This document shows positions 1 to 64,000 of a stretch of 64,000 nt of DNA, in pieces (within the stretch, counting starts at the first letter, position 1; every line of letters begins with the position of its first letter). Position numbers and translations under genes: made by a program. The notes beneath the pieces were generated by a model, which made no database searches, was not told where the DNA came from, and saw only the letters and a list, made by a program, of their open reading frames with translations. Origin of the DNA: an uncultured bacterium (GTDB lineage Bacteria; Verrucomicrobiota; Lentisphaeria; Victivallales; UBA1829); contig CADCMR010000001.1 in the NCBI GenBank assembly GCA_902802585.1, positions 129,223-193,222 of the forward strand, read 5' to 3'.

Positions 1-4
1 AATC

Positions 5-115
5 ATGAAACGCTATCTCGCGGAACACTGGGACACCGTCCTTTGTGTCGGTCTCAGCATTCTCCTCCTCCTCGGCGGCATCCTTGCCTATTTCTGGATG
101 TTTCCGTCCGAGTGA
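5..115 (+). CDS. Small single-pass membrane peptide, or the 3' end of a cut gene
   Basis: An ATG four bases into the window opens 36 codons ending in TGA. The peptide has a charged start (MKRYLAEHWD), one hydrophobic helix of about 20 residues, and a short tail ending MFPSE. It could be a complete small membrane protein or the last codons of a longer gene, because the codon before the ATG (ATC) is open in the same frame and the upstream sequence is missing. It converges on the giant lipoprotein gene. No family is recognised. Confidence 0.45.
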   Translation: MKRYLAEHWDTVLCVGLSILLLLGGILAYFWMFPSE

Positions 116-198
116 TCCCGAATGGAAAACATCGCGCCGTCGTCCGTGACTTGAATCCGGGCGGCGGCGCTTTGCGTTTGCAGAAAGATGTTCCGGCG

Positions 199-3100
199 TC
201 AATCCTTTCCGGGACGGTTGCCGTAGGGGAAGAAAAAGATGCGGCCGCCGGTCTTGCCGTCCTCCTCGGAGCGTTCGAAGAGGCCGCCGAGGAAGGACCA
301 CTCGTGGAATCCGGGTGCGTCCTTCGTGGTGATGAAGGGGAAAATGAACTTGCGTGTGTTGATGCCGTCGGTGTCCATGTTATAGAGGTAGCCGAGGATG
401 CTCCGGTGTTCCTTCGCGCCGAGCTTCTGGCTGTTCGCGCCGAGGCCGAAGAGCACGTTGGTCTGGTAGTCGCCGGTCTCCTCGCAGGAGAAGGAGGAGG
501 AGAGCAGACTCCAGCCGGTGTTGAACCCGGAGACCGTACGCATTTGGATATGTTCGGCGGCGATGCTCCGGCGCAGCGTCTCGAAGGAATCCTTCAGCGG
601 CGTATCCCGGTCGAACGGCTTCATGCCGAGTTTCTCCATGGCGTCCGTGATCCGGCTGTATTCCTTGTCGAGGAGGTCGGAGCAGAAGATCCGTTCAAAT
701 TCTCCGGCGGTCTTCGAACCGTCCATCGCCGCCGCCTTTTCCGCTTCCGCCGCGATCTCCGCCGGGGTCAGCGTGCCGCCGTAATAGGCGGTCACAGCAT
801 TGGACTTGTAAAAATCCCTGCTGATGGACGTCAGCCGCGCGTACAGATCCTGGACGAGCGGATCGGTCCCCGGCTTCCACTGGGCGAACTTTTCGTCACT
901 GGTCCCGACGAGGAAGAGCGCGTAGTGGTCGCTCCTGCCCCGGACCGGATCCGCCCCGTGGGAGGATTTCAGGACGTTTGCGTCGGCGGGAAGGATTTTT
1001 TCCGGATCGGGCAGGGCGGCGTCGACGCCGGACGGGAGGTAGTTCGACCTGAATCCCGGATCGTCGAACACCTGCGGCGTCTTCGTCGCGCCGTAGTAGA
1101 GCAGGGGGCAGAGGATGCCGAGGGAGGAGCCTTCGGGATTGGAGCTGCCGCCGGAGAGGAGCGGGAGGATGAACCAGGAATTCGCGGACCCGAGGACCTC
1201 GCTGTTGCGTTCGGCGCGGGACGTTTCCCAGAAGAAGAACGGATAGAACCCGCTTGAATTCTTCCTGACGTCGTATCTCCAGATGTATTCGTTTTCCAGG
1301 CGCGTGAGCTCGTCGATGAGCGCCTGCCCGTCGGCCTCGGTGCGCGCGCCGTCGCGGTAGCGCCGGATGCAGTCGCGGAACGGCAGGATGTGTTCGATCG
1401 AGTACTCCTTCAGGAGCTCGTCGCACGCGGCGGTGATGAGGAGGTTCCGGAAACCGGCGAGGACGGGATTCGCGCCGGGATCGGGCGTGCGGACCAGCTT
1501 CACAAGATCGTCGAATATGTCGTAGTAGCCCTTCCGCATATGGGGGCTGACTTCCGTTTCGGAGCGGATGAGGCCGAGCGTGGAGAACGTATTGTCCGTT
1601 CGGGCATGGCCGTTCAGGAAACGGTAATACGTCTTATCCTCATGGTAGCCGAGGATGCCGAGCAGGATGCGCGTGATGGACTCGTCCTCCTCGACGCTGG
1701 TGTAGGTGAGCGGAGTGATGACCTCGGTGGAGACGGTCTTCGTTTCGCCGTCCTTCTCGCGTTCGGTCCGGTCCACGTCGAAGAGCGGGAAGAATCCGTA
1801 GTTGGTCCTGACGTCCGTGCCGTCGCGCCGGTACGTCTCCAGGATGGCACCCATGAGGTGCTTCGCCGTGTCCTCCGCCTCCTGCGCGGTCATTTCGCCG
1901 GAGAGGGCGCGGTCCATGCCACAGACGCGGAAGATCTCCTCGTTCGGGATGCCGGGAACGATCTGGCGGAGCTTGAACGGCTTGATGGTCTTCACGGGCT
2001 GAATTTCCCTGCCCGGCACGGGCGAGAAGGGTCCGTCGGCCTGTTTCTGAAGCTCTTCGGGCGTGTACATCCGGTAGACCTCGGCGCCTGTTTCGGGTGC
2101 GTCCGGGTCCTTCATGTAGCGCTTGCCGATGTAGCCGATGCGGACGTTCTCGCTCCACTGCGCGCTCTCCTCGGAGCCGTCTTCCATGAGGGCGCGTTTC
2201 AGGAGCAGTTCGATGCTTTCGTCGATGAAGGCGCGCGCGGGTCCGAACAGGTCCGGTCCGTCGCTTGCCGCGTTTCCTGAGTTGCGGAACCAGTAGGGGA
2301 AGACGCCGAGGATGTTGGTGTAGCCGGATGTCCGTTCGAATCCGTAGCCGTCCCTGCTCCGGTCGGAGCCGGATGTGAACAGGATGTGCCAGAGCAGCCA
2401 GTTTGAGCTGGAATCCTTGTCGCGGTCGAATCCGAAGAGGTAGAAGAGCAGCCGCAGGTCGCGTTCGCCCTCGTTCGAGGTGGTCCACTCGAAGAACGGA
2501 TGCAGCGCGGTCGTGCCGGTCTCCCACTTCGACGCGACCTCGTCGCGCATGGCTCGGTCCGCCTCCTCCTCGGTGAGGTCGTCCTCCTTCATGCGCGCCT
2601 TCACGTCGGCGAGGAACGACGGCGAGAAATCCCAGACCGGGAGGTAGTCGTCGCGTTCCGCCGGACCGCTGAAACGGTTGCCTTTCTTCTCATGCGTGGC
2701 GTAGATGAGGTAGCGGCGGCCGTGGACGGACGTGGTCGCGCGGTAATCGGGGTAGTCGTAGTCCTCGCGGGAGAACGGGATGGACGTGAACTCGGAGCCG
2801 TAGCGGTCTTTCTCCCAGGTGTAGACAGGGAAGAGGTAGCTCCTGTTCGCCTCGCCCTTGCTGCGTTCGACGCGGAAGAACGGGAAGAACCCGTATTCGC
2901 GCTCGTTCTCGTCGTACGCCCACCAGAGCGGACCGACGTACTTCATGTCGGCGTCGGATGACGAGCCGCGGAAGAACGGGAAGAGCCCGTATGTATGGCG
3001 GCCCCAGTAGCCGAGCAGCAGGACATTTCCTTCCGTCCAGGTCTCCTCCTCGCCGTTCATGCCCGTGGCGGACCGCTTCTCCCATGATGCGAAGGGGAGG

Positions 3101-4023
3101 ATGCTCCCGCCGTCCTTGTTGAACCACGCGAACGGGAAAAGCCCGCAGGTCTGCGTGTTGTTTTTCCACCACCAGAGCAGGACGTGGTTAAGGTCTTCGT
3201 CCTCCTTATCGACCCTGTAAAACGGGACGAAGCCGTGTTCGATGCCGTTTTCATCCCAGTAGCCGAGGATCAGGTACTGCCCCTTGCCCCATATCTCGTT
3301 CCCTTTCCCGTCCGGCGTCATGAACATCCAGAAGAGCGGTGAGAGGAAACAGTCGTCCCGATCGTAATAATAGAGAGGAAGGAACGTCGATCCGCCCTTG
3401 TATTTCCAGAAAAGCGGGAAGAATCCGTATTCCCTTGCATCGCCGGGCGTATTCTTTTCCCACCAGACGGGACCGACGATATTGAGGTATTCGCCGAAGA
3501 GGCAGAGCGGGAGAATGCCGAAAGTGTGTTCGCCGCCGAGGAACGGTCCGGCGTACCAGAACGAGTCGTGGGCTTTCCCGTAGTGGAACAACGGGAAGAT
3601 GCCGAAATGGTTCTCGTTCCAGTAGGCGTTCAGAGCCCAGCCGTCCCCGTCGACGGTGTTCCACGAGGAGAGCGGGAAGAGGATGGAGCAGTCGTTACCC
3701 TCCTGGTTGAAGAACGGGCGGACCGCCATGCCGAAGTCGTCCCAGTCGATGAACGGCCACAGGATGCTGACGTAACGGCTGTTCACGGTGCAGAACGGCC
3801 AGATGTTGACCTGGCGGTCCTTCAGGTCGGCGGGGGCGCGGAGATTGACGACGGCTTCGTCGAACCTGCCGCCGGAAATGCGGCTTGCCTTCGGCGCGGA
3901 ATAGGAATCGGAATCGTAGCCGAGGCGGTTCATGCGTTCACTGGAGGCGCAGGATGAGGCAAACAGGACCGCGAGAAGCGCGAGAGAGGAGAGGAACGAT
4001 GCTTTCAGGTGGCGCGGATTCAT
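199..4023 (-). CDS. Giant lipoprotein with aromatic repeats, unknown function
   Basis: A 1274-residue protein with a type II signal peptide. A basic start and a hydrophobic stretch lead to a lipobox ending ASSC at about residue 26, so it should be lipid-anchored outside the inner membrane, probably in the outer membrane. Residues 60-430 are built from degenerate repeats of roughly 20-30 residues around cores such as YGFFPLF, FGIFPLF, FGILPL, YGLFPFF and VGPLWW. More copies appear near 720 (NYGFFPLF) and 930 (SSGFYPFFFW). The alternation of aromatic/hydrophobic cores with charged, Asp/Gly/Asn-rich turns suggests a beta-rich solenoid or propeller (inference). It is the last gene of the ftsW-to-uvrB unit, 54 bases after uvrB. 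No known family is recognised. Confidence 0.8.
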   Translation of the reverse strand: MNPRHLKASFLSSLALLAVLFASSCASSERMNRLGYDSDSYSAPKASRISGGRFDEAVVNLRAPADLKDRQVNIWPFCTVNSRYVSILWPFIDWDDFGMAVRPFFNQEGNDCSILFPLSSWNTVDGDGWALNAYWNENHFGIFPLFHYGKAHDSFWYAGPFLGGEHTFGILPLCLFGEYLNIVGPVWWEKNTPGDAREYGFFPLFWKYKGGSTFLPLYYYDRDDCFLSPLFWMFMTPDGKGNEIWGKGQYLILGYWDENGIEHGFVPFYRVDKEDEDLNHVLLWWWKNNTQTCGLFPFAWFNKDGGSILPFASWEKRSATGMNGEEETWTEGNVLLLGYWGRHTYGLFPFFRGSSSDADMKYVGPLWWAYDENEREYGFFPFFRVERSKGEANRSYLFPVYTWEKDRYGSEFTSIPFSREDYDYPDYRATTSVHGRRYLIYATHEKKGNRFSGPAERDDYLPVWDFSPSFLADVKARMKEDDLTEEEADRAMRDEVASKWETGTTALHPFFEWTTSNEGERDLRLLFYLFGFDRDKDSSSNWLLWHILFTSGSDRSRDGYGFERTSGYTNILGVFPYWFRNSGNAASDGPDLFGPARAFIDESIELLLKRALMEDGSEESAQWSENVRIGYIGKRYMKDPDAPETGAEVYRMYTPEELQKQADGPFSPVPGREIQPVKTIKPFKLRQIVPGIPNEEIFRVCGMDRALSGEMTAQEAEDTAKHLMGAILETYRRDGTDVRTNYGFFPLFDVDRTEREKDGETKTVSTEVITPLTYTSVEEDESITRILLGILGYHEDKTYYRFLNGHARTDNTFSTLGLIRSETEVSPHMRKGYYDIFDDLVKLVRTPDPGANPVLAGFRNLLITAACDELLKEYSIEHILPFRDCIRRYRDGARTEADGQALIDELTRLENEYIWRYDVRKNSSGFYPFFFWETSRAERNSEVLGSANSWFILPLLSGGSSNPEGSSLGILCPLLYYGATKTPQVFDDPGFRSNYLPSGVDAALPDPEKILPADANVLKSSHGADPVRGRSDHYALFLVGTSDEKFAQWKPGTDPLVQDLYARLTSISRDFYKSNAVTAYYGGTLTPAEIAAEAEKAAAMDGSKTAGEFERIFCSDLLDKEYSRITDAMEKLGMKPFDRDTPLKDSFETLRRSIAAEHIQMRTVSGFNTGWSLLSSSFSCEETGDYQTNVLFGLGANSQKLGAKEHRSILGYLYNMDTDGINTRKFIFPFITTKDAPGFHEWSFLGGLFERSEEDGKTGGRIFFFPYGNRPGKD

Positions 4024-4077
4024 GGAAGTGCTTTCTGTTTGGTTTGGTTGAGTTCGATCGATACGCGGATGTCCGGT

Positions 4078-6228
4078 TCAGAACGGCGGAGCGTCGAGGT
4101 CTTTCGAGAGGGAGCGGATGCGGTCACGGAGCTGAGCGGCGCGTTCGAATTCGAGCGCCTCCGCCGCTTCGAGCATCTGGGATTCGAGTTCGAGCACGAG
4201 TTCGTCGATACTGGCGGCTCCGGTCTGCTTCAGGATCTCCTCGGTCTCGCTGATGGTGATCGACTGGCCCTTCATGCCGCGTCCCTTCCTGCCTTTCGCG
4301 GGGCGCGTCTTCATGCCGGTGTTGTAGGGCGCGCCGGGTTCGTGGAAGGTGTAGGCGCGACCGGAGTTCGAGGCGGCGGTCGCGGGCGTGTTTTTTTCGG
4401 GCTGCGCGGCGCCGATGATCTCGGCAATGGTCTCGCGCGGCGGCTTGATGATTGTGTGAGGGATGATGCCGTGCTCGGCGTTGTAGGCGTTCTGCTTGGC
4501 GCGGCGCGCCTCGGTGGTCTCGATGAGCGCCTTCATGCTGTCGGTCATGTTGTCGGCGTAGAGGATGACCTGACCGTCGGCGTTTCGCGCGGCGCGTCCG
4601 GCGACCTGGATGAGGGAACGGCGCGACCTCAGGAAACCTTCCTTGTCGGCGTCGAGGATGGCGACGAGGCGGATTTCCGGGAGGTCGATGCCCTCGCGGA
4701 TGAGGTTGATTCCGACGATGCAGTCGAAGTCGCCGCGCCGGAGTTCGTTCAGAATCTTCACGCGTTCGATGGCGTCGATCTCGGAGTGCAGGTATTTTAC
4801 GCGGATGCCGACGTCGGAAAGGTAGTCGGCGAGGCGTTCGGAGCTTTTCTTGGTGAGCGTGACGACGAGCGAACGCGCCCCCGCCGCCGCGGTGGCGCGA
4901 ATCTCCGCGATCACGTCGTCAATCTGTGTGGCGAGCGGACGCACCTCGACCGGCGGATCGAGCAGCCCGGTCGGGCGCACGACCAGCTCGACCACGGCGT
5001 CGCCGCACATCTTCATCTCGTAGTCGCCGGGGGTGGCGGAGACGTAGACGGTGTCGCCGGTGAGGCCGAGGAATTCGTCAAAGGTGAGCGGGCGGTTGTC
5101 GAGCGCGGAGGGGAGGCGGAACCCGTAGTCGACGAGCGTCTGCTTGCGGCTGCGGTCCGCCTTGTACATCGCCTGGAGCTGGGGGAGCGTCACATGGGAT
5201 TCGTCTATGAAGAGCAGGTAGTCCTTCGGCATGAAGTCGACGAGGCAGAACGGGCGGGAGCCGGGCGCGCGTCCGGAGAGGTGGCGCGAATAATTCTCGA
5301 TGCCGGGGCAGTAGCCGATCTCCTTCATCATCTCGACGTCGTAGTTCACGCGCTGGAAGAGACGCTGCGCCTCGACGAGCTTGCCCTGTTCCTCGAAATT
5401 GTGTACGCAGGTCCGCATTTCCTCCAGGATGCCGTTCATGGCGGCGTCGATCTTCTCCTGCGGCAGCACGAAATGGCGGGCGGGGAAGATGAGCGCCTTG
5501 CGGCACTGGGCGATGACGTGACCGGTCACGAGGTCGCGCCGGGAGAGCGATTCGATCGTGTCGCCCCAGAACTCCACGCGCAGGAACTCCTCCTTCTGCG
5601 ACAGGAAGACGTCCACGCAGTCGCCGCGCACGCGGAACTGACCGCGTTCGGGCGCCATGTCGTTGCGTTCGTACTGGATGGCGACGAGCATGTGGAGGAA
5701 GAGGTCGCGGTCGAGCTCGTCCCCGGCGGCGAGGCGGAGGCTCATGGAGTCGTAGTCTTCGGGCGAGGTCAGGCCGTAGATGCAGGAGACGCTGGCGACG
5801 ACGAGCGTGTCGCGGCGTTCGAGCAGGGAGGCGGTGGCGCTGAGGCGGAGGCGCTCGATGTTGTCGTTGATGCTGGCGTCCTTCGCGATGTAGGTGTCGG
5901 TCTGTGGAATGTAGGATTCGGGCAGATAGTAGTCGTAGTAGCTGATGAAATATTCGACGGCGTTTGTGGGGAAGAAAGCCTTGAATTCGCTGTAGAGCTG
6001 GGCGGCGAGCGTCTTGTTGTGGGAGAGGACGAGCGCGGGGCGGTTCAGCTCGGATTCGAGGAGTTTCGCTAGCGTGAAGGTCTTGCCGCTGCCCGTGACG
6101 CCGAGAAGCGTCTGGTGGCGGATGCCGCGGTCGAGGTTTTCCTTCAGCTGGCGGATGGCGTCCGCCTGGTCGCCCGCGGGTTCGTAGTCGGAGACCACGC
6201 GGAATGTTTCGCCGGAGTCCTGGATCAT
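4078..6228 (-). CDS. uvrB: UvrABC system protein B (excinuclease subunit B)
   Basis: UvrB receives damaged DNA from UvrA, verifies the lesion with its helicase-fold motor and recruits UvrC in nucleotide excision repair. The 716 residues have the family's usual length and order. The Walker A motif GVTGSGKT is near residue 43, the DNA-inserting beta-hairpin region (YYDYYLPESYIP) near 95, helicase motifs are in the middle (DESHVT, and GRAAR near 550), and a C-terminal UVR motif rich in Glu/Leu near 675-710 contacts UvrC. A GAGGCGG-type ribosome site precedes the ATG. It starts 9 bases after the RecB-like gene, inside the long minus-strand unit. No uvrA or uvrC is in the window. Confidence 0.98.
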   Translation of the reverse strand: MIQDSGETFRVVSDYEPAGDQADAIRQLKENLDRGIRHQTLLGVTGSGKTFTLAKLLESELNRPALVLSHNKTLAAQLYSEFKAFFPTNAVEYFISYYDYYLPESYIPQTDTYIAKDASINDNIERLRLSATASLLERRDTLVVASVSCIYGLTSPEDYDSMSLRLAAGDELDRDLFLHMLVAIQYERNDMAPERGQFRVRGDCVDVFLSQKEEFLRVEFWGDTIESLSRRDLVTGHVIAQCRKALIFPARHFVLPQEKIDAAMNGILEEMRTCVHNFEEQGKLVEAQRLFQRVNYDVEMMKEIGYCPGIENYSRHLSGRAPGSRPFCLVDFMPKDYLLFIDESHVTLPQLQAMYKADRSRKQTLVDYGFRLPSALDNRPLTFDEFLGLTGDTVYVSATPGDYEMKMCGDAVVELVVRPTGLLDPPVEVRPLATQIDDVIAEIRATAAAGARSLVVTLTKKSSERLADYLSDVGIRVKYLHSEIDAIERVKILNELRRGDFDCIVGINLIREGIDLPEIRLVAILDADKEGFLRSRRSLIQVAGRAARNADGQVILYADNMTDSMKALIETTEARRAKQNAYNAEHGIIPHTIIKPPRETIAEIIGAAQPEKNTPATAASNSGRAYTFHEPGAPYNTGMKTRPAKGRKGRGMKGQSITISETEEILKQTGAASIDELVLELESQMLEAAEALEFERAAQLRDRIRSLSKDLDAPPF

Positions 6229-6237
6229 GGCGCCGCC

Positions 6238-7242
6238 TCAGACCTGTTTGCCCTGCATGGCGCTTTCGAGGAGCCTGCACGCGGACTGGTAGCGGCAGGT
6301 GCGGCAGGCGTCGCGGTTCTCGCAGGGCGGGAAGTCCTCGGGGTGGGCGAGCCCGTCCTTGTCGACGAGAGCGAGCATCTCCGCGCTGCTTTGGTCGATC
6401 AGGGACTCGATGTCCGGCTCGAAGAGGTTGTAGACCACGCTGGAGAGCTCCTGCGAGAATGTAAACGTGGTGATATTAACGGGGAATCCGGGGTAGCGCC
6501 GGGCGCAGTAGAGTGCGAACAGCGAATTCAGGCGTCCGATGCGCGCGAAGAAGTCGGTGGTGTTCTCGCCGCCGGTGAGGCGGACCTCCGCGCCGATGGC
6601 GGACGCCGCGCCTTCGTGGAAGTAGATGAGTCCGGGGACGAGCCAGACGGGGAAACCCTTGTAGTCGACGCTGATGAAGACGTCGTCAGTGCGGAGGTCG
6701 ACGAAGCTGATGTTGGCGAGGTCGGCGATGATGTCGGAGCGGGAGAGCATGGCGTAGGCGTCGCCGAGGATGGAGACCGCCATGGCGGTGAGCTTGTCGA
6801 CGTCGGCGAAGTCGCCGATCCCGAGGTGGTATTCCAGGATCGCGGGGCGTTTCGCGTCGTAGAGATATTCGCGGTTCTTCAGGCTGATCTGCAGGTCGGC
6901 GGTCGCCTTGCCGATCTGACGCAGCAGGTAGAATCCGAAGCCGCGTCGCTTGTGTCCGGGGGAGCCGGCGCTCATCTTGGCGAACGACTCGCGGATGGCG
7001 TCGCGGAGCGTGCGTGAGAGCCATGTGTCGAACGGCATCAGGTACTTGCTGAAATACGCCTCGCGGGCGAGCGTGTGGGAATAGGCGTCCCACCCGCCCT
7101 GCGCGAGGTAGTACCGGATGAAATACGCCCGGCGGCAGAAGCGGAAGAGGTAGTGCCTGGCGAGGGACCAGGAGAACTCCTCCGTCCGGATCGGCGGCAG
7201 CGACCCGGCGGCGTTGGTGACTTCCCGTTCAAAATCTCTCAT
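6238..7242 (-). CDS. RecB/Cas4-like PD-(D/E)XK-fold protein with Fe-S cysteine set
   Basis: A 334-residue protein. Cys36 lies in RFCRRAYFIRYYL, resembling the N-terminal motif of RecB-family nucleases. Cys313, Cys316 and Cys322 form the C-x2-C-x5-C set near the C-terminus. One N-terminal plus three C-terminal cysteines is the iron-staple layout of AddB, Cas4 and related 4Fe-4S nucleases (established knowledge). The nuclease core is less clear. A candidate Asp lies in SVDYKG near residue 195, but I cannot find a convincing following D/E-x-K, where the sequence reads IYFHEG. It may be a divergent or inactive member. It has no clear ribosome site and lies between sppA and uvrB, which suggests a DNA-repair role (inference). 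Confidence 0.6.
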   Translation of the reverse strand: MRDFEREVTNAAGSLPPIRTEEFSWSLARHYLFRFCRRAYFIRYYLAQGGWDAYSHTLAREAYFSKYLMPFDTWLSRTLRDAIRESFAKMSAGSPGHKRRGFGFYLLRQIGKATADLQISLKNREYLYDAKRPAILEYHLGIGDFADVDKLTAMAVSILGDAYAMLSRSDIIADLANISFVDLRTDDVFISVDYKGFPVWLVPGLIYFHEGAASAIGAEVRLTGGENTTDFFARIGRLNSLFALYCARRYPGFPVNITTFTFSQELSSVVYNLFEPDIESLIDQSSAEMLALVDKDGLAHPEDFPPCENRDACRTCRYQSACRLLESAMQGKQV

Positions 7243-7266
7243 AATGCACGCGGAAGGATGAGTGGA

Positions 7267-8292
7267 TCAGAGACCCGTGGCGAGGTAGTAGGGGCAGCCC
7301 GCCTTCGGGAGGACGACGTTCGTGCCGGAGAGGAGCGAGTTGAACGTGACAGGCTGCGCCTTCACGCCGAACAGCCCGAGGAGGTCGGCGAGAGAGGCGC
7401 TGGACTTGAAGCGTTCGATGCTGCAATTTTCGCGGGTTAGCCCGGCGAGTTCGAGCGCGGCGTCCTCGGCGGTCGTGAAGTAGCCGATCTGGTCCACGAG
7501 ACCGTTCGCGAGCGCCTGCTCACCGTCGAAGACGCGGCCGTCGCCGAGTTCGCCCTGGGTGATCTTCTCAAGCGGGATGTTCCTGGCGGCGGAGACGATG
7601 CCGGCGAACTCCTTGTAGGCGTCCATGACGAGCGCCTGCACGACCTTCGCCTCCTCCTCGGTGGTGGGCTTGGCGGGGTTGAGCATGGTCTTCATTTTGC
7701 CGGAGGTGTAGAATTCGGGCTTGACCTTCGCCCAGTCGAGCAGGGCGGAGACGTCCACTGTGGAGATGATCACGCCGATGCTTCCGGTCATCGTGAACTT
7801 GTTCGCGACGATCTTGTCCGCGCCGCACGCGACATAGTAGCCGCCGCTTGCCGCCATGGTGTTCATCATGGCGACGACGGGCTTGCCGCAGAGTTTGAGC
7901 TCGTGGTAGATCTCATCGGAGGCGGTCACTTCGCCGCCGGGGGTGTCGAGGTCGATGATGATCGCCTTCACGCTCTCGTCGTCCTTCGCGGCGCGGATGA
8001 GCTTCACGATCTGCCTGGAGTTTGCGATGACTTCGCCGAACGACTCGCCTTCGCTCGCGATCGTGCCCTTCACGTCGATGACGGCGATCCGGTTGTCGGC
8101 TTCTTTGTTGCCGCTGATGAATTCGATGGTGTACTCGTTGTTCGTCTTGAGTGCATCGGATTCGCCGAGCGCGCCGGCGACGGTGGCGATGCACAGGGCG
8201 AGACCGATGAAGCCGACGATGCACATGACGAAGAAGATGCCGAAGACGATCAGGCAGCCGCGGAGAAATCCGCCGGAAGAATTGGAGCTCAT
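7267..8292 (-). CDS. sppA: Signal peptide peptidase SppA, short type
   Basis: A membrane-anchored serine protease that degrades signal peptides and other membrane remnants. The chosen ATG gives 341 residues and follows an AAAGGAAC ribosome site; a longer frame start 32 codons upstream lacks one. A single N-terminal membrane segment (residues 9-40) is followed by the ClpP-like domain with the nucleophile Ser149 in AASGGYY. The general-base Lys is about 52 residues later in SGKMK, the spacing known for the Bacillus-type Ser/Lys dyad. The motif TGSIGVI is also present. The gene is 55 bases after the PfkB kinase gene. The short length marks the single-domain rather than the duplicated E. coli form. 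Confidence 0.93.
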   Translation of the reverse strand: MSSNSSGGFLRGCLIVFGIFFVMCIVGFIGLALCIATVAGALGESDALKTNNEYTIEFISGNKEADNRIAVIDVKGTIASEGESFGEVIANSRQIVKLIRAAKDDESVKAIIIDLDTPGGEVTASDEIYHELKLCGKPVVAMMNTMAASGGYYVACGADKIVANKFTMTGSIGVIISTVDVSALLDWAKVKPEFYTSGKMKTMLNPAKPTTEEEAKVVQALVMDAYKEFAGIVSAARNIPLEKITQGELGDGRVFDGEQALANGLVDQIGYFTTAEDAALELAGLTRENCSIERFKSSASLADLLGLFGVKAQPVTFNSLLSGTNVVLPKAGCPYYLATGL

Positions 8293-8347
8293 GGGAATGG
8301 TTCCTTTCAGGTTGTTATGGTTTAATATGGTTGAGTTTTGAATTGTG

Positions 8348-9316
8348 TCAGGTGGTGCGCGGCGCGGTCTCTTCGATTCGCATTCCATCCCGGATGCGGA
8401 GCGCTTCCGCCCGGTCGAACTCCGCTGCGTACTTCATGAGGCAGCTCGCACAGGCGGCGGCGAGCCCGGACGTGAAAGCCTGGACCGGATCCGCGCCAGC
8501 GAGCAGTTCGGAGAGCATGACGCCAGAGCAGACGTCGCCCGCGCCGAGGGGATTGCTGACGCCGGGGAGCGAAGGGATGGAGATTCGGTGGATTGCGCCT
8601 TGCCATGCGATGAAGGCGCTGTCCGGACCGTCCGTGATGGCGGCGGATTGCAGGGGAAAACGGTTCAGCAGTTCGAGCGCGGCGGCTTCGGGATCGGACG
8701 CGCCGGTCACGGCGAGGAGTTCACCGCTGTTGATTTTCAGGTGCTGGACCCCGGCGGCGAGCGTCTCGCCGAAACGCTCCACGGAGTCCATCAGGACCGG
8801 CTTTCCGGCGCGGACCGCCTCCTTTGCGAGCGCGGCGTAGAAACCGTCCAGCGGACCGTCCGGCAGCGTGCCGCAGAGCGCCAGCGCGTCGTAGTCCGGG
8901 AGACCGGCGAGAATGTGTTCTTTCAGGAAGGCGATGTCGTCGGAGGTGACAGTCGGCGACGGTTCGATCAGCTCGGTCATGCAGACGTGTTTTCTGCACA
9001 GGACCGTGGTGCAGCAGCGCGTTTCGCCCTTGATCTCCCGGCTGGTCGCCTCAATGCCTTCCCGGCGAAGCCATTCGTTGAGGTTCCGTCCGTTCGCGCC
9101 GCCGGTGAACTGGTACACGGACGGAACGGCGGTTCCCCAGGTGCGGACGGCACGGGCGAAGTTCACGCCTTTGCCGGACGCCCGGCAGTCGCGTTCTTTT
9201 GCGCGGTTGACCTCGCGCGGACGGAATTCGTCGAAGACGAGCGTTTTCTGCCAGGACGGGTTCGGTCCGCAGACGAGGATGCGCGGGGGCTTGCGGGGGG
9301 ATGTGCCTGTGTTCAT
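8348..9316 (-). CDS. PfkB-family sugar kinase, 1-phosphofructokinase-like
   Basis: An ATP-dependent carbohydrate kinase of the ribokinase/PfkB family, 322 residues. The N-terminal block with NPSWQKTL and ASGKGVNFARA, and the C-terminal NPLGAGDVCSG with the catalytic Asp of GAGD, are most like 1-phosphofructokinase (FruK) and tagatose-6-phosphate kinase. It would phosphorylate a hexose phosphate to the bisphosphate in the cytoplasm; the exact substrate cannot be read from sequence. No fructose PTS gene is nearby, which weakens a FruK assignment. Its ATG overlaps the kinase gene stop by four bases (ATGA), and a GAGGAGG ribosome site lies inside the upstream gene, so translation is probably coupled. 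Confidence 0.88.
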   Translation of the reverse strand: MNTGTSPRKPPRILVCGPNPSWQKTLVFDEFRPREVNRAKERDCRASGKGVNFARAVRTWGTAVPSVYQFTGGANGRNLNEWLRREGIEATSREIKGETRCCTTVLCRKHVCMTELIEPSPTVTSDDIAFLKEHILAGLPDYDALALCGTLPDGPLDGFYAALAKEAVRAGKPVLMDSVERFGETLAAGVQHLKINSGELLAVTGASDPEAAALELLNRFPLQSAAITDGPDSAFIAWQGAIHRISIPSLPGVSNPLGAGDVCSGVMLSELLAGADPVQAFTSGLAAACASCLMKYAAEFDRAEALRIRDGMRIEETAPRTT

Positions 9317-11073
9317 GGAATTGGTTCCTCCTCGGTCGCGGATTCGCCGGTTACACCGGATTCAGAGGTCACGCCGGATTCGGCGGGGGCGGCGTCCTGA
9401 CGCTTTTTTTCAAGTTCGCGAATCATTTTTTCGCGTTCGGTCTGGGATTCCGGTGCGAGCGGTCCGATGTCGGTGCTGTAGACGTTGATCGCACCGTCGA
9501 GATTTCCTTCTTTCAGGAGCTGGTCGGCTTTTTCGTTCAGGTTTCCCATGAGGTTCGCGACGGCCGCGTCGGACGCCTTCTTAAGATCGGCTATGATATT
9601 GAGCGCTTCAAGCTCGTACTCCCCGGAAGATGTGAATGTGTCCAGGTCCTCGATTGCTTTCCTGAATCCGAACCCGTTTTCCATGGCCTGCGCCGCCGCC
9701 TTCTTCGCTTCCTCGAACAGCCCGGACGCCTGCGTGTCGATGTCCTCCCCGGCGATGGTAATCTCCGCTCCGAGCGCCTTTGTGGACGGACGGACGTGCT
9801 GCGGAATCTGTTCCCCGGAGGGCATGGCGAATCCGGGAAGTTCCCGGACCGCGGTTTCCTGTTCCTGCGGCGCGGCGGGCTTCCCCGTCCGTCTTGATGC
9901 GGCGTGTTCCTTCAGGATGAGGGCTCCGGCGCCCGCCAGGATCAGCAGGCAGAGGAGCGCGGCGACGACGGGAAGGAGCCTGGACTGTTTCTCCCCGGCG
10001 GTCCGTCCGGTCAGCGCCGGAGTCCGGACATACGGGACGGCTCCGCGCGTGGTCGAGGGAAGCGGCGCATCCGCGAGGAACGCCTCTAGGTCGGCGAGGA
10101 GTTCTTCCGGGGTTCCGTAGCGGTCGTCGGGGCGTTTCTGGATGCAGCGCATGACGATGTAGTCGAAGTCGATGGGTACGCCGTGCATGTAGGTGCTGGG
10201 GACGAGCGGTTCGACAGAGATGTGCATGTGGCGGAGTTCGGAGCGGGTCTGCGGCTCGAACGGGAGGCGTCCGGTCACGAGCTGGTACATGGTCACGCCG
10301 AGTGAATAGATGTCCGAGCGGATGTCGCAGGATTCGGAGTCGATGTATTGTTCCGGGGACATGTATTCGAGCGTGCCGAAGCTCGTTTTCCGTGCCGATT
10401 TTTCCGGATCGATTTCGTCCAGGACGAGCGCGCTGTTCGCCGCCGCGGCGGCCGTCGAGTCGAGCTTCGCGAGACCGAGGTCCGTGAGCTTGTATTCGCC
10501 GTTCGCGGAGAGCATGATGTTGTCCGGCTTGATGTCCCTGTGCACGATGCCGAGCCCGGAGGTCACGACCAGCGCCCGGCAGATTTCCGCGCCGATCTTC
10601 GCGGTCTCCTTCGCGGAGAAGAATCCATTTTCCAGTATTTTGTCCGCCAGCGTGCCGCCGGGAAGGTACTCCATGACCAGGTACGGGACGCCGTTCGTGT
10701 CCCTGCCCGTCTCGTGGACCTTGACGATGTTCGGGTGGACCGCCTTCGCGTAGGCTTTGATGGCGTGAAGGAACTGGTCGCGGGTCGGCCTGTCCGCGGC
10801 GTATTCCGGGAGGAGCGTCTTGATCGCAACGGGGATGCCGAGGTCGGGATGGATGCCCTCGTAAACGCAGTTCAGCGCGCCGCGCCCGAGGTAGCGCACG
10901 ACGGTGTAGCGTCCGATGGACTCGGGCGGCGGCAGGTCGGGCAGGGAAAACTCCTCCTCGACGGTCGAATCGTCGATCCGGAACGTCGCTTTGCAGGCGC
11001 AGACGGCGAGCCTTCCATGGTCGACATGGGGGATTTCGCTGACTCTCTGGCACTGCGGGCAACGTATCTTCAT
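9313..11073 (-). CDS. Membrane Ser/Thr protein kinase with zinc-ribbon N-terminus
   Basis: A 586-residue PknB-type kinase. It opens with a CPQC...CACK zinc-ribbon-like segment (residues 5-30). The kinase domain runs from about 52 to 330, with the ATP lysine in VAIKTL, catalytic HRDIKPDN near 177, DLG in place of DFG, and SPEQ in place of APE. A single membrane segment lies at about 363-385. The outer part has a coiled-coil character near 440-560 rather than PASTA repeats, so it does not look like a muropeptide sensor. Its position directly after murG, in a unit headed by ftsW, suggests control of wall growth or division (inference). No matching phosphatase gene is in the window. Confidence 0.93.
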   Translation of the reverse strand: MKIRCPQCQRVSEIPHVDHGRLAVCACKATFRIDDSTVEEEFSLPDLPPPESIGRYTVVRYLGRGALNCVYEGIHPDLGIPVAIKTLLPEYAADRPTRDQFLHAIKAYAKAVHPNIVKVHETGRDTNGVPYLVMEYLPGGTLADKILENGFFSAKETAKIGAEICRALVVTSGLGIVHRDIKPDNIMLSANGEYKLTDLGLAKLDSTAAAAANSALVLDEIDPEKSARKTSFGTLEYMSPEQYIDSESCDIRSDIYSLGVTMYQLVTGRLPFEPQTRSELRHMHISVEPLVPSTYMHGVPIDFDYIVMRCIQKRPDDRYGTPEELLADLEAFLADAPLPSTTRGAVPYVRTPALTGRTAGEKQSRLLPVVAALLCLLILAGAGALILKEHAASRRTGKPAAPQEQETAVRELPGFAMPSGEQIPQHVRPSTKALGAEITIAGEDIDTQASGLFEEAKKAAAQAMENGFGFRKAIEDLDTFTSSGEYELEALNIIADLKKASDAAVANLMGNLNEKADQLLKEGNLDGAINVYSTDIGPLAPESQTEREKMIRELEKKRQDAAPAESGVTSESGVTGESATEEEPIP

Positions 11074-11098
11074 GGCGGATCTGCGGCTGTGTCCGGTC

Positions 11099-12238
11099 CT
11101 ATGCCCCGGAACGGGCGGACTTCAGGGAATTGTCGATGAATGCGAGGACGTTGGCGGCGGCCTGCGGCTGCGCCATCGCGAGCGCTCCTTTGCCCGCCTC
11201 GCGGAATTTCTCCGGATCGTCCAGAAACTCGGCGAGGATGCTGCGGAACACGGACGGGGAGCATTCGGCGTTCGGGACGATCCGGGCGGCCCCGGTCCGC
11301 GCCAGCAGGCGCGCGTTGTCATCCTGGTGCCCTTCGGCGGCATACGGGTACGGGACCAGCACGGCGTAGCGGCCGAAGATGGCGAGTTCTGAGACGGTGC
11401 TGCCGCCCGCCCGGCACACCACGAGGTCCGCCGCCATGTAGAGGTTCTGCATGTCCGAGGCGGATTCGAGCGTGAGCGCGTTGACGCCGCAGGCGGAATA
11501 CTTGTCGTGGATGGCGTCGTACTTCCCGGGGCCGGACAGGTGGATGACCTGGAGTGACTTTGCGCCGGGATGGTCGATCGGGATCGTGAAATTCTCGTTG
11601 ATCGCCGCCGCGCCCAGCGAGCCGCCGAACACCAGGACGACCGGGCGGTCTGGCGAGAACGAGGCACCGCGCGTGGCGTTGATGCGCGCGACCGCCTCGA
11701 CCTTGGAGACGGGGACGTCCTCCAGCAGCGCCTTGCGGAGCGGAAGCCCGGTCACTGCGGAGGGGCAGTGCAGGGCGTCCGCGTTGACCGCGGGGAAGGA
11801 GAGGGCGATGCCGGACGCGATGCGGCTGAAGAAACGGTTGGACTTGCCGATGCGGGCGTTGCCGTCGTGCAGGAAGAGCGGGACGCCGGTCCGCCAGGCG
11901 GCGACGGAGGCGGGGATGGAGGGAAATGCGCCCATGGAGAGGACGGCGTCCGGCTTGAACTCGCGGAAGATGGCTTTCGCCTCGCGGACGCCGCGCATCT
12001 GCTGCGACAGGAACCGCATTGCCCCGGACGGGCTTTTGGACAGCGGGGCGCAGGAGACGCGCCGGAACTCGATGCCGTTCTTCGCGGCGGTCTTCGACTG
12101 TTCCTCGAAATGCTTGCCTCCGAGGATGAGCAGGGGCTTGCCTCCCGCGTCGCGGAATGCGCATGCCGTGCTCAATCCGGGATTGAAGTGGCCGCCCGTG
12201 CCGCCGCAGCTGATGATAAGTCGGTTCAGTTCCTGCAT
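11099..12238 (-). CDS. murG: UDP-GlcNAc:lipid I N-acetylglucosaminyltransferase MurG
   Basis: MurG makes lipid II from lipid I on the inner face of the cytoplasmic membrane, the last cytoplasmic step of peptidoglycan synthesis. The 379-residue protein has the N-terminal glycine-rich GGTGGHFNPGL motif and a GGSLGAAAIN motif near the middle. A C-terminal UDP-GlcNAc site reads CRAGGSTVSELA, followed by EGHQDDNA. I chose the ATG at 12238 because a GAAGGGAC ribosome site precedes it and the frame upstream merely overlaps ftsW. It starts 11 bases after ftsW, a remnant of the classical division and cell-wall cluster order. Confidence 0.96.
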   Translation of the reverse strand: MQELNRLIISCGGTGGHFNPGLSTACAFRDAGGKPLLILGGKHFEEQSKTAAKNGIEFRRVSCAPLSKSPSGAMRFLSQQMRGVREAKAIFREFKPDAVLSMGAFPSIPASVAAWRTGVPLFLHDGNARIGKSNRFFSRIASGIALSFPAVNADALHCPSAVTGLPLRKALLEDVPVSKVEAVARINATRGASFSPDRPVVLVFGGSLGAAAINENFTIPIDHPGAKSLQVIHLSGPGKYDAIHDKYSACGVNALTLESASDMQNLYMAADLVVCRAGGSTVSELAIFGRYAVLVPYPYAAEGHQDDNARLLARTGAARIVPNAECSPSVFRSILAEFLDDPEKFREAGKGALAMAQPQAAANVLAFIDNSLKSARSGA

Positions 12239-12249
12239 GGTTTGTCCCT

Positions 12250-13476
12250 TCAGAATGGTTGCTGTGCGCCGTCCGTCGCGGACGGACGGTTGAAATGGAG
12301 CCGTTTCGCGGCCCACGCGAGCAGTTTGTCCGGGTAGTCCGGGACCGCGGAGTCGATCGCCACGCTGGCGACGCACGCCGAGGCGATGAGGCAGGCGAGC
12401 AGATTGCTGCCGCCGTAGCTGATCATGGGCGCGGGCATGCCCTTGGTCGGGAATGCCGCCGAGATGACGCCGATGTTGATCAGCGCCTGCATGCCGATGA
12501 AAATGCTCATGCCGAACGCAATCAGCATCCCCTGACGGGTGCGCGCCTTTACGCTGATGCGAAGCCCGACGAGCACGAGAATCAGGTACGCCACGATCAC
12601 GGTCAGGAGCGTGATGAAACCGAGCTCCTCGCCCACGATGGACAGGATGAAGTCGGTGTGGTTTTCCGGGAGGTACAGCAATTTCAGACGGCTTTCCGTG
12701 AAGCCGACCCCGGTCCAGCCGCCCGATCCGAGCGCCAGCAGGGAGTTCCACAGCTGGTAGCCGGACGTCATCCTGTACGATTCGGCGTCCATGAACACCG
12801 TGAGGCGGCTCCAGCGCATCGCGTCGAATCTCTGGATGATGAGGATCGCCGTCGGCGGCAGGATCAGTGCGAACGGCAGGATGTACCGCAGGCGCATCCC
12901 CGCCACGAAGAGCATCAGCAGATACAGCGAGCCGAGCAGGACGGTCGTGCCCAGGTCTTCGCCCGCCAGGACCAGAACAATGGTCGGTCCGACCCAGATC
13001 CCGCTCGGGACCATGACTTTCCAGAACGGCTCGCTTTCCAGGGCGCGCGTGCGCGACGAAAGGAACTTCGCAAGAAAGAGCGTGATGACAACCTTGCCCA
13101 GCTCGGACGGCTGAAGCGTGAACCCTGCGAACTGGATCCAGCGGCGCGCGCCGTTGATCGGCTTGCAGAAAAGCGCCCAGATCAGCAGCATGTCCAGCAG
13201 GAGGAGCATGAGCGGACTCCAGTCGGAAAGGCGTTTGCTGCCGACCATGATCGTACCCGCGCCCGCGAAGAGCCCGATAATCATCCATACCAGCTGCTTG
13301 GTGAAGTATGCGCTGCCCTGCGTGACGAACGAGGTGGAATACAGCATGATGAGGCCGAAAAGCGTGATCATGAACGCGAAAAGGATAAAAACGACCAGCT
13401 CGGGCAGGGCCGGCTTTTTCGGCGGCTCGATGGGCTGGATATCGGGCTGGGGCTTGATGGGCTGACGGGTTTTCAT
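12250..13476 (-). CDS. ftsW: Lipid II polymerase of the SEDS family, FtsW
   Basis: A multi-pass (about ten segments) SEDS glycosyltransferase that polymerises lipid II at the septum with a class B PBP. The 408-residue protein shows the family blocks ILYST-like near 45, NGARRWI near 107, QPSE near 122, the GxVGFTESR-like loop near 238, LPENHTDFI near 250 and the C-terminal MISYGGSN near 355. FtsW is preferred over RodA because murG follows directly and the rod genes mreC, mreD and mrdA lie elsewhere (46-49 kb) without a RodA. The N-terminus is proline- and lysine-rich. It is the first gene of the eight-gene minus-strand unit; no clean promoter could be read upstream. Confidence 0.92.
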   Translation of the reverse strand: MKTRQPIKPQPDIQPIEPPKKPALPELVVFILFAFMITLFGLIMLYSTSFVTQGSAYFTKQLVWMIIGLFAGAGTIMVGSKRLSDWSPLMLLLLDMLLIWALFCKPINGARRWIQFAGFTLQPSELGKVVITLFLAKFLSSRTRALESEPFWKVMVPSGIWVGPTIVLVLAGEDLGTTVLLGSLYLLMLFVAGMRLRYILPFALILPPTAILIIQRFDAMRWSRLTVFMDAESYRMTSGYQLWNSLLALGSGGWTGVGFTESRLKLLYLPENHTDFILSIVGEELGFITLLTVIVAYLILVLVGLRISVKARTRQGMLIAFGMSIFIGMQALINIGVISAAFPTKGMPAPMISYGGSNLLACLIASACVASVAIDSAVPDYPDKLLAWAAKRLHFNRPSATDGAQQPF

Positions 13477-13565
13477 GGGTACTTCTATATACTGCGCGTG
13501 AGTGGTCCGGAAAAAACTGAATAAGATAACCTAATCCATTTTTGCCGCAGTACAACCCGAAAACC

Positions 13566-13586
13566 GACTTTTTTTATAAAAAAGTC
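13566..13586. repeat. AT-rich palindrome between divergent genes
   Basis: A near-perfect palindrome of 21 bases: GACTTTTTT, a short centre, then AAAAAAGTC. It sits in the 245-base space between ftsW (minus) and the small lipoprotein gene (plus). It could be a protein-binding site controlling either side, or a short hairpin in a leader. The rest of this space is AT-rich with no gene. Confidence 0.5.
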
Positions 13587-13721
13587 CGAAAAAACATCCC
13601 CCGACGTGTTTTCCGTTTGAAATCCGGCGCTTGAAAGGGCATATTATAACCCGGTCCTCTGCGATTCTTTCCATGCTGAAACGGAGGCTCATTTCCAAGT
13701 ATCCGACACCCCTGTCTGCCT

Positions 13722-14381
13722 ATGAAATCGAACGTCCTTCTCTCCATTCTCTGCCTGATGCTCTGCTTCGGAGCCGTGTCCTGCCGTTCCGCCGCGGAGG
13801 CTGACGCGGAAAATTCCGTCGCCTCGGAGGTCATGGAGATTGAGGACTGCGTCCTGGATGCGCTGTGCGTGCTGGTGACGCCGGATACTTTGGACACGCT
13901 ACCGGAAGCGGTCCGGGACGTGGCGGAAAGGCACGTCGGCAAACCGGGCGTCGTCGTGGTCGCGTCGAGCCTGCGGCCGCGTTATTTCCGGCTGATCCGC
14001 CAAAACGGACGCCTTCTGCTCGGGAGCGTGGAGATCAAGTCCGCGCAGAAGATCGTGTATCTGAGCGTGATTACCGGTCTTGATGAGGCGGATGCCATCC
14101 GGGGCGTCTCGGTCGAGAATCCCGATTCGCCCGAACCGTGGACTCTGGGCGTCTTCATGAAACGTTATCCGGAACTATCCGTTCGCATCGGCGAACTGCC
14201 GCCCGGCGACGATCGCCTTGATTCTCTCCGCGCCGCCTCACGCGAACTCCTGAGCCGCGGATCGACGCGCGCCATGCTGGAACGCCACGCGCGGACGAAA
14301 GATCCCGCTTCGCTGGACGCTGCGGTTCGGGCGGAACAGGAGCAGATCGGCGTAATCGAGGAGATTCTGAGTTCGAAATAA
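13722..14381 (+). CDS. Small lipoprotein, unknown function
   Basis: A 219-residue protein with a lipoprotein signal. The hydrophobic stretch LLSILCLMLCFG ends in AVSC, with the lipidated Cys at residue 21. The mature part is alpha/beta in character, with a central segment near residues 85-115 (YFRLIRQNGRLLLGSVEIKS) and a helical, charged C-terminal third. I recognise no family; a distant resemblance to small periplasmic ligand-binding domains is too weak to name. No clear Shine-Dalgarno sequence precedes the ATG; a possible -10 (TATTAT) lies at 13642. It is a single-gene unit ending at a shared terminator. Confidence 0.75.
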   Translation: MKSNVLLSILCLMLCFGAVSCRSAAEADAENSVASEVMEIEDCVLDALCVLVTPDTLDTLPEAVRDVAERHVGKPGVVVVASSLRPRYFRLIRQNGRLLLGSVEIKSAQKIVYLSVITGLDEADAIRGVSVENPDSPEPWTLGVFMKRYPELSVRIGELPPGDDRLDSLRAASRELLSRGSTRAMLERHARTKDPASLDAAVRAEQEQIGVIEEILSSK

Positions 14382-14403
14382 AACCCGTTTGAAGGTACAA
14401 AAA

Positions 14404-14440
14404 AACGCACGGCTGTCTGATGAAATGACAACTGTGCGTT
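14404..14440. terminator. Bidirectional intrinsic terminator
   Basis: The arms AACGCAC and GTGCGTT enclose an imperfect inner stem (TGTC/GACA). A seven-A tract precedes the left arm and TTTTT follows shortly after the right arm, so the hairpin can end transcription of the lipoprotein gene on plus and of the phage-like cassette on minus. Confidence 0.8.
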
Positions 14441-14466
14441 AGTGTTTTTGAGGTGGGAATCGGTGC

Positions 14467-14886
14467 TCAGGACGACGGGGACATTGCTGCGACGGTCAGG
14501 CACGCGGCTGCGCGTCCGTCCGGACAATCCAGCAGGCGGAACGAATCCGGAAGGAACACGACGTCGCCGGAGGACAGTCCGTCCGCCGGAAAGAGCGCCT
14601 GCAATGCGTCGAAGCGTCCGAGCGCGGCGGCGGTCCGGGCGTCGTTTGTCCCCGCCAGCACGTCGATCAGGATCAAGTGGAACTGCTGGCGGCGCGTGAG
14701 CGTGCTGTCTTTGTAAGCTCCGTCGCCCGCGAGGATGAGCACGCAGGGCGGCCGGAGTCCGGCGGGCAGGGATTTCGCCAGGACCGCCGTTTCGGGCGTT
14801 CCGGCGGTCACGAATCCGACTGCCGGGAACGAGGTGGAAACGAGGTTTTTCAGCGCGTTTGCGACGGTGAGCGTGGCTGAGGTCAT
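14467..14886 (-). CDS. Small phage-like protein, possibly Gp37/DUF1834-type
   Basis: A 139-residue protein starting MTSATLTVANALK. Its ATG overlaps the end of the portal-like gene by four bases, so it is translationally coupled to it. The layout is a short helical start, a strand with PPCVLILAGDGAY, then RRQQFHLILIDVL followed by a helix and a final strand. This resembles the small minor tail/completion proteins of Mu-like phages (Gp37, DUF1834), but the match is by general shape and context only. It is the last gene of the cassette, ending 26 bases before the shared terminator. A longer frame upstream is only a shadow of the portal gene. Confidence 0.5.
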   Translation of the reverse strand: MTSATLTVANALKNLVSTSFPAVGFVTAGTPETAVLAKSLPAGLRPPCVLILAGDGAYKDSTLTRRQQFHLILIDVLAGTNDARTAAALGRFDALQALFPADGLSSGDVVFLPDSFRLLDCPDGRAAACLTVAAMSPSS

Positions 14887-16115
14887 GGGTGTGCCTCCGG
14901 GGCTGCTTCGGCGCGTTTCAGCGAAATCCCGAACCGCGCGGAAATCTCCTCGGGGTCGGCGTCGAGTCCGGCGCGGTGAAGCGTCTCGACAATGCCCGCG
15001 AAGACGGCGCGGTCCTCCTGCGCGGAGTTTCGGAACCGGAGGAGCGGAACCGCCGCCGCGTCGCCGAAATTGAACTTGGTCCACGGTACTGCGAGCTGGG
15101 AGCGGACGGTCGATTCGATCGCGCGGGCGTCGGCTTCCAGCAGGTCGCCGCGCACGCGCGACTGTGCGTCGCCTCCGGAGAGCCCGGAGGATTCGGACGA
15201 GCTGGCGAGCTGGCCGAGGATGACTTTCGTGATCGCCCTCGAGGTGTATTCCAGGAGCTTGAAATAGACGTCGCCGCCGGAGTTCGATGCCTGCAGGAGT
15301 TCCAGTTCGGTCGATTTCGTGAACACGCCGCCGCCGTTCGGTCCGAAGCTCCGAATCAGATTCCGCATCACGCCGCGTTCGTTCTCCCACGCGCTGCGGT
15401 CGACCTTCGCCACCACGAACGGCATTCCGTAGCGCTCGACGAACGACACGAGGTCCTTCACAGGGTAGTTCTGGAACACATGCAGCCAGATCAGCGTCCG
15501 GATGAGCCCGGCGCGCGCCGGATCGCCGATGCCGCCGTGCGTATGGACGATGAACTTCGCCGGGGGCAGGGGGACGCCCGTGTGATTGTCGTCCGTCACG
15601 AGCAGAGGCGTTTCCGAGCCGCGGAACGTGAAATGCCAGGCTCCCACGGGGCGGAATCCCGCCAGCGACCCGCCCGCGCCCCAGACGATCTCGGCGGCGG
15701 AGAGCGGCGCGATCACGGCGTCCATCAGGTGTCCGGCGAGTTCGTGGAACGAGCTCAGCCCCGGTTCGCCGCCGGATTCCTTCAGCGCGGTTTCAAACGC
15801 CTCTGCGGCGTCTTTCGAGGCGGGGCGGGCGTCGCCGGGTTCGACGCCCCAGTCGAGTCCGGTCAGAGCGCTTTTCCGCACCTGCATCGCCAGGATGACT
15901 TCCCAGTTGCGTTCCTGGATCTCGCGGGCTGCGACGGCGAGTTCCGCGATGTCGCCTTCGTTCGCGGCCTCCAGGATGCGCGAGACGTTCACAGGCGTGT
16001 ATTCGGAGGTCTGGAGCCAGCGGGCGCGGTCGCCGGGGGCTGCGGCGATCCAGCTGCCCGGTGCGGGCATGCCGCCGTTTCGTGCGGTGCTCCGTTCGGA
16101 ATGGTTCAGTTTCAT
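14883..16115 (-). CDS. Mu-like phage portal protein (DUF935, Gp29 family)
   Basis: A 410-residue protein of the Mu Gp29/DUF935 portal family. Portals form the ring at one capsid vertex through which DNA is packaged. Supporting features are the early helical region with a conserved SALTGLDWGVEP segment near 85, the central SFVERYGMPFVVAKV near 220, and KVILGQLASSSES near 285. The length is somewhat under the roughly 500 residues usual for the family. It lies 39 bases after the Gp27-like gene and overlaps the next gene by four bases. The terminase that separates these genes in Mu is absent here, so this is either a prophage remnant or a retained cassette. Confidence 0.75.
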   Translation of the reverse strand: MKLNHSERSTARNGGMPAPGSWIAAAPGDRARWLQTSEYTPVNVSRILEAANEGDIAELAVAAREIQERNWEVILAMQVRKSALTGLDWGVEPGDARPASKDAAEAFETALKESGGEPGLSSFHELAGHLMDAVIAPLSAAEIVWGAGGSLAGFRPVGAWHFTFRGSETPLLVTDDNHTGVPLPPAKFIVHTHGGIGDPARAGLIRTLIWLHVFQNYPVKDLVSFVERYGMPFVVAKVDRSAWENERGVMRNLIRSFGPNGGGVFTKSTELELLQASNSGGDVYFKLLEYTSRAITKVILGQLASSSESSGLSGGDAQSRVRGDLLEADARAIESTVRSQLAVPWTKFNFGDAAAVPLLRFRNSAQEDRAVFAGIVETLHRAGLDADPEEISARFGISLKRAEAAPEAHP

Positions 16116-16154
16116 GGTCGTGTTCCTTCTTGTTTTGAGGTTTGAGTATGTTTG

Positions 16155-16775
16155 TTACGGTTTGATGCCGAGGATCGAGGACAGCCGGTCGGCGATCTCG
16201 GTCCCGTCCACGCGGGACCATTCGTCCCGGCGGCGGTCGAGCAGTTCGTTATACTGCATCCGGGCGCGTTCCAGCGCCTCGCGAAGGCGGACGTTTTCCT
16301 CGGACAGCGCGGCGACGCGTTTGCGCAGAACGGTGTTCTGTCCGTCCGAGACGGATTTCGACAGCGTGACCGCCGATCGGACGAGGCGTTCGATGGTCTT
16401 CGGGTCGTCGGTCGTGGCGTCGGTGCATTCGCGGACGAGCTTCAACAGGTCGATCTTGAGTTCCTCCGCGATGGCGCTCGTCGCCTCGCAGTCGCGGAGC
16501 AGCGCCGCGGACAGCCGGACTTCCTCGTATGCCCGGTGCACCTTCTCCCGTTCTTCCGCGATGGTCTTGAATTCGCGCGTGGTCTTGAACCGCGTGACTG
16601 CCGCCGCCGTCAGGTTCAGCCCGAGCGCGTTTAGTGTTCCCGCCACCTCGGGGTTCGCGAGCACGGCCTGGCTGGTCGCGCCTTCCAGGAGCAGGCATGC
16701 GATCCGGTACCGGAGCCGGAACGGGAGGCGTCCGAACTGGGAAGGCGGTTTCGTTTTCTTCTGTTTCTGGGGCAA
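16155..16775 (-). CDS. Mu Gp27-like (DUF3486-type) phage protein
   Basis: A 206-residue, largely helical protein. It begins with a short basic stretch and GRLPFRLRYRIACLLLEG, followed by a helix-turn-helix-like segment (TLNALGLNLTAAAVTRFKTT) and long charged helices near 75-190. This layout and its place directly before a Gp29-like portal match the DUF3486 (Mu Gp27) family, thought to act in DNA packaging. The start appears to be TTG, because a GGAGGG ribosome site lies about ten bases upstream and no ATG is available. It is the first gene of the cassette. The assignment is moderate, since the family is poorly conserved. Confidence 0.55.
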   Translation of the reverse strand: MPQKQKKTKPPSQFGRLPFRLRYRIACLLLEGATSQAVLANPEVAGTLNALGLNLTAAAVTRFKTTREFKTIAEEREKVHRAYEEVRLSAALLRDCEATSAIAEELKIDLLKLVRECTDATTDDPKTIERLVRSAVTLSKSVSDGQNTVLRKRVAALSEENVRLREALERARMQYNELLDRRRDEWSRVDGTEIADRLSSILGIKP

Positions 16776-16791
16776 GCCTATGGTCCCTCCT

Positions 16792-16816
16792 TTTTTTGAG
16801 CTGATCTCTCAAAAAA
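16792..16816 (-). promoter_or_regulatory. Nine-base inverted repeat in the phage-cassette leader
   Basis: The perfect arms TTTTTTGAG and CTCAAAAAA, with a seven-base loop, lie immediately before the GGAGGG ribosome site of the Gp27-like gene. As RNA it would form a hairpin next to the ribosome site; as DNA it could be an operator. Confidence 0.5.
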
Positions 16817-16917
16817 GCTTCCGAACAGGGAAAAACGGACGCAAAGGCTTTGTAAGATCAAAACAATCAGAAGATTATGGTTGACAGGCGCGGCTCCGCA
16901 TTCCAAGGGCTGCGGAC

Positions 16918-16951
16918 AAAAAAACCGGGCAGACCTTTGCGGTCTGTCCGG
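16918..16951 (-). terminator. Intrinsic terminator of the secreted-protein gene
   Basis: On the minus strand an 11-base-pair stem (CCGGACAGACC / GGTCTGCCCGG, one G-T pair) is followed by seven T. It ends the 648-residue protein gene and separates it from the phage-like cassette. Confidence 0.93.
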
Positions 16952-16981
16952 ATGGTGTTTCCGCCGGAATCTGCGAAGGAA

Positions 16982-18928
16982 TTATCTCTTGTATTCCTTT
17001 GCGAAGACGAGGTTCGTGACTTTGTCCTTCGCCTTGTCGTAGTAGAAAATGAGCGTGCCGGAAACGTACTGCCCCTTCCAGTTGAAGGTATAGGGCAGCA
17101 CGGTCTGACCTTCGTTGTCCTTCGCGAGTTTGATGCGGGAGTAGACGTACGGGAGGTTGCCGGAGGAGACGGCGTTCTCGTAGGATTCCGCTTTCGCGTT
17201 TGCTTCCTTGAGGGCGGTCGCGGCTTTGTCGCGGGCTTCCTGCAGTGCGTCGCGGCTGTCGTCGTCCGCGTTCTTCAGTTCCGACACAGCCTTGTTGAAC
17301 GCCTTTTCCGCGTCCTTCACCGCCGCCTGCGCCGATTCGATATCCTCGGCGTCGACGATCTGCTGCGGCTGGGTCTTCCCGGTGAAGATGTTCGTGAACG
17401 CGGTGGAGTTTCCGCCCTTGTCCTCGGCTGCGTGCCCGTACTGCTCTGTGAGGGAATCCTTGAAGCGGAGGAAATCCTGCCTGGAGCAGTCCTTCATCAT
17501 ATAGACGACCTTGGAGAGGCTGTTGGAGACATAGACGAGGTCGATGTTGTTCGGCTCGCCGGTGATCCCGACGTCCAGCCCGTCGGGCGGGAAGTTGATG
17601 ACGTCGCGTCCGAGCGCGGGTTCGATGTGCGGGAACTCGGGCTCGTGCCAGAGGGCGTAGCGCGTGTCGGCGATGGTGAATCCCCAGCACGCCTTCTTGT
17701 AGCCGCAGTCGGCGTCGATGCCGGCGTAGTTCTCGTTGGCGTTCTTCTGCTGGTTCTCCGCCCTGGCGATGACCTCTTTGTATTTTGCATTGGATTCCGC
17801 GTTGTCTTCAAGCTTGATCGCGTCGTTGACCGGGATGACCGCGACTGTCTGCGCCGTATCGGGCTTCGTTCCGGCATTGGCATTTGCGGCGGGATTCGTG
17901 GCGGGAGTGGTATCCTGTCCGTCGTTCCCGAAATCATCGAAGTCGTCGTTGCCGGTCTTTGTCTGGGCAGTCGTTTTCGGTTTCGGCTGTTTGCCTTTAT
18001 CCTTCACGATGCGGGCGATGTAGTTCTTCGAGAGCTCCTGCGCTGTGGACCATTCGCCGGTCTGCGGATCGTAGATGTAGCCGGCTGTCTCGTTGCGCTT
18101 GAAGATCTCGCCTTTGAGCTTGTCGTAGATGGCGTTGAGCTTGTCGTTCTTTTCTTTCGCCAGCAGGAGGAGGCGTTTCTCGACGAACTGGTTCCGCATG
18201 TATTTGTTCTTCTGCGGGTCGAATTTCGCGCGGGTCTCGTCGTTGAGGTCGATGAGGTTGATGATCTTGTCCTCGACCGTGATGGCGTTGTCCGCGACGC
18301 GGTAGAGCTTGCCGCTGACGGAGTAACGCTTCGGCCCCATGCTGTAGTTCACGACGACCCTGTCACCGACCTTGTAGAGGGGGATTGCCTTGATCGATTC
18401 CTCGTTCAGGATCTTGCGGTATTCCTTGTCGTCATTGCCGAACTGCTGCTCGACCTGCTTCCTCGCCTCCTCGTTCAGCGCCTGGGTGTCGGCGTTTTCG
18501 AGGGGCACGGACGGAACGAGCGGCATATGCTTCTCAATGTCGGCGTTGATGGCGCGGACGATGGCGGGATCGGTGAGGTCGTCGGAGGAGGCGTAGCCGT
18601 CGATCGTGGTCTTAATGAGGTCGGCGCGATGGTTGGAAAGCTGGTATTTCGCGGCTTCGAGCGCCGCCTTTTCGTTCCTCGCGGTATTGCTTTTCGCAGT
18701 GGAATTCGCCTTGTCCGAGGTCGCGGCTTTCGTTCCGGCGGGATTGGCTTTTCCCTGTGTGCCCGCCTGCGGAAGTCCCGGCGCGCCTGCCTGCTGCGGG
18801 AACCCGGGGGCGCGTCCCATTCCGCCCGGCATCCCCTGCGGGAAATTGCCCTGGGCGGCCACGGGGACGGACAACAGCATGCAGCCGGCGGCAAGCATGC
18901 TTCCAAAAACCCATGTAGTGTTCTTCAT
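16982..18928 (-). CDS. Large secreted protein, unknown function
   Basis: A 648-residue protein with a cleavable signal peptide (MKNTTWVFG, hydrophobic core, cut near VAAQG). A Gly/Pro/Gln-rich linker (residues 27-60) leads into a helical region to about 165. A small beta segment follows near 185-225, with VGDRVVVNYSMG resembling an SH3-like fold. After a disordered Asp/Asn/Thr/Ala-rich linker (about 315-370) comes a C-terminal domain with CGYKKACWGFTIADTRYALW. An Ala/Glu/Lys coiled coil (about 530-590) and a final beta segment end it. The protein is probably periplasmic. I recognise no family. It is transcribed alone, diverging from rnhC. Confidence 0.8.
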   Translation of the reverse strand: MKNTTWVFGSMLAAGCMLLSVPVAAQGNFPQGMPGGMGRAPGFPQQAGAPGLPQAGTQGKANPAGTKAATSDKANSTAKSNTARNEKAALEAAKYQLSNHRADLIKTTIDGYASSDDLTDPAIVRAINADIEKHMPLVPSVPLENADTQALNEEARKQVEQQFGNDDKEYRKILNEESIKAIPLYKVGDRVVVNYSMGPKRYSVSGKLYRVADNAITVEDKIINLIDLNDETRAKFDPQKNKYMRNQFVEKRLLLLAKEKNDKLNAIYDKLKGEIFKRNETAGYIYDPQTGEWSTAQELSKNYIARIVKDKGKQPKPKTTAQTKTGNDDFDDFGNDGQDTTPATNPAANANAGTKPDTAQTVAVIPVNDAIKLEDNAESNAKYKEVIARAENQQKNANENYAGIDADCGYKKACWGFTIADTRYALWHEPEFPHIEPALGRDVINFPPDGLDVGITGEPNNIDLVYVSNSLSKVVYMMKDCSRQDFLRFKDSLTEQYGHAAEDKGGNSTAFTNIFTGKTQPQQIVDAEDIESAQAAVKDAEKAFNKAVSELKNADDDSRDALQEARDKAATALKEANAKAESYENAVSSGNLPYVYSRIKLAKDNEGQTVLPYTFNWKGQYVSGTLIFYYDKAKDKVTNLVFAKEYKR

Positions 18929-19022
18929 CGTCGTTATTCCTTATATGCGGTTCATGGATCGTACGGTTTGTGCGTTTCCCTGGCAATTATCCGAAAAAAA
19001 CGGGAAACATTCATACTTTAAC

Positions 19023-19051
19023 TTGATTCTTGCGAGTTTTCAAGCTATAAT
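19023..19051 (+). promoter_or_regulatory. Sigma70-type promoter for rnhC
   Basis: TTGATT and TATAAT are separated by 17 bases, ending about 80 bases before the RNase HIII start, in the divergent space shared with the secreted-protein gene. Confidence 0.8.
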
Positions 19052-19133
19052 AGAAAAGTTTTGACGTTTTTTTTAAAAAAAATGTGTATTTCCGCCTTTT
19101 TTCTTGTTTCAGCCCAATAAAGGACCCGCCGCC

Positions 19134-20063
19134 GTGAGTGGTAAAACTTGTTTCGTCGCGACACTGACACCCGATCAGATGGACGCCCTTCGTGCCAATC
19201 TTGAAACCATTTCCGCGTGGGAGTTTTCCTCCGGTCCTTACATGCTCTTCAAAGCCGCCCGTGAGAAAACGCAGGTGGCGGCGTACCGGTCCGGCAAGCT
19301 CGTTGTCCAGGGCGCCGGCACGCAGGATTTCGTCGAATTCGTGCTGGAGCCGCTGATCGGTCTGACGCATGACGAATCGGAACCGCCGCCGCTGCTGGAG
19401 TTCAGGGATCCGCACGCCGGCATCGACGAGAGCGGCAAGGGGGATTTCTTCGGACCGCTGGTCGTGGCGTGCGTATTCGTGGCGGACCGGGAGACGGCTG
19501 ACGCGCTGGCGAAAGCGGGCGTGCGCGACTCGAAGGCGATCAAGGACGACGCGAAGATCGCCGCGCTCGCGGAGCAGGTCAAGACCGCCGTTCACGGCAA
19601 GTTCGGCGTCGTGGTCATCGGCCCGGAGGCGTACAACCGCACGTATGAGTCCATCGGCAACCTCAACCGCTTCCTCGCCTGGGGTCATGCCCGCGCCCTT
19701 GAGAACATGCTCAAGTTCGCGCCCGAATGCCGCCACGTGATCTCCGACCAGTTCGGCGACAAGCGCCTCGTCGAAAACGCCCTCCTCAAAAACGGCCGCG
19801 CCGTCCGCCTGGAACAGTTCCCGCGCGGCGAACGCGACGTCGCCGTGGCGGCGGCATCCATCCTGGCGCGTGCCGAGTTTGTGCGGCGTCTGGCAAAACT
19901 CGAAGAAGAGGCTGGATGCCCCCTCCCGAAGGGAGCCGGAACACAGGTCGACAAGACCGCGAAACAGCTCTTCCTTTCCGGCGGCGAACCGCTCCTGCGG
20001 AAATTCGCGAAGATGCACTTCCGTACGGCACGGAAGGCGATGGGGCTGCCGCTGGACGACTGA
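19134..20063 (+). CDS. rnhC: Ribonuclease HIII
   Basis: RNase HIII cuts RNA in RNA-DNA hybrids in the cytoplasm. From the GTG at 19134 the protein has 309 residues. The first 80 or so form the TBP-like substrate-binding domain that marks RNase HIII. The catalytic domain opens with AGIDESGKGDFFGPLV near 98, with the first Asp and Glu of the active site. Later acidic residues include the Asp in RDSKAIKDD and ISDQFGD. GTG was preferred over an upstream TTG because AAAGGAC lies nine bases before it. An alpha/beta hydrolase gene follows after 39 bases and is probably cotranscribed. Confidence 0.93.
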   Translation: MSGKTCFVATLTPDQMDALRANLETISAWEFSSGPYMLFKAAREKTQVAAYRSGKLVVQGAGTQDFVEFVLEPLIGLTHDESEPPPLLEFRDPHAGIDESGKGDFFGPLVVACVFVADRETADALAKAGVRDSKAIKDDAKIAALAEQVKTAVHGKFGVVVIGPEAYNRTYESIGNLNRFLAWGHARALENMLKFAPECRHVISDQFGDKRLVENALLKNGRAVRLEQFPRGERDVAVAAASILARAEFVRRLAKLEEEAGCPLPKGAGTQVDKTAKQLFLSGGEPLLRKFAKMHFRTARKAMGLPLDD

Positions 20064-20102
20064 ATGGACGGGAAGAACCGGGAATAACACAGTGGAAAAC
20101 GT

Positions 20103-20720
20103 ATGAAGCATTCGGTCGTTTATGTTCATGGAAAGGGCGGCGACGCCGGCGAGGCGGAACACTACAGACCGCTTTTCCCAGGCTGCGAGGTCGTCGGATT
20201 CGACTACCATTCGCAGTCTCCGTGGGAGGCGCGTGCCGAGTTCCCGCCCTTCTTTGAGCGGCTTTGCGCGGAAAGCGGTCTGCCGGTCCTGGTCGCGAAC
20301 AGCATCGGCGCATTCTTTTCCATGTGCGCGCTTTCCTCGCGGTATGTTGAACGCGCGCTGTTCATTTCCCCCATTGTCAATATGGAAAAGCTGATCGCGG
20401 ACATGATGTCGCTGGCGAACGTCACGGAGGACGAACTTCGCGTCCGCGGGGAGATCGTCGCCGGATTCGGCGAAACATTGTCCTGGGACTGGCTTCAGGA
20501 CGTGCGGAACCATCCGCTCCGGTGGAATGTCCCAACCTGCGTTCTATATGGAGAATGCGACAACCTGACCTCGATTGAAACGATGTCCTCGTTCGCCGCG
20601 CGGACCGGCGCATCGCTCACGGTCATGCCCGGCGGCGAACACTGGTTCCACACTCCGGAGCAGATGCGTTTCCTGGATGCCTGGATCCTGAACTGTGTTT
20701 CCCGTCCCGGATACCTTTGA
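20103..20720 (+). CDS. Small alpha/beta hydrolase
   Basis: A 205-residue alpha/beta-hydrolase-fold protein. The oxyanion segment VHGKGG is near the N-terminus, the nucleophile Ser is in ANSIGAFF near residue 67, an acid residue is in YGECDNL near 157, and the catalytic His is in GGEHWFHT near 181. All three catalytic residues are visible, so it is probably active as an esterase or related hydrolase. The short length, with no cap domain, fits the minimal members of the fold. The substrate is unknown. Translation starts at an ATG preceded by GTGGAAAAC, in the same unit as rnhC. Confidence 0.82.
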   Translation: MKHSVVYVHGKGGDAGEAEHYRPLFPGCEVVGFDYHSQSPWEARAEFPPFFERLCAESGLPVLVANSIGAFFSMCALSSRYVERALFISPIVNMEKLIADMMSLANVTEDELRVRGEIVAGFGETLSWDWLQDVRNHPLRWNVPTCVLYGECDNLTSIETMSSFAARTGASLTVMPGGEHWFHTPEQMRFLDAWILNCVSRPGYL

Positions 20721-20753
20721 TGTTTCCCCCGGTCATTGTCGGGGAAAAAAAAG

Positions 20754-20775
20754 AATCGGGCGCAAATCGGGCGCA
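20754..20775 (+). repeat. Two tandem 11-base direct repeats upstream of the aldolase promoter
   Basis: AATCGGGCGCA occurs twice without a gap, about 25 bases upstream of the -35 hexamer. An 11-base spacing puts both copies on the same face of the helix, as for an activator site. Confidence 0.6.
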
Positions 20776-20800
20776 AAACGTTTTTTTCCCGAAAAAAAGA

Positions 20801-20829
20801 TTGCTTTTTCTCTCGCGCCGTGCTATATT
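20801..20829 (+). promoter_or_regulatory. Promoter for the class II aldolase gene
   Basis: TTGCTT and TATATT are separated by 17 bases, with a TGC extension just before the -10 hexamer. The aldolase ATG is 47 bases downstream of the -10. Confidence 0.85.
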
Positions 20830-20876
20830 GATATGATGCTTTTCTTTCAACCCTAATCATAGGAAAGGACAACCGT

Positions 20877-21851
20877 ATGGTCAACTACAAAGATCTCGGA
20901 CTGGTCAACACCCGCGACATGTTCAAAAAGGCGATGGCCGGCCACTATGCGATCCCCGCGTTCAACTTCAACAACATGGAACAGCTCCAGGCGATCATCG
21001 CCGCCTGCTCCGAGGAAGAATCCCCCGTGATTCTCCAGGTCTCCAAGGGCGCGCGCAACTACGCCAACCAGACCCTCCTCCGCTACCTCGCGCAGGGCGC
21101 TGTCGAATACGCCCGTGAAATCGGCGGCGGCAAGGTGATCCCGATCGCCCTTCACCTCGACCACGGCGATTCCTTCGAACTCTGCCAGAGCTGCATCGAG
21201 TTCGGCTTCTCCTCCGTCATGATCGACGGCTCCTCCAAGTCCTTCGACGACAACGTCGCCCTGACCAAGAAGGTCGTCGAATACGCCCACCAGTTCGACG
21301 TGACCGTCGAAGGCGAACTCGGCGTCCTCGCCGGCGTCGAAGACGAAGTCAAGGCCGAGCAGCACACCTACACGCGTCCGGAAGAAGTCCAGGCGTTCCT
21401 GAACGGCACCGGCGTCGACTCCCTCGCCATCTCCATCGGCACCAGCCACGGCGCCTATAAGTTCAAACCGGGCACGGATCCCCGCATCCGCCTCGACATC
21501 CTCAAGCAGATTGAAGAGCGCATCCCCGGCTTCCCGATCGTCCTCCACGGCTCCTCCTCCGTCCCGCAGGAATACGTCCAGATGATCAACCAGTACGGCG
21601 GCCAGCTGAAGGACGCCATCGGCATCGGCGAAGACCAGCTCCGCGAAGCCTCCAAGTCCGCAGTCTGCAAGATCAACATCGACTCCGACGGTCGTCTCGC
21701 CATGACCGCCGGCGTCCGCAAGGTCCTGATGGAAAAGCCCGCGGAATTCGACCCCCGCAAGTATCTCGGTCCCGCCCGCGACATGCTCAAGGAACTCTAC
21801 AAGCACAAAGTCATCAACGTGCTCGGTTCCGCCCACCACGCCTTCGATTGA
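20877..21851 (+). CDS. fba: Class II fructose-bisphosphate aldolase
   Basis: A zinc-dependent aldolase that splits fructose 1,6-bisphosphate into two triose phosphates in glycolysis and runs in reverse in gluconeogenesis. The 324-residue protein shows the class II hallmarks: AIPAFNFNN near 25, the zinc-binding LHLDHGDSFE near 92, EGELG near 143, SIGTSHGAYKF near 187, LHGSSSV near 223 and INIDSD near 265. The length fits the long class II type. Codons are strongly C-ending, as expected for a highly expressed gene. It has its own promoter, a GGAAAGGAC ribosome site and a terminator, and is monocistronic. Confidence 0.97.
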   Translation: MVNYKDLGLVNTRDMFKKAMAGHYAIPAFNFNNMEQLQAIIAACSEEESPVILQVSKGARNYANQTLLRYLAQGAVEYAREIGGGKVIPIALHLDHGDSFELCQSCIEFGFSSVMIDGSSKSFDDNVALTKKVVEYAHQFDVTVEGELGVLAGVEDEVKAEQHTYTRPEEVQAFLNGTGVDSLAISIGTSHGAYKFKPGTDPRIRLDILKQIEERIPGFPIVLHGSSSVPQEYVQMINQYGGQLKDAIGIGEDQLREASKSAVCKINIDSDGRLAMTAGVRKVLMEKPAEFDPRKYLGPARDMLKELYKHKVINVLGSAHHAFD

Positions 21852-21874
21852 TCCGTCAGTCAGCGTCAGTTTCC

Positions 21875-21910
21875 GCCGCTCTCTCTTCACCGGGAGGGCG
21901 GCTTTTCTTT
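21875..21910 (+). terminator. Intrinsic terminator of fba
   Basis: A nine-base-pair stem (GCCGCTCTC / GAGGGCGGC, one G-T pair) is followed by TTTTCTTTT. Confidence 0.92.
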
Positions 21911-21941
21911 TGTTTATTTTCTTCCGCGCGCACGTTTCTGC

Positions 21942-21969
21942 TTGATTTTTTCATTTTTTATGCTAAAAT
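21942..21969 (+). promoter_or_regulatory. Promoter of the TRAP transporter operon
   Basis: TTGATT and TAAAAT are separated by 16 bases with a TGC extension before the -10 hexamer, about 60 bases before the binding-protein start. Confidence 0.78.
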
Positions 21970-22029
21970 ATAACAATCAATAATTGTCTTTTTTCACCTT
22001 CATATAACGAAAGGATATTTTCTTCCGCC

Positions 22030-23058
22030 ATGTCTGAACTTCAAAAGACCCATAAAATGTTTTCGACGCCCGTCTCCTGGTGGATCCTCAACATCCTGAC
22101 GACGTGCTTCATCGCCACCGCCATTTGCGCGTTCACGGTCCGGTCCGCCAAGACCTCCGGCAACATCCGCGTGCTCCGCCTTGGTCACGGTCTCTCCGCC
22201 GACCACCCTGTCCATCAGGCGATGCTCCACATGTCGGAACGCCTGCGCGAGCTTTCCGCCGGCACGATGGACCTTCAGATCTTTCCGAGCGGCATGATCG
22301 GTTCCGAGGACGAGTGTTTCAAGCAGGCGCAGAACGCGCAGATTGAGTTTGCGAAGTGCTCCGCCGCCGTGCTCGACGGCTCCGTGCCGGAATTCCAGGT
22401 CGTCGGCGCGCCGTTCCTGTTCCGCGATTCGGAGCATTTCTGGGCGGTCATGAACGGCGAGATCGGCAAGTCCCTCCTGCGGAAGATCGACGGACTGATG
22501 GGCATCTGCTATTTCGACGCCGGCGCGCGCAGCCTGTACACCACGAAGAAGCCCGTGCGCTCCGCCGCCGACATGAAGGGGCTGAAAATCCGCACGCAGA
22601 AGAGCTCCATCGCCATGCAGTCGATGGAGGCGCTGGGCGCTTCCCCGACCCCGATCTCCTGGGGTGAACTCTACACCGCCCTGTCGCAGGGCACCGTGGA
22701 CGCCGCCGAAAACAACATCCCGAGCTTCGTGACCGGTCGCCATTTCGAGGTCTGCAAATACTTCACTTTTACGGAACATCAGCGCGTACCCGATGTACTC
22801 GTGATGAGCAAAAAGATCTGGGACGAGCTCACTGCCGAGCAGAAGGGCTGGATCGAACAGGCCGCCGCCGATGCCAACGTCTTCCAGCGGCAGGCGTGGC
22901 GCGAGTCCGAGGTCCTCAACGAACAGATCGCGCGTGAAGCGGGCGTCGAGTTCATCAAGGTCGACCGTACCCCGTTCATCGAGCTTTCCAAACCGATCTA
23001 CGATGCGTTCCCGGCCGAACTCCAGGACCTTGCGAAGCGCATCCGGGAGGTCAAGTGA
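22030..23058 (+). CDS. dctP: TRAP transporter solute-binding protein, DctP family
   Basis: The periplasmic binding component of a tripartite ATP-independent transporter, which captures an organic acid or related anion for sodium- or proton-driven uptake. It has 342 residues. An N-terminal hydrophobic segment (residues 16-36) is either a signal peptide or an anchor. The DctP fold follows, with LRLGHGLSADHPVH near 49, the conserved Arg in GARSLYTTKKPV near 167, GLKIRTQ near 185, and GTVDAAENN near 222. The ligand cannot be read from sequence, though the acid-binding Arg is kept. It overlaps dctQ by one base. Confidence 0.95.
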   Translation: MSELQKTHKMFSTPVSWWILNILTTCFIATAICAFTVRSAKTSGNIRVLRLGHGLSADHPVHQAMLHMSERLRELSAGTMDLQIFPSGMIGSEDECFKQAQNAQIEFAKCSAAVLDGSVPEFQVVGAPFLFRDSEHFWAVMNGEIGKSLLRKIDGLMGICYFDAGARSLYTTKKPVRSAADMKGLKIRTQKSSIAMQSMEALGASPTPISWGELYTALSQGTVDAAENNIPSFVTGRHFEVCKYFTFTEHQRVPDVLVMSKKIWDELTAEQKGWIEQAAADANVFQRQAWRESEVLNEQIAREAGVEFIKVDRTPFIELSKPIYDAFPAELQDLAKRIREVK

Positions 23059-23552
23059 TGCAGAAGATCCATACCGTCATGGTCAAAATACTGAGTTTCC
23101 TGCTGGAAACCAGCATGGCGATCCTGGTGCTTGACGTGCTGCTCGGCGTCGTGTCCCGCTACGTCATGGGCAAGCAGGTCTCCTGGACCGAGGAGCTTGC
23201 CTGCCTCCTGCTCGTCTGGTCCTCCTTCTTCGGCATCGCCCTAGCGTTCAACAGCCGGTCCCACCTCGGCATCGACCTCATCGTGAACATGATGACCGAA
23301 ACCCCGCGCAAGACCGCTGCGACGATCGCCCACCTCGTGACGATCGTGTTCACCGTCGTGGCGTTCCTCTATGGCGGCTGTTTCCTGCTGCACAAGGCGA
23401 TGTTCGTCACGCGCAACGTGATGCCCGCGCTTCAGATCCCGGACGCCGTGATGTACCTGCCGATCCCGGTCTCCGGTCTGTTCATCCTGTATTTTGAAAT
23501 CTGCAACTACGCTGCGGACGTCTTCGGCAAAAACAGCGGAAAGGAGGCGTGA
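23058..23552 (+). CDS. dctQ: TRAP transporter small membrane subunit, DctQ family
   Basis: A 164-residue protein with four membrane segments (about 15-35, 47-66, 88-110, 132-152), the standard DctQ layout. The family motif is seen as WTEELACLLLVW near 40 and FNSRSHLGIDLI near 64. It partners with the large subunit to form the transport channel. The ATG at 23058 shares one base with the dctP stop and follows GGGAGG at proper spacing, so I prefer it to a GTG one codon earlier. Confidence 0.94.
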   Translation: MQKIHTVMVKILSFLLETSMAILVLDVLLGVVSRYVMGKQVSWTEELACLLLVWSSFFGIALAFNSRSHLGIDLIVNMMTETPRKTAATIAHLVTIVFTVVAFLYGGCFLLHKAMFVTRNVMPALQIPDAVMYLPIPVSGLFILYFEICNYAADVFGKNSGKEA

Positions 23553-23554
23553 CC

Positions 23555-24850
23555 ATGGAGTGTGTAGGACTGGTTCTTGCGCTGATCTTCTTCTCTCTGC
23601 TTCTCCTGAACGTGCCCGTTGCCGTGGCGATCGGCGGCGCCACCATGCTCGGCGTGGCGGTCGCGGGCGGTTCGTTCCGTCCCGAGATCATCGTGCCGGA
23701 GCGCATGATGTTCGGCATCAACTCGTTCCCGCTGCTCGCCATCCCGTTCTTCGTGCTGTCGGGCATCCTGATGGGACGAGGCGGCATGGCGCGCCGCCTG
23801 ATCAACTTCGCTTCGGCGCTGGTCGGGCATCTGCCCGGCGGTCTGGCGTACGCCAACACGATCACGTGCATGCTCTTTGGGTCGATCTCCGGCTCGGCGG
23901 GCGCGGCTGTCGCCAGCGTGGGCGGCTTCATGATCCCGGAAATGGTGGAGAAAGGCTATGACCGCGACTTCTCGACCGCCCTGACCACGACCTCCGCCAC
24001 GACCGGTCTCATCATCCCGCCGTCCAACATCATGATTGTCTACGCCGTCGCATGCGGCTCCGTTTCGATCGCGGCGATGTTCCTGGCGGGCGTTGTGCCC
24101 GGCATCGTGATGGGGCTGTGCATCATTGCAGCGTGCATCATCCACGCGGCGCGCTCCGGCGCGAAGTTCGAGAAGCGTGTGCCGTTCTCCGTCCTGTGGA
24201 AAACGTTCCGCCAGGCGTTCCTGAGCCTCTTCCTGATGGTCATCATCATCGGCGGCATTCTGAAGGGCATCTTCACCGCCACGGAGGCCGCCGCCGTTGC
24301 CGTTGCCTATGCGTTCATCCTGAGCGTGTTCCTGTACCGAGAAGTCAAAATCAAAGACCTCCCGGGCATCCTGAAGGAAACCGGCATCACCACCGCCGTC
24401 GTGATGTTCCTGATCGGCGTCAGCTCCTCCATGAGCTGGATCATGACCGTCGCGAACATCCCCGGCACCGTGAGCGCCTGGATGATGTCGCTGTCGTCCA
24501 GCCCGGTCGTCATCCTGATCTTCATCAACATCCTGCTGCTGGTCGTCGGCGCGTTTATGGACATGACGCCCGCCGTCCTGATCTTCACCCCGATTTTCCT
24601 CCCGATCGTGCGTGAATTCGGCATGACGGACATCCAGTTCGGCATCATGATGATCGCGAACCTCTGTATCGGTCTCTGCACGCCGCCGGTCGGCACCTGC
24701 CTCTTCATCGGCTGCGGCATCGGCAAGACGTCGATCGCGAAAGTCACCCCTGCCATGATCCCGTTCTGGATCGCGATGGTAGTCTCGGTGGTCCTGATTA
24801 CGTACATCCCGTGGCTTTCCGACTGGCTGCCCTCGCTCCTCAGCAAATAA
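23555..24850 (+). CDS. dctM: TRAP transporter large membrane subunit, DctM family
   Basis: A 431-residue permease with about twelve membrane segments. Family blocks include PLLAIPFFVLSGILMGRGGMARRL near 58, SGSAGAAVASVGGFMIPEM near 110, GLIIPPSN near 149, and a C-terminal CTPPVGTCLFIGCGI near 376. It carries substrate across the inner membrane using the ion gradient. The ATG at 23555 follows AAAGGAGG and starts two bases after the dctQ stop. The three genes form a complete dctP-Q-M operon; no catabolic gene follows to hint at the ligand. Confidence 0.96.
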   Translation: MECVGLVLALIFFSLLLLNVPVAVAIGGATMLGVAVAGGSFRPEIIVPERMMFGINSFPLLAIPFFVLSGILMGRGGMARRLINFASALVGHLPGGLAYANTITCMLFGSISGSAGAAVASVGGFMIPEMVEKGYDRDFSTALTTTSATTGLIIPPSNIMIVYAVACGSVSIAAMFLAGVVPGIVMGLCIIAACIIHAARSGAKFEKRVPFSVLWKTFRQAFLSLFLMVIIIGGILKGIFTATEAAAVAVAYAFILSVFLYREVKIKDLPGILKETGITTAVVMFLIGVSSSMSWIMTVANIPGTVSAWMMSLSSSPVVILIFINILLLVVGAFMDMTPAVLIFTPIFLPIVREFGMTDIQFGIMMIANLCIGLCTPPVGTCLFIGCGIGKTSIAKVTPAMIPFWIAMVVSVVLITYIPWLSDWLPSLLSK

Positions 24851-24877
24851 CCGGCAAGTCCTGGGGAAAAAGCTGCC

Positions 24878-24908
24878 AAAAAAGGCTGTCGTTTTGCGAA
24901 CGGCAGCC
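24878..24908. terminator. Terminator between dctM and the MTHFR-like gene
   Basis: A ten-base-pair stem (GGCTGTCGTT / AACGGCAGCC, one G-T pair) lies between the convergent genes. On the minus strand it is followed by six T, giving a good terminator for the MTHFR operon. The plus-strand tail is weak. Confidence 0.82.
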
Positions 24909-24940
24909 TAAACTTTTGCACCGGGAATAGAAACGGAAAC

Positions 24941-26380
24941 TCAGGGGCGTTTTTCAATGGGAGGGACCGCGCCGTCCTCCAGCGAGGAATAGTCGGTGCG
25001 TTCGGTCGCGATCCGGACACGTTTCGCGAAGACGCATTCGGCGTCCATGAGCTCGCAGCCGTTGTTTGCCTTGTTGCATCCGCAGGAGCCGTTTGCAAGC
25101 CCCTTCGGGCAGGTCTCCGGGCAGACGTAATCGGTCCGCGGCAGCCGGCACAGGTCGCAACCCCGGCACGAGACGAGGAGCTTTTTGGTCAGGCGGCGTT
25201 CCCGCGCAGGGAGCTTGTCCGCGTTTGCGAAGAGCGCGCCCGCGAGCTTGCGGCGGAACTTTTCCGACCCGGCAAGCGGGCGGATTCCCGACTCGAAGGA
25301 AAGCTGTCCGGCGGGGAGCTCGGTCTCCAGCAGTTTGTCGAAGAGGTAGAATTCGTTCGGATACGGCGCCATGTCGAGCCGGTCGTAATACTCCCGGAAG
25401 GCGGCGCGCCAGTCCTCGAAGGTCTGGAATTCCCGGAATGCCTCGCGGACTTTCTGGAAGACCGTTTCGAGCGTGGAGACGTTCGTGACGCCCGCGATCT
25501 GGACGGCGCTGAACCCGAGCAGGCGCGCCCCGGCGGCGTGGATCTGGATGCGGCGCAGCTGGGCGGCCTCGAACTGCGCGAACGAGTGGGCGCGCTCGAT
25601 CTTCAGGAGTTTCTCGAAATCGGGCGAGATGCTCACTCCGTGGAATCCGCCCGCGCAGACCTGTTCGGCGTTGTCGGGCGTCAGGAACATCATGCGCGCC
25701 ACGGTCGGGATGTTGATTTCGCGGCGGAAGAGGTTCCAGACCAGTTCCTGGAGCTTCCTCATGTCCCAGCCGTACTGGGCGACCAGGTAGTCCGCCCCGT
25801 TCGCGAGCTTGCGGAACATCTTGAACGACTGCGCCAGTGCGGATTCCGGCGTGTACTGGTACGGATTGACCGTCGCGCCGATGGAGATCGAAGGCAGTCC
25901 GGCGTCCCGGAGCGCGCCGAGGATGTTGACGCTTTCCAGAAAAACGTGCTTGCGCGTTTCCTCCTCGCTTTCGCCGGGGACCGCCGCGCCCGTCACTGCG
26001 CAGAAATTCTTGAATCCCTCGGAATGTGCGTGCCGGACCGATTCCAGGATGTCCTTGAGCGTGTTGTCGCGTCCGTGCACGTAGAGGATGTGGCGGTCGC
26101 GGGAGTACTTGCACAGCTCCGCGGCGAACTGTACCATGTCGAGCGCGTAGCCCGCGGGCGCTTCGTTGACGAACGCGATGGACGCCTTCGGTCCCTCCTG
26201 CGAATGGACCAGGTACTCGAAATCGGACGCGCGGCGCACGGCGTCGGCCAGCGGCGTGTCGGCGGACGGGACGGGGAGCTCGGCGATGAGCTGGAACTCG
26301 CCGAGGTCGAACCTCTGCTTGAACCGGTTCTCGTTGGTTCCGTCGAAATTCATTTCCAGCTGGATGGATTCCCGGGTCAT
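24941..26380 (-). CDS. Methylenetetrahydrofolate reductase-like protein with MTHFR_C domain
   Basis: A 479-residue protein in two parts. Residues 25-310 resemble the MetF barrel: VHGRDNTLKDIL near 101, FCAVTGA near 127 and ANGADYLVAQYGWD near 192. Residues 395-460 form a cysteine-rich block with CRGCDLC, then CPKGLANGSCGC and CELMDAECVF. That block is the pattern of the MTHFR C-terminal domain (PF12225) found in MetV partners of anaerobic reductases. It would interconvert methylene- and methyl-tetrahydrofolate, probably with an Fe-S cluster passing electrons (inference). The usual VTGD Asp near 132 is Ala here. It overlaps the dead-hydrolase gene by four bases (ATGA). Confidence 0.82.
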   Translation of the reverse strand: MTRESIQLEMNFDGTNENRFKQRFDLGEFQLIAELPVPSADTPLADAVRRASDFEYLVHSQEGPKASIAFVNEAPAGYALDMVQFAAELCKYSRDRHILYVHGRDNTLKDILESVRHAHSEGFKNFCAVTGAAVPGESEEETRKHVFLESVNILGALRDAGLPSISIGATVNPYQYTPESALAQSFKMFRKLANGADYLVAQYGWDMRKLQELVWNLFRREINIPTVARMMFLTPDNAEQVCAGGFHGVSISPDFEKLLKIERAHSFAQFEAAQLRRIQIHAAGARLLGFSAVQIAGVTNVSTLETVFQKVREAFREFQTFEDWRAAFREYYDRLDMAPYPNEFYLFDKLLETELPAGQLSFESGIRPLAGSEKFRRKLAGALFANADKLPARERRLTKKLLVSCRGCDLCRLPRTDYVCPETCPKGLANGSCGCNKANNGCELMDAECVFAKRVRIATERTDYSSLEDGAVPPIEKRP

Positions 26381-27258
26381 GGCTTTGTCTTTCCTTCTTC
26401 AAAAAATTCCCTGACATTGGTGATGAACTCCGCCGGATCGTCCTCCATAAGGAACCGCCCGGCGAGAGGCAGTATGACGACTTTCGCGGACGGGAAATAC
26501 TCCGTCCATTTCCGCAGGGCGCGCCTGGTGTAGAGCCAGTCCTTTCCTCCCCACAGAATCAGTGCGCGCTTATCCCGGAGCTGCCAGATCTCCGTCTCGA
26601 TCTCGATCATGGACTGCGCCGACTTGTCCTCCGGGGCGCACGGCAGCGACTTGATGAACTCCATGAGCGCGCAGCGGTCCTCCTTCTGCGGGAACGGCAT
26701 CAGGTACGCGTCGCGGACGAGCTTCGGATACCGCATGGGCGGACGGAGGAAGAAATTGAACTTATTGACGAGGATGTTCCCGAGGACGGGAACCTTGCAG
26801 ATGCGGAGCCGGAACGGCAGCGAGAAATCGGAGAACGACATGGCGTTCATGATGATGAAGGACTCGACGCTTTCCGGGTGGCGGGCGGCGTAGCCCATGC
26901 CGATGGCGGCGCCGCGCCCGTGCATCACGAGCGTGATATGGTCGCTGATCCCGAGGTGGTTGAGCAGGCGCTCCAGGTGCTCGATGTGGTTCTCAATGCG
27001 GTAGTCGAAATTCAGCGGTTTGTCCGAACGTCCGAATCCGAGCTGGTCGTAGGCGACCACCCGCATGGTTGTGCGGAATTCCCGGATCACGCTGCGGAAC
27101 GCGAACGCCGACATCGGGCAGGAATGAATCAGGACCAGCGCGGGGCCGGTCCCTTCATCGAAATAGCACAGGTTCTGGCCGTCGACTTCGAGGAACTTCG
27201 CCTCGAACGGAAAAATTTCCCGGAATCTTTCCCGGTCCTGTGCACCTGGGTCAGACAT
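26377..27258 (-). CDS. Alpha/beta-hydrolase-fold protein lacking catalytic residues
   Basis: A 293-residue protein of the haloalkane dehalogenase/epoxide hydrolase type. The fold is clear: LVLIHSCPMSAFAFR near 42, VAYDQLGFGRSDKP near 68, and the cap region in the middle. The nucleophile elbow reads VMHGRGAAIG, with Gly where the family has Ser or Asp. The catalytic His block reads PLAGRFLMEDDPAEF, with Arg in place of His. The acid is perhaps kept in WGGKDWLY. Two of three catalytic residues are missing, so an enzymatic hydrolase role is unlikely. It starts 24 bases after the zinc-ribbon gene and overlaps the MTHFR-like gene, suggesting a shared operon. Confidence 0.85.
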   Translation of the reverse strand: MSDPGAQDRERFREIFPFEAKFLEVDGQNLCYFDEGTGPALVLIHSCPMSAFAFRSVIREFRTTMRVVAYDQLGFGRSDKPLNFDYRIENHIEHLERLLNHLGISDHITLVMHGRGAAIGMGYAARHPESVESFIIMNAMSFSDFSLPFRLRICKVPVLGNILVNKFNFFLRPPMRYPKLVRDAYLMPFPQKEDRCALMEFIKSLPCAPEDKSAQSMIEIETEIWQLRDKRALILWGGKDWLYTRRALRKWTEYFPSAKVVILPLAGRFLMEDDPAEFITNVREFFEEGKTKP

Positions 27259-27282
27259 GTCGAGCCGACGGCCTTTGCGGAA

Positions 27283-28437
27283 TCAGTAGCGGTTGCGAGA
27301 GCTTCTGCTGCTGCGGGAGTTATAATTATTATTGTTGCGGTCGCGGCGGCGGTCCTCGCGTTCCTGTCTTCTTCTTTCGTTTTCCTCACGCATCTGGCGG
27401 TCGCGTTCCTCTTTCTCCTGTCTCTTGCGTTCGGCTTCTTCCTCCGCCTTGCGCTTGCGCTCCTCGGCTTCCTGTTTCTTCTTCTCGTTATACTCCTCGA
27501 TCTTGCGCTTGCGCTCTTCCTCTTCCTGTTTCTTTTTCTCGGCGGCTTCTTCCGCCTTGCGCTTCTTTTCTTCCGCAAGCTGTTTCTTGCGTTCGGCGGC
27601 TTCCTGCTCCTTTTCGGAGAGCGCGGCGGTGGAGCCGCCCTTCAGCGCGGCGACGCCGGCGGAGGCGGACGCCTGGGGCACGTAGGAGGAAGAACCGCCG
27701 CCCTTGCCGAACTCGACGGTCATGCCGTCGGCGCCGAACTCAACGTTCTTGGCGCGGGAGAAGAAGTTCATGATCTCCTCGTTGTCGATAAGCGGGGTGA
27801 ATCCGTCGAGGAAGGTGTGCGTGCTGACGAGGACGGGGAGGCGACCGATGTCGAGGCGCTTGACGTCGAGCGACAGCGGCGGGGTCACGTCCTTGGAGTC
27901 GTCGGACGGCGTGTTGAACACGATGTTGCCGTGGATGGTGTAAATCACGGGCACTTTTTCCTTGATGGAAATCCAGAGGTAGATCACAGGCTCATTCTTT
28001 TCCTCGTCGTACACGACTTCGGCGTTCGTGACCTTCGCGAAGGAGTCGATCTCGGAGAGCGGACCCACAACCTTGGCGTGGAGCATGCGGTTGAGTTCCG
28101 GATAGGAATACTTCACCTTGCCGACGGTGGTTCCGGAGACGGCGGCGTTGTATTTCTGAACGGCGCTCGCCTCGGGAACAGACGGTTCTTCGTACTGGCG
28201 GAGGCCGCCGTTATAGAACACTACGCCGAGGAACGCCGCGACGACGAGCAGTCCGAAGCCGGTGGAAATCGCGCTTTTGATGCGTTTCTTGGCGAGTTTG
28301 ATGCTTTTCTCTTTTTCGACGTCCTTCTGCAGTTTGTTCGGATCAATCGCATCCATATCCAGCTTCTCGCCGCATTCCCGGCAGAAGATGCTGCCCATCT
28401 GGTTCTCGAAGCCGCACTTCTGGCATTTGATCATCAT
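27283..28437 (-). CDS. Zinc-ribbon membrane protein with charged coiled-coil tail
   Basis: A 384-residue protein, not assigned to a named family. A zinc ribbon (CQKCG...CRECG, residues 5-24) is followed by one membrane segment (about 57-75) and a folded extracytoplasmic domain (about 100-270). The tail (about 295-365) is almost wholly Lys/Glu/Arg/Ala, a long single helix or coiled coil, ending in a basic Arg/Asn/Ser stretch. The start is the first of two ATGs after AAAGG; a longer frame runs into the promoter. It has its own promoter and heads the operon with the dead hydrolase and the MTHFR-like gene. Confidence 0.82.
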   Translation of the reverse strand: MMIKCQKCGFENQMGSIFCRECGEKLDMDAIDPNKLQKDVEKEKSIKLAKKRIKSAISTGFGLLVVAAFLGVVFYNGGLRQYEEPSVPEASAVQKYNAAVSGTTVGKVKYSYPELNRMLHAKVVGPLSEIDSFAKVTNAEVVYDEEKNEPVIYLWISIKEKVPVIYTIHGNIVFNTPSDDSKDVTPPLSLDVKRLDIGRLPVLVSTHTFLDGFTPLIDNEEIMNFFSRAKNVEFGADGMTVEFGKGGGSSSYVPQASASAGVAALKGGSTAALSEKEQEAAERKKQLAEEKKRKAEEAAEKKKQEEEERKRKIEEYNEKKKQEAEERKRKAEEEAERKRQEKEERDRQMREENERRRQEREDRRRDRNNNNYNSRSSRSSRNRY

Positions 28438-28489
28438 GGTAGGGGGTGCCTTTCTTGTATGTGGTAGTGATAGGAAAAAGTATTCCGAT

Positions 28490-28517
28490 AATATAGCATT
28501 CCGATGCCTTTTATCAA
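28490..28517 (-). promoter_or_regulatory. Promoter of the zinc-ribbon/hydrolase/MTHFR operon
   Basis: On the minus strand TTGATA and TATATT are 16 bases apart with a TGC extension before the -10. It diverges from the xseB promoter about 60 bases away. Confidence 0.8.
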
Positions 28518-28578
28518 GCCGCTTTTCCCATCTTTTTCTCTTTTTTCGGAAAAAAAACGTCTTTCCGCCGCTTTCCAT

Positions 28579-28606
28579 TTGACTATCCTGTTTTCGGATG
28601 TATAAT
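28579..28606 (+). promoter_or_regulatory. Promoter of xseB-mutS
   Basis: TTGACT and TATAAT are separated by 16 bases, the -10 ending 49 bases before the xseB start. Confidence 0.85.
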
Positions 28607-28655
28607 TCTTGATACGATTTTTGTTCAGACCGTTTTTTACAGGGAGACTACCACG

Positions 28656-29021
28656 ATGCCGCAGACAGAAAAGGATTCCGCGCCCGACCGGGAAATGTCG
28701 TTCGAGGAGGCGATGGCGAAGCTCGAAGCGCTCGTCCGCTCCATGGAGAACGGCAACACACGCCTGGAGGACGTGATCGCGTCGTTCGAGGAGGCGAAAC
28801 GCCTTTCCGTCTACTGCCAGCAGAAGCTCGAAACGCTCAAGCGCAAGATCGAAATCCTCACGAAGGACGGTCCCGAAGGTCAGACCTGGGCGCCCTTCCA
28901 GCCCGAGGCGGACGGCGGCGACACCTTCATCCCGCCCGCCCGGAACAATATTGCGTCCTCCCGCGCCGCGGAACCGGACGGCGACGACGGCTTCGACGAA
29001 CCTGACAGCATTCCGTTCTGA
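28656..29021 (+). CDS. xseB: Exodeoxyribonuclease VII small subunit
   Basis: The small subunit of exonuclease VII, several copies of which bind XseA; the complex degrades single-stranded DNA. Residues 14-68 contain the family core (SFEEAMAKLEALVRSMENG, then LEDVIASFEEAKRL). The 121-residue length exceeds the usual 70-85 because of an acidic, apparently disordered tail rich in Pro, Asp and Gly. No xseA is present in the window. It lies 24 bases before mutS and shares its promoter. A GGGAG ribosome site precedes the ATG. Confidence 0.92.
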   Translation: MPQTEKDSAPDREMSFEEAMAKLEALVRSMENGNTRLEDVIASFEEAKRLSVYCQQKLETLKRKIEILTKDGPEGQTWAPFQPEADGGDTFIPPARNNIASSRAAEPDGDDGFDEPDSIPF

Positions 29022-29045
29022 GGCGGCACAGGCACAGCGGCGACC

Positions 29046-31637
29046 ATGAGCAGGACCCCGAAACAGCGTTCCCCCGAGGACTTCGGCGAGAAGAATATCA
29101 CGCCGATGATGAAGCAGTATCTTCAGGCGAAGGCGGAATCCCCTCCCGACTCCATCCTGCTTTTCCGCGCCGGCGATTTCTACGAGATGTTTTTCGAGGA
29201 TGCCCTGCGCGCCGCCCCGATCCTCGACCTGGTCCTGACCCACCGCGCCAACAACCCGATGTGCGGCGTGCCGTACCGCGCCGTCGACGCCTACATTCCG
29301 AAACTGCTTGATGCCGGGCTGAAAGTCGCCGTGGCGGAGCAGATGGAGGACCCGGCGCTCGCGAAGGGCCTGGTCCAGCGCGCCATCACACGCGTCATCA
29401 CGCCAGGCACCATCCTCGACGCGTCGTTCCTGAAGCCGGGCGACAACAACTTCCTCTGCGCGGTCGTTGCCGAGGACAAGGACGTCTTCGGGCTCGCCTG
29501 GCTCGACATCAGCACCGCCGAATTCCAGACCGAACGCCTCGACACCCGCGAAGCCTTCGAGAGCGAACTCCAGCGCCTCCAGCCCCGCGAATGCCTCATC
29601 CCGCGCACCCTCTACGACCAATGGGAGCAGACCGGCGGACGCCCCGTGCTGATCCGCCCGATCCTCTGGACTCCGCTCGACGACTGGATCTTCTCCTACG
29701 AACACACCTCCGAACTCCTGAAACGCCAGTTCTCCGTCGCCGTGCTTGATGGCTTCGGGCTAAGGGACTGCGCGTGCGGCGTCCGCGCCGCTGGAGCCGT
29801 GCTGCATTACGCGGGCGAAAACCTCCGCCGCAGCACCGGGCACATCGTCTCCATCCGCCGCAACTACAGCGAACAATACCTCGGGCTCGACCCTGTCTGC
29901 CAGCGCAACCTGGAACTCGTCGACGCGCTCCACGGCGGCGGCCGCGAGGGCACGCTCCTGCAGGTCCTCGACCGCACCTCCACCGCCATGGGCTCCCGCC
30001 TCATGCGCAGCTGGCTCCTGAAACCGCTCCGCGACGTCGACGCGATCGTAGAGCGCCAGGACGTCGTCGGGCTCATGAAGGACGAGGCTCTGACCCGGCA
30101 GGAGATCCGCGAGACCCTGCTCTCCATCCGCGACATGGAACGCCTCACTGCCAAGCTCAACGCGGGCGCGCTCACCCCGCGCGACCTGCTTGCGCTCGGA
30201 CACAGCCTCTCCGTCCTGCCCGGCCTCAAGATGATCCTGAACGCCTATGACCTGCCGCTCGTCGAACGCATCCGCGACGGTCTCGGCGACTTCCCCGAGC
30301 TCACTTCGCGCATCTTCGCCGCCATCGCCGACGATCCCCCGGCGGACATGGCGGAGGGCGGATTCATCCGCGAGGGCTTCAACCACGACCTCGACGTCTT
30401 CCGGTCCGCCATTACCGACGGCAAGTCCTGGATCGCCGCGCTTCAGGCGAAGGAGCAGGAGCGTACCGGCATCAAGAGCCTGAAGGTGCATTTCAACGGC
30501 GTCTTCGGCTACTACATCGAAATCTCGAAGAGCAACCTCGCGCGCGTCCCCGACGACTACGTCCGTAAACAGACGCTCGTCAACGCCGAACGCTTCATCA
30601 CGCCCGAACTCAAGGAGATGGAAAGCAAAATCCTCGGCGCGTCCGACAAGGCGGTCTCCCTCGAAAAACAGCTCTTCGACGAACTCCGCACTTACGCGCG
30701 CACCTTCACCGGCGAGATCCAGAAGGCGGCGTTCTCCGTCGCCCGTCTCGACGTCCTCACCGCCCTCGGCGAATGCGCCTCCAAATACCGTTACTGCCGC
30801 CCGCACGTCGCGGACGACGACGTCCTGCGCATCGTCGCCGGACGCCACCCCGTGCTCGACGCGAAGATGGAATCCGAACGCTTCGTGCCGAACGACACGC
30901 TGCTGGACGGCGCGGACAACCGCATGATGATCATCACCGGTCCGAATATGGCCGGCAAATCCACCTATATCCGCCAGACCGCGCTCCTTGTCATCATGGC
31001 GCAGATGGGCTCCTTCATCCCCGCTGACGAGGCGCATATCGGGCTTGTGGACCGCGTGTTTACCCGCGTCGGGGCAATGGACGACCTCGCGCGTGGCCAG
31101 AGCACGTTCATGGTCGAGATGATCGAGACCGCGAACATCCTGAACCACGCCACGAGCAAGAGCCTCGTGATTCTCGATGAGATCGGACGCGGCACCAGCA
31201 CGTTCGACGGCCTTTCCATCGCGCTCTCCGTCGCCGAATACCTCCTCGACCATCCCTCCGCCCGCGCGCGCACCCAGTTCGCCACCCATTACCACGAAAT
31301 GACCGAGCTCGCCCTCACGCGCAAGGGCGTGAAAAACTACAACGTCGCCGTCCGCGAATACGGCGACCAGATCATCTTCCTGCGCCAGATTGTCCCCGGA
31401 GCCGCCGACAAGAGCTACGGCATCCACGTCGCCAAGCTCGCCGGACTCCCCAACGACGTGATCGTCCGCGCCCGCGAAATCCTCGAAAACCTCGAGGAAA
31501 ACGCCATCGCCGACGCCGGGATGCCGTCCTACACGCGCCCCATCCTCCGCGAACGCCACGCGAAGTTCCACGCGAAAAAGACGCGCAAGACCACGACGGA
31601 CGAGGACAACGAGCCCGAACAGCCCACCCTGTTCTGA
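29046..31637 (+). CDS. mutS: DNA mismatch repair protein MutS
   Basis: MutS recognises base mismatches and small loops and starts mismatch repair as an ATP-driven clamp. The 863 residues have the family length and order. The mismatch-contact motif in FRAGDFYEMFFEDA is near 42, connector and lever regions follow, and the ATPase domain shows Walker A GPNMAGKST near 632. DEIGRGTSTFDG follows near 712 and TQFATHYHEM near 740. The C-terminal tail is Lys/Glu-rich. No mutL lies in the window. The Shine-Dalgarno sequence is weak, so expression may depend on coupling to xseB. Confidence 0.98.
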   Translation: MSRTPKQRSPEDFGEKNITPMMKQYLQAKAESPPDSILLFRAGDFYEMFFEDALRAAPILDLVLTHRANNPMCGVPYRAVDAYIPKLLDAGLKVAVAEQMEDPALAKGLVQRAITRVITPGTILDASFLKPGDNNFLCAVVAEDKDVFGLAWLDISTAEFQTERLDTREAFESELQRLQPRECLIPRTLYDQWEQTGGRPVLIRPILWTPLDDWIFSYEHTSELLKRQFSVAVLDGFGLRDCACGVRAAGAVLHYAGENLRRSTGHIVSIRRNYSEQYLGLDPVCQRNLELVDALHGGGREGTLLQVLDRTSTAMGSRLMRSWLLKPLRDVDAIVERQDVVGLMKDEALTRQEIRETLLSIRDMERLTAKLNAGALTPRDLLALGHSLSVLPGLKMILNAYDLPLVERIRDGLGDFPELTSRIFAAIADDPPADMAEGGFIREGFNHDLDVFRSAITDGKSWIAALQAKEQERTGIKSLKVHFNGVFGYYIEISKSNLARVPDDYVRKQTLVNAERFITPELKEMESKILGASDKAVSLEKQLFDELRTYARTFTGEIQKAAFSVARLDVLTALGECASKYRYCRPHVADDDVLRIVAGRHPVLDAKMESERFVPNDTLLDGADNRMMIITGPNMAGKSTYIRQTALLVIMAQMGSFIPADEAHIGLVDRVFTRVGAMDDLARGQSTFMVEMIETANILNHATSKSLVILDEIGRGTSTFDGLSIALSVAEYLLDHPSARARTQFATHYHEMTELALTRKGVKNYNVAVREYGDQIIFLRQIVPGAADKSYGIHVAKLAGLPNDVIVRAREILENLEENAIADAGMPSYTRPILRERHAKFHAKKTRKTTTDEDNEPEQPTLF

Positions 31638-31695
31638 GCTTTTCTATCCGTCATTTCCGACGGAAAACGTCCCGCAATACACATGAAATCTCAAA

Positions 31696-32358
31696 ATGGA
31701 AAACAAAAGAGAAGACACCCGGCCGGATACGAGGCGAAAAAGCCTTCGAGGGATAATTCGGTTCATTTTCCTGTTTCTGCTTGTCGTTTTGCTGGTGTGG
31801 ATTGTTCTCACGATTGTCGTTTGGATTCATCTCGGTCCGACCACGTCCGAGGATCCTGATGGATTGCAGACATATACTACTTTCAATCAGGATATTTTGA
31901 AACCGCTGGAAGAGAAATACGAGTTCGAGTTGCCCGTGTTTCTTCGTTTGACGGATGATGGTGTTTTTGAGCTTGGTCTCTACATCACGGAGCAGGACAG
32001 GATGATCGAACTCATGCGGGAAATCCATGCGCTGAAAACGCGCTCGCAGGTCATCGATAAAATGGCGGTCGATGTGAAGATATCCTGCGTGTCGCCGCGA
32101 CAGGGACAAACCTTGCGTTTCCAGACTACCTTTCTGATCATCCGCACCGTCATGCCCGGCGAATCCGGCTACACCGGGAAACCCGCCCGGACCACCGATG
32201 TGCGGATTTGGAACGGGAGAGGTGAAAAGTTTTTTCCTCAGGACAAGCTTTTCGGTCCCGACGGCGCAACGGACGAGATCGAAACGTTCATCCGGTCTCT
32301 GCTGGACGTGCCCGCCGAGGAGAAAAGAGACTGGAAACCTGAGATAGAGGCAAGGTGA
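31696..32358 (+). CDS. Membrane-anchored protein, unknown function
   Basis: A 220-residue protein. A basic start is followed by one membrane segment (about residues 22-44) and a soluble domain with predicted strand-helix pattern (TYTTFNQDILKPLEEKYEFELPV near 64). No family is recognised. The base composition looks more AT-rich than its neighbours, with more A/T-ending codons, which may mark later acquisition or decay. After its stop the same frame stays open for 35 more codons encoding another membrane-like stretch, described separately. It lies 58 bases after mutS with no good terminator between. Confidence 0.65.
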   Translation: MENKREDTRPDTRRKSLRGIIRFIFLFLLVVLLVWIVLTIVVWIHLGPTTSEDPDGLQTYTTFNQDILKPLEEKYEFELPVFLRLTDDGVFELGLYITEQDRMIELMREIHALKTRSQVIDKMAVDVKISCVSPRQGQTLRFQTTFLIIRTVMPGESGYTGKPARTTDVRIWNGRGEKFFPQDKLFGPDGATDEIETFIRSLLDVPAEEKRDWKPEIEAR

Positions 32359-32537
32359 TTTATTGAATTAGGCTTTATTGGCTTTCTTCTGCTGATCATC
32401 CCGATCGCGCTAATCATAACAACGCTCATGGATGAAGATTTGAGAACATTTCGGATCATTATGTGATTTTGACCATTCTCGTGTTCACGATTCCGTTTAT
32501 CATGCTTTTTGTTAAATATCTTCTAGTAGACTGGTAG
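32359..32537 (+). pseudogene. Decayed remnant encoding two membrane segments in two frames
   Basis: Directly after the previous stop, and in its frame, codons read ELGFIGFLLLIIPIALIITT and then MDEDLRTF, a membrane-type helix ending at a TGA at 32464. The next frame then continues with VILTILVFTIPFIMLFVKYL up to a TAG at 32535. Two hydrophobic helices in adjacent frames without proper starts look like a small membrane-protein gene broken by a frameshift. A sequencing error is the alternative. The 50 bases after it before the methyltransferase gene hold nothing I can identify. Confidence 0.45.
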
Positions 32538-32587
32538 TCAAGGGGGATCAACGGCTTGTCCCTGTGCCGTCGCGAAGCACGGCGCTG

Positions 32588-33232
32588 CTACAGTCCGGGA
32601 CTTGTCCTGGGGCGGTTCCAATCGGGCTGATAGAGCCAGATCGACCAGGGGAGGGGCTTTTCCGGGGGACAGCGCCAGGCGTCCTTCAGCAGACGGTTCC
32701 AGTTGCGGCGACCCTCCAGCGCGAACGCCCGGTAGTCGCAGTAATACATCACGTATGCCTTCGCTTCGCGACCGGATTCGAGCTTGGAGAGGAAAGCGTC
32801 AAGCACGCAAACGTCGAAAGGGTTATAGAGCCAGAAGACGGTGCCGTCGCGCGGCAGCACGTCGAGGATGTTCCCGTTCAGGATCGACACCTGCGGATAG
32901 CCCTCAAAGCGTTTCTCCGTGACCGCGGCGACGTCCGGGTCCAGCTCGACGCCGTAATACTTCCTGCACGGCGACTTTTTGAGCAGAAGCCAGCTGATGA
33001 CGCGCCCGAATCCGCATCCGACGTCCACGAAAACGTCGTTCGCGTCCAGCGGGAAATCGCGGAACATCATTTCGATCGCGCCGTACTCCGCGCTCATGGT
33101 CGGGTACGCGCCGAAGTCCTGAAAACGCGATTCGCGCACTTCGGAGAGGGAGATGCCGCCGATCTTCCGGTCGAGACGGTCCTCGTGCCAGGCGCGCAGT
33201 TTCGTCCGCAGGCTCAGAACCGGATTTGCCAT
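32588..33232 (-). CDS. Class I SAM-dependent methyltransferase
   Basis: A 214-residue Rossmann-fold methyltransferase. The SAM-binding motif I reads FVDVGCGFGRV near 68, motif II has YYGVELDP near 92, and an NPF motif (WLYNPFD) near 134 lies where many N-methyltransferases have NPPY-like sequence. The substrate is unknown. The N-terminal 45 residues are basic and helical. It is the last gene of a six-gene minus-strand unit, 9 bases after coaB, and ends without a clear terminator opposite the decayed membrane gene. Confidence 0.82.
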   Translation of the reverse strand: MANPVLSLRTKLRAWHEDRLDRKIGGISLSEVRESRFQDFGAYPTMSAEYGAIEMMFRDFPLDANDVFVDVGCGFGRVISWLLLKKSPCRKYYGVELDPDVAAVTEKRFEGYPQVSILNGNILDVLPRDGTVFWLYNPFDVCVLDAFLSKLESGREAKAYVMYYCDYRAFALEGRRNWNRLLKDAWRCPPEKPLPWSIWLYQPDWNRPRTSPGL

Positions 33233-33241
33233 GGCGGCGCC

Positions 33242-33880
33242 TCAGCAGGACGGGGGCAGCAGGATCGCCAGCAGTTCTTTCGCGAGGGCGTCCTTGCTCT
33301 GGAGCGGGAGTTCAAAGCGGCGACCGTCGGCGGCGAAGAGCGTGACGGCGTTGGTTCCGGCAGCGAATCCGCAGTCGGGGCGCGACACATCGTTCGCGGC
33401 AATCCAGTCGAGGTTTTTCGCGGCGAGCTTGGCGCGGGCGTACTGTTCGAGACCGTCGGTCTCGGCGGCGAATCCGACCAGGATCTGTCCGGGCTTTTTC
33501 TGTTGTCCGAGCGTCTTCAGGATGTCTTCGGTGCGCTTCAGTTCGAGGAAGAGATTGCCGTCGGCCTTCTTCATTTTACGGTCGACGGGATGCGCCGGGG
33601 TGTAGTCCGCCACAGCCGCGCACATCACGACCATGCCGCAGCCGGGGGCGCGGGATTTGACCGCCTCCGCCATGTCGGCGGCGGAGACGACCGGGACGAA
33701 TTCCAGCAGGCCGTCCGGCGGCGTGAGCGCGACCGGACCGGAGACCAGGATTACGTCGTGCCCAGCCTCGATTGCGGCTTTTGCGAGGGCGTAGCCCATT
33801 TTCCCGGTGGACTTGTTGGAGAGGAAGCGGACGGCGTCGACCGCCTCGCGCGTGGGGCCCGCGGTGACGAGGATCCGCAT
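33242..33880 (-). CDS. coaB: Phosphopantothenoylcysteine synthetase, stand-alone CoaB
   Basis: CoaB joins phosphopantothenate and cysteine in coenzyme A synthesis. The 212-residue protein matches the C-terminal half of the usual CoaBC fusion: VTAGPTREAVDAVRFLSNKSTGKMG at the start, VMCAAVADYTPAHP near 108, ELKRTEDIL near 138, and VGFAAETD near 158. The decarboxylase half (CoaC) is absent, so this is a single-domain form; CoaC must be elsewhere. The ATG two bases after the nadK stop is chosen because the longer frame only overlaps nadK. Confidence 0.88.
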   Translation of the reverse strand: MRILVTAGPTREAVDAVRFLSNKSTGKMGYALAKAAIEAGHDVILVSGPVALTPPDGLLEFVPVVSAADMAEAVKSRAPGCGMVVMCAAVADYTPAHPVDRKMKKADGNLFLELKRTEDILKTLGQQKKPGQILVGFAAETDGLEQYARAKLAAKNLDWIAANDVSRPDCGFAAGTNAVTLFAADGRRFELPLQSKDALAKELLAILLPPSC

Positions 33881-33882
33881 GG

Positions 33883-34677
33883 TCAGCGGCCTCCCTCGCC
33901 GCCGCCGCCGATAAAGCGCGTGGAATCGCGGAGCGTGTGACGCAGGCGGCGGCATTCGGCGCACATGAAGAGGTCGAGACCGAGGATGTCGGTGAACTTG
34001 TCTGACATGGTGAGTTCGGCGAATCCGCCGACTTCGACGGGCACGGTCTCCTCGGAGTTGTCGGCGACCATGACGGCGGGACCGCGGAGGATGTCGATGC
34101 GGATGAGCGAGTTTTCGGGCAGAACCAGGTGGTTGACCAGCTCGGTGCTGTTGCTGAACGCCAGGCCGATGCCTGTGCGAAAGATGCTGTGGGTGATGCT
34201 GCGGTAGTACGCGGTCGATCCGTGGATGGTGGCGGCTCCGACAGCGTCGCCGACGACCTCGCGGGCGTACATGGCGCCATCGATGGAGACGCTGTAGCGC
34301 AGGGCGGTCACGGGCATCCGGTTGTGCAGGAAGATGTCGTTGATGGCGAAGAGCTCGTGCCCGTTCGCGCGCCCGGAGAGCTTCGGCAGCCGGGTCGTCT
34401 TCAGTTTGCCCGCGAAAAACGCATCAAGCTGGGTGTCGAGTCCATGCGCGGGGCAGCGCGGGGCGGTGGCGGAGTCGCGGATGGGGAATTTCAGGCGGCC
34501 GGGCCAGCGGAGTTCGGCGGTGAAGAGCGTGCCGTCGCCGCCGCACGGGATGATGAGGTCGGCGTTGTCGGGGGTGTCTGTGAGGCGCGCGCCGCGGCGT
34601 TTCAGGTCGTCGCGCAGTGCTTCCGTATGCTGTCCGAAGAGGAAGAAACTCCAGTCTTTGCCGGGTTGAACGTTCAT
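33883..34677 (-). CDS. nadK: NAD kinase
   Basis: NAD kinase phosphorylates NAD to NADP in the cytoplasm. The 264-residue protein has the signature GGDGTL near 46, the N-[ED] motif as AINDIFLH near 112, and TIHGSTAYYRS near 150, matching the conserved glycine-rich/GSTAY region. It is a little shorter than the usual 280-300 residues. The C-terminus ends in a Cys-containing stretch and a Gly-rich tail (FIGGGGEGGR). Its ATG overlaps the SpoU methylase gene stop by four bases. The assignment is by motifs; the rest of the sequence is divergent. Confidence 0.85.
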   Translation of the reverse strand: MNVQPGKDWSFFLFGQHTEALRDDLKRRGARLTDTPDNADLIIPCGGDGTLFTAELRWPGRLKFPIRDSATAPRCPAHGLDTQLDAFFAGKLKTTRLPKLSGRANGHELFAINDIFLHNRMPVTALRYSVSIDGAMYAREVVGDAVGAATIHGSTAYYRSITHSIFRTGIGLAFSNSTELVNHLVLPENSLIRIDILRGPAVMVADNSEETVPVEVGGFAELTMSDKFTDILGLDLFMCAECRRLRHTLRDSTRFIGGGGEGGR

Positions 34678-35240
34678 GGTGTCATCTCCTTATGCGAATC
34701 CGCGAGGAATTTCGCGGCGGCGGCGTACAGGACGACCGCCGCACAGTTGCCCACGTTGATCGACGCCTTCTCTCCGAACATGGGCAGACCGACCGTCGCG
34801 TCGGCGGCTTCCAGCGCCTCGGGCGAAATCCCGAGCGCTTCGTTGCCGAAGACCAGCGCGACCGGAAAATGAAAAGGGTACCGCCACGCGTCGACGGATT
34901 CCGGGAGCGGTTCGACCGCGAGGACCTCAATGCCGGGCGTCTCCTCGCGGAGCGAGCGGATGGCGTCGAGCGCGGTCGGGAATGACCTGCTCGGGACCAT
35001 CGTGTCCGCGCCCATGGCGGTCTTCGCGAGCTTCGGATGGGGCGGGCAGGGGGTGTAGCCGCAGCAGATTACCTCTTTCGCGCCGAGCGCCTCCGCCAGA
35101 CGGAAGATGTTGCCTGTGTTGTGCGCGCTGCGGAGACGGTCGAGGACGACAGTTATCCCGGGACTCTTTTGTAGAATCCCAGTTTCCTCTTGTCCGAGCG
35201 TAGCCGGACACTGCCGCAGTGGAGACTTTGTCTCCTTCAT
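34674..35240 (-). CDS. SpoU/TrmH-family RNA 2'-O-methyltransferase
   Basis: A SPOUT-fold RNA ribose methyltransferase of 188 residues. Motif 1 reads VLDRLRSAHNTGNIFRLAEA near 34, motif 2 ALVFGNEALGIS near 132, and motif 3 LPMFGEKASINVGNCAAVVLY near 156, including the knotted SAM site. The exact tRNA or rRNA target is not readable from sequence. The ATG overlaps the DEAD-box gene stop (ATGA); a longer frame upstream is only shadow. With a helicase in the same unit, an RNA-processing role fits. Confidence 0.9.
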   Translation of the reverse strand: MKETKSPLRQCPATLGQEETGILQKSPGITVVLDRLRSAHNTGNIFRLAEALGAKEVICCGYTPCPPHPKLAKTAMGADTMVPSRSFPTALDAIRSLREETPGIEVLAVEPLPESVDAWRYPFHFPVALVFGNEALGISPEALEAADATVGLPMFGEKASINVGNCAAVVLYAAAAKFLADSHKEMTP

Positions 35241-36898
35241 CTCCGGCCCCGTTGTCCGCCGCCGCGGTGGGGACGTCCGCCGCCGGATCCGCCTCCACGG
35301 CGGTTCAGGCGGGATCGCTCCTCGGGCGGGAGTTCGCGTGTCTTTTCGGGGAGTTCCAGCCACTCCTGCGGCGGCTGGACGGTCTTGATTTCGCACTTGG
35401 TGTACTGTTCCAGCTGGGGCAGCACGAACGAGCCGAACTCGTCGGCGAAGCTGATGCTGATGCCGTGCTCGCCGGCGCGTCCGGTGCGACCGATGCGGTG
35501 CACGTAGTCGTCCGCCTGTTCGGGAAGGTCGTAGTTCACGACATGGCTGATGCCGTCCACGTGGATGCCGCGTGCGGCGACGTCGGTGGCGACGAGGATG
35601 CGGGTCTTGCCCTCGCGGAAACGGTCGAGTATCTTCAGTCGTTTTTCCTGCGGGACGTCACCGGAGAGGAGTTCGGCGTCCTCGCCGTATTCGAAGAGGC
35701 GGGCGGCGACCGACATGTTCTTGTCCTTGCGGTTGCCGAAGATGATCATGCGTTCGGGCTTCTCCTCGTGGATCACGTGCAGGAGCACCGCCATCTTCTG
35801 TTCGTCCAGCACGGCGTAGAACCGCTGGTCGATGAGGTCGGTCACGATGTGCTGCGGCTCGGATTCCACGAATTCCGGGTCCTTCATCCAGGAGTCGACC
35901 AGGCGCAGGACCGCGGGCTCAAGCGTGGCGCTGAAGAGCATGGTCTGGCGAACGCCGGGGCGCGGCAGGTGGTAGACGATGCGGCGGACGTCCGGGATGA
36001 ACCCCATGTCGAGCATCCGGTCCGCCTCGTCGATCACGAGGACTTCGGCCTTGGAGAGATCCAGGTCGCCGCTCTGCGAATAGTCGATGATGCGACCCGG
36101 GGTGCCGACGAGGATGTCGATGGGCGCGTCGAGCTCGCGGCGCTGTTTTTCGTGGTCCATGCCGCCGAAGATGACGAGGCAGTTCAGGTCGGTGAACCGG
36201 GCGAGCGCCTCGGCGTCGTCATGGATCTGGATCGCGAGTTCGCGGGTCGGGGCGAGGACCAGGGCGCGCGGCGCGCCATGCTTGCGTTCGCCCTCAATGG
36301 GGTGGCGGCGGAACCGCGTGATGAGCGTGGAGAGGAACGCGGCGGTCTTGCCGGTCCCGGTCTGCGCCTTTGCTGCGAGGTCGCGTCCGGCGAGCGCGTA
36401 GGGCAGGCAGAGCTTCTGGATTTCGGTGCAGTAGAGGAATCCGAGGACCTGGACGGCGGCGAGGACTTCCTGCGAGAGTTCGAGGTCGCAGAAACGCATC
36501 TTGCCGGGTTCCTCCGGCGGCGGCACGATGGCGGGCATCGGCGGAATCTGCCGGGGTTGTTTCTGCTTCTGCGCGGCCTGCTGCTTTTTCGGCTGTTTCG
36601 GTTGCTTTGGCTGTTTTGCTTGTTTCTGCTGGTCCTGCGGTTCCTTGGGCTGTTTCTGCTTGCGGGACTGTTGTTTCGCCTGGGAATCGTCCATTTTTAC
36701 GTCACGGGCGGGTGCCGGACGGCTGTCGGCGCGCCGGATATACGCGGCGTCCTCGGGATGCCGCTGGCGGCGGCGTTTCTTGTCATGCTTGCGGACGGGC
36801 GCAGCCGCCGGGGGCTCCTGCTGTTTCGGTGCGCCGGAGAGGGCGGTTTTCAGGTTTTTGATGAGGTTGCCGACGGATTTGGAGAGATGGTTGAACAC
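35237..36898 (-). CDS. DEAD-box RNA helicase with Gln/Lys-rich N-terminus and RGG tail
   Basis: An ATP-dependent RNA helicase of the RhlB/RhlE type, 553 residues. The first 130 or so are basic and low-complexity, with repeated KQPKQP-type stretches. The core has AQTGTGKT near 178, PTRELAIQ near 215, TPGRIID near 263, DEADRMLD near 287, SATLEP near 322, and HRIGRTGRAG near 455. The C-terminal 30 residues are Arg/Gly-rich (RRGGGSGGGRP), typical of RNA-binding tails. It may act in ribosome assembly or RNA decay. It follows the HflK-like gene after 69 bases. Confidence 0.95.
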   Translation of the reverse strand: MFNHLSKSVGNLIKNLKTALSGAPKQQEPPAAAPVRKHDKKRRRQRHPEDAAYIRRADSRPAPARDVKMDDSQAKQQSRKQKQPKEPQDQQKQAKQPKQPKQPKKQQAAQKQKQPRQIPPMPAIVPPPEEPGKMRFCDLELSQEVLAAVQVLGFLYCTEIQKLCLPYALAGRDLAAKAQTGTGKTAAFLSTLITRFRRHPIEGERKHGAPRALVLAPTRELAIQIHDDAEALARFTDLNCLVIFGGMDHEKQRRELDAPIDILVGTPGRIIDYSQSGDLDLSKAEVLVIDEADRMLDMGFIPDVRRIVYHLPRPGVRQTMLFSATLEPAVLRLVDSWMKDPEFVESEPQHIVTDLIDQRFYAVLDEQKMAVLLHVIHEEKPERMIIFGNRKDKNMSVAARLFEYGEDAELLSGDVPQEKRLKILDRFREGKTRILVATDVAARGIHVDGISHVVNYDLPEQADDYVHRIGRTGRAGEHGISISFADEFGSFVLPQLEQYTKCEIKTVQPPQEWLELPEKTRELPPEERSRLNRRGGGSGGGRPHRGGGQRGRR

Positions 36899-36967
36899 TG
36901 GAATAAGACAGGGTGCGGGAGGCGTCCGGCGGTGCGGGCGTCCCGTCGAGGTTGTTTGAGGTTTGGG

Positions 36968-38914
36968 TTACTTCGGGTTGGTCAGGAGATTGATGTCGGT
37001 GTTGAGGAGGTCGAGGGAGGGTTTCTCCTCGAGGTTCAAGACCAGGTTGCGGACGTCGATCTCGTTCGATATGATGTACTTGCGGATGCCGCTGCAGTCG
37101 TTTTCGAGGAAGTCCAGGTAGGTGCGGAGCTTGAACATGCCGGGGAGGTGGCGGTAGGATTCGAGCTGGCTTTCGAACCGGGAGGCGTCCGCGAGGGCGA
37201 CGCTGGCGGTGTCGTACTTGTAGGCTTCGGCGGCGCCGAGGATGCGCGTCGCTTCGACCTTGGCGGATTCGACCGTGGTGATGCTGTACTCGTTCGCCTT
37301 GGAGATCATCTTCACGGCGTCCTCCTGGGCGCACACGACGTCCTGGAACGCCCCGGCGACGTCGACGCCGCCGCCCGGCTCGCTGCTGCCGATGGGCGGA
37401 TGCGCGTCGTGCATGTTGATGCCGACGAGCCTGATGCCGAGACCGATGCGGTCGCACGCCTTCTGGATGCGGTCGTACAGGTTCACGGCGACCTGTTCGC
37501 GTCCGGAGGAAATGTCGGTGATGAAGTCGGTGCTGGCGAAGTAGCGCGTGGCTTCAGCCTGGCCGACCGCGAGGAGCGTCTCCTTCACGTTGTCGAAATT
37601 GAACGCGTAGTCGAACGGGCGCTCGGGATCGGCGGTGTAGAAGACGGGGAGGGAGACCTCAAGGATGGATGCGAGCTGCGCGCCGGTTTTGCCCTGCTGC
37701 TTCACCGCCACGAGGAACTTGTTTTCATGCTGGTAGTTGTCGCCGGTCCAGAGGATGACTTTGGCGTTGCGTCCGGCGTTCAGGACGGATCCGAGCGTGG
37801 CCTCCTGCACGTTCTTGACGGGGACGCGGAGAATCTTCTCGCAGGGCCACGGCAGTTTGAAGTGGATGCCGGCGTCAAGCGGCTGCGATTCGCGGTCCAC
37901 CGCGCCGAAGATCTCGCGGATGCCGATTTCGCCGGGATTGACCTGGGCGATGCAGGTGAAGAGCCAGAGGACCGCCGCCCAGACCATCAGCGCCGGGATG
38001 ATCGCCTTCCGCAGGACCAGGTAGATCCCGGTCCGCGAGATCTGGAATCCGAACTGGTAGTCCAGCGAATCCGAGATGTTGCGCACCACGCCCCCCGGTT
38101 CGGTGAAGATCGCGAGCAGACGGCTTTCGTACACCGGGCGCACCTCCTCCAGCGTGCGGGGGCGGTAGAACTCGATGATGAAGCTCACGAGGTGTTCGGC
38201 GGCGAAGACCGCGAGGACCCAGAAGACGATTTTCGTCAGCGGCGCCGCCCATCCGGTCCTGCCGTAGTTGATGAAAAGCGCCGAAACCGCGCTTATGAAC
38301 AGCACGATGGCGAAGCAGATCAGCCAGCTGCCGACCGGGCGCAGGTAGCGGAATTCGCGGATGCGGGACTGTCCGACCAGGAACACGCCGGTGAAGTACG
38401 CGAAGAGCGCCGAGATCGCGCCGAGGAACGCCAGGTTGATCGGGTTCTTCGGCGTCAGCACGAGCGTGGCGGGATCGGTCGCGCCGAGCGTGGAGTTTTT
38501 CCAGAAGAACCAGAACGCAGGGACGGAGAGCAGAAAGACGAGGAGCGAGACGGCGGACGGGATGTACTTGTTGAAGTTTTCGAGCGTGCGTTTGGCGGTA
38601 AACCGGACGTCCTCGCTCACATCGAGGATGGAATTCACGTTCGACTTGCGCTGTTCCAGGATGATCTTTTCCTGCTCCTCCTCCGCCATCTTCCGCAGAA
38701 ACGCGGCGTGCACGAGGGCGCAGACCGAGAAGAGGAACGCCAGCGTGACGGGGTACAGCGAGAGCGTGAACGTCTCCATGCCTGCCCATTTCGTCGCGGG
38801 ACCCGCCACGGTCACTACGACCGCGAGGATGAAGGACAGGATGAGGGAAATGATGGCGATGCGCCCTGCGAGTCTGGCGCGTTCGATGGTGCCGCTGAGA
38901 TCGCCGTTTTTCAT
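36968..38914 (-). CDS. Large multi-pass membrane protein with Band 7/HflK-like domain
   Basis: A 648-residue protein. Residues 15-260 hold about six membrane segments, interrupted by a charged cytoplasmic loop (about 70-120). A further membrane segment (about 305-325) leads into a C-terminal SPFH/Band 7 domain whose start, GEIGIREIFGAVDRESQPLDAG then IHFKLPWPCEK, is typical of HflK. The last 150 residues are helical. Normal HflK has one membrane segment and about 400 residues and pairs with HflC; here the membrane part is much extended and no hflC follows. A role in organising membrane proteases is a guess. It heads the six-gene minus-strand unit. Confidence 0.85.
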   Translation of the reverse strand: MKNGDLSGTIERARLAGRIAIISLILSFILAVVVTVAGPATKWAGMETFTLSLYPVTLAFLFSVCALVHAAFLRKMAEEEQEKIILEQRKSNVNSILDVSEDVRFTAKRTLENFNKYIPSAVSLLVFLLSVPAFWFFWKNSTLGATDPATLVLTPKNPINLAFLGAISALFAYFTGVFLVGQSRIREFRYLRPVGSWLICFAIVLFISAVSALFINYGRTGWAAPLTKIVFWVLAVFAAEHLVSFIIEFYRPRTLEEVRPVYESRLLAIFTEPGGVVRNISDSLDYQFGFQISRTGIYLVLRKAIIPALMVWAAVLWLFTCIAQVNPGEIGIREIFGAVDRESQPLDAGIHFKLPWPCEKILRVPVKNVQEATLGSVLNAGRNAKVILWTGDNYQHENKFLVAVKQQGKTGAQLASILEVSLPVFYTADPERPFDYAFNFDNVKETLLAVGQAEATRYFASTDFITDISSGREQVAVNLYDRIQKACDRIGLGIRLVGINMHDAHPPIGSSEPGGGVDVAGAFQDVVCAQEDAVKMISKANEYSITTVESAKVEATRILGAAEAYKYDTASVALADASRFESQLESYRHLPGMFKLRTYLDFLENDCSGIRKYIISNEIDVRNLVLNLEEKPSLDLLNTDINLLTNPK

Positions 38915-38964
38915 AATATCGGAACTCCATGGGTACGGGGTGAAAACTCAAAGCATATCTTTGA

Positions 38965-38992
38965 ACTATACTATATTTTTGAAAAAAGGCAA
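38965..38992 (-). promoter_or_regulatory. Promoter of the HflK-like operon
   Basis: On the minus strand TTGCCT and TATAGT are 16 bases apart, the -10 about 50 bases before the start codon. Confidence 0.72.
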
Positions 38993-39031
38993 GCCGGAAT
39001 CGTTTTTTTTCGCCTTTTTTTCTGTTTTCCG

Positions 39032-39060
39032 GTGGTTTTTTCCGTTTTCCGGGCTATATT
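39032..39060 (+). promoter_or_regulatory. Probable promoter of the coiled-coil membrane-protein pair
   Basis: A TATATT -10 with a GGC before it matches the -10 of fba and nifJ. The -35 at 17 bases (GTGGTT) is poor. Confidence 0.5.
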
Positions 39061-39133
39061 GTCAATGCGGGACCGTGTTCGCCTTTTTATGGTTCCGCAT
39101 TCATTCCGTTTCATTTTTGCCGGAGCCCGCCCC

Positions 39134-39823
39134 ATGGAAAAAAACAATTCTCTCCTGAACGAACTGCACAGAATCGATATTTCCGGCGCCGTGAATCCGG
39201 CTTTCATGCAGGGAGCCAATTCCGGACAGAACGCCTCACAGCCGCTGCCTCAGCCGCTGTCTCAACCGCTGTCCCAGCCGGTTCAAGCCCCGCCGCCCCA
39301 AACTCCGCCTCAGCCTGTCGTTTCCAAGCCGCTATCCGAGGCGATGCAGCGCCGCGTGACCGATTTCCGCCTGTCGCGTCGCGACCTCGCCGTGCGGATC
39401 GCGGAATCCCTGGCCGGGATCGAACGCGGGATCGAGGATTCCGAACGCACGCTTCAGGTGCTTAAACCGCGCCGGGAACACCTGGCGTCCATCGCCGCGG
39501 AGCTGAACAAGGAGTCCCCGCTGGACGGCGACGGCGCATTGACGCAGTCCCAGATCGCCTCGGAGTCGCGCCGCCTGGAAGAACTCCGCCTGGACGCCTG
39601 CCGCATGATCGCGGAGTCCGGCGCGACGACCCAGGTCATTCCGCTCCCGGCGCAGAAAAAGACGTCCTCGTTCGACGGCGTCGACTGGGGATCGATCACG
39701 TTCGGGCAGCTCTGCCGCATCGGCTGGGGCGTCTTCTTCCCGGTCATCGTGTCGATCGTCCTGGCGTCACTTCTGATCGGGGCTGCGCTTATCGCGGCGT
39801 TCAACGGGACGATCCGCTGGTAA
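39134..39823 (+). CDS. Tail-anchored coiled-coil protein, unknown function
   Basis: A 229-residue protein. The N-terminal 70 residues are disordered, with repeated PQPLSQPL units. A helical, charged region (about 75-165) of coiled-coil type follows, and one membrane segment lies near the C-terminus (about 200-222). The ATG follows GGAG at eight bases; the very long open frame upstream is non-coding shadow of the opposite strand. No family is recognised. It shares one base with the next gene (TAATG), so the two are translated together. Confidence 0.78.
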   Translation: MEKNNSLLNELHRIDISGAVNPAFMQGANSGQNASQPLPQPLSQPLSQPVQAPPPQTPPQPVVSKPLSEAMQRRVTDFRLSRRDLAVRIAESLAGIERGIEDSERTLQVLKPRREHLASIAAELNKESPLDGDGALTQSQIASESRRLEELRLDACRMIAESGATTQVIPLPAQKKTSSFDGVDWGSITFGQLCRIGWGVFFPVIVSIVLASLLIGAALIAAFNGTIRW

Positions 39824-40038
39824 TGAAAGCGACGGGCTCGAAACGAGGCAGAGGCGGAAGCGGCGGCGGAGTCGCCCGCATCAACCATCTGAAGCTCCCG
39901 AACAGCGGGCAGGACAGCGGGCAGAACATCGAAAGCCGTGCGGAACGCTCCCTGATGTTCCGCAGGCTCTGGCTTTTCCTGCTGACCGCCGCGCTCGTGC
40001 TGGTCGGCCTGGCATCGGTGTTCGGCGTCCGTTTTTGA
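39823..40038 (+). CDS. Small basic membrane protein
   Basis: A 71-residue protein with a Gly/Arg/Lys-rich start (KRGRGGSGGG), a middle part with QDSGQN, and one C-terminal membrane segment (about residues 48-66). Its start overlaps the previous stop by one base. The pair look like partner tail-anchored proteins. The C-terminus converges on the DUF2752 gene only 12 bases away. No family is recognised. Confidence 0.7.
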   Translation: MKATGSKRGRGGSGGGVARINHLKLPNSGQDSGQNIESRAERSLMFRRLWLFLLTAALVLVGLASVFGVRF

Positions 40039-40050
40039 ATCTCCCCGGAG

Positions 40051-40455
40051 TTACGGCAGCGGGACCGGCGCCAGATAGGTGAACGGCGCGAATGGGATGT
40101 TCCGCAGGATTGAGAATCCGATCACGGCTGCCGCAATGGCGACCGCCACGGCCCGTTTCAGGGAGATTTCCGGCTTCACGATCAGGACAACGAGCATTGT
40201 GCCCAGCGGGATCAGCAGCGCATTATTGTGCAGGCTCGACCTGACGTCGCCGTGCAGCAGCGCCGACAGCGCGCGCGTCGCGCCGCATCCGGGGCAGTAC
40301 AGCCCGGTCATCTCATGGAACATGCACCTCGGCAGCCATTTCGCGTAGCGGCTGCCCGGCGGAACCAGCAGCAGGACGGCGCACGCCGCCGCGCCCAGGG
40401 CGAGGAGGAAAAAGAGCGGGAAGAGCTTCTGCTTGTTGAAGGATGTTGTTTTCAT
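40051..40455 (-). CDS. DUF2752 family membrane protein
   Basis: A 134-residue protein with three membrane segments and the DUF2752 signature YCPGCGATRALSALLHGD near residue 52. Family function is unknown. The start could be this ATG or a TTG six codons earlier; neither has a clear ribosome site. It follows the second CD225 protein gene by 24 bases and is probably the last gene of that unit. DUF2752 genes often accompany small zinc-ribbon and CD225/TM2-type membrane proteins (from memory, not checked). Confidence 0.87.
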   Translation of the reverse strand: MKTTSFNKQKLFPLFFLLALGAAACAVLLLVPPGSRYAKWLPRCMFHEMTGLYCPGCGATRALSALLHGDVRSSLHNNALLIPLGTMLVVLIVKPEISLKRAVAVAIAAAVIGFSILRNIPFAPFTYLAPVPLP

Positions 40456-40479
40456 GGCGCGGGGGATGTCCAATCCTGC

Positions 40480-40875
40480 TCAACTCTCAATCTCCGTCAG
40501 ACCGGGCGCGATCAGCTCCATCAGGCGCGGCAGGATGAGCATGCCCAGGCATAGCGCCGCCGCCGAAAGGATGATGGCGGTCCAGCTCCAAATCTTTCCG
40601 GTGCGCGCCGCCCGTCGCGCGCCTTCGAAGTCGCCGCTTTGAACCATGTTCGACGCCAGAACGGCGTAGATCAGCGCCACGATGCCGATCACGTTGCCGA
40701 ACACGACCGCGACGATGGCGAGCGTGAATCCGCAGTCGATCTTCGGCGGCGGGGCGGATGGTTTCGCGGGCGCTGTCCCGCGGGGCGCGACCGAAGCCGA
40801 TTCCGCCTTCTGTCCGCAACGGGGGCAGAAACATGCGTCGGGCGGGAGCTGTTGTCCGCATTGCTTGCAGAACAT
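40480..40875 (-). CDS. Zinc-ribbon plus CD225/dispanin-like membrane protein
   Basis: A 131-residue protein. A zinc ribbon (CKQCG...CPRCG, residues 3-21) is followed by a Pro/Ala-rich linker and a CD225/dispanin-type module. That module has a first membrane segment (about 50-72), then SNMVQSGDFEGARRAARTGKIW, the usual [A/S]-x-GDxxGA-x(4-5)-K pattern, then a second segment (about 93-115). CD225 proteins include eukaryotic antiviral IFITMs and many uncharacterised bacterial ones. It lies 40 bases after a larger protein of the same architecture. Confidence 0.87.
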   Translation of the reverse strand: MFCKQCGQQLPPDACFCPRCGQKAESASVAPRGTAPAKPSAPPPKIDCGFTLAIVAVVFGNVIGIVALIYAVLASNMVQSGDFEGARRAARTGKIWSWTAIILSAAALCLGMLILPRLMELIAPGLTEIES

Positions 40876-40915
40876 CGTGGTGGTTCCGTGTTTTCAGCGG
40901 TTCCTGCCGGGGCGC

Positions 40916-41986
40916 TTAAGGTTTTCCTGTCCCTGTCGCGGCGGATACGGCTTCTCCAAGCGTACTGAAAATGGAGGATCCGCCGCCGCAGACGATCCCC
41001 AGGATAATGGAGATCCAGCAGAACGTCTTCGCAAGGTTCGAGTATTTCTGCGCCTGTTCGTAGTTGCCGACCTGAACCTCTCGGGAGACCATTGAGGCGA
41101 ATATGATCGCCACGATTCCGACCGGCATACAGCAGCAGAGCGTCGAGAAGATCGCGAATCCCATGTGCGAGTCGATTTCGGCGGGATCGCCCACGACTTC
41201 GGCATTTTTCGCCTCGTTGCGGTCGCCGTCGCTGCCCCAGTGAATCTCCTGTCCGGACTCCTTCAGGGGGTTCACGAATCCTGTTTCCCCGCCGGATGTT
41301 TCGTTCGTGTTTCCGCCCGCGGTTCCGCTGTAGAAATCATTCACAGCGGACTGCGCGGCGGGCTGTTCCGTTGCGGCGGGGTTGGCGGATTCTGGTTGTT
41401 CCAGCGCGGCATCCTCCGTTTTTTCCATCGGTTCGTCATGGAAAACTGTTTTGCCGGAGTTCTTCAGCGGGTTCACGAATCCGACCGGTTTGAGGGGCGG
41501 TACAGAGGGCATGGGCGGCACCGAGGGCACCGGAGGCGGCACAGAGGGCATAGGCGGCGCCGAGGGCGCCGGAGGCGGCACAGATGGCGCCGGAGGCGGC
41601 ACAGATGGCATGGGCGGCGCCGAGGGCGCCGGGGGACGGTTTACGGAGGTGCGGACAATGCTGTCGCCGACCTCCTTGTTCCTGTCGGAGAGACTGAACT
41701 TCTTCTTTCCGGAATCCGACAGGCTGAATTTTTTCTGCCCGGAATCAGAAAGGCTGAACTTCTTCTGCCCGGAGTCGCCGGAGAGGCTGAATTCCTTCCG
41801 GTCGGAGTCGATCGCGTATCCCGAACGGTTCAGGTCCTTTTCCTTCGCGTAATCGGGAAGGTTCCTGATGTCGCGTCTGGACTTTTCCTCGTCGTATAAA
41901 TGGTCGCCGCCGGACCGCTTGGAACCGCACGCGGGGCAGGATGCCGCATCGTCCGGGATTTGTCTGCCGCAGTTTTTACAGAACAT
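40916..41986 (-). CDS. Zinc-ribbon, repeat-linker, CD225/dispanin-like protein
   Basis: A 356-residue protein. A zinc ribbon (CKNCG...CPACG, residues 3-21) is followed by three to four copies of a ten-residue KKFSLSDSGQ unit (about 65-100) and a Pro-rich stretch of PSVPPPAPS-type repeats (about 115-160). A linker has two FVNPLK motifs (FVNPLKNSG and FVNPLKESG). The C-terminal CD225 module (about 275-345) shows STLCCCMPVGIVAIIFA and VGNYEQAQKYSNLAKTF. The Cys-rich CCC run is a likely palmitoylation-like or metal site in homologues. The start follows AAAGGAAC. A strong promoter lies upstream. Repeats may vary between strains. Confidence 0.87.
   Translation of the reverse strand: MFCKNCGRQIPDDAASCPACGSKRSGGDHLYDEEKSRRDIRNLPDYAKEKDLNRSGYAIDSDRKEFSLSGDSGQKKFSLSDSGQKKFSLSDSGKKKFSLSDRNKEVGDSIVRTSVNRPPAPSAPPMPSVPPPAPSVPPPAPSAPPMPSVPPPVPSVPPMPSVPPLKPVGFVNPLKNSGKTVFHDEPMEKTEDAALEQPESANPAATEQPAAQSAVNDFYSGTAGGNTNETSGGETGFVNPLKESGQEIHWGSDGDRNEAKNAEVVGDPAEIDSHMGFAIFSTLCCCMPVGIVAIIFASMVSREVQVGNYEQAQKYSNLAKTFCWISIILGIVCGGGSSIFSTLGEAVSAATGTGKP
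41691..41795. repeat. About three tandem 30-base coding repeats
   Basis: Tandem 30-base units encode the ten-residue SLSDSGQKKF-type motif in the large CD225 protein. Copies differ at a few third positions. A separate Pro-rich repeat tract lies at about 41510-41640. Confidence 0.78.
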
Positions 41987-42037
41987 GCCGATGTTCCTTT
42001 CGGGTTGGTCTCGCACAAAAACACTGATTCATGCAGT

Positions 42038-42065
42038 ATCATATCATGAAAAATGGAAAAATCAA
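42038..42065 (-). promoter_or_regulatory. Promoter of the CD225/DUF2752 operon
   Basis: On the minus strand TTGATT and TATGAT are 16 bases apart, about 50 bases before the start of the large CD225 protein, downstream of the glycosyltransferase gene. It supports a separate three-gene unit. Confidence 0.75.
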
Positions 42066-42101
42066 CCGCAAATCGCAATAAAACCGGAAAAAAGCGGTAT
42101 T

Positions 42102-43829
42102 TCATGGGACCGCCGGATTGTCGCCGGGAGACCTGACCGTGCCGCCGTTGGCGTTTTTTGCCTCATTTGCGACGGCGGGGACGAGCCGGACCGCAAGATA
42201 TTTCTTGTGTCCGAGCTGACCTTCGAACTGAGGGACGATCGATCTATGCGCCGCTTCGACGCATTCTGTGAACGTTTCGAGATAACGTTTTCCCTTCCTG
42301 AGGATGACAAGTTCGTTCCCGAGCATGTCGAACCCCTCTTCGACGGTGCGGTAGGCGTAATGCTCGTCGGTTTCCTGGTCCTCGTCACAGATGAAGAATA
42401 CCTGCCTGCGGCGAGCGTTGTTCAACTCGGCGAGATACTTGATGCCGTCATGGTCCGCGTTCACGTTGAAGAAGAAGACCCGGTCATTGCCGGATGCACG
42501 TTCGATCGCCTCGACGAACGGACGGGAATCCTCCCGCGCGGAGATCGCCGGGACGATGCCGAGCACGAGGAACACCGCCATGGAGCAGCACGCCAGCGAG
42601 AAACGTTCCGTCCAGGATTCGTGCCCGCGGAAACAGTACACGGCGGCGGCGACGAGCAGGATGCCGCCGAGATAGTGGCAGTACGGGATCCACGCAGCCG
42701 GGACGAAGAAAAAGGATACGGTTATGCAGACGGCGATCCCGAGTGCGGCGGCGTACGGGAACAGCAGGAGCACAAGCCGTGCGAGCCGGACGATGCGGTC
42801 CCGCCAGGCGTCGGAGAGTTTCAGGTCGAGGCGGGCGTGGAGCATGCCCCATGCACTGGAGAGCGCCATGAACGGCACGGCGAGCGTCATGTAGCGCGTG
42901 TGCTGGCATCCGGGGATCGTGAGCAGGATCTCGACTGCGAACAGGAATCCGAGCCAGGGACCGACGGGCGCTTTCAGCAGGGCGCGTTTGCCCGCGATGA
43001 GCGTGTAGAGGAACGGGATGCTGAGCGGGGCGTAGGTCGGGAGGCTGCCAAGCAGATAGAACAGCACCGATCCGCCGTCCATCCGATTGCCGAACTGCCA
43101 TTCGTAGAACTGCGCCCACATCTCGTCGCCGCCGACCCGGTGCAGCAGCCACCACGCGAACCCGACGCATCCGGCAAGCACGAGCGCTCCCGCCGCGCCG
43201 AACGCGAAGAACTGTTTCCATCGGCCCGACATCGCGAGCCATCCCGCCGTGCCCGCGCCGAGCAGCACGGGCCCCATCGGTCCGCGGACCGCGAAGCAGA
43301 TTGCCAGAAGCGCCGCGAAAGCGAGCGTGGAAAGGAAGATGTTGAGTCGGTCTTCCTGGAGCAGGGCGACCATCGTGACGCCGGCGGCGCAGACGGGGAG
43401 GTCGATGCCGAACCCGAGGATGGCGTTGAAATACTCGAACGAGACCAGCGAGAGCATGAGCGCCCAGAGACCGAGACCCTTTTCCGCCTTCTCCCCGATC
43501 CGCCATGTCATTGCGATCGAATATGCCCCACAGACCATCGACGGCAGCGTCACTGTCCAGCGCGCCACCACGCGCCCGCAGAATGTCGCCAGCCACGACA
43601 GGATGAACATCGTCGACGGATAGTCGTAATACGGCTCGCCGAAGACGGTCGGGAATGGCGTGAGCGGGTAATCCGTCATGTCTCCCGTCATAAAGAGGAA
43701 GCGGACGTCGATCTTCACGCATTCGAGTCCGGCGGACCCGAGGAGGAATAGCGCGAGAATTGAGAGGAAGATGCTGGCGAACGTGTGTCTGCGTGCGAAA
43801 CTGGAAACGGCGTTGATGGCGTTTGACAT
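42102..43829 (-). CDS. GT39/ArnT-like membrane glycosyltransferase
   Basis: A 575-residue polytopic protein of the GT-C fold. About ten membrane segments are followed by a soluble C-terminal domain (about 440-575). The first loop carries the catalytic-type acidic region (residues 40-75, with GDMTDYPL and GEPYYDYPSTMF), as in GT39/PMT and ArnT enzymes that use polyprenyl-phosphate sugars. It would transfer a sugar to lipid A, a glycan or protein on the outer side of the inner membrane; the acceptor is unknown. It is transcribed alone, divergent from tkt. Confidence 0.8.
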   Translation of the reverse strand: MSNAINAVSSFARRHTFASIFLSILALFLLGSAGLECVKIDVRFLFMTGDMTDYPLTPFPTVFGEPYYDYPSTMFILSWLATFCGRVVARWTVTLPSMVCGAYSIAMTWRIGEKAEKGLGLWALMLSLVSFEYFNAILGFGIDLPVCAAGVTMVALLQEDRLNIFLSTLAFAALLAICFAVRGPMGPVLLGAGTAGWLAMSGRWKQFFAFGAAGALVLAGCVGFAWWLLHRVGGDEMWAQFYEWQFGNRMDGGSVLFYLLGSLPTYAPLSIPFLYTLIAGKRALLKAPVGPWLGFLFAVEILLTIPGCQHTRYMTLAVPFMALSSAWGMLHARLDLKLSDAWRDRIVRLARLVLLLFPYAAALGIAVCITVSFFFVPAAWIPYCHYLGGILLVAAAVYCFRGHESWTERFSLACCSMAVFLVLGIVPAISAREDSRPFVEAIERASGNDRVFFFNVNADHDGIKYLAELNNARRRQVFFICDEDQETDEHYAYRTVEEGFDMLGNELVILRKGKRYLETFTECVEAAHRSIVPQFEGQLGHKKYLAVRLVPAVANEAKNANGGTVRSPGDNPAVP

Positions 43830-44028
43830 GGACTGGGGGGGTGGATGGTGGTTTCGACGGCGGCGGTCCGGGCGGCGGAACGAAAAGGGCTGTTCCGGCG
43901 GAAACTGTCCGCGCGTCCGGGTCGGAGAAAACCGTCTGCCGTCTTCTGTTATTTTTGGAAAAACACCGCCGGTTGTGTGAAAAACAAAAAAACAGCGAAT
44001 AAAATAACCTCTTTTTTCGGAAATGCAA

Positions 44029-44056
44029 TTGCTTTTTCCAAAAAATGTGGTATCTT
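44029..44056 (+). promoter_or_regulatory. Promoter of transketolase
   Basis: TTGCTT and TATCTT are 16 bases apart. The position rules out the longer frame beginning at 44023 and supports the ATG at 44116. Confidence 0.75.
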
Positions 44057-44115
44057 TTGCGGTTGACCTTTTTTCTTTTTATCAAAACATACTCTCAAAA
44101 ATGAAAGGAAACGAG

Positions 44116-46101
44116 ATGGACGCAACCACTCTGCGCAAAGCCGCCGACACAATCCGCATTTTATCCGCCGAAGCGATCCAGAAGGCCAAGTCCGGGCATC
44201 CCGGCATGCCCATGGGCAACGCCGATTTCGCCATGGTCCTCTGGGCGAAGTACCTCCGCCACAATCCCGCCGATCCGACCTGGATCGGACGCGACCGCTT
44301 CGTGCTGTCCGCCGGACACGGCTCCATGCTGATCTATTCGCTTCTGCACCTCTTCAATTACGGTCTTTCCATGGACGAGCTGAAGAATTTCCGCCAGTGG
44401 GGCAGCCTGACACCGGGTCATCCCGAGTTCGGGCACACCAAGGGCGTCGATATCACGACCGGTCCGCTGGGAAGCGGTTTCGGCTCCGCGGTCGGCATGG
44501 CGATCGCCGCCAAGCAGTTCGCCGCCAGGATCGGCCTTGACAAGACGGACATCCAGCAGAGCCGCATCTTCGTGATCAGCGGCGACGGCTGCATGATGGA
44601 AGGCAACACCTCCGAAGCCGCCAGCCTCGCCGGCCACCTCAAGCTCGACAACCTCGTCGTGTTCTACGACGACAACAACATCACCATCGAGGGCAACACC
44701 GGCCTGGCGTTCACCGAGGACGTCGCCGCCCGTTACGCCGCCTACAACTGGCGCGTCATCCGCTGCGACGACGCCAACGACATCGCCAAGGTCGACGCCG
44801 CCCTCGCCGAAGCCGTCAAGACCGACGGTCGCCCGACCCTCGTCATCGGCAAGACCAAGATCGGGTACGGCGCTCCGAACAAGGCCGGTACCCACGGCTG
44901 CCACGGCGAACCCCTCGGCGACGAAGAACTTGCCGCCACGAAGGCGAACCTCGGCTGGACCGAAGAGCCCTTCACCGTCCCGCAGGCTGTCAAGGACATG
45001 CTCGCGGGTCGCGTGAAAGAGCTCGCCGCTGAAGCCGCCGCCTGGAACGAAAAGTTCGCCGCTTTCGTGAAGTCCGCCGACAAGGCGCTGATCGACAGCC
45101 TCATCAACCGCACTGTCCCGGAAAACATCCTCGACGAACTCCTCGCCGCCGCTCCGGTCGACAAACCGGTCGCCTCCCGCGCCTCCAGCGGAACCATCCT
45201 TCAGAAGGCTTCCGCGCTCGTTCCGGCGCTCGTCGGCGGCGCCGCCGACCTGGCTCCGTCCACCAAGACCGCGGTCAAGGGCGCGGGCGACTTCAGCGCG
45301 GAAGACCGCGCGGGCCGCAACCTGCACTTCGGCATCCGTGAGCTCGAAATGGGCATGGCGGGCAACGGCATGGCGCTGTTCGGCACCGCCATCCCGTACA
45401 CCTCCACGTTCGCGGTGTTCTCCGACTACATGAAGCCCGCGATCCGCCTCGCCGCGATCCAGAAGCTCCATGAACTCTACATCTTCACGCACGATTCCTT
45501 CTACGTCGGCGAAGACGGTCCCACGCACGAGCCGATCGAACAGCTCGCCATGCTCCGCAGCATTCCGGACATGACTGTGTTCCGTCCCGCCGAAGCCCAC
45601 GAAGTCGCGCACTGCTGGACCGCCGCCCTCAAGAAGCAGGGGCCCGTCGCCATGATGATGACCCGCCAGGACCTCCGTCCCTTCGACGCGGACCTCGCCG
45701 CGAAGATCGACGTGACCCGCGGCGCCTACATCCTCTCCGAGGACGCGGGCTTCGAGGCCGTCATCCTCGCCTCCGGCAGTGAAGTCAACCTGGCGCTCGA
45801 CGCCGCCGCGATCCTCCGGTCCGAAGGCCGCAAGGTCCGCATCGTGTCCGTCCCGTCCCTCGAGACCTTCCTCCGTCAGGACGCCGCTTTCCGCGAAAGC
45901 ATCCTGCCGAACGCCTGCCGCAAGCGCATCTCCATCGAAGCCGGCACGACCCCGATGTGGTATGCCCTCGTCGGCCTCGACGGCCTTGCGATCGGTCTGG
46001 ATCACTTCGGCGCGTCCGCCCCGTACAAGAAACTGGCGCAGGAATTCGGCTTCACGCCGGAAGCCGTCGCCGACAAGGTCCGCGCCTATCTCCAGGCGTA
46101 A
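44116..46101 (+). CDS. tkt: Transketolase
   Basis: A thiamine-diphosphate enzyme that moves two-carbon units in the non-oxidative pentose phosphate pathway, linking it to glycolysis. The 661-residue chain has SGHPGMPMG near 27, the TPP-binding segment GDGCMMEGNTSEAASLAGHL near 156, and GEDGPTHEPIEQL near 465, with the Glu of FGIRELEMGMAGNG near 405. The start at ATG 44116 follows AAAGGAAA and lies downstream of the promoter. Codons are strongly C-ending, fitting high expression. Confidence 0.97.
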   Translation: MDATTLRKAADTIRILSAEAIQKAKSGHPGMPMGNADFAMVLWAKYLRHNPADPTWIGRDRFVLSAGHGSMLIYSLLHLFNYGLSMDELKNFRQWGSLTPGHPEFGHTKGVDITTGPLGSGFGSAVGMAIAAKQFAARIGLDKTDIQQSRIFVISGDGCMMEGNTSEAASLAGHLKLDNLVVFYDDNNITIEGNTGLAFTEDVAARYAAYNWRVIRCDDANDIAKVDAALAEAVKTDGRPTLVIGKTKIGYGAPNKAGTHGCHGEPLGDEELAATKANLGWTEEPFTVPQAVKDMLAGRVKELAAEAAAWNEKFAAFVKSADKALIDSLINRTVPENILDELLAAAPVDKPVASRASSGTILQKASALVPALVGGAADLAPSTKTAVKGAGDFSAEDRAGRNLHFGIRELEMGMAGNGMALFGTAIPYTSTFAVFSDYMKPAIRLAAIQKLHELYIFTHDSFYVGEDGPTHEPIEQLAMLRSIPDMTVFRPAEAHEVAHCWTAALKKQGPVAMMMTRQDLRPFDADLAAKIDVTRGAYILSEDAGFEAVILASGSEVNLALDAAAILRSEGRKVRIVSVPSLETFLRQDAAFRESILPNACRKRISIEAGTTPMWYALVGLDGLAIGLDHFGASAPYKKLAQEFGFTPEAVADKVRAYLQA

Positions 46102-46141
46102 ACCGGACGCGGGTCGCACCGCGCAATAAACTGCATAATTA

Positions 46142-46186
46142 GTGCGCGAGCGCAAGCCGCGCACCGTATCAACACCGCTGGCGGTG
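46142..46186 (+). other. Two hairpins in the tkt-mreC spacer
   Basis: Before the terminator two further perfect hairpins occur: GTGCGCG/CGCGCAC (46142-46164) and CACCGC/GCGGTG (46173-46186). Together with the terminator they make a three-stem structure of about 75 bases. It may be only the 3' end of the tkt transcript or a small RNA; a weak -10-like ATAATT lies at 46135 but no clear -35 is visible. Confidence 0.4.
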
Positions 46187-46219
46187 CCGGTCGGGCGAAA
46201 AAAGCCCGACCGGAGTTTT
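46187..46219 (+). terminator. Intrinsic terminator after transketolase
   Basis: A perfect ten-base-pair stem (CCGGTCGGGC / GCCCGACCGG) with an A-rich loop is followed by AGTTTTCC. The T-run is short, so some readthrough into mreC is possible. Confidence 0.85.
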
Positions 46220-46279
46220 CCGTCTTTAGAGAAAACTTTTCCCGCCGGTTTTCCGCGGAAAGAAACCAGGAGTCAGACG

Positions 46280-47173
46280 ATGGCGTCGTCCAATTCGGCA
46301 ATCAGACCCAAAAAGAAACGCAATGTCCCGAGGATCGTCCTGTTCGCGGCGATTCCCGTGGTCCTTGCCGCCCTTGTTCTGACCGGGTTCTTCACGTTCC
46401 GCCGGACCCTGGCGCGTTTTTCCCTGGATTTCTATTATCCGTTCTTCCAGGCGGTGAAGCATGTCGAGCTCAGCGCGGCGCGCCAGGCGCTTGCGATGCA
46501 GCCCCGGCAGAAGCTTGCCTCCGCGGTGGAACAGCTTCAGCGCCAGAATGCCATGCTTGCGGCGCAGGTGCAGCGCCTCCGCGAGCTGGACGCCGACAAC
46601 GAGCGCCTCCGCCAGGAGCTCCGCATGCCGCGCTGGTCCGGCTATAACGAGGTCTACGCGGAAGTCATCCTGCGCGATCCGTCCACCTGGAGCGAACAGT
46701 TCGTGATCTCCAAGGGCCTGAACGACGGCATCGAGACTGGCGACCTGGTTCTGACGTTCGATTTCGCGCCGCGCGGCGGCACCCCGCAATGCGTGCTCGC
46801 CGGACGCGTGGTCGAGACGTCCGACCGGACTTCGGTCGTCGCCACGGTCGTCAACCCCGCCTGCCGCCTGAGCGTCACGCTGGCGGAGTCCAGCGCGAAC
46901 GGCACCCTGACCGGAAACGGCTCATCCTCCATGACCGCGCTGATCTCGCGCCTGCCGCTGAAGAACAAATACGGCATCGGCGAAATGGTCCTGACGAGCG
47001 GATTTTCCGAGCGTACCCCGCGCGGCGTCTGCGTCGGCTACCTGACCGACGCCCCGGTCGGCGCCAACCGCGCGGCGGTGGTGCACGACGGCGGACTGTA
47101 CGCCGAAGCGTGGATGACGCCGGCGGTCTCGCTGGACGCGATCCGGTTTGTGGTGGTTCTGGCGGGGAAATGA
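46280..47173 (+). CDS. mreC: Rod-shape protein MreC
   Basis: MreC is a periplasmic scaffold of the elongasome that activates PBP2. The 297-residue protein has a basic cytoplasmic start (IRPKKKRNVP), one membrane segment (about 18-40), a coiled coil (about 75-120, with LRELDADNERLRQELRM), and the paired beta domains typical of MreC. The latter include VISKGLNDGIETGDLV near 165 and YGIGEMVLTSGFSERTPRGVCVG near 235. The ATG follows AGGAG. mreB is not upstream: transketolase and its terminator are, so mreB is elsewhere. Confidence 0.87.
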   Translation: MASSNSAIRPKKKRNVPRIVLFAAIPVVLAALVLTGFFTFRRTLARFSLDFYYPFFQAVKHVELSAARQALAMQPRQKLASAVEQLQRQNAMLAAQVQRLRELDADNERLRQELRMPRWSGYNEVYAEVILRDPSTWSEQFVISKGLNDGIETGDLVLTFDFAPRGGTPQCVLAGRVVETSDRTSVVATVVNPACRLSVTLAESSANGTLTGNGSSSMTALISRLPLKNKYGIGEMVLTSGFSERTPRGVCVGYLTDAPVGANRAAVVHDGGLYAEAWMTPAVSLDAIRFVVVLAGK

Positions 47174-47189
47174 CGGCGGGGAGGGGACG

Positions 47190-47675
47190 ATGTTCGCATT
47201 CATCTACTTCACGTTCTGGTCCATCCTGCTTCTGGTCGCGGAAACGCTTCTGCGGTCGGCTGTGCTGTCCGTCCCCCTGCTCGCGTTTTTCTTCGCCGCT
47301 GCTGCGTTCGTGATCTCGCCCGGAATGGCGCTCGTGTTCGCGCTGCTGTCCGGGATTGCGATGGATTTCGTGCTGGGGTACGCCATGCCGTGGGACGGCC
47401 TGCTGCTGCCGTTCCTGACGCTTCCCGCTTTCTTTTTGAAAAAAAAGGTCCGCTTCGCGCCCGACGTGCTTGAATTCCTCGCCGGTGCGATGATCCCGCC
47501 TCTCATGGCGCTTCCGCACATCTGGACTTCGCTTACGACGCCGGACGGGTTTGCCTCCCTGCTTATGTCCTGCCTGTTCGGCGCGGTCCTCTTCCCGGTT
47601 GTGGCCGCCCTGGTCTCGCATTCCGCCGCCCGCCTGAGAATCGGGTCCGCGGCCGCCGGAAACGGGGGCGCCTGA
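47190..47675 (+). CDS. mreD: MreD-like rod-shape membrane protein
   Basis: A 161-residue protein with about five membrane segments and little sequence conservation, as is usual for MreD. It is named mainly by position between mreC and a PBP2 gene. Segments include FLTLPAFFLKKK near 75 and the early FTFWSILLLVAETLL. The ATG follows GGGGAGGGG. Its TGA stop shares a base with the PBP2 start (TGATG), so translation is coupled. Confidence 0.75.
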   Translation: MFAFIYFTFWSILLLVAETLLRSAVLSVPLLAFFFAAAAFVISPGMALVFALLSGIAMDFVLGYAMPWDGLLLPFLTLPAFFLKKKVRFAPDVLEFLAGAMIPPLMALPHIWTSLTTPDGFASLLMSCLFGAVLFPVVAALVSHSAARLRIGSAAAGNGGA

Positions 47676-49483
47676 TGCCGGAAAACAAAAAAGAGAGCTT
47701 CCTGATCGACGCTTTCGTGGTTCGCGTCGGAATCCTGGCGCTTTTTGCCTTCCTGCTGTTTTCCGTGCTGGTGATCCGCCTGTGGCAGATGCAGGTGATC
47801 CGTTCATCCGACTATGAATACAAGGACCGCAAGCAGAGCGCGCGCCGCATCCGGATCCCCGCCATGCGCGGCGAGATCCTGGCGCGCGACGGCACGCTGA
47901 TCGTGCGGAACAGACCGTCGTTCAACGTGCTGTTCCACCCCGGCGAAATGGCGACGGAGCGTTCGCGCGACCGTGCGCAGTACATCATGGATCAGGCGGA
48001 CCAGGTTGCGGCCGTGCTCGGGCGCAACAATCCTCTTACGCTCGAAAATGTCCGCCGTCACCTCAACTACCAGCCCGGTCTCCCGCTCACCGCGTTCAAG
48101 GACCTCTCCGACGAGGAACGCGGCCGCCTGGACGAGCTTTTCCCGCCGGTCCGCGGTCTGGAGGTGACCGCCGAACCGATGCGCGAATACCCGTTCGGCA
48201 GCCTCGCCGCCCAGCTGATCGGCTATGTGGGCAACGAAGATCCGGGCGACGCGGACGACCGCCGCGAATATTTCTATTATCTGCCGAGCCTGGAGGGGCG
48301 CTCCGGGCTGGAATTCCAGTACAACGAAAAGCTGGCGGGCAAGGCGGGCAGCCAGTTCGTGATGGTGAACAGCAACGGATTCGTGTACGAACAGCTGGAG
48401 GAGCCGACGCCGCCGGAAAACGGCTACGACCTGCGCCTGACGCTGGACATCGACGGTCAGCTTGCCGCGGAGCGCGCCCTGCGCGGACACCTCGGGTCGA
48501 TCGTGGTCGTGAGCGCAAATTCCGGCGCGGTCCGCGTCCTGGCATCCTCGCCGACCTTCCCGCTTTCGGACTTCGTCCCTTCCATTTCCCGCGTGCGCTA
48601 CAGGGAACTTGCCGAGGATCCCGGAAAACCGTTCCTGAACCGCGCCGTTCAGGGATCCTACATGCCGGGTTCTACCATCAAGCCGCTGACCGCGCTCGCC
48701 GCGCTCGAAAACGGCATCCCGGAGACGAAGACCTACGACTGCGAGGGGCTCACGCATTATGGATACTCCGGCGGGATTCACTGCACCGGGATTCATCACG
48801 AACTGGACATGCGCCACGCGATCATGAAGTCGTGCAACGTGTATTTCGTGGAACTCGGCGTCGAAGTCGGCATCAATGCGCTCAGCCGCATGTTCGCGTC
48901 AGCCGGAATCGGGACCAAGACCGGGATCGAGGTCGCCGAGCGCGCCGGGTATTTGCCGCAGGACGGTCCGAAGTGGAACGAAAACGAGACCGCGTACGTC
49001 AGCATCGGACAGGGCAAGGTCGAAGTCACGCCCCTTCAGGCAGCCGTGTTCTACGCCGCCATTGCCAACGGCGGAACCATGTACAAGCCGTACCTGATCG
49101 ACCATATCTACGACCATGACCGCCTGACCGGGAACCGGTTGAGCGTGTTTGACGCCGTGCCCCTCAAAACGGGCAGGCTTGCCGCCTCGGCAAAATCGCT
49201 GGACGTGGTCCGCGAGGGCATGTACATGGTCGTGCACGATTCCGGCGGTTCAGGACGGCGCGGCAATATCCCGTCCGCCGAACTCTACGCGAAGACCGGC
49301 ACGGCGAACGTCGGAACCGGAACGAAAGCCACGAAGAACACCTGGTTCAACGGCTTCGTGAAACATCCGCGCACCGGCGAGCTTCTGGCTTTTGCGGCGG
49401 TGATCGAACACGGCGAATCCGGCGGCGGCACCACCGCCCCGGTCGTGGCGAAGATGCTTACGGAATGGTTTTCCCGCGATTAA
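47675..49483 (+). CDS. mrdA: Penicillin-binding protein 2 (elongation transpeptidase)
   Basis: A class B PBP that crosslinks peptidoglycan during cell elongation. The 602-residue protein has one N-terminal membrane segment (about 18-38) and a pedestal region with AMRGEILARDGTLI near 63. The transpeptidase domain has the active-site Ser in PGSTIKPL near 332, KSCN (SxN type) near 388, and AKTGTA near 540. It would be anchored with its domain in the periplasm. It completes an mreC-mreD-mrdA operon; the usual partner rodA does not follow. Confidence 0.95.
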   Translation: MPENKKESFLIDAFVVRVGILALFAFLLFSVLVIRLWQMQVIRSSDYEYKDRKQSARRIRIPAMRGEILARDGTLIVRNRPSFNVLFHPGEMATERSRDRAQYIMDQADQVAAVLGRNNPLTLENVRRHLNYQPGLPLTAFKDLSDEERGRLDELFPPVRGLEVTAEPMREYPFGSLAAQLIGYVGNEDPGDADDRREYFYYLPSLEGRSGLEFQYNEKLAGKAGSQFVMVNSNGFVYEQLEEPTPPENGYDLRLTLDIDGQLAAERALRGHLGSIVVVSANSGAVRVLASSPTFPLSDFVPSISRVRYRELAEDPGKPFLNRAVQGSYMPGSTIKPLTALAALENGIPETKTYDCEGLTHYGYSGGIHCTGIHHELDMRHAIMKSCNVYFVELGVEVGINALSRMFASAGIGTKTGIEVAERAGYLPQDGPKWNENETAYVSIGQGKVEVTPLQAAVFYAAIANGGTMYKPYLIDHIYDHDRLTGNRLSVFDAVPLKTGRLAASAKSLDVVREGMYMVVHDSGGSGRRGNIPSAELYAKTGTANVGTGTKATKNTWFNGFVKHPRTGELLAFAAVIEHGESGGGTTAPVVAKMLTEWFSRD

Positions 49484-49546
49484 ATTTATTCCAGTATATT
49501 GTTTCGCTTTTTCTGAAAAAAACTCAAAAAAAGTCCTGTTTGCCTG

Positions 49547-49575
49547 TTGATTTTTGCATGGAAGCGGGCTATAGT
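49547..49575 (+). promoter_or_regulatory. Promoter of the H1-like protein gene
   Basis: TTGATT and TATAGT are 17 bases apart. The distance to the ATG at 49760 is long (about 180 bases), leaving an untranslated leader in which I see no gene. Confidence 0.7.
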
Positions 49576-49759
49576 ATCGTTGATTTCAGGGACCGGGTAC
49601 GGCTTTCCGGAGAAATCGCAGTCGCAAGATGTTTGAAATCAACATGGTTTTTTTGGTCCGGCGCGGATGCTCCGAATCGGATGCCATTTGTTTCGAACGG
49701 CGTTTCTCCGGCGTTCCGGGTCTAAAACTTCAACTGTGAATTTGGAGCAGAAAACGAAC

Positions 49760-50443
49760 ATGAAAGAGATTTTCAGCGACGGTCTTTCCGACATCTATGT
49801 TTCACGCGGTCTGGCTTTTCTTGATTTCTACCATCTCGTCCCCGATCAGTACGGGCGTCATGAACGGGTCCCCTTCCTTCGCGTTACGATTCCTATGACG
49901 AAACAGGGGTTCTTCGGTCTTTTCAATACAGGCGATGCCGTCGTGAACCATCTTGTCGAGGTCGGCATTCTTGAGGCTGAACCGGCAGACGGCACATCGG
50001 CGAAACAGACCGCCGCGCCCGCCGCCGGGAAGAAATCCGAAAAGAAGCCTGCCAAGCCAGCTCCCGCGAAGAAGGCGGAATCGAAGCCCGCGGCAAAAAC
50101 CGTCGACAAGACCCCCGCGAAGAAGCCCGCTCCCGTGAAGAAGGTGGAAGCCGCTCCTGCTCCTGTTCCCGCGAAGAAGCCTGCCGCGAAACCCATCCCC
50201 GCTCCTGTGAAGAAAACGGAAGCGAAACCCGCCGCGAAACCTGCTCCGGCAAAGAAAGCTGAAGCTCCGGCTCCTGCGAAGAAAGCGGAAGCGAAACCCG
50301 CCGCAAAATCCGCTCCGGCTTCTGCGAAGAAGGCGGAGGCGAAGCCCGCCGCAAAATCCGCTCCCGCGAAGAAAGTGGAAGCGAAACCTGTTCCGAAATC
50401 TTCCGCGAAGCCTGCGGCGAAGGGAAAAAAGCCCGCGAAATAA
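49760..50443 (+). CDS. Protein with AKP-rich histone H1-like tail
   Basis: A 227-residue protein in two parts. The first 75 residues form a compact domain starting MKEIFSDGLSDIYVSRGLAF, with PFLRVTIPMTKQGFFGLFN, of no family I recognise. Residues 80-227 are nearly all Ala, Lys and Pro (AAKPAPAKKAEAKPAAKS-type units), like eukaryotic H1 or bacterial Lys-rich DNA-binding tails. It would be strongly basic and could compact DNA or bind RNA, but this is inference. Its own promoter and terminator make it monocistronic. Confidence 0.8.
   Translation: MKEIFSDGLSDIYVSRGLAFLDFYHLVPDQYGRHERVPFLRVTIPMTKQGFFGLFNTGDAVVNHLVEVGILEAEPADGTSAKQTAAPAAGKKSEKKPAKPAPAKKAESKPAAKTVDKTPAKKPAPVKKVEAAPAPVPAKKPAAKPIPAPVKKTEAKPAAKPAPAKKAEAPAPAKKAEAKPAAKSAPASAKKAEAKPAAKSAPAKKVEAKPVPKSSAKPAAKGKKPAK
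50020..50440. repeat. Degenerate repeats encoding the AKP-rich tail
   Basis: Short GCGAAGAAG- and GAAGCGAAACCC-type units recur; a unit of about 45-50 bases is nearly repeated between 50277 and 50390. Such tracts are prone to length variation. Confidence 0.75.
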
Positions 50444-50475
50444 CTGGACGGATTCCTTATCCGTTCCATAACCGG

Positions 50476-50548
50476 ACCGTGCGCCGTCTCCATTTTTCTC
50501 CGGAACTGTCCGGAGGGAATCCGGGATGACCGCACGGTTTCTTTTTCC
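50476..50548 (+). terminator. Branched terminator of the H1-like gene
   Basis: Outer arms ACCGTGCG and CGCACGGT enclose an inner hairpin CTCCGGA/TCCGGAG. TTTCTTTTT follows. Confidence 0.8.
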
Positions 50549-50609
50549 GTCAATATCGTCCACGCGTATGCGGTTCCGCGCGCGAGCGCGTTTTTTGCAA
50601 AATAAAAGC

Positions 50610-50638
50610 TTGACAACGCGGGCATTCCGTGGTATATT
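50610..50638 (+). promoter_or_regulatory. Strong consensus promoter of nifJ
   Basis: A perfect TTGACA is followed after 17 bases by TATATT, about 78 bases before the start codon. It is the best promoter in the window. Confidence 0.93.
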
Positions 50639-50715
50639 AAAAGAATAATATTCTCCCAAATCATACATAGCTTCCAAGCTACACTTAACCCAAACCAGCA
50701 AAGGAAAAAACTCAA

Positions 50716-53700
50716 ATGCCGGGCAAAATCAACACTCAGGACGGCAACTACGCGGCCGCGTACGTTGCTTATGCGTTGAGCGAAACCGCCGCGATCTACC
50801 CGATCACTCCTTCGTCCACCATGGGCGAATGGGTTGACCAGTGGGCCGCCGAAGACAAGAGAAACATCTGGGGCAAGCAGGTCTCGGTCGTCGAGATGCA
50901 GTCCGAAGCGGGCGCCGCCGGCGCCGTCCACGGCTGCCTTGCCGCCGGGTCCCTCACGACCACCTACACAGCTTCCCAGGGTCTCCTCCTGATGATCCCG
51001 AACATGTACAAGATCGCCGGCGAACTCCTCCCGACCGTCTTCCATGTCACGGCGCGTTCGCTCGCCTGCCAGTCCCTCGCGATTTTCGGCGACCACTCCG
51101 ACGTGATGGCCTGCCGCAACACCGGTTTCGCCATGCTCGCCGCCGCCAGCGTCCAGGAAGAAATGGACCTCGCGCTCGTCGCCCACCTCTCCACCTACAA
51201 GGCGAAAGTTCCGTTCCTCCAGTTCTTCGACGGTTTCCGCACCTCCCACGAAGTGCACAAGTTCGAAGAGATCCCCTACGAGGACATTGCCAAGCTCGTC
51301 GAGCCCCAGTACATCGAAGAGTTCCGCGCCCGCGCCCTCCGTCCTGAAAAGCCCGTCTGCAAAGTCGGCGCCCAGAACGGCGACGTCTACTTCCAGGGCC
51401 GCGAAACGGTCAATAAGTTCTATGATGCCTGCCCGGCTATCGTCCAGGAAAAGATGGACGCCGTCGCGGCGCTTACCGGCCGTGCCTACCACCTGTTCGA
51501 CTACGTCGGCGCCGCCGACGCCACCGATGTGATCGTCTCCATGGGCTCCAGCTGCGAAGCCATCGAAGAGACCATCGACTACCTCAACGCCAAGCGCGGC
51601 ACCAAGTACGGTCTGGTCAAGGTCCGCCTCTACCGTCCCTTCGCCACGGAAGCTTTCCTCGCCGCCCTCCCGAAGACCGTCAAGCGCATCGCCGTCCTCG
51701 ACCGCACCAAAGAGCCGGGCGCCATCGGCGAACCGCTCTACATGGACGTCAAGATCGCCGTCAACAACCCCGCCATCACCGTGATCGGCGGCCGCTACGG
51801 CCTCTCCTCCAAGGACTTCACGCCCTCCATGATCCTCGCCGTCTTCAAGCACCTTGAAAAGGGCGGCTTCCACGGCTTCACCGTCGGCATCGACGACGAC
51901 GTGACCAACACCTCACTCCCGATCGACGAGCACATCACGACCGAGCCGGAAGGCACCACCGCCTGCATGTTCTACGGTCTCGGCGGCGACGGCACCGTCG
52001 GCGCGAACAAGACCACCATCAAGGTCATCGGTCACCTCACGAACAAGGACGCCCAGGCATACTTCGCCTACGACTCCAAGAAGTCCTTCGGTCTCACTTG
52101 CTCCCACCTCCGCTTCTCCGACAAGCCGATCAAGTCCACCTACCTGATCACCAGCCCGGACCTCGTGTCCTGCTCCACGGCCGCCTACATCGGCCGCTAC
52201 GACCTGCTGAAGGGTCTCAAGAAGGGCGGCACCTTCCTGCTGAACAGCCACTACTCCGACGACGAAGTCTTCGGTCATCTGACCCGCGACATGCAGGAAT
52301 ATATCGTCAAGAACGAGATCAAGTTCTACAACGTGAACGCCGAAGCCCTTATCAAGAAAGTGCCCGGCCTCCGCGGCAAGGGCGCGAACACCGTCATGAT
52401 GGTCGCCTACTTCAAGGTCTCCGGCATCGTCCCGTTCGACGAGGCCGCCAAGGAGATGAAGGCACTCAATGCGAAGACCTTCGCGAAGAAGGGGCAGAAC
52501 GTCATCGATATGAACAACCAGCTGGTTGATGACGCTGCCGACGCCTGCCACGAGATCAAGATTCCGGTCTCCCTCGACGGCGTCCCGCACGCCGACCACC
52601 TCAAGCTCATCCCGGACGACGCGGACGAGTTCACCAAGAAGATCATCGAGCCCAGCATGCGCAACAACGGCGACGCCATCCCGGTTTCCGCCATGTCCAT
52701 CGACGGCACGCTCCCGACCGGCACCGCCTGCCTCGAAAAGCGCGGTTTCGCCCCGAAGGTCCCGCGCTGGGTCGCCGCGAACTGCATCCAGTGCGGCATC
52801 TGCGCGAACGCCTGCCCGCATGCCGCCATCCGCACGAAGCTCTTCCGTGACGAAGCCCTCGCCTCCGCTCCGGCCTCCTTCACCACCAAGGCTCCGGTCC
52901 CGGCGGTCGACGGTCTCAAGTTCAAAGTCCAGGTCTTCATCGAAGACTGTATGGCTTGCGGCGTCTGCCTCGACCAGTGCCCGATGACGGCGAAGGAAGG
53001 CAAGCAGGCCCTCGTCTGGTCCACCCTTGAAGAAGAACGCGCCGCCGGCGAAAACGCCAACGAGGCCTTCTTCGAAGCCGCGGAAGACAACATCATGGGC
53101 AAGAACACCGCGGCCACCGTCAAAGGCGCCATGCTCCGCAAGCCGCTCTTCGAGTTCTCCGGCGCCTGCGCCGGCTGCGGCGAAACCCCGTACGTCAAGC
53201 TCGTCAGCCAGCTCTTCGGCGAAAACGCCATCGTCGCAAACGCCACCGGCTGCTCCTCCATCTACTCCGGCACCTTCCCGACCATCCCGTACACCAAGAC
53301 CAAGGAAGGCCGCGGTCCGGCATGGGCGAACTCCCTGTTCGAAGACAACGCCGAATTCGGTTTCGGCATGCGCATGGCGGTGGATTCCAACCGCGTCCTC
53401 CTGAAGCAGGAAGTCGAAAAGGTCCTCGCCTGCGAGTCCGCTCCCGCCGAGCTGAAGGACGCCCTGAACAAGGCCATGAGCTTCTGGGACAACTCCAAGA
53501 CCGATGAAGCCATCGCCGCCCAGAAGACCGCGAAGGCCGCCGTCGAAAAGGCGCTCGAAGGCTGCTGCTGCGATTCCGGCAAGCCCACCCTCTCCAAGAT
53601 CCTCGAACTCTCCGACTACTTCTGCGACAAGTCCGTGTGGATCATCGGCGGCGACGGCTGGGCAAACGACATCGGTTACGGCGGCATCGACCACGTCGTC

Positions 53701-54267
53701 GCGATGGGCAAGAACGTGAACATCCTCGTCCTCGACACCGAAGTCTACTCCAACACCGGCGGACAGTCCTCCAAGTCCACCCCGACCGCGGCGGTCGCCA
53801 AGTTCGCCGCCGGCGGCAAGAAGACCTACAAGAAGAACATGGGCTTCATGTGCATGAGCTACGGCTACGTGTACGTCGCCTCCGTCGCCCTCGGCGCCGA
53901 CCGTGCCCAGACCCTCAAGGCCTTCCAGGAGGCCGAGGCGTGGAACGGTCCGTCCATCATCTTCGCCTATGCCCCCTGCATCGCGCACAACATCGACATG
54001 AGCAAGACGCAGACCGAGCAGAAGCGCGCCGTGGATTGCGGCTACTTCCCGCTGTACCGCTACAACCCCGCGAACGAAGTTCCGTTCACGTGGGATGTCA
54101 AGAAGCCGTCCGACGGCAAGTTCCAGGAATTCATCCGCAGCGAAGGCCGCTACAAAGCCCTGCTGAAGACCAACCCGGCGCACGCCGAGGAGCTCTTCGC
54201 CCAGGCCGAAAGCGACGCCGCCAAGCGCATGGAATTCTACCAGGAAGTCGGCAAGCTCATGAAGTAA
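50716..54267 (+). CDS. nifJ: Pyruvate:ferredoxin (flavodoxin) oxidoreductase
   Basis: A single-chain, oxygen-sensitive enzyme that converts pyruvate and CoA to acetyl-CoA and CO2 and reduces ferredoxin; it is central to anaerobic metabolism. The 1183 residues follow the family order. The N-terminal domain has YPITPSSTMGEW near 28, and EMQSEAGAAGAVHG near 63. The ferredoxin domain has two clusters, CIQCGICANACPHA near 690 and CMACGVCLDQCPM near 745. CAGCGETPY is near 817 and the TPP segment GGDGWANDIGYGGIDH near 978. All cluster cysteines are visible. An AAAGGA ribosome site precedes the start. Confidence 0.97.
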   Translation: MPGKINTQDGNYAAAYVAYALSETAAIYPITPSSTMGEWVDQWAAEDKRNIWGKQVSVVEMQSEAGAAGAVHGCLAAGSLTTTYTASQGLLLMIPNMYKIAGELLPTVFHVTARSLACQSLAIFGDHSDVMACRNTGFAMLAAASVQEEMDLALVAHLSTYKAKVPFLQFFDGFRTSHEVHKFEEIPYEDIAKLVEPQYIEEFRARALRPEKPVCKVGAQNGDVYFQGRETVNKFYDACPAIVQEKMDAVAALTGRAYHLFDYVGAADATDVIVSMGSSCEAIEETIDYLNAKRGTKYGLVKVRLYRPFATEAFLAALPKTVKRIAVLDRTKEPGAIGEPLYMDVKIAVNNPAITVIGGRYGLSSKDFTPSMILAVFKHLEKGGFHGFTVGIDDDVTNTSLPIDEHITTEPEGTTACMFYGLGGDGTVGANKTTIKVIGHLTNKDAQAYFAYDSKKSFGLTCSHLRFSDKPIKSTYLITSPDLVSCSTAAYIGRYDLLKGLKKGGTFLLNSHYSDDEVFGHLTRDMQEYIVKNEIKFYNVNAEALIKKVPGLRGKGANTVMMVAYFKVSGIVPFDEAAKEMKALNAKTFAKKGQNVIDMNNQLVDDAADACHEIKIPVSLDGVPHADHLKLIPDDADEFTKKIIEPSMRNNGDAIPVSAMSIDGTLPTGTACLEKRGFAPKVPRWVAANCIQCGICANACPHAAIRTKLFRDEALASAPASFTTKAPVPAVDGLKFKVQVFIEDCMACGVCLDQCPMTAKEGKQALVWSTLEEERAAGENANEAFFEAAEDNIMGKNTAATVKGAMLRKPLFEFSGACAGCGETPYVKLVSQLFGENAIVANATGCSSIYSGTFPTIPYTKTKEGRGPAWANSLFEDNAEFGFGMRMAVDSNRVLLKQEVEKVLACESAPAELKDALNKAMSFWDNSKTDEAIAAQKTAKAAVEKALEGCCCDSGKPTLSKILELSDYFCDKSVWIIGGDGWANDIGYGGIDHVVAMGKNVNILVLDTEVYSNTGGQSSKSTPTAAVAKFAAGGKKTYKKNMGFMCMSYGYVYVASVALGADRAQTLKAFQEAEAWNGPSIIFAYAPCIAHNIDMSKTQTEQKRAVDCGYFPLYRYNPANEVPFTWDVKKPSDGKFQEFIRSEGRYKALLKTNPAHAEELFAQAESDAAKRMEFYQEVGKLMK

Positions 54268-54311
54268 GCTTTTCCTTCTCCTAATGAACCCGCGTTTTAC
54301 GCGACATCCGG

Positions 54312-54347
54312 CCCGTCCGAACTTTCCCGGTTCGGACGGGTCTTTTG
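54312..54347 (+). terminator. Intrinsic terminator of nifJ
   Basis: A perfect 11-base-pair stem (CCCGTCCGAAC / GTTCGGACGGG) is followed by TCTTTT. Confidence 0.92.
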
Positions 54348-54415
54348 CGTCCGCTCGGACCGCTTTCTTCCGTTTTCTTGTGTTTCCTGCCGCAGATTTT
54401 CAAAAAAAACAAATT

Positions 54416-54450
54416 CCGCCTCTTTAAATATGAAAAGGCGGTGCTATATT
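54416..54450 (+). promoter_or_regulatory. Extended -10 promoter with overlapping inverted repeat
   Basis: TGCTATATT (TATATT at 54445-54450) precedes the 191-residue protein gene by 50 bases. The -35 is poor, but an inverted repeat CCGCCT...AGGCGG (54416-54441) covers its place and could be an operator. Confidence 0.65.
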
Positions 54451-54500
54451 AATACCTTGCAATAATTTGTCACACCATACTAACCGTAAGGGAACATAAT

Positions 54501-55076
54501 ATGAGCGGAATCCTTGATTTTGTGAAAGAGCTGTTTTCCCAGTTTGCCTCCGGCTCGGGCAGTTTCATCGACATCGCGAACGCGCAGCGCCCGTGGGGTG
54601 TCAAATTCGGCATCATCGCCCTCGTCTGGCTGCTGTCCGGATTCGCCTCCTACGAATTTGCGAACTCGACCGGGATGAACGGCAAAAAGCATTTCTGGAT
54701 TGGCCTGGTCCTGCCGGTCGTCTATCCGCTTGTTCTCCTCGTTCGTAAGCTCATCATCCAGGCGAAGGCGGTTTCCGAGGCGAAACGCGCGACTGAACGC
54801 TTTGCGGCGGAACGCGACCAGATCGAGGCGGAACGCCGCCGCATCGACTCCACGCCGAACAAGGATAACTTCGCGAAGCTCAAAGGTTCGTCCGACGCAT
54901 CCAGCATCAAGGCGCAGTTCCGCCTGGAGCTCGCCGACGGCTCCGCGCTCATGATCGCGAAGATCCTCGAGGTGCAGGACACGCTGTCTGTGTTCGAACT
55001 GGAATCCAACGAGGGCGAGACCCCGCGCGTGCTCCGTATGCCGTACGCGAAGATGGCGCGCATCGAACGCCTCTGA
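54501..55076 (+). CDS. Two-pass membrane protein with coiled coil, unknown function
   Basis: A 191-residue protein. An amphipathic start (FVKELFSQFASGSGS) is followed by two membrane segments (about 35-52 and 65-82) and a coiled coil rich in Arg, Ala and Glu (about 88-115). The C-terminus is a compact beta-like domain (QFRLELADGSALMIAKILEV near 138). It starts at ATG after AAGGGAAC. It precedes ileS by 58 bases with no terminator between, so they may be cotranscribed. No family is recognised. Confidence 0.75.
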   Translation: MSGILDFVKELFSQFASGSGSFIDIANAQRPWGVKFGIIALVWLLSGFASYEFANSTGMNGKKHFWIGLVLPVVYPLVLLVRKLIIQAKAVSEAKRATERFAAERDQIEAERRRIDSTPNKDNFAKLKGSSDASSIKAQFRLELADGSALMIAKILEVQDTLSVFELESNEGETPRVLRMPYAKMARIERL

Positions 55077-55134
55077 TCCCCCTCAATTCCCCCTGATTTA
55101 ATCATTCACTTTCCCATACACGAGGTTTTGAATC

Positions 55135-58100
55135 ATGTTCAAAGCAGTTTCGGGGAGCACCGAGTTCCCCTCCATCGAAGAAGCCAATCTTGCATTCTGG
55201 GAACAGAACGGGACATTCCAGAAGTCCCTGCGGAACCGGAAGGGCAATCCTGAGTTCCTGTTCTACGACGGACCTCCGTTCGCCACCGGTCTGCCGCACT
55301 ACGGTCATATCCTCGCCGGCACGATCAAGGACGTGATCCCGCGCTACCAGACCATGCGCGGCAAATACTGCGAACGCACATTCGGATGGGACTGCCACGG
55401 TCTCCCGGTCGAGTACGAGATGGAGAAGCAGCTGAAGCTCTCCGGCAAGAAGGAGATTGAGGACTACGGCATCGGCAAGTTCAACGAGGCCTGCCGCGGC
55501 ATTGTGCTCCGCTACACCAGCGAATGGGAGACCATCGTGAAGCGCATGGGGCGCTGGGTCGACTTCCGCAACGGCTACCGCACGATGGACATGAAGTACA
55601 TGGAGTCCATCTGGTGGGTGTTCCGCCAGCTGTGGGACAAGGGGCTGATCTATGAGGGCTACAAGATCCTGCCGTACTGCGCACGCTGCTCCACGCCGCT
55701 CTCCAACTTCGAGGCAAACCAGGGCTACAAGGAAGTCACCGACCCCGCTATCACCATCCGGTTCCGCCTGAAGGACGAGCCGGAGACGAGCGTGCTGGCG
55801 TGGACGACCACGCCGTGGACGCTGCCGTCGAACATGGCGCTCGCCATGGGACCGGACATCGACTATGTGAAGGTGAAGGACGGCGACGACACGTTCATCC
55901 TCGCCGAATCCCGTCTGCACGCCTACTACAAGGCGGACTCCATGCCGGAAGTGCTTGCGCGCTTCAAAGGCACGGAAATGGCGGGCCGACACTACATCCC
56001 GCTCTTCCCCTATTTCTCGGACAAGGAGGCCGAGGGCGCGTTCCGCATCATCACCGCCGACTACGTGAGCACAGAGGACGGCACGGGCATTGTGCACATC
56101 GCCCCTGGCTTCGGCGAAGACGACGCCGTCGCTGGCGCCGCCAACGGAGTCCCCGGCGTCTGCCCGCTCGATGCCGAATGCAAATTCACGAACGAGGTCC
56201 CGGACTACGCCGGTCGCTACGTGAAGGACGTCGACGCCGAAATCATCACGCGCCTCAAGTCCGAAGGCAAGCTCGTCCACCGCGGCACCATTAAGCACAG
56301 TTATCCCCACTGCTGGCGCGACGACTCCCCGCTGATCTACAAGGCGGTCTCCACCTGGTTCGTGAAGATCGACCCGATCAAGGAAAAAATGCTCCGCGCG
56401 AACTCCCAGATGACTTGGATCCCCGCCCACATCAAGGAAGGGCGTTTCGGCAAGTGGCTCGAAAACGCCCGCGACTGGGCGATCAGCCGCAACCGCTACT
56501 GGGGCTGCCCGCTGCCGATCTGGCGCAACGCCGAGACCGGCGAGACCGTCTGCGTCGGCTCCGTCGCCGAACTTGAAAAGCTCACAGGCAGGAAAGTCAC
56601 TGACATCCACAAGCACTTCGTGGACGAGATGACGATCACGACCGAGAAGGGCACCGTGCTCCGCCGCGTGCCGGAAGTGCTCGACTGCTGGTTCGAGAGC
56701 GGCTCCATGCCCTATGCCCAGAAACACTATCCCTTCGAGGACAAGGAACATTTCGAGGAAGGTTTCCCCGCCGACTTCATCGCCGAGGGGCAGGACCAGA
56801 CCCGCGGCTGGTTCTATACGCTCACCGTCCTCTCCAGCGCGCTCTTCGACAAGCCGCCCGCGATGCACGTGGTCGTGAACGGCATGGTCCTCGCCGAAGA
56901 CGGTCAGAAGATGTCCAAGCGCCTCCGCAACTACCCCGACCCGATGCAGATCGTGAACACCTACGGCGCCGATGCGCTCCGCCTGGTCCTGCTCGGCTCG
57001 CAGGTCGTCCGCGCCGAGGATCTGAAGTTCTCCGAGGCCGCCGTGAAGGAGGCGATGCGCAGCGTGATCCTGCCGATCTGGAACTCCTTCTCGTTCTTCA
57101 TGACCTATGCGAACGTCGACAACTGGAAGCCCGCGCCCGGTCCGCTCGCCGCGCCGGAGAATCCCTCGAACCCGCTCGACCGCTGGATTCTCTCCAGCCT
57201 CGCCGACATGGTGCAGGAGATCCGCGTGAACATGGACCAGTACCAGCTCCAGCCCGCCGCGAACCGCTTCGAGGCGTTTGTGGAGGACCTCACGAACTGG
57301 TACATCCGCCTCAGCCGCCGCCGTTTCTGGAAGAGCCAGGACGACCGCGACAAAGCCGAGGCGTACGCCACGCTTTACTACGTGCTCGTGACTTTCGCGA
57401 AGGCCGCCGCGCCGTTCATCCCGTTCATCACAGAGGAAATCTACCGTTCCCTTCGCACCGAAGACATGCCCGAATCCGTCCACCTCTGCGACTTCCCCGA
57501 GCCGGAGCTTTTCCGCCGTGACGAGAAGCTGGAGCGACAGAACGCCCTCGCGCAGAAGGCGGTCTCCCTTGGACGTTTCCTCCGCACGCAGCGTTCTCTG
57601 AAGGTGCGCCAGCCGCTGGCGCGCGCCGTGCTGGTGTCCATCGACCCCGAGGTGCGCGACCTGCTCGCCCTGAGTGAAAACGTGATCGCGGACGAACTGA
57701 ACGTGAAGAAGGTCGAAATCTTCGGCGACGAGGAATCCCTGGTGCATCTCTCCGCCAAGGCGAACTTCAAGAGCCTCGGCTCCCGCCTCGGCCCGAAGAT
57801 GAAGGCGTTCGCCGCCGAGATCGCAAAGCTATCCTCGCATGTGATTTCCTCCATCATGGCGGGCGCCCCGTACGAAATGAAGCTTGAGGACGGCACGTCA
57901 TGCCTGCTCGGGGCAGCCGACATCGTGGTCAACCGCACCGAACGCCCCGGATTCTGCGTGGCGGCGGACGCGTCGCTCACGATCGCGCTTGATACCGAGC
58001 TGACCGACGAACTCCTCGCCGAGGGCTACGCCCGCGAGCTCGTGAGCCGCATCCAGAACCTCCGCAAGGAGATGGACCTGCAGGTCTCCGACCGCATCGT

Positions 58101-58269
58101 CGTGCGCGTGACCGCCGGACAGGACCTGCTCGACGCCCTTGCGCCCGGACGCGAACACGTCTGTGCGGAAACGCTCGCCACGAACATCGAATTCATCCCC
58201 GCCGGCAGTGAAGCCCTTGACGGCGACCTGAACGGCAAACCCTGCGGAGTCGAAGTCCGGAAAGCCTGA
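55135..58269 (+). CDS. ileS: Isoleucyl-tRNA synthetase, probably type 2
   Basis: Charges tRNA-Ile with isoleucine. The 1044-residue class I enzyme has the HIGH-like motif PHYGHILAGT near 54, TFGWDCHGLPVEYEMEK near 82, the CP1 editing domain with LAWTTTPWTLPSN near 222, and KMSKR in GQKMSKRLRNYPDP near 590. The block KMSKRLRNYPDP and the absence of an obvious C-terminal zinc-finger cysteine set point to the type 2 (eukaryote-like) form, known for low mupirocin sensitivity. The ATG follows GAGG. Confidence 0.96.
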   Translation: MFKAVSGSTEFPSIEEANLAFWEQNGTFQKSLRNRKGNPEFLFYDGPPFATGLPHYGHILAGTIKDVIPRYQTMRGKYCERTFGWDCHGLPVEYEMEKQLKLSGKKEIEDYGIGKFNEACRGIVLRYTSEWETIVKRMGRWVDFRNGYRTMDMKYMESIWWVFRQLWDKGLIYEGYKILPYCARCSTPLSNFEANQGYKEVTDPAITIRFRLKDEPETSVLAWTTTPWTLPSNMALAMGPDIDYVKVKDGDDTFILAESRLHAYYKADSMPEVLARFKGTEMAGRHYIPLFPYFSDKEAEGAFRIITADYVSTEDGTGIVHIAPGFGEDDAVAGAANGVPGVCPLDAECKFTNEVPDYAGRYVKDVDAEIITRLKSEGKLVHRGTIKHSYPHCWRDDSPLIYKAVSTWFVKIDPIKEKMLRANSQMTWIPAHIKEGRFGKWLENARDWAISRNRYWGCPLPIWRNAETGETVCVGSVAELEKLTGRKVTDIHKHFVDEMTITTEKGTVLRRVPEVLDCWFESGSMPYAQKHYPFEDKEHFEEGFPADFIAEGQDQTRGWFYTLTVLSSALFDKPPAMHVVVNGMVLAEDGQKMSKRLRNYPDPMQIVNTYGADALRLVLLGSQVVRAEDLKFSEAAVKEAMRSVILPIWNSFSFFMTYANVDNWKPAPGPLAAPENPSNPLDRWILSSLADMVQEIRVNMDQYQLQPAANRFEAFVEDLTNWYIRLSRRRFWKSQDDRDKAEAYATLYYVLVTFAKAAAPFIPFITEEIYRSLRTEDMPESVHLCDFPEPELFRRDEKLERQNALAQKAVSLGRFLRTQRSLKVRQPLARAVLVSIDPEVRDLLALSENVIADELNVKKVEIFGDEESLVHLSAKANFKSLGSRLGPKMKAFAAEIAKLSSHVISSIMAGAPYEMKLEDGTSCLLGAADIVVNRTERPGFCVAADASLTIALDTELTDELLAEGYARELVSRIQNLRKEMDLQVSDRIVVRVTAGQDLLDALAPGREHVCAETLATNIEFIPAGSEALDGDLNGKPCGVEVRKA

Positions 58270-58299
58270 CGCCCGGCCCCGTTTGCGGAGGTATCTGCC

Positions 58300-59310
58300 A
58301 TGAAATGCGAACAATGCGGATTTCTCGTGGACTCCCTGCCGGAAGGCGGGGGGGAATACCTTTGCCCGAACTGCGGCTGGGTGATGCGGAAAGGCTCGCC
58401 CGAGGCCGACGAAAACAATCCGCCCGCGGATACTACGGCGACCGCCTCGCACCTGAAGATTGCCAGGACCGTGAACGTCGGGTTCGGCGATTTCGCATCC
58501 GTGCTCGCCGCCGCCGACGCCAGCAGGATCGCGACGCCCGACGCGCGGGATGACGGTCCGGACCGCACCCGTACCGCCACGGGCTCGACCCTGAACGTGG
58601 AGGCTCCGGACGACGATGACGTGCTGTCCCCGCTCGACGTATACGACGAGGACGACGAATACGCCCGTATCCAGGCGGAGATCGCCAGCCGCACAGCTGC
58701 GCTCGACGCCCGCGCCGCCGAACTCGACGCCCGCGAAAAGTACCTGAACAAGAAACTCGACGAGATCATCGCCGAAAAGGAGTTCCTGCGAACCGGGATC
58801 GAGAAGACCGACGCGGAACGCGCCTCGTACCTGAAGCAGAAGAGCATCCTGGACATTCAGCGGAGCGACATGGAAAAGGAGCTGGCGGCCCGCAAGACTT
58901 CACTCGACGCCCGTGCTGCCGAGATCGACCGGAAGACCGAGGCGATGAACATGACGCGCGCCACGCTGGAAGACCTGAAAAAAGAACTCAGCGCCTCCCT
59001 GACCGGGGAGCAGAACGGCGTCGACGCCGACCACACCACGTCGTCCGTCTCCATCCCGTACAGCGCCAAGCTGCTCCGCCAGAACAACACCCTGGCACGC
59101 TCCGTGCGCATCCAGAAACGCATCCTGATCGGTCTCGCCGTGCTCGTCGCCGTCCTGGCGGTCCTCCTTTTCGTGAGAGAATCCGAGCTGAGGCGCGCCC
59201 GTACCGCGCCTGTTCAGAATACAGAACCCGCCTCCGCGCCGTCCGCCGATACCTTAAAATCCGAAAACCTTCCCTCGCCGGAAACCGAATCTTCCGGCGG
59301 CGGCTTATGA
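58300..59310 (+). CDS. Zinc-ribbon coiled-coil membrane protein
   Basis: A 336-residue protein of no named family. A zinc ribbon (CEQCG...CPNCG, residues 3-25) is followed by an acidic, Asp/Thr-rich linker to about 115 and a long coiled coil (about 120-225) with a heptad-like ALDARAAELDARE pattern. One membrane segment near 275-293 leads to a short Pro/Ser/Glu-rich tail. Start at ATG follows GGAGG. It lies 30 bases after ileS and 40 before trpS, so the three are probably one transcript. Confidence 0.8.
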   Translation: MKCEQCGFLVDSLPEGGGEYLCPNCGWVMRKGSPEADENNPPADTTATASHLKIARTVNVGFGDFASVLAAADASRIATPDARDDGPDRTRTATGSTLNVEAPDDDDVLSPLDVYDEDDEYARIQAEIASRTAALDARAAELDAREKYLNKKLDEIIAEKEFLRTGIEKTDAERASYLKQKSILDIQRSDMEKELAARKTSLDARAAEIDRKTEAMNMTRATLEDLKKELSASLTGEQNGVDADHTTSSVSIPYSAKLLRQNNTLARSVRIQKRILIGLAVLVAVLAVLLFVRESELRRARTAPVQNTEPASAPSADTLKSENLPSPETESSGGGL

Positions 59311-59350
59311 CCATATCGTGCCGAACGGCACAGAAAGAAAGACAACGAAC

Positions 59351-60319
59351 ATGAAACGAGTTTTGACCGGGATCCAGCCCTCCGGGATCCTCCATATCGG
59401 AAACTATTTCGGAGCGATCCGTTCGACCGTGCGCCTTCAGGAAGAATGCGACGATGCGGTCGTCTTCATCGCCGACCTGCATTCGCTGACCGTCCAGCCG
59501 AAGCCCGAGGAGCTTCGCGAACGCGTCCGCGGCGTGGCGGTCGACTTCCTCGCCTGCGGGCTCGATCCGGAGAAGGTCATCTTCTTCCGCCAGTCGGACG
59601 TGAACGTGGTGTGCGAGCTGATGTGGATCCTGAACTGCCAGACCGGCGTCGGGCTGCTTGAGCGCGCCCACAGCTACAAGGACAAGATCGCGAAAGGGTT
59701 CGCCCCCAACAACGGTCTTTTCTCGTATCCAGTGCTCATGGCAGCCGACATCCTGCTCTACCACGCCAACCTCGTCCCCGTCGGCAAGGACCAGAAACAG
59801 CACCTCGAAATGACGCGCGATATCGCGATCCGGTTCAACCAGCAGTACGGCGACGTCCTGACCATCCCGGAACCGTACATCAGCGGCGAGGTGGCGGTGG
59901 TACCCGGCACGGACGGACAGAAGATGTCCAAGAGCTACAACAACACCATCGAGATCTTCGGCGAGCCGAAGGCGATCAAGAAGAAGATCATGAGCATCCA
60001 GACCGATTCCAAGGGGCTGGAGGAGCCGAAGGATCCGGACACCTGCACGATCTTCGCGCTGTACAAGCTTTTCGCCACGCCCGAACAGCAGGCGGAAATG
60101 GCGGAGCGCTACCGCGCCGGAAACTACGGGTACGGTCACGCCAAGCTCGCGCTGTTCGACGCGTACATGGATTTCTTCGCCCCGATGCGCAAGCGCCGCG
60201 AGGAACTGCTCGCCGATCCGGGCTACGTCGACGCCGTCCTGAAGCGCGGAGCCGAACGCGCCTCCGAACTTGCCCGTGCCACGATGGACGAGGTCCGCAA
60301 GGCGGTCGGCCTCCGCTGA
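59351..60319 (+). CDS. trpS: Tryptophanyl-tRNA synthetase
   Basis: Charges tRNA-Trp with tryptophan. The 322-residue class I enzyme has the usual bacterial length, with GIQPSGILHIGNYFGA (HIGH motif) near 7, DLHSLT near 42, VPVGKDQKQH near 144, and the KMSKS loop GTDGQKMSKSYNN near 189. The ATG at 59351 is chosen because the family begins directly with this block; the frame extends 11 codons upstream. The Shine-Dalgarno sequence is weak (AAAGAAAG). It starts 40 bases after the zinc-ribbon gene. Confidence 0.96.
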   Translation: MKRVLTGIQPSGILHIGNYFGAIRSTVRLQEECDDAVVFIADLHSLTVQPKPEELRERVRGVAVDFLACGLDPEKVIFFRQSDVNVVCELMWILNCQTGVGLLERAHSYKDKIAKGFAPNNGLFSYPVLMAADILLYHANLVPVGKDQKQHLEMTRDIAIRFNQQYGDVLTIPEPYISGEVAVVPGTDGQKMSKSYNNTIEIFGEPKAIKKKIMSIQTDSKGLEEPKDPDTCTIFALYKLFATPEQQAEMAERYRAGNYGYGHAKLALFDAYMDFFAPMRKRREELLADPGYVDAVLKRGAERASELARATMDEVRKAVGLR

Positions 60320-60412
60320 CGCGCCGGAAAGAACGAACCGCATGGAACAAACGGCGGAACCCGGTGTCAAACAGTAATTCAACCCGGACCGCTTAACATA
60401 AGGAGAGTACCG

Positions 60413-61294
60413 ATGTGGGATTATAACAACAAAGTCATGGACTATTTCCTGAACCCGCGGAACGTGGGCGAGATCGCCGACGCCGACGCGGAGGCCGAGG
60501 TCGGCAACATGACCTGCGGCGACGCCCTCAGAATCTTCCTCAAGATCGATGAATCCACCCACAAGATTCTGGATGCCAAATTCAAGACCTTCGGCTGCGC
60601 CAGCGCCATCGCCAGCTCGTCCATCCTGACCGAGATCGTGATCGGCATGACCGTCGAGGAAGCCGCGCGCGTCACCAACCGCGACATCGTGGACCGCCTC
60701 GGCGAGCTTCCCGAAGAGAAGATGCACTGCTCCGTGATGGGCATGGAGGCGCTCCAGGCCGCCCTCGGCGAATACGCGAAGAAGCACGGACTCACGCTTC
60801 CCGAAGTGAAAAACGACGACCCGGACGACCACGAGGGGCGCATCGTCTGCAAGTGCTTCGGCGTGACCGACGCGAAGATCCGCAAGGTTGTCCGCCTGAA
60901 CCACCTCACTACCGTCGCCCAGGTCACCGAATACACCAAGGCGGGCGGCGCGTGCGGGACCTGCCTCGACCAGATCCAGCAGATCCTCGACGAGATCAAC
61001 CACACAGCCCATGCGCCCGCCGAAGCGGAGAAGCCGCAGCCCGCGTCCTTCGACGCTCTGTCGCCCGTCAAGAAGGCGCTGAAGGTGCAGGAAGTGATCG
61101 ACAAGGAGATCAAGCCCGCGCTCGAACGCGACGGCGGCAGCATCGAGCTGGTTGACCTCGACGGCGACGTCGTGAAGGTCGCCCTGCGCGGCGTATGCGC
61201 GACCTGCCCGAACTCCAAGCTGACCCTGCGGAAACTCGTACAGGGCAAGCTTCATGAATTCCTGTCCGACCGGCTCGTGGTCGAGGAGGCGTGA
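60413..61294 (+). CDS. nifU: Fe-S cluster scaffold protein NifU, full-length
   Basis: A scaffold on which Fe-S clusters are built with sulfur from NifS. The 293-residue protein has the three classical parts. The IscU-like domain (1-125) has Cys in MTCGDALRI, FGCASAIASS and MHCSVMG. A central 2Fe-2S domain has CKCFGVTD and CGTCLDQI near 148-185. The C-terminal NifU domain (about 220-290) has CATCPN. It starts after AAGGAGA and is followed by nifS after one base. In organisms without nitrogenase this pair serves general Fe-S assembly. Confidence 0.97.
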   Translation: MWDYNNKVMDYFLNPRNVGEIADADAEAEVGNMTCGDALRIFLKIDESTHKILDAKFKTFGCASAIASSSILTEIVIGMTVEEAARVTNRDIVDRLGELPEEKMHCSVMGMEALQAALGEYAKKHGLTLPEVKNDDPDDHEGRIVCKCFGVTDAKIRKVVRLNHLTTVAQVTEYTKAGGACGTCLDQIQQILDEINHTAHAPAEAEKPQPASFDALSPVKKALKVQEVIDKEIKPALERDGGSIELVDLDGDVVKVALRGVCATCPNSKLTLRKLVQGKLHEFLSDRLVVEEA

Positions 61295-61295
61295 C

Positions 61296-62480
61296 ATGAA
61301 AGGCGAAGAACGCGTCATCTACCTGGACAACAACGCCACCACGCGCACCGCGCCGGAGGCGGTCGCCGCCATGCTGCCGTATTTCTCCGAATACTACGGC
61401 AACGCGTCCAGCATCCATAAGTTCGGCGGCCGCCTGGCGAAGGTGGTCGAGGAAGGCCGTGCGAAAGTCGCCGGATTCCTCGGCGCCGACCCGAGCGAGA
61501 TCATCTTCACATCCTGCGGAACCGAGGGCGACAACGCCGCCATCCTGAGCGCGCTGGACGTCTGCCCGAAACGCCGCAAGATCGTGATTTCCACGGTCGA
61601 ACACCCCGCCATCCTCAACCTCGGCAAGGACCTCGAACGCCGCGGCTACACCGTGGTCAAGATCCCGGTCGACAGCCTCGGTCGCCTCGACATGGACCGC
61701 GCCCGCGAGATGATCGACGAGCAGACCGCGGTCGTCTCCGTGATGTGGGCGAACAACGAAACCGGCAACCTGTACCCGGTGGAAGCTCTCGCCGAGCTGG
61801 CGCACCGCGCCGGGGCGCTCTTCCACACCGACGCCGTCCAGGCCGCCGGAAAGATCCCGTTCAAGCTCCGCGACATGAACATTGACATGCTCAGCGTGTC
61901 CGGTCACAAGTTCCATGCTCCGAAGGGCATCGGCGCCCTGTACGTGCGCCGCGGCGTGCGGTTCCGTCCGTTCGTTGTCGGCGGTCACCAGGAGCGCGGA
62001 CGCCGCGCCGGGACGGAGAACGTGCCGTACATCGTGGGCATGGGCGTCGCCGCCGAGCTCGCCATGGCGAACTTCGACACCGAAAATAACTACGTCCGCA
62101 AGCTCCGCGACGACCTGCACAACCGCCTGGTCGCCGCCATCCCGAGCGTCCGGGTGAACGGTGACGTGGAGCACCGCCTGCCGAACACAACCAATCTATC
62201 GTTCGAGTACATCGAAGGAGAATCCATCCTGATGCACATGGACATCCACGGCATCTGCGCCTCCAGCGGCAGCGCATGCACGACCGGCAGCCTGGAGCCG
62301 TCGCACGTGATGCGCGCCATGGGCGTGCCGTACACCGCGGCGCATGGCGCGATCCGCTTCAGTTTCTCCCGCTATAACACGCAGGAGGACGTCGACACGG
62401 TCGTGGAAGTCCTGCCCGGCATCATCGAAAAGATCCGTGCGATCTCCCCGTACTGGGCGGATTTTGTGGCGAAACGCTGA
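61296..62480 (+). CDS. nifS: Cysteine desulfurase NifS
   Basis: A PLP enzyme that removes sulfur from cysteine for Fe-S assembly. The 394-residue protein has YLDNNATTRTAP near the start, HTDAVQAAGK near 178, the PLP lysine in SGHKFHAPKG near 202, and the active-site Cys in SSGSACTTGSLEPSHV near 328. The ATG lies one base after the nifU stop and follows GAGGAGG; an upstream frame extension lies within nifU. The pair are cotranscribed and supply clusters to NifJ and others (inference). Confidence 0.97.
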   Translation: MKGEERVIYLDNNATTRTAPEAVAAMLPYFSEYYGNASSIHKFGGRLAKVVEEGRAKVAGFLGADPSEIIFTSCGTEGDNAAILSALDVCPKRRKIVISTVEHPAILNLGKDLERRGYTVVKIPVDSLGRLDMDRAREMIDEQTAVVSVMWANNETGNLYPVEALAELAHRAGALFHTDAVQAAGKIPFKLRDMNIDMLSVSGHKFHAPKGIGALYVRRGVRFRPFVVGGHQERGRRAGTENVPYIVGMGVAAELAMANFDTENNYVRKLRDDLHNRLVAAIPSVRVNGDVEHRLPNTTNLSFEYIEGESILMHMDIHGICASSGSACTTGSLEPSHVMRAMGVPYTAAHGAIRFSFSRYNTQEDVDTVVEVLPGIIEKIRAISPYWADFVAKR

Positions 62481-62499
62481 AAAAACGAAAAAAAACGAT

Positions 62500-62536
62500 A
62501 AACCGGTTTGACAAAACGGATTCCCGCGTATAAATT
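62500..62536 (+). promoter_or_regulatory. Promoter with palindromic AAACCGGTTT overlapping the -35
   Basis: A perfect TTGACA (62508-62513) is followed by TATAAA at 15 bases or TAAATT at 17. The ten-base palindrome AAACCGGTTT (62500-62509) overlaps the -35 and could be an operator. It drives the small zinc-ribbon gene, tatD and the UbiA gene. Confidence 0.75.
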
Positions 62537-62590
62537 ACGGGCGTTTTTCCGAACCGCTTTCATAGAACCCCATTGAAGGAGACTGTAACC

Positions 62591-62881
62591 ATGGTCATGA
62601 TCTGTCCCTACTGCGACACGGAGATCAACGAAAAGCAGATGGAAGCCGAAGACGGGTGCTGCCCGGAATGCGGCGCCGTCCTGACGCAGTCGAACATCCT
62701 CAGCGACACCGACGACGAGGAGAACGACGGGTACGACGATTACGACGATGACGACGACTACTCCGCGTTCGGCGAGCGTTCCAGGGACTACGACGAGGAG
62801 TTCGACGAATTCGACGAATTCCTTGAGGAGGAGGAGAAACTCGAACGCAGCGAGGCGAAGAACCGCAACAAAAACAAATGA
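62591..62881 (+). CDS. Small zinc-ribbon protein with acidic tail
   Basis: A 96-residue protein. A zinc ribbon (CPYCDTE...CPECG, residues 5-30) is followed by an extreme run of Asp/Glu/Tyr (about 40-85) and a basic end (KNRNKNK). No membrane segment is present. The ATG at 62591 follows AGGAG; a TTG six codons earlier is possible. Its stop overlaps the tatD start. Function is unknown; the acidic tail could mimic nucleic acid or bind a basic partner (inference). Confidence 0.8.
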   Translation: MVMICPYCDTEINEKQMEAEDGCCPECGAVLTQSNILSDTDDEENDGYDDYDDDDDYSAFGERSRDYDEEFDEFDEFLEEEEKLERSEAKNRNKNK

Positions 62882-63708
62882 TGCCGGAGTGGATGCCACA
62901 GGATCTTGAACTCTTTGACACCCATGCCCATCTCGGCGACGACGGATGCCCCGACGAGGCGGCGTTCTACCGGCGCGCGGAGGAGGCCGGGGTGCCGTGG
63001 TTCCTGCTGTGCGGCTCGGATTTCGAGTCCAGCCGCCGTGCAGCCGGGTTTGCATCGCATTTCGATCGCGTCTTCTTCGCCGCCGGGCTCCATCCGCTCG
63101 ATGTGGTGAAGCATCCGTGCGAGGCGGAGGCGTTCGAAGCGTTCGCCGACGCCCCCCGGTTCGCCGCGGTCGGCGAAATCGGTCTGGACTACTACTACGA
63201 ACGCGACACGCGCGAAACGCAGATCAAGGTGTTCCGTACGTTCCTGGAACTGGCGCTCCGCCTGGACCGCCCCGCGATCATCCATACGCGCGACGTCGAC
63301 GGCGGTTCGCTTGCCTACGACGATGCCTACGGGCTGCTTTCGGAGTTCGCGCACGCGGGCGGACAGTTCGTCCTCCACTCGTTCGCCGGAAGCCTTGCCG
63401 ACCTCGACCGGTTCAGTGCGCTCGGCGCGTTCTTCGGATGCGGCGGCATGGTGACGTTCAAAAAGGCGGACAACATCCGCGCGCTCGCCCTGCGCTACCC
63501 GGAAGACCGTCTCCTGCTCGAAACCGATTCCCCCTACCTCGCGCCCGTTCCGTTCCGCGGACAGGAGAACCACCCCGGACTCCTCCCGTGGACCGCGCAT
63601 TCCCTGGCGGCCCTGCGCGGCTGGAGCATGAAGAAGACCGTGACATTGACGACATCCAACGCCAAACGTTTTTTCAGGATACCCCCCGAAGATGAAAAAC
63701 TCAAGTAA
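62878..63708 (+). CDS. tatD: TatD-family metal-dependent hydrolase (DNase)
   Basis: A TIM-barrel metal-dependent nuclease, 276 residues from the first of two adjacent ATGs. The metal ligands are visible in order: DTHAHLGDD near 15, GLHPLDVV near 70, GEIGLDYYY with the key Glu near 98, HTRD near 135, VLHSFAG near 164, and the Asp of LLETDSPYLAPVP near 217. All expected residues are kept. Starts ATGATG overlap the previous stop. It is followed by the UbiA gene, which overlaps its last 17 bases. Confidence 0.93.
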   Translation: MMPEWMPQDLELFDTHAHLGDDGCPDEAAFYRRAEEAGVPWFLLCGSDFESSRRAAGFASHFDRVFFAAGLHPLDVVKHPCEAEAFEAFADAPRFAAVGEIGLDYYYERDTRETQIKVFRTFLELALRLDRPAIIHTRDVDGGSLAYDDAYGLLSEFAHAGGQFVLHSFAGSLADLDRFSALGAFFGCGGMVTFKKADNIRALALRYPEDRLLLETDSPYLAPVPFRGQENHPGLLPWTAHSLAALRGWSMKKTVTLTTSNAKRFFRIPPEDEKLK

Positions 63709-64000
63709 GCACGAAACACTCCGCGGCTGGTTTCAGCTCGTCCGCCTGCCGCATCTTTTCACCGTCCCATGCGACCCGCTGGTCGGATTCCTGATCGCGG
63801 GCGGCATGACGCAGCAGGGCAGGGGATTCTTCCCGATTGCCGCCGTCTGCTTCGTCTCGCTCGCCATGTCGCTGTTCGGCATCATCACGAACGACCTGGC
63901 GGACATCCAGACCGACATGACGCAGCATCCCGACCGGCCTCTGCCGCGCGGTGTGATCAGTCCGCGCGCGGCGTCGTACGCGGCACAGCTGTGCTTCCTG
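63692..64000 (+). CDS. UbiA-family prenyltransferase, partial
   Basis: The first 103 codons of a membrane prenyltransferase; the gene runs off the window end. The start MKNSSKHETLRGWFQLVRLPHLFTV is typical of the family. The first Asp-rich motif is seen as NDLADIQTDMTQHPDRPLPRG near 72-92, which binds the prenyl diphosphate through Mg2+. Two membrane segments flank it. UbiA proteins attach prenyl chains to aromatic or other acceptors (quinones, for example) or act in other lipid routes; the substrate is not known. It overlaps tatD by 17 bases. Confidence 0.88.
   Translation, partial: MKNSSKHETLRGWFQLVRLPHLFTVPCDPLVGFLIAGGMTQQGRGFFPIAAVCFVSLAMSLFGIITNDLADIQTDMTQHPDRPLPRGVISPRAASYAAQLCFL

Follow-up and report, generated by a model that had tools for sequence, protein, structure and literature searches.

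CD225 (dispanin) genes are kept beside DUF2752 genes in a bacterial membrane module

CD225 (dispanin) genes are kept adjacent to genes for DUF2752 proteins, in a constant order, in at least three bacterial phyla. The association is described here from the genome of an uncultured Lentisphaeria species, and the public genomes closest to it are Lentisphaeria/Victivallales ones obtained from rumen samples; "the window" denotes the whole stretch of 64,000 nucleotides that was analysed. Membership of these proteins in the CD225 and DUF2752 families is already known, but the module itself is not described in the literature searched. The search yielded no report on DUF2752, or on CD225 together with DUF2752; since preprints and the majority of subscription journals lie outside its coverage, the linkage may already have been recorded elsewhere. 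The function of bacterial CD225 proteins, given as unknown in the preliminary description, was unstudied at the time of an earlier report (PMC4488726), and the statement holds for the literature searched. DUF2752 is the first genetic partner for the bacterial relatives of IFITM, and having a conserved partner makes the function of bacterial CD225 directly open to experiment on CD225 with DUF2752. In turn, the linkage would give DUF2752, which about half of the phylum's sampled genomes carry, its first functional lead.

The minus strand of the window carries three open reading frames in the order CD225a, CD225b and DUF2752. These genes, together with two repeat arrays inside CD225a, are as follows.

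40916-41986, minus strand: CD225a, 356 aa; Pfam CD225 E=8.7e-24, 83.9 bits; Zn_Ribbon_1 29.7 bits (cut-off 25); zinc ribbon (residues 2-23), four FSLS repeats (~66-100), Pro-rich linker, two GFVNPLK stretches and CD225 hairpin (272-333)
41694-41773, minus strand: KKFSLSDSGQ repeat array of CD225a, a 30-bp tandem DNA array (TRF period 30, 2.7 copies)
41495-41632, minus strand: Pro-rich repeat array of CD225a, a tandem DNA array (TRF); fast evolving, dN/dS 0.65
40480-40875, minus strand: CD225b, 131 aa; zinc-ribbon-like N-terminus (two CxxC) and CD225 hairpin; Pfam CD225 E=7.6e-12, 45.6 bits
40051-40455, minus strand: DUF2752, 134 aa from ATG (alternative start TTG 40473); Pfam E=1.8e-18, 66.8 bits

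All three proteins lie above the Pfam cut-off for their main family (more than 27.1 bits for CD225/Dispanin, PF04505; more than 27 bits, with a CxxCGxTR core, for DUF2752, PF10825), and the grouping of two CD225 genes with a DUF2752 gene is thus confirmed in its reading frames, coordinates and Pfam matches. As the gaps are short (40 bp between CD225a and CD225b, 24 bp between CD225b and the DUF2752 ATG at 40455), the three genes are predicted to form, and likely do form, one operon; the single promoter-like match upstream, at 42065-42038, is not above chance level. No further CD225 or DUF2752 gene above cut-off is found in the whole host genome (2.6 Mb, 31 contigs). Zinc ribbons had been ascribed to both CD225 proteins: the one in CD225a scores above its cut-off, whereas the N-terminal ribbon of CD225b falls below it (DZR, 24.7 vs 27.3 bits) yet retains both CxxC pairs. 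Similarly, the reported Pro-rich linker is present in the window, but in an alignment of 12 genomes the long form of the Pro array is confined to the source species and its closest relative (L008).

Linkage across genomes was scored where a CD225 gene stood within 3 kb of a DUF2752 gene. Among 198 genomes of the class, CD225 occurs in 48 and DUF2752 in 120, more than double, and the two are linked in 39 of the 48 CD225 genomes; in two of the nine unlinked genomes (G042 and G148), the contig ends on the side expected for DUF2752. The remainder of the phylum shows linkage in 25 of 30 CD225 genomes. In Bacteroidia, CD225 is rare (4/198 genomes), and DUF2752 lies directly downstream in all four. 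Chance alone would give about 0.2% per CD225 gene. Every linked case has both genes on the same strand; within the class this amounts to 58 of 58 linked CD225 genes, with DUF2752 downstream in 57. Furthermore, a 7.5-kb fecal contig reading as a Clostridia-like chromosome presents the series zinc ribbon, CD225 and DUF2752, the ribbon and the hairpin being split over two overlapping reading frames. Co-occurrence follows the same direction: DUF2752 is present in 48/48 class genomes with CD225 vs 72/150 without (Fisher p=4e-13, ignoring shared ancestry), and in 20/20 vs 40/66 at genus level (p=5e-4, again ignoring shared ancestry). Some CD225 genes stand away from DUF2752. The neighbours are therefore not random, as a neighbourhood analysis proposed in the preliminary description had left to be seen, and its candidate membrane system is upheld in that CD225 and DUF2752 genes belong together; the genes and their association are solid. 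Gene fusion was considered as proof of contact and rejected, as no in-frame CD225-DUF2752 fusion occurs among 99 DUF2752 open reading frames.

Other genes do not share this constancy. An all-against-all comparison of the genes flanking the module at 43 loci returned only CD225 (37 loci) and DUF2752 (32 loci) as broadly recurring families, the next most frequent being a prepilin-type-like protein at six loci. Outside the genus, 79 neighbours scanned with PADLOC and Pfam belong to varied housekeeping families and show no defence pattern; PADLOC matches among them are sparse and concern broad defence models of the ATPase, ABC or sigma-54 type, and CD225a, CD225b and DUF2752 have no meaningful PADLOC match. 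Among viral contigs, relatives are limited to zinc-ribbon matches and two unannotated fecal 'phage' records; these contigs supplied no distant DUF2752 sequences with which the alignment could be improved. One of the two records, a 'Bacteriophage sp.' entry with both genes (MT839860.1), contains a permease-like ORF, zinc ribbon, CD225, DUF2752 and a pyrF-like gene; it reads as a bacterial chromosome and is probably mislabelled, and was not counted as viral on account of the permease-like and pyrF-like genes. A defence island or phage origin was accordingly rejected. Of the associations that had been put forward for checking, neither defence nor secretion and division thus found backing, the neighbour clustering at the 43 loci having returned no recurrent secretion or division partner.

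Within the genus, 11 related contigs hold the module at the same site, with a transketolase gene on one side and genes for an SPFH (Band 7) protein and a DEAD-box helicase on the other. The number of CD225 copies varies from one (L016) through two in most to four (G114). The CD225a orthologues in 11 genomes are 48-74% identical to the window copy, compared to 87-98% for transketolase and SPFH.

Segment-wise dN/dS over 12 CD225a orthologues places the strongest constraint on the zinc ribbon (0.135) and the FSLS repeats (residues 64-101; 0.154), exceeding that on the CD225 hairpin (0.41); the GFVNPLK stretches stand at 0.23-0.24 and the linkers and tail at 0.51-0.72. All segments remain below 1, and rapid change is concentrated in the linkers. 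Three of the four FSLS cores sit in KKFSLS. The repeats are highly diverged at synonymous sites (pS = 0.53), so recent copying does not explain their mutual likeness. The KKFSLS repeats are probably functional, because they are under strong purifying selection (0.15 vs 0.65 in the Pro linker). Elsewhere in the host genome KKFSLS does not recur, apart from one chance match reading KKFWLS; the repeats are restricted to the source genus and are missing in one of its loci (L100). The AlphaFold model of CD225a places helices at 268-284, 289-306 and 309-333 with low confidence (mean pLDDT 49).

Passages of the 2012 dispanin survey (PMC3282796) give the hallmarks of the family as two Cys side by side in helix 1 (the double Cys) together with two loop motifs, G-D and A-x6-A. 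Helix 1 of CD225a carries CCC, which satisfies the double Cys, and its loop has a GN...A motif; in CD225b, G-D and an Ala-rich loop are present and the double Cys is absent, so that it agrees with the hallmarks in part. With other PF04505 proteins (IFITM1-3, PRRT1/SynDIG4, PRRT2 and bacterial dispanins) the present ones share the CD225 domain, two predicted hydrophobic helices at the C-terminus and the G-[DN] loop motif, and CD225a specifically shares the double Cys in the first helix. They differ in the zinc ribbon, the KKFSLS repeats, the tandem paralogues (one to four) and the DUF2752 partner and, unlike IFITM, have no interferon or endosome context. An R-SNARE-like central Arg of IFITM3 (PMC11730294) was also considered; by eye, members of the genus do not retain it where the alignment would place it. 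A PDB search gave one hit, PRRT1/SynDIG4 (9zks, E=2.5e-9); this nearest solved relative is an auxiliary protein of AMPA receptors and has one TM helix in addition to a re-entrant one (PMC13262616). The same survey passages report bacterial members in seven phyla and propose transfer to animals, and they make no mention of this phylum or of a partner gene (PMC3282796).

The DUF2752 protein is an ordinary member of PF10825; the points of note are its linkage to CD225 and a predicted periplasmic Cys triad. It has about three TM helices and the core motif P-x-C-x-F-H-x-x-T-G-L-x-C-P-G-C-G-x-T-R, and the Pfam match covers the full 49-position model with all Cys and T-R present. In an alignment of 67 relatives picked by the CxxCGx[TS] motif, the upstream Cys, which lies outside that motif, is invariant in 67/67, making three invariant Cys; T-G-L, T-R, H-G-D and a C-terminal R-N are strongly conserved. 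By the positive-inside rule the Cys loop is predicted to be periplasmic, because it carries few positive charges (0.08 per residue) compared to the N-flank (0.27) and the post-TM2 loop (0.19). From these features, we infer that the three-Cys C-x9-CPxCG site, formed by C44, C54 and C57 in the 134-aa numbering, may be a metal or disulfide centre. The AlphaFold model (mean pLDDT 58) is too weak to use.

Hairpin proteins of other families also accompany DUF2752. In 36 readable loci of DUF2752 without CD225, hand-picked from match lists and not drawn at random, eight have an adjacent same-strand gene with TM2 (PF05154) or DUF4190 (PF13828) by Pfam, and two more are alike by eye only; other loci adjoin Yip1 or other multi-pass proteins. 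Like CD225a and CD225b, the TM2 and DUF4190 proteins are predicted to combine a cytosolic adaptor with a two-helix hairpin, often beside DUF2752, but the hairpin is of another family and has no CD225 match over cut-off. The N-terminal adaptors of hairpin proteins beside DUF2752 are zinc ribbons or GYF_2 domains, and one CD225 protein (L076) shows both together, each below the Pfam cut-off. As TM2 and DUF4190 proteins with zinc ribbon or GYF_2 stand beside DUF2752, the latter appears to be the constant element of these loci and the adaptor-hairpin protein the variable one.

The reading preferred here, at a probability of about 0.35, is that CD225 proteins serve as auxiliary hairpin subunits of a DUF2752 membrane complex, one that has docking sites in the cytosol and a Cys centre in the periplasm. 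As auxiliary or scaffold subunits, they would pair with the multi-pass DUF2752 protein in the inner membrane; the zinc ribbon and KKFSLS repeats would be cytosolic and provide docking sites for other factors, with the cell's Ser/Thr kinases possibly acting as the switch. DUF2752 would bear the conserved chemistry, with its C-x9-CPxCG site in a periplasm-facing loop as a metal or disulfide centre, and the task of the pair would be to sense or adjust some property of the envelope, not to block viruses. In favour of such a complex, hairpin and adaptor behave as if interchangeable around DUF2752, and the auxiliary role of PRRT1/SynDIG4 was, by analogy, counted for it. Against it, DUF2752 can act without CD225, as it is present in more than twice as many genomes; the lack of fusions and the weak AlphaFold models were also counted against it, as was the fact that the comparisons ignore shared ancestry, and adjacency can be explained by shared regulation. 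Taken further, the latter point would make CD225 and DUF2752 independent of each other, both of them small membrane proteins of general envelope homeostasis, expressed from a common promoter without forming a complex, which is possible but doubtful: each does occur apart from the other and fusions are absent, yet across several phyla the remaining neighbours change and the order and strand do not, and hairpin families substitute for one another beside DUF2752.

As for the kinase switch, the KKFSLS repeats could be structural instead of phosphorylated. A related and rather improbable proposal, likened to a basic-aromatic electrostatic switch, would have KKFSLS bind anionic lipid until Ser phosphorylation releases it, the hairpin acting as an anchor only. 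Purifying selection on the repeats, their uniqueness to CD225a in the genome and the nine Ser/Thr kinase-domain matches of the host would suit such a tether; nevertheless, the net charge per repeat is low, and the repeats, being limited to the genus and missing from L100, cannot account for the module as a whole. Least probable is an IFITM-like defence, in which CD225 would make the inner membrane stiffer or curve it and so keep phage DNA out, DUF2752 acting as helper. Its appeal lies in the homology of CD225 to IFITM (Pfam), in the restriction of influenza virus by mycobacterial CD225 proteins produced in human cells (PMC4488726) and in the faster evolution of CD225a relative to its neighbours; it is opposed by the lack of a defence-island context or meaningful PADLOC match, by the chromosomal position fixed through the genus and by the pattern of fast change, which falls mostly in linkers, no segment reaching a dN/dS of 1. 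An antiviral function of the module is thus unsupported. The auxiliary-subunit reading also admits a broader form, conjectural and on the whole unlikely, in which a widespread and hitherto undescribed class of envelope complexes would have DUF2752 as its core, with different hairpins (CD225, TM2 or DUF4190) that bear swappable zinc ribbon or GYF_2 adaptors as auxiliary subunits around a periplasmic three-Cys centre, and in which animal IFITM and PRRT proteins would descend from such subunits; passages of the 2012 survey propose bacterial CD225 proteins as the source of animal IFITM proteins (PMC3282796).

Several genes of the window deserve mention in their own right. One of the nine kinase domains lies within it (~10105-10908, minus strand). 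The SPFH/Band 7 protein (36968-38914, minus strand; 648 aa) has a long multi-TM N-terminal part and 87-96% identity in the genus; partnership of the SPFH and DEAD genes with the module was rejected, their synteny being limited to the genus and lost in other genera. MreC/MreD/PBP2 were likewise rejected as partners, as they lie on the other strand and their synteny is of genus level and lost elsewhere. Most of the genus keeps two convergent, overlapping genes next to the module (39134-39823 and 39823-40038, plus strand); their products, 229 and 71 aa long, match no Pfam family, and each has a single hydrophobic segment at the C-terminus. A 575-aa multi-pass membrane protein without Pfam match is encoded upstream of CD225a at 42102-43829 (minus strand), its gene being absent from about half of the genus loci. 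Finally, sequence inspection of the gene at 49667-50443 (plus strand), which adjoins the mreC-, mreD- and PBP2-like genes, reveals a histone H1-like low-complexity tail rich in Ala, Pro and Lys.
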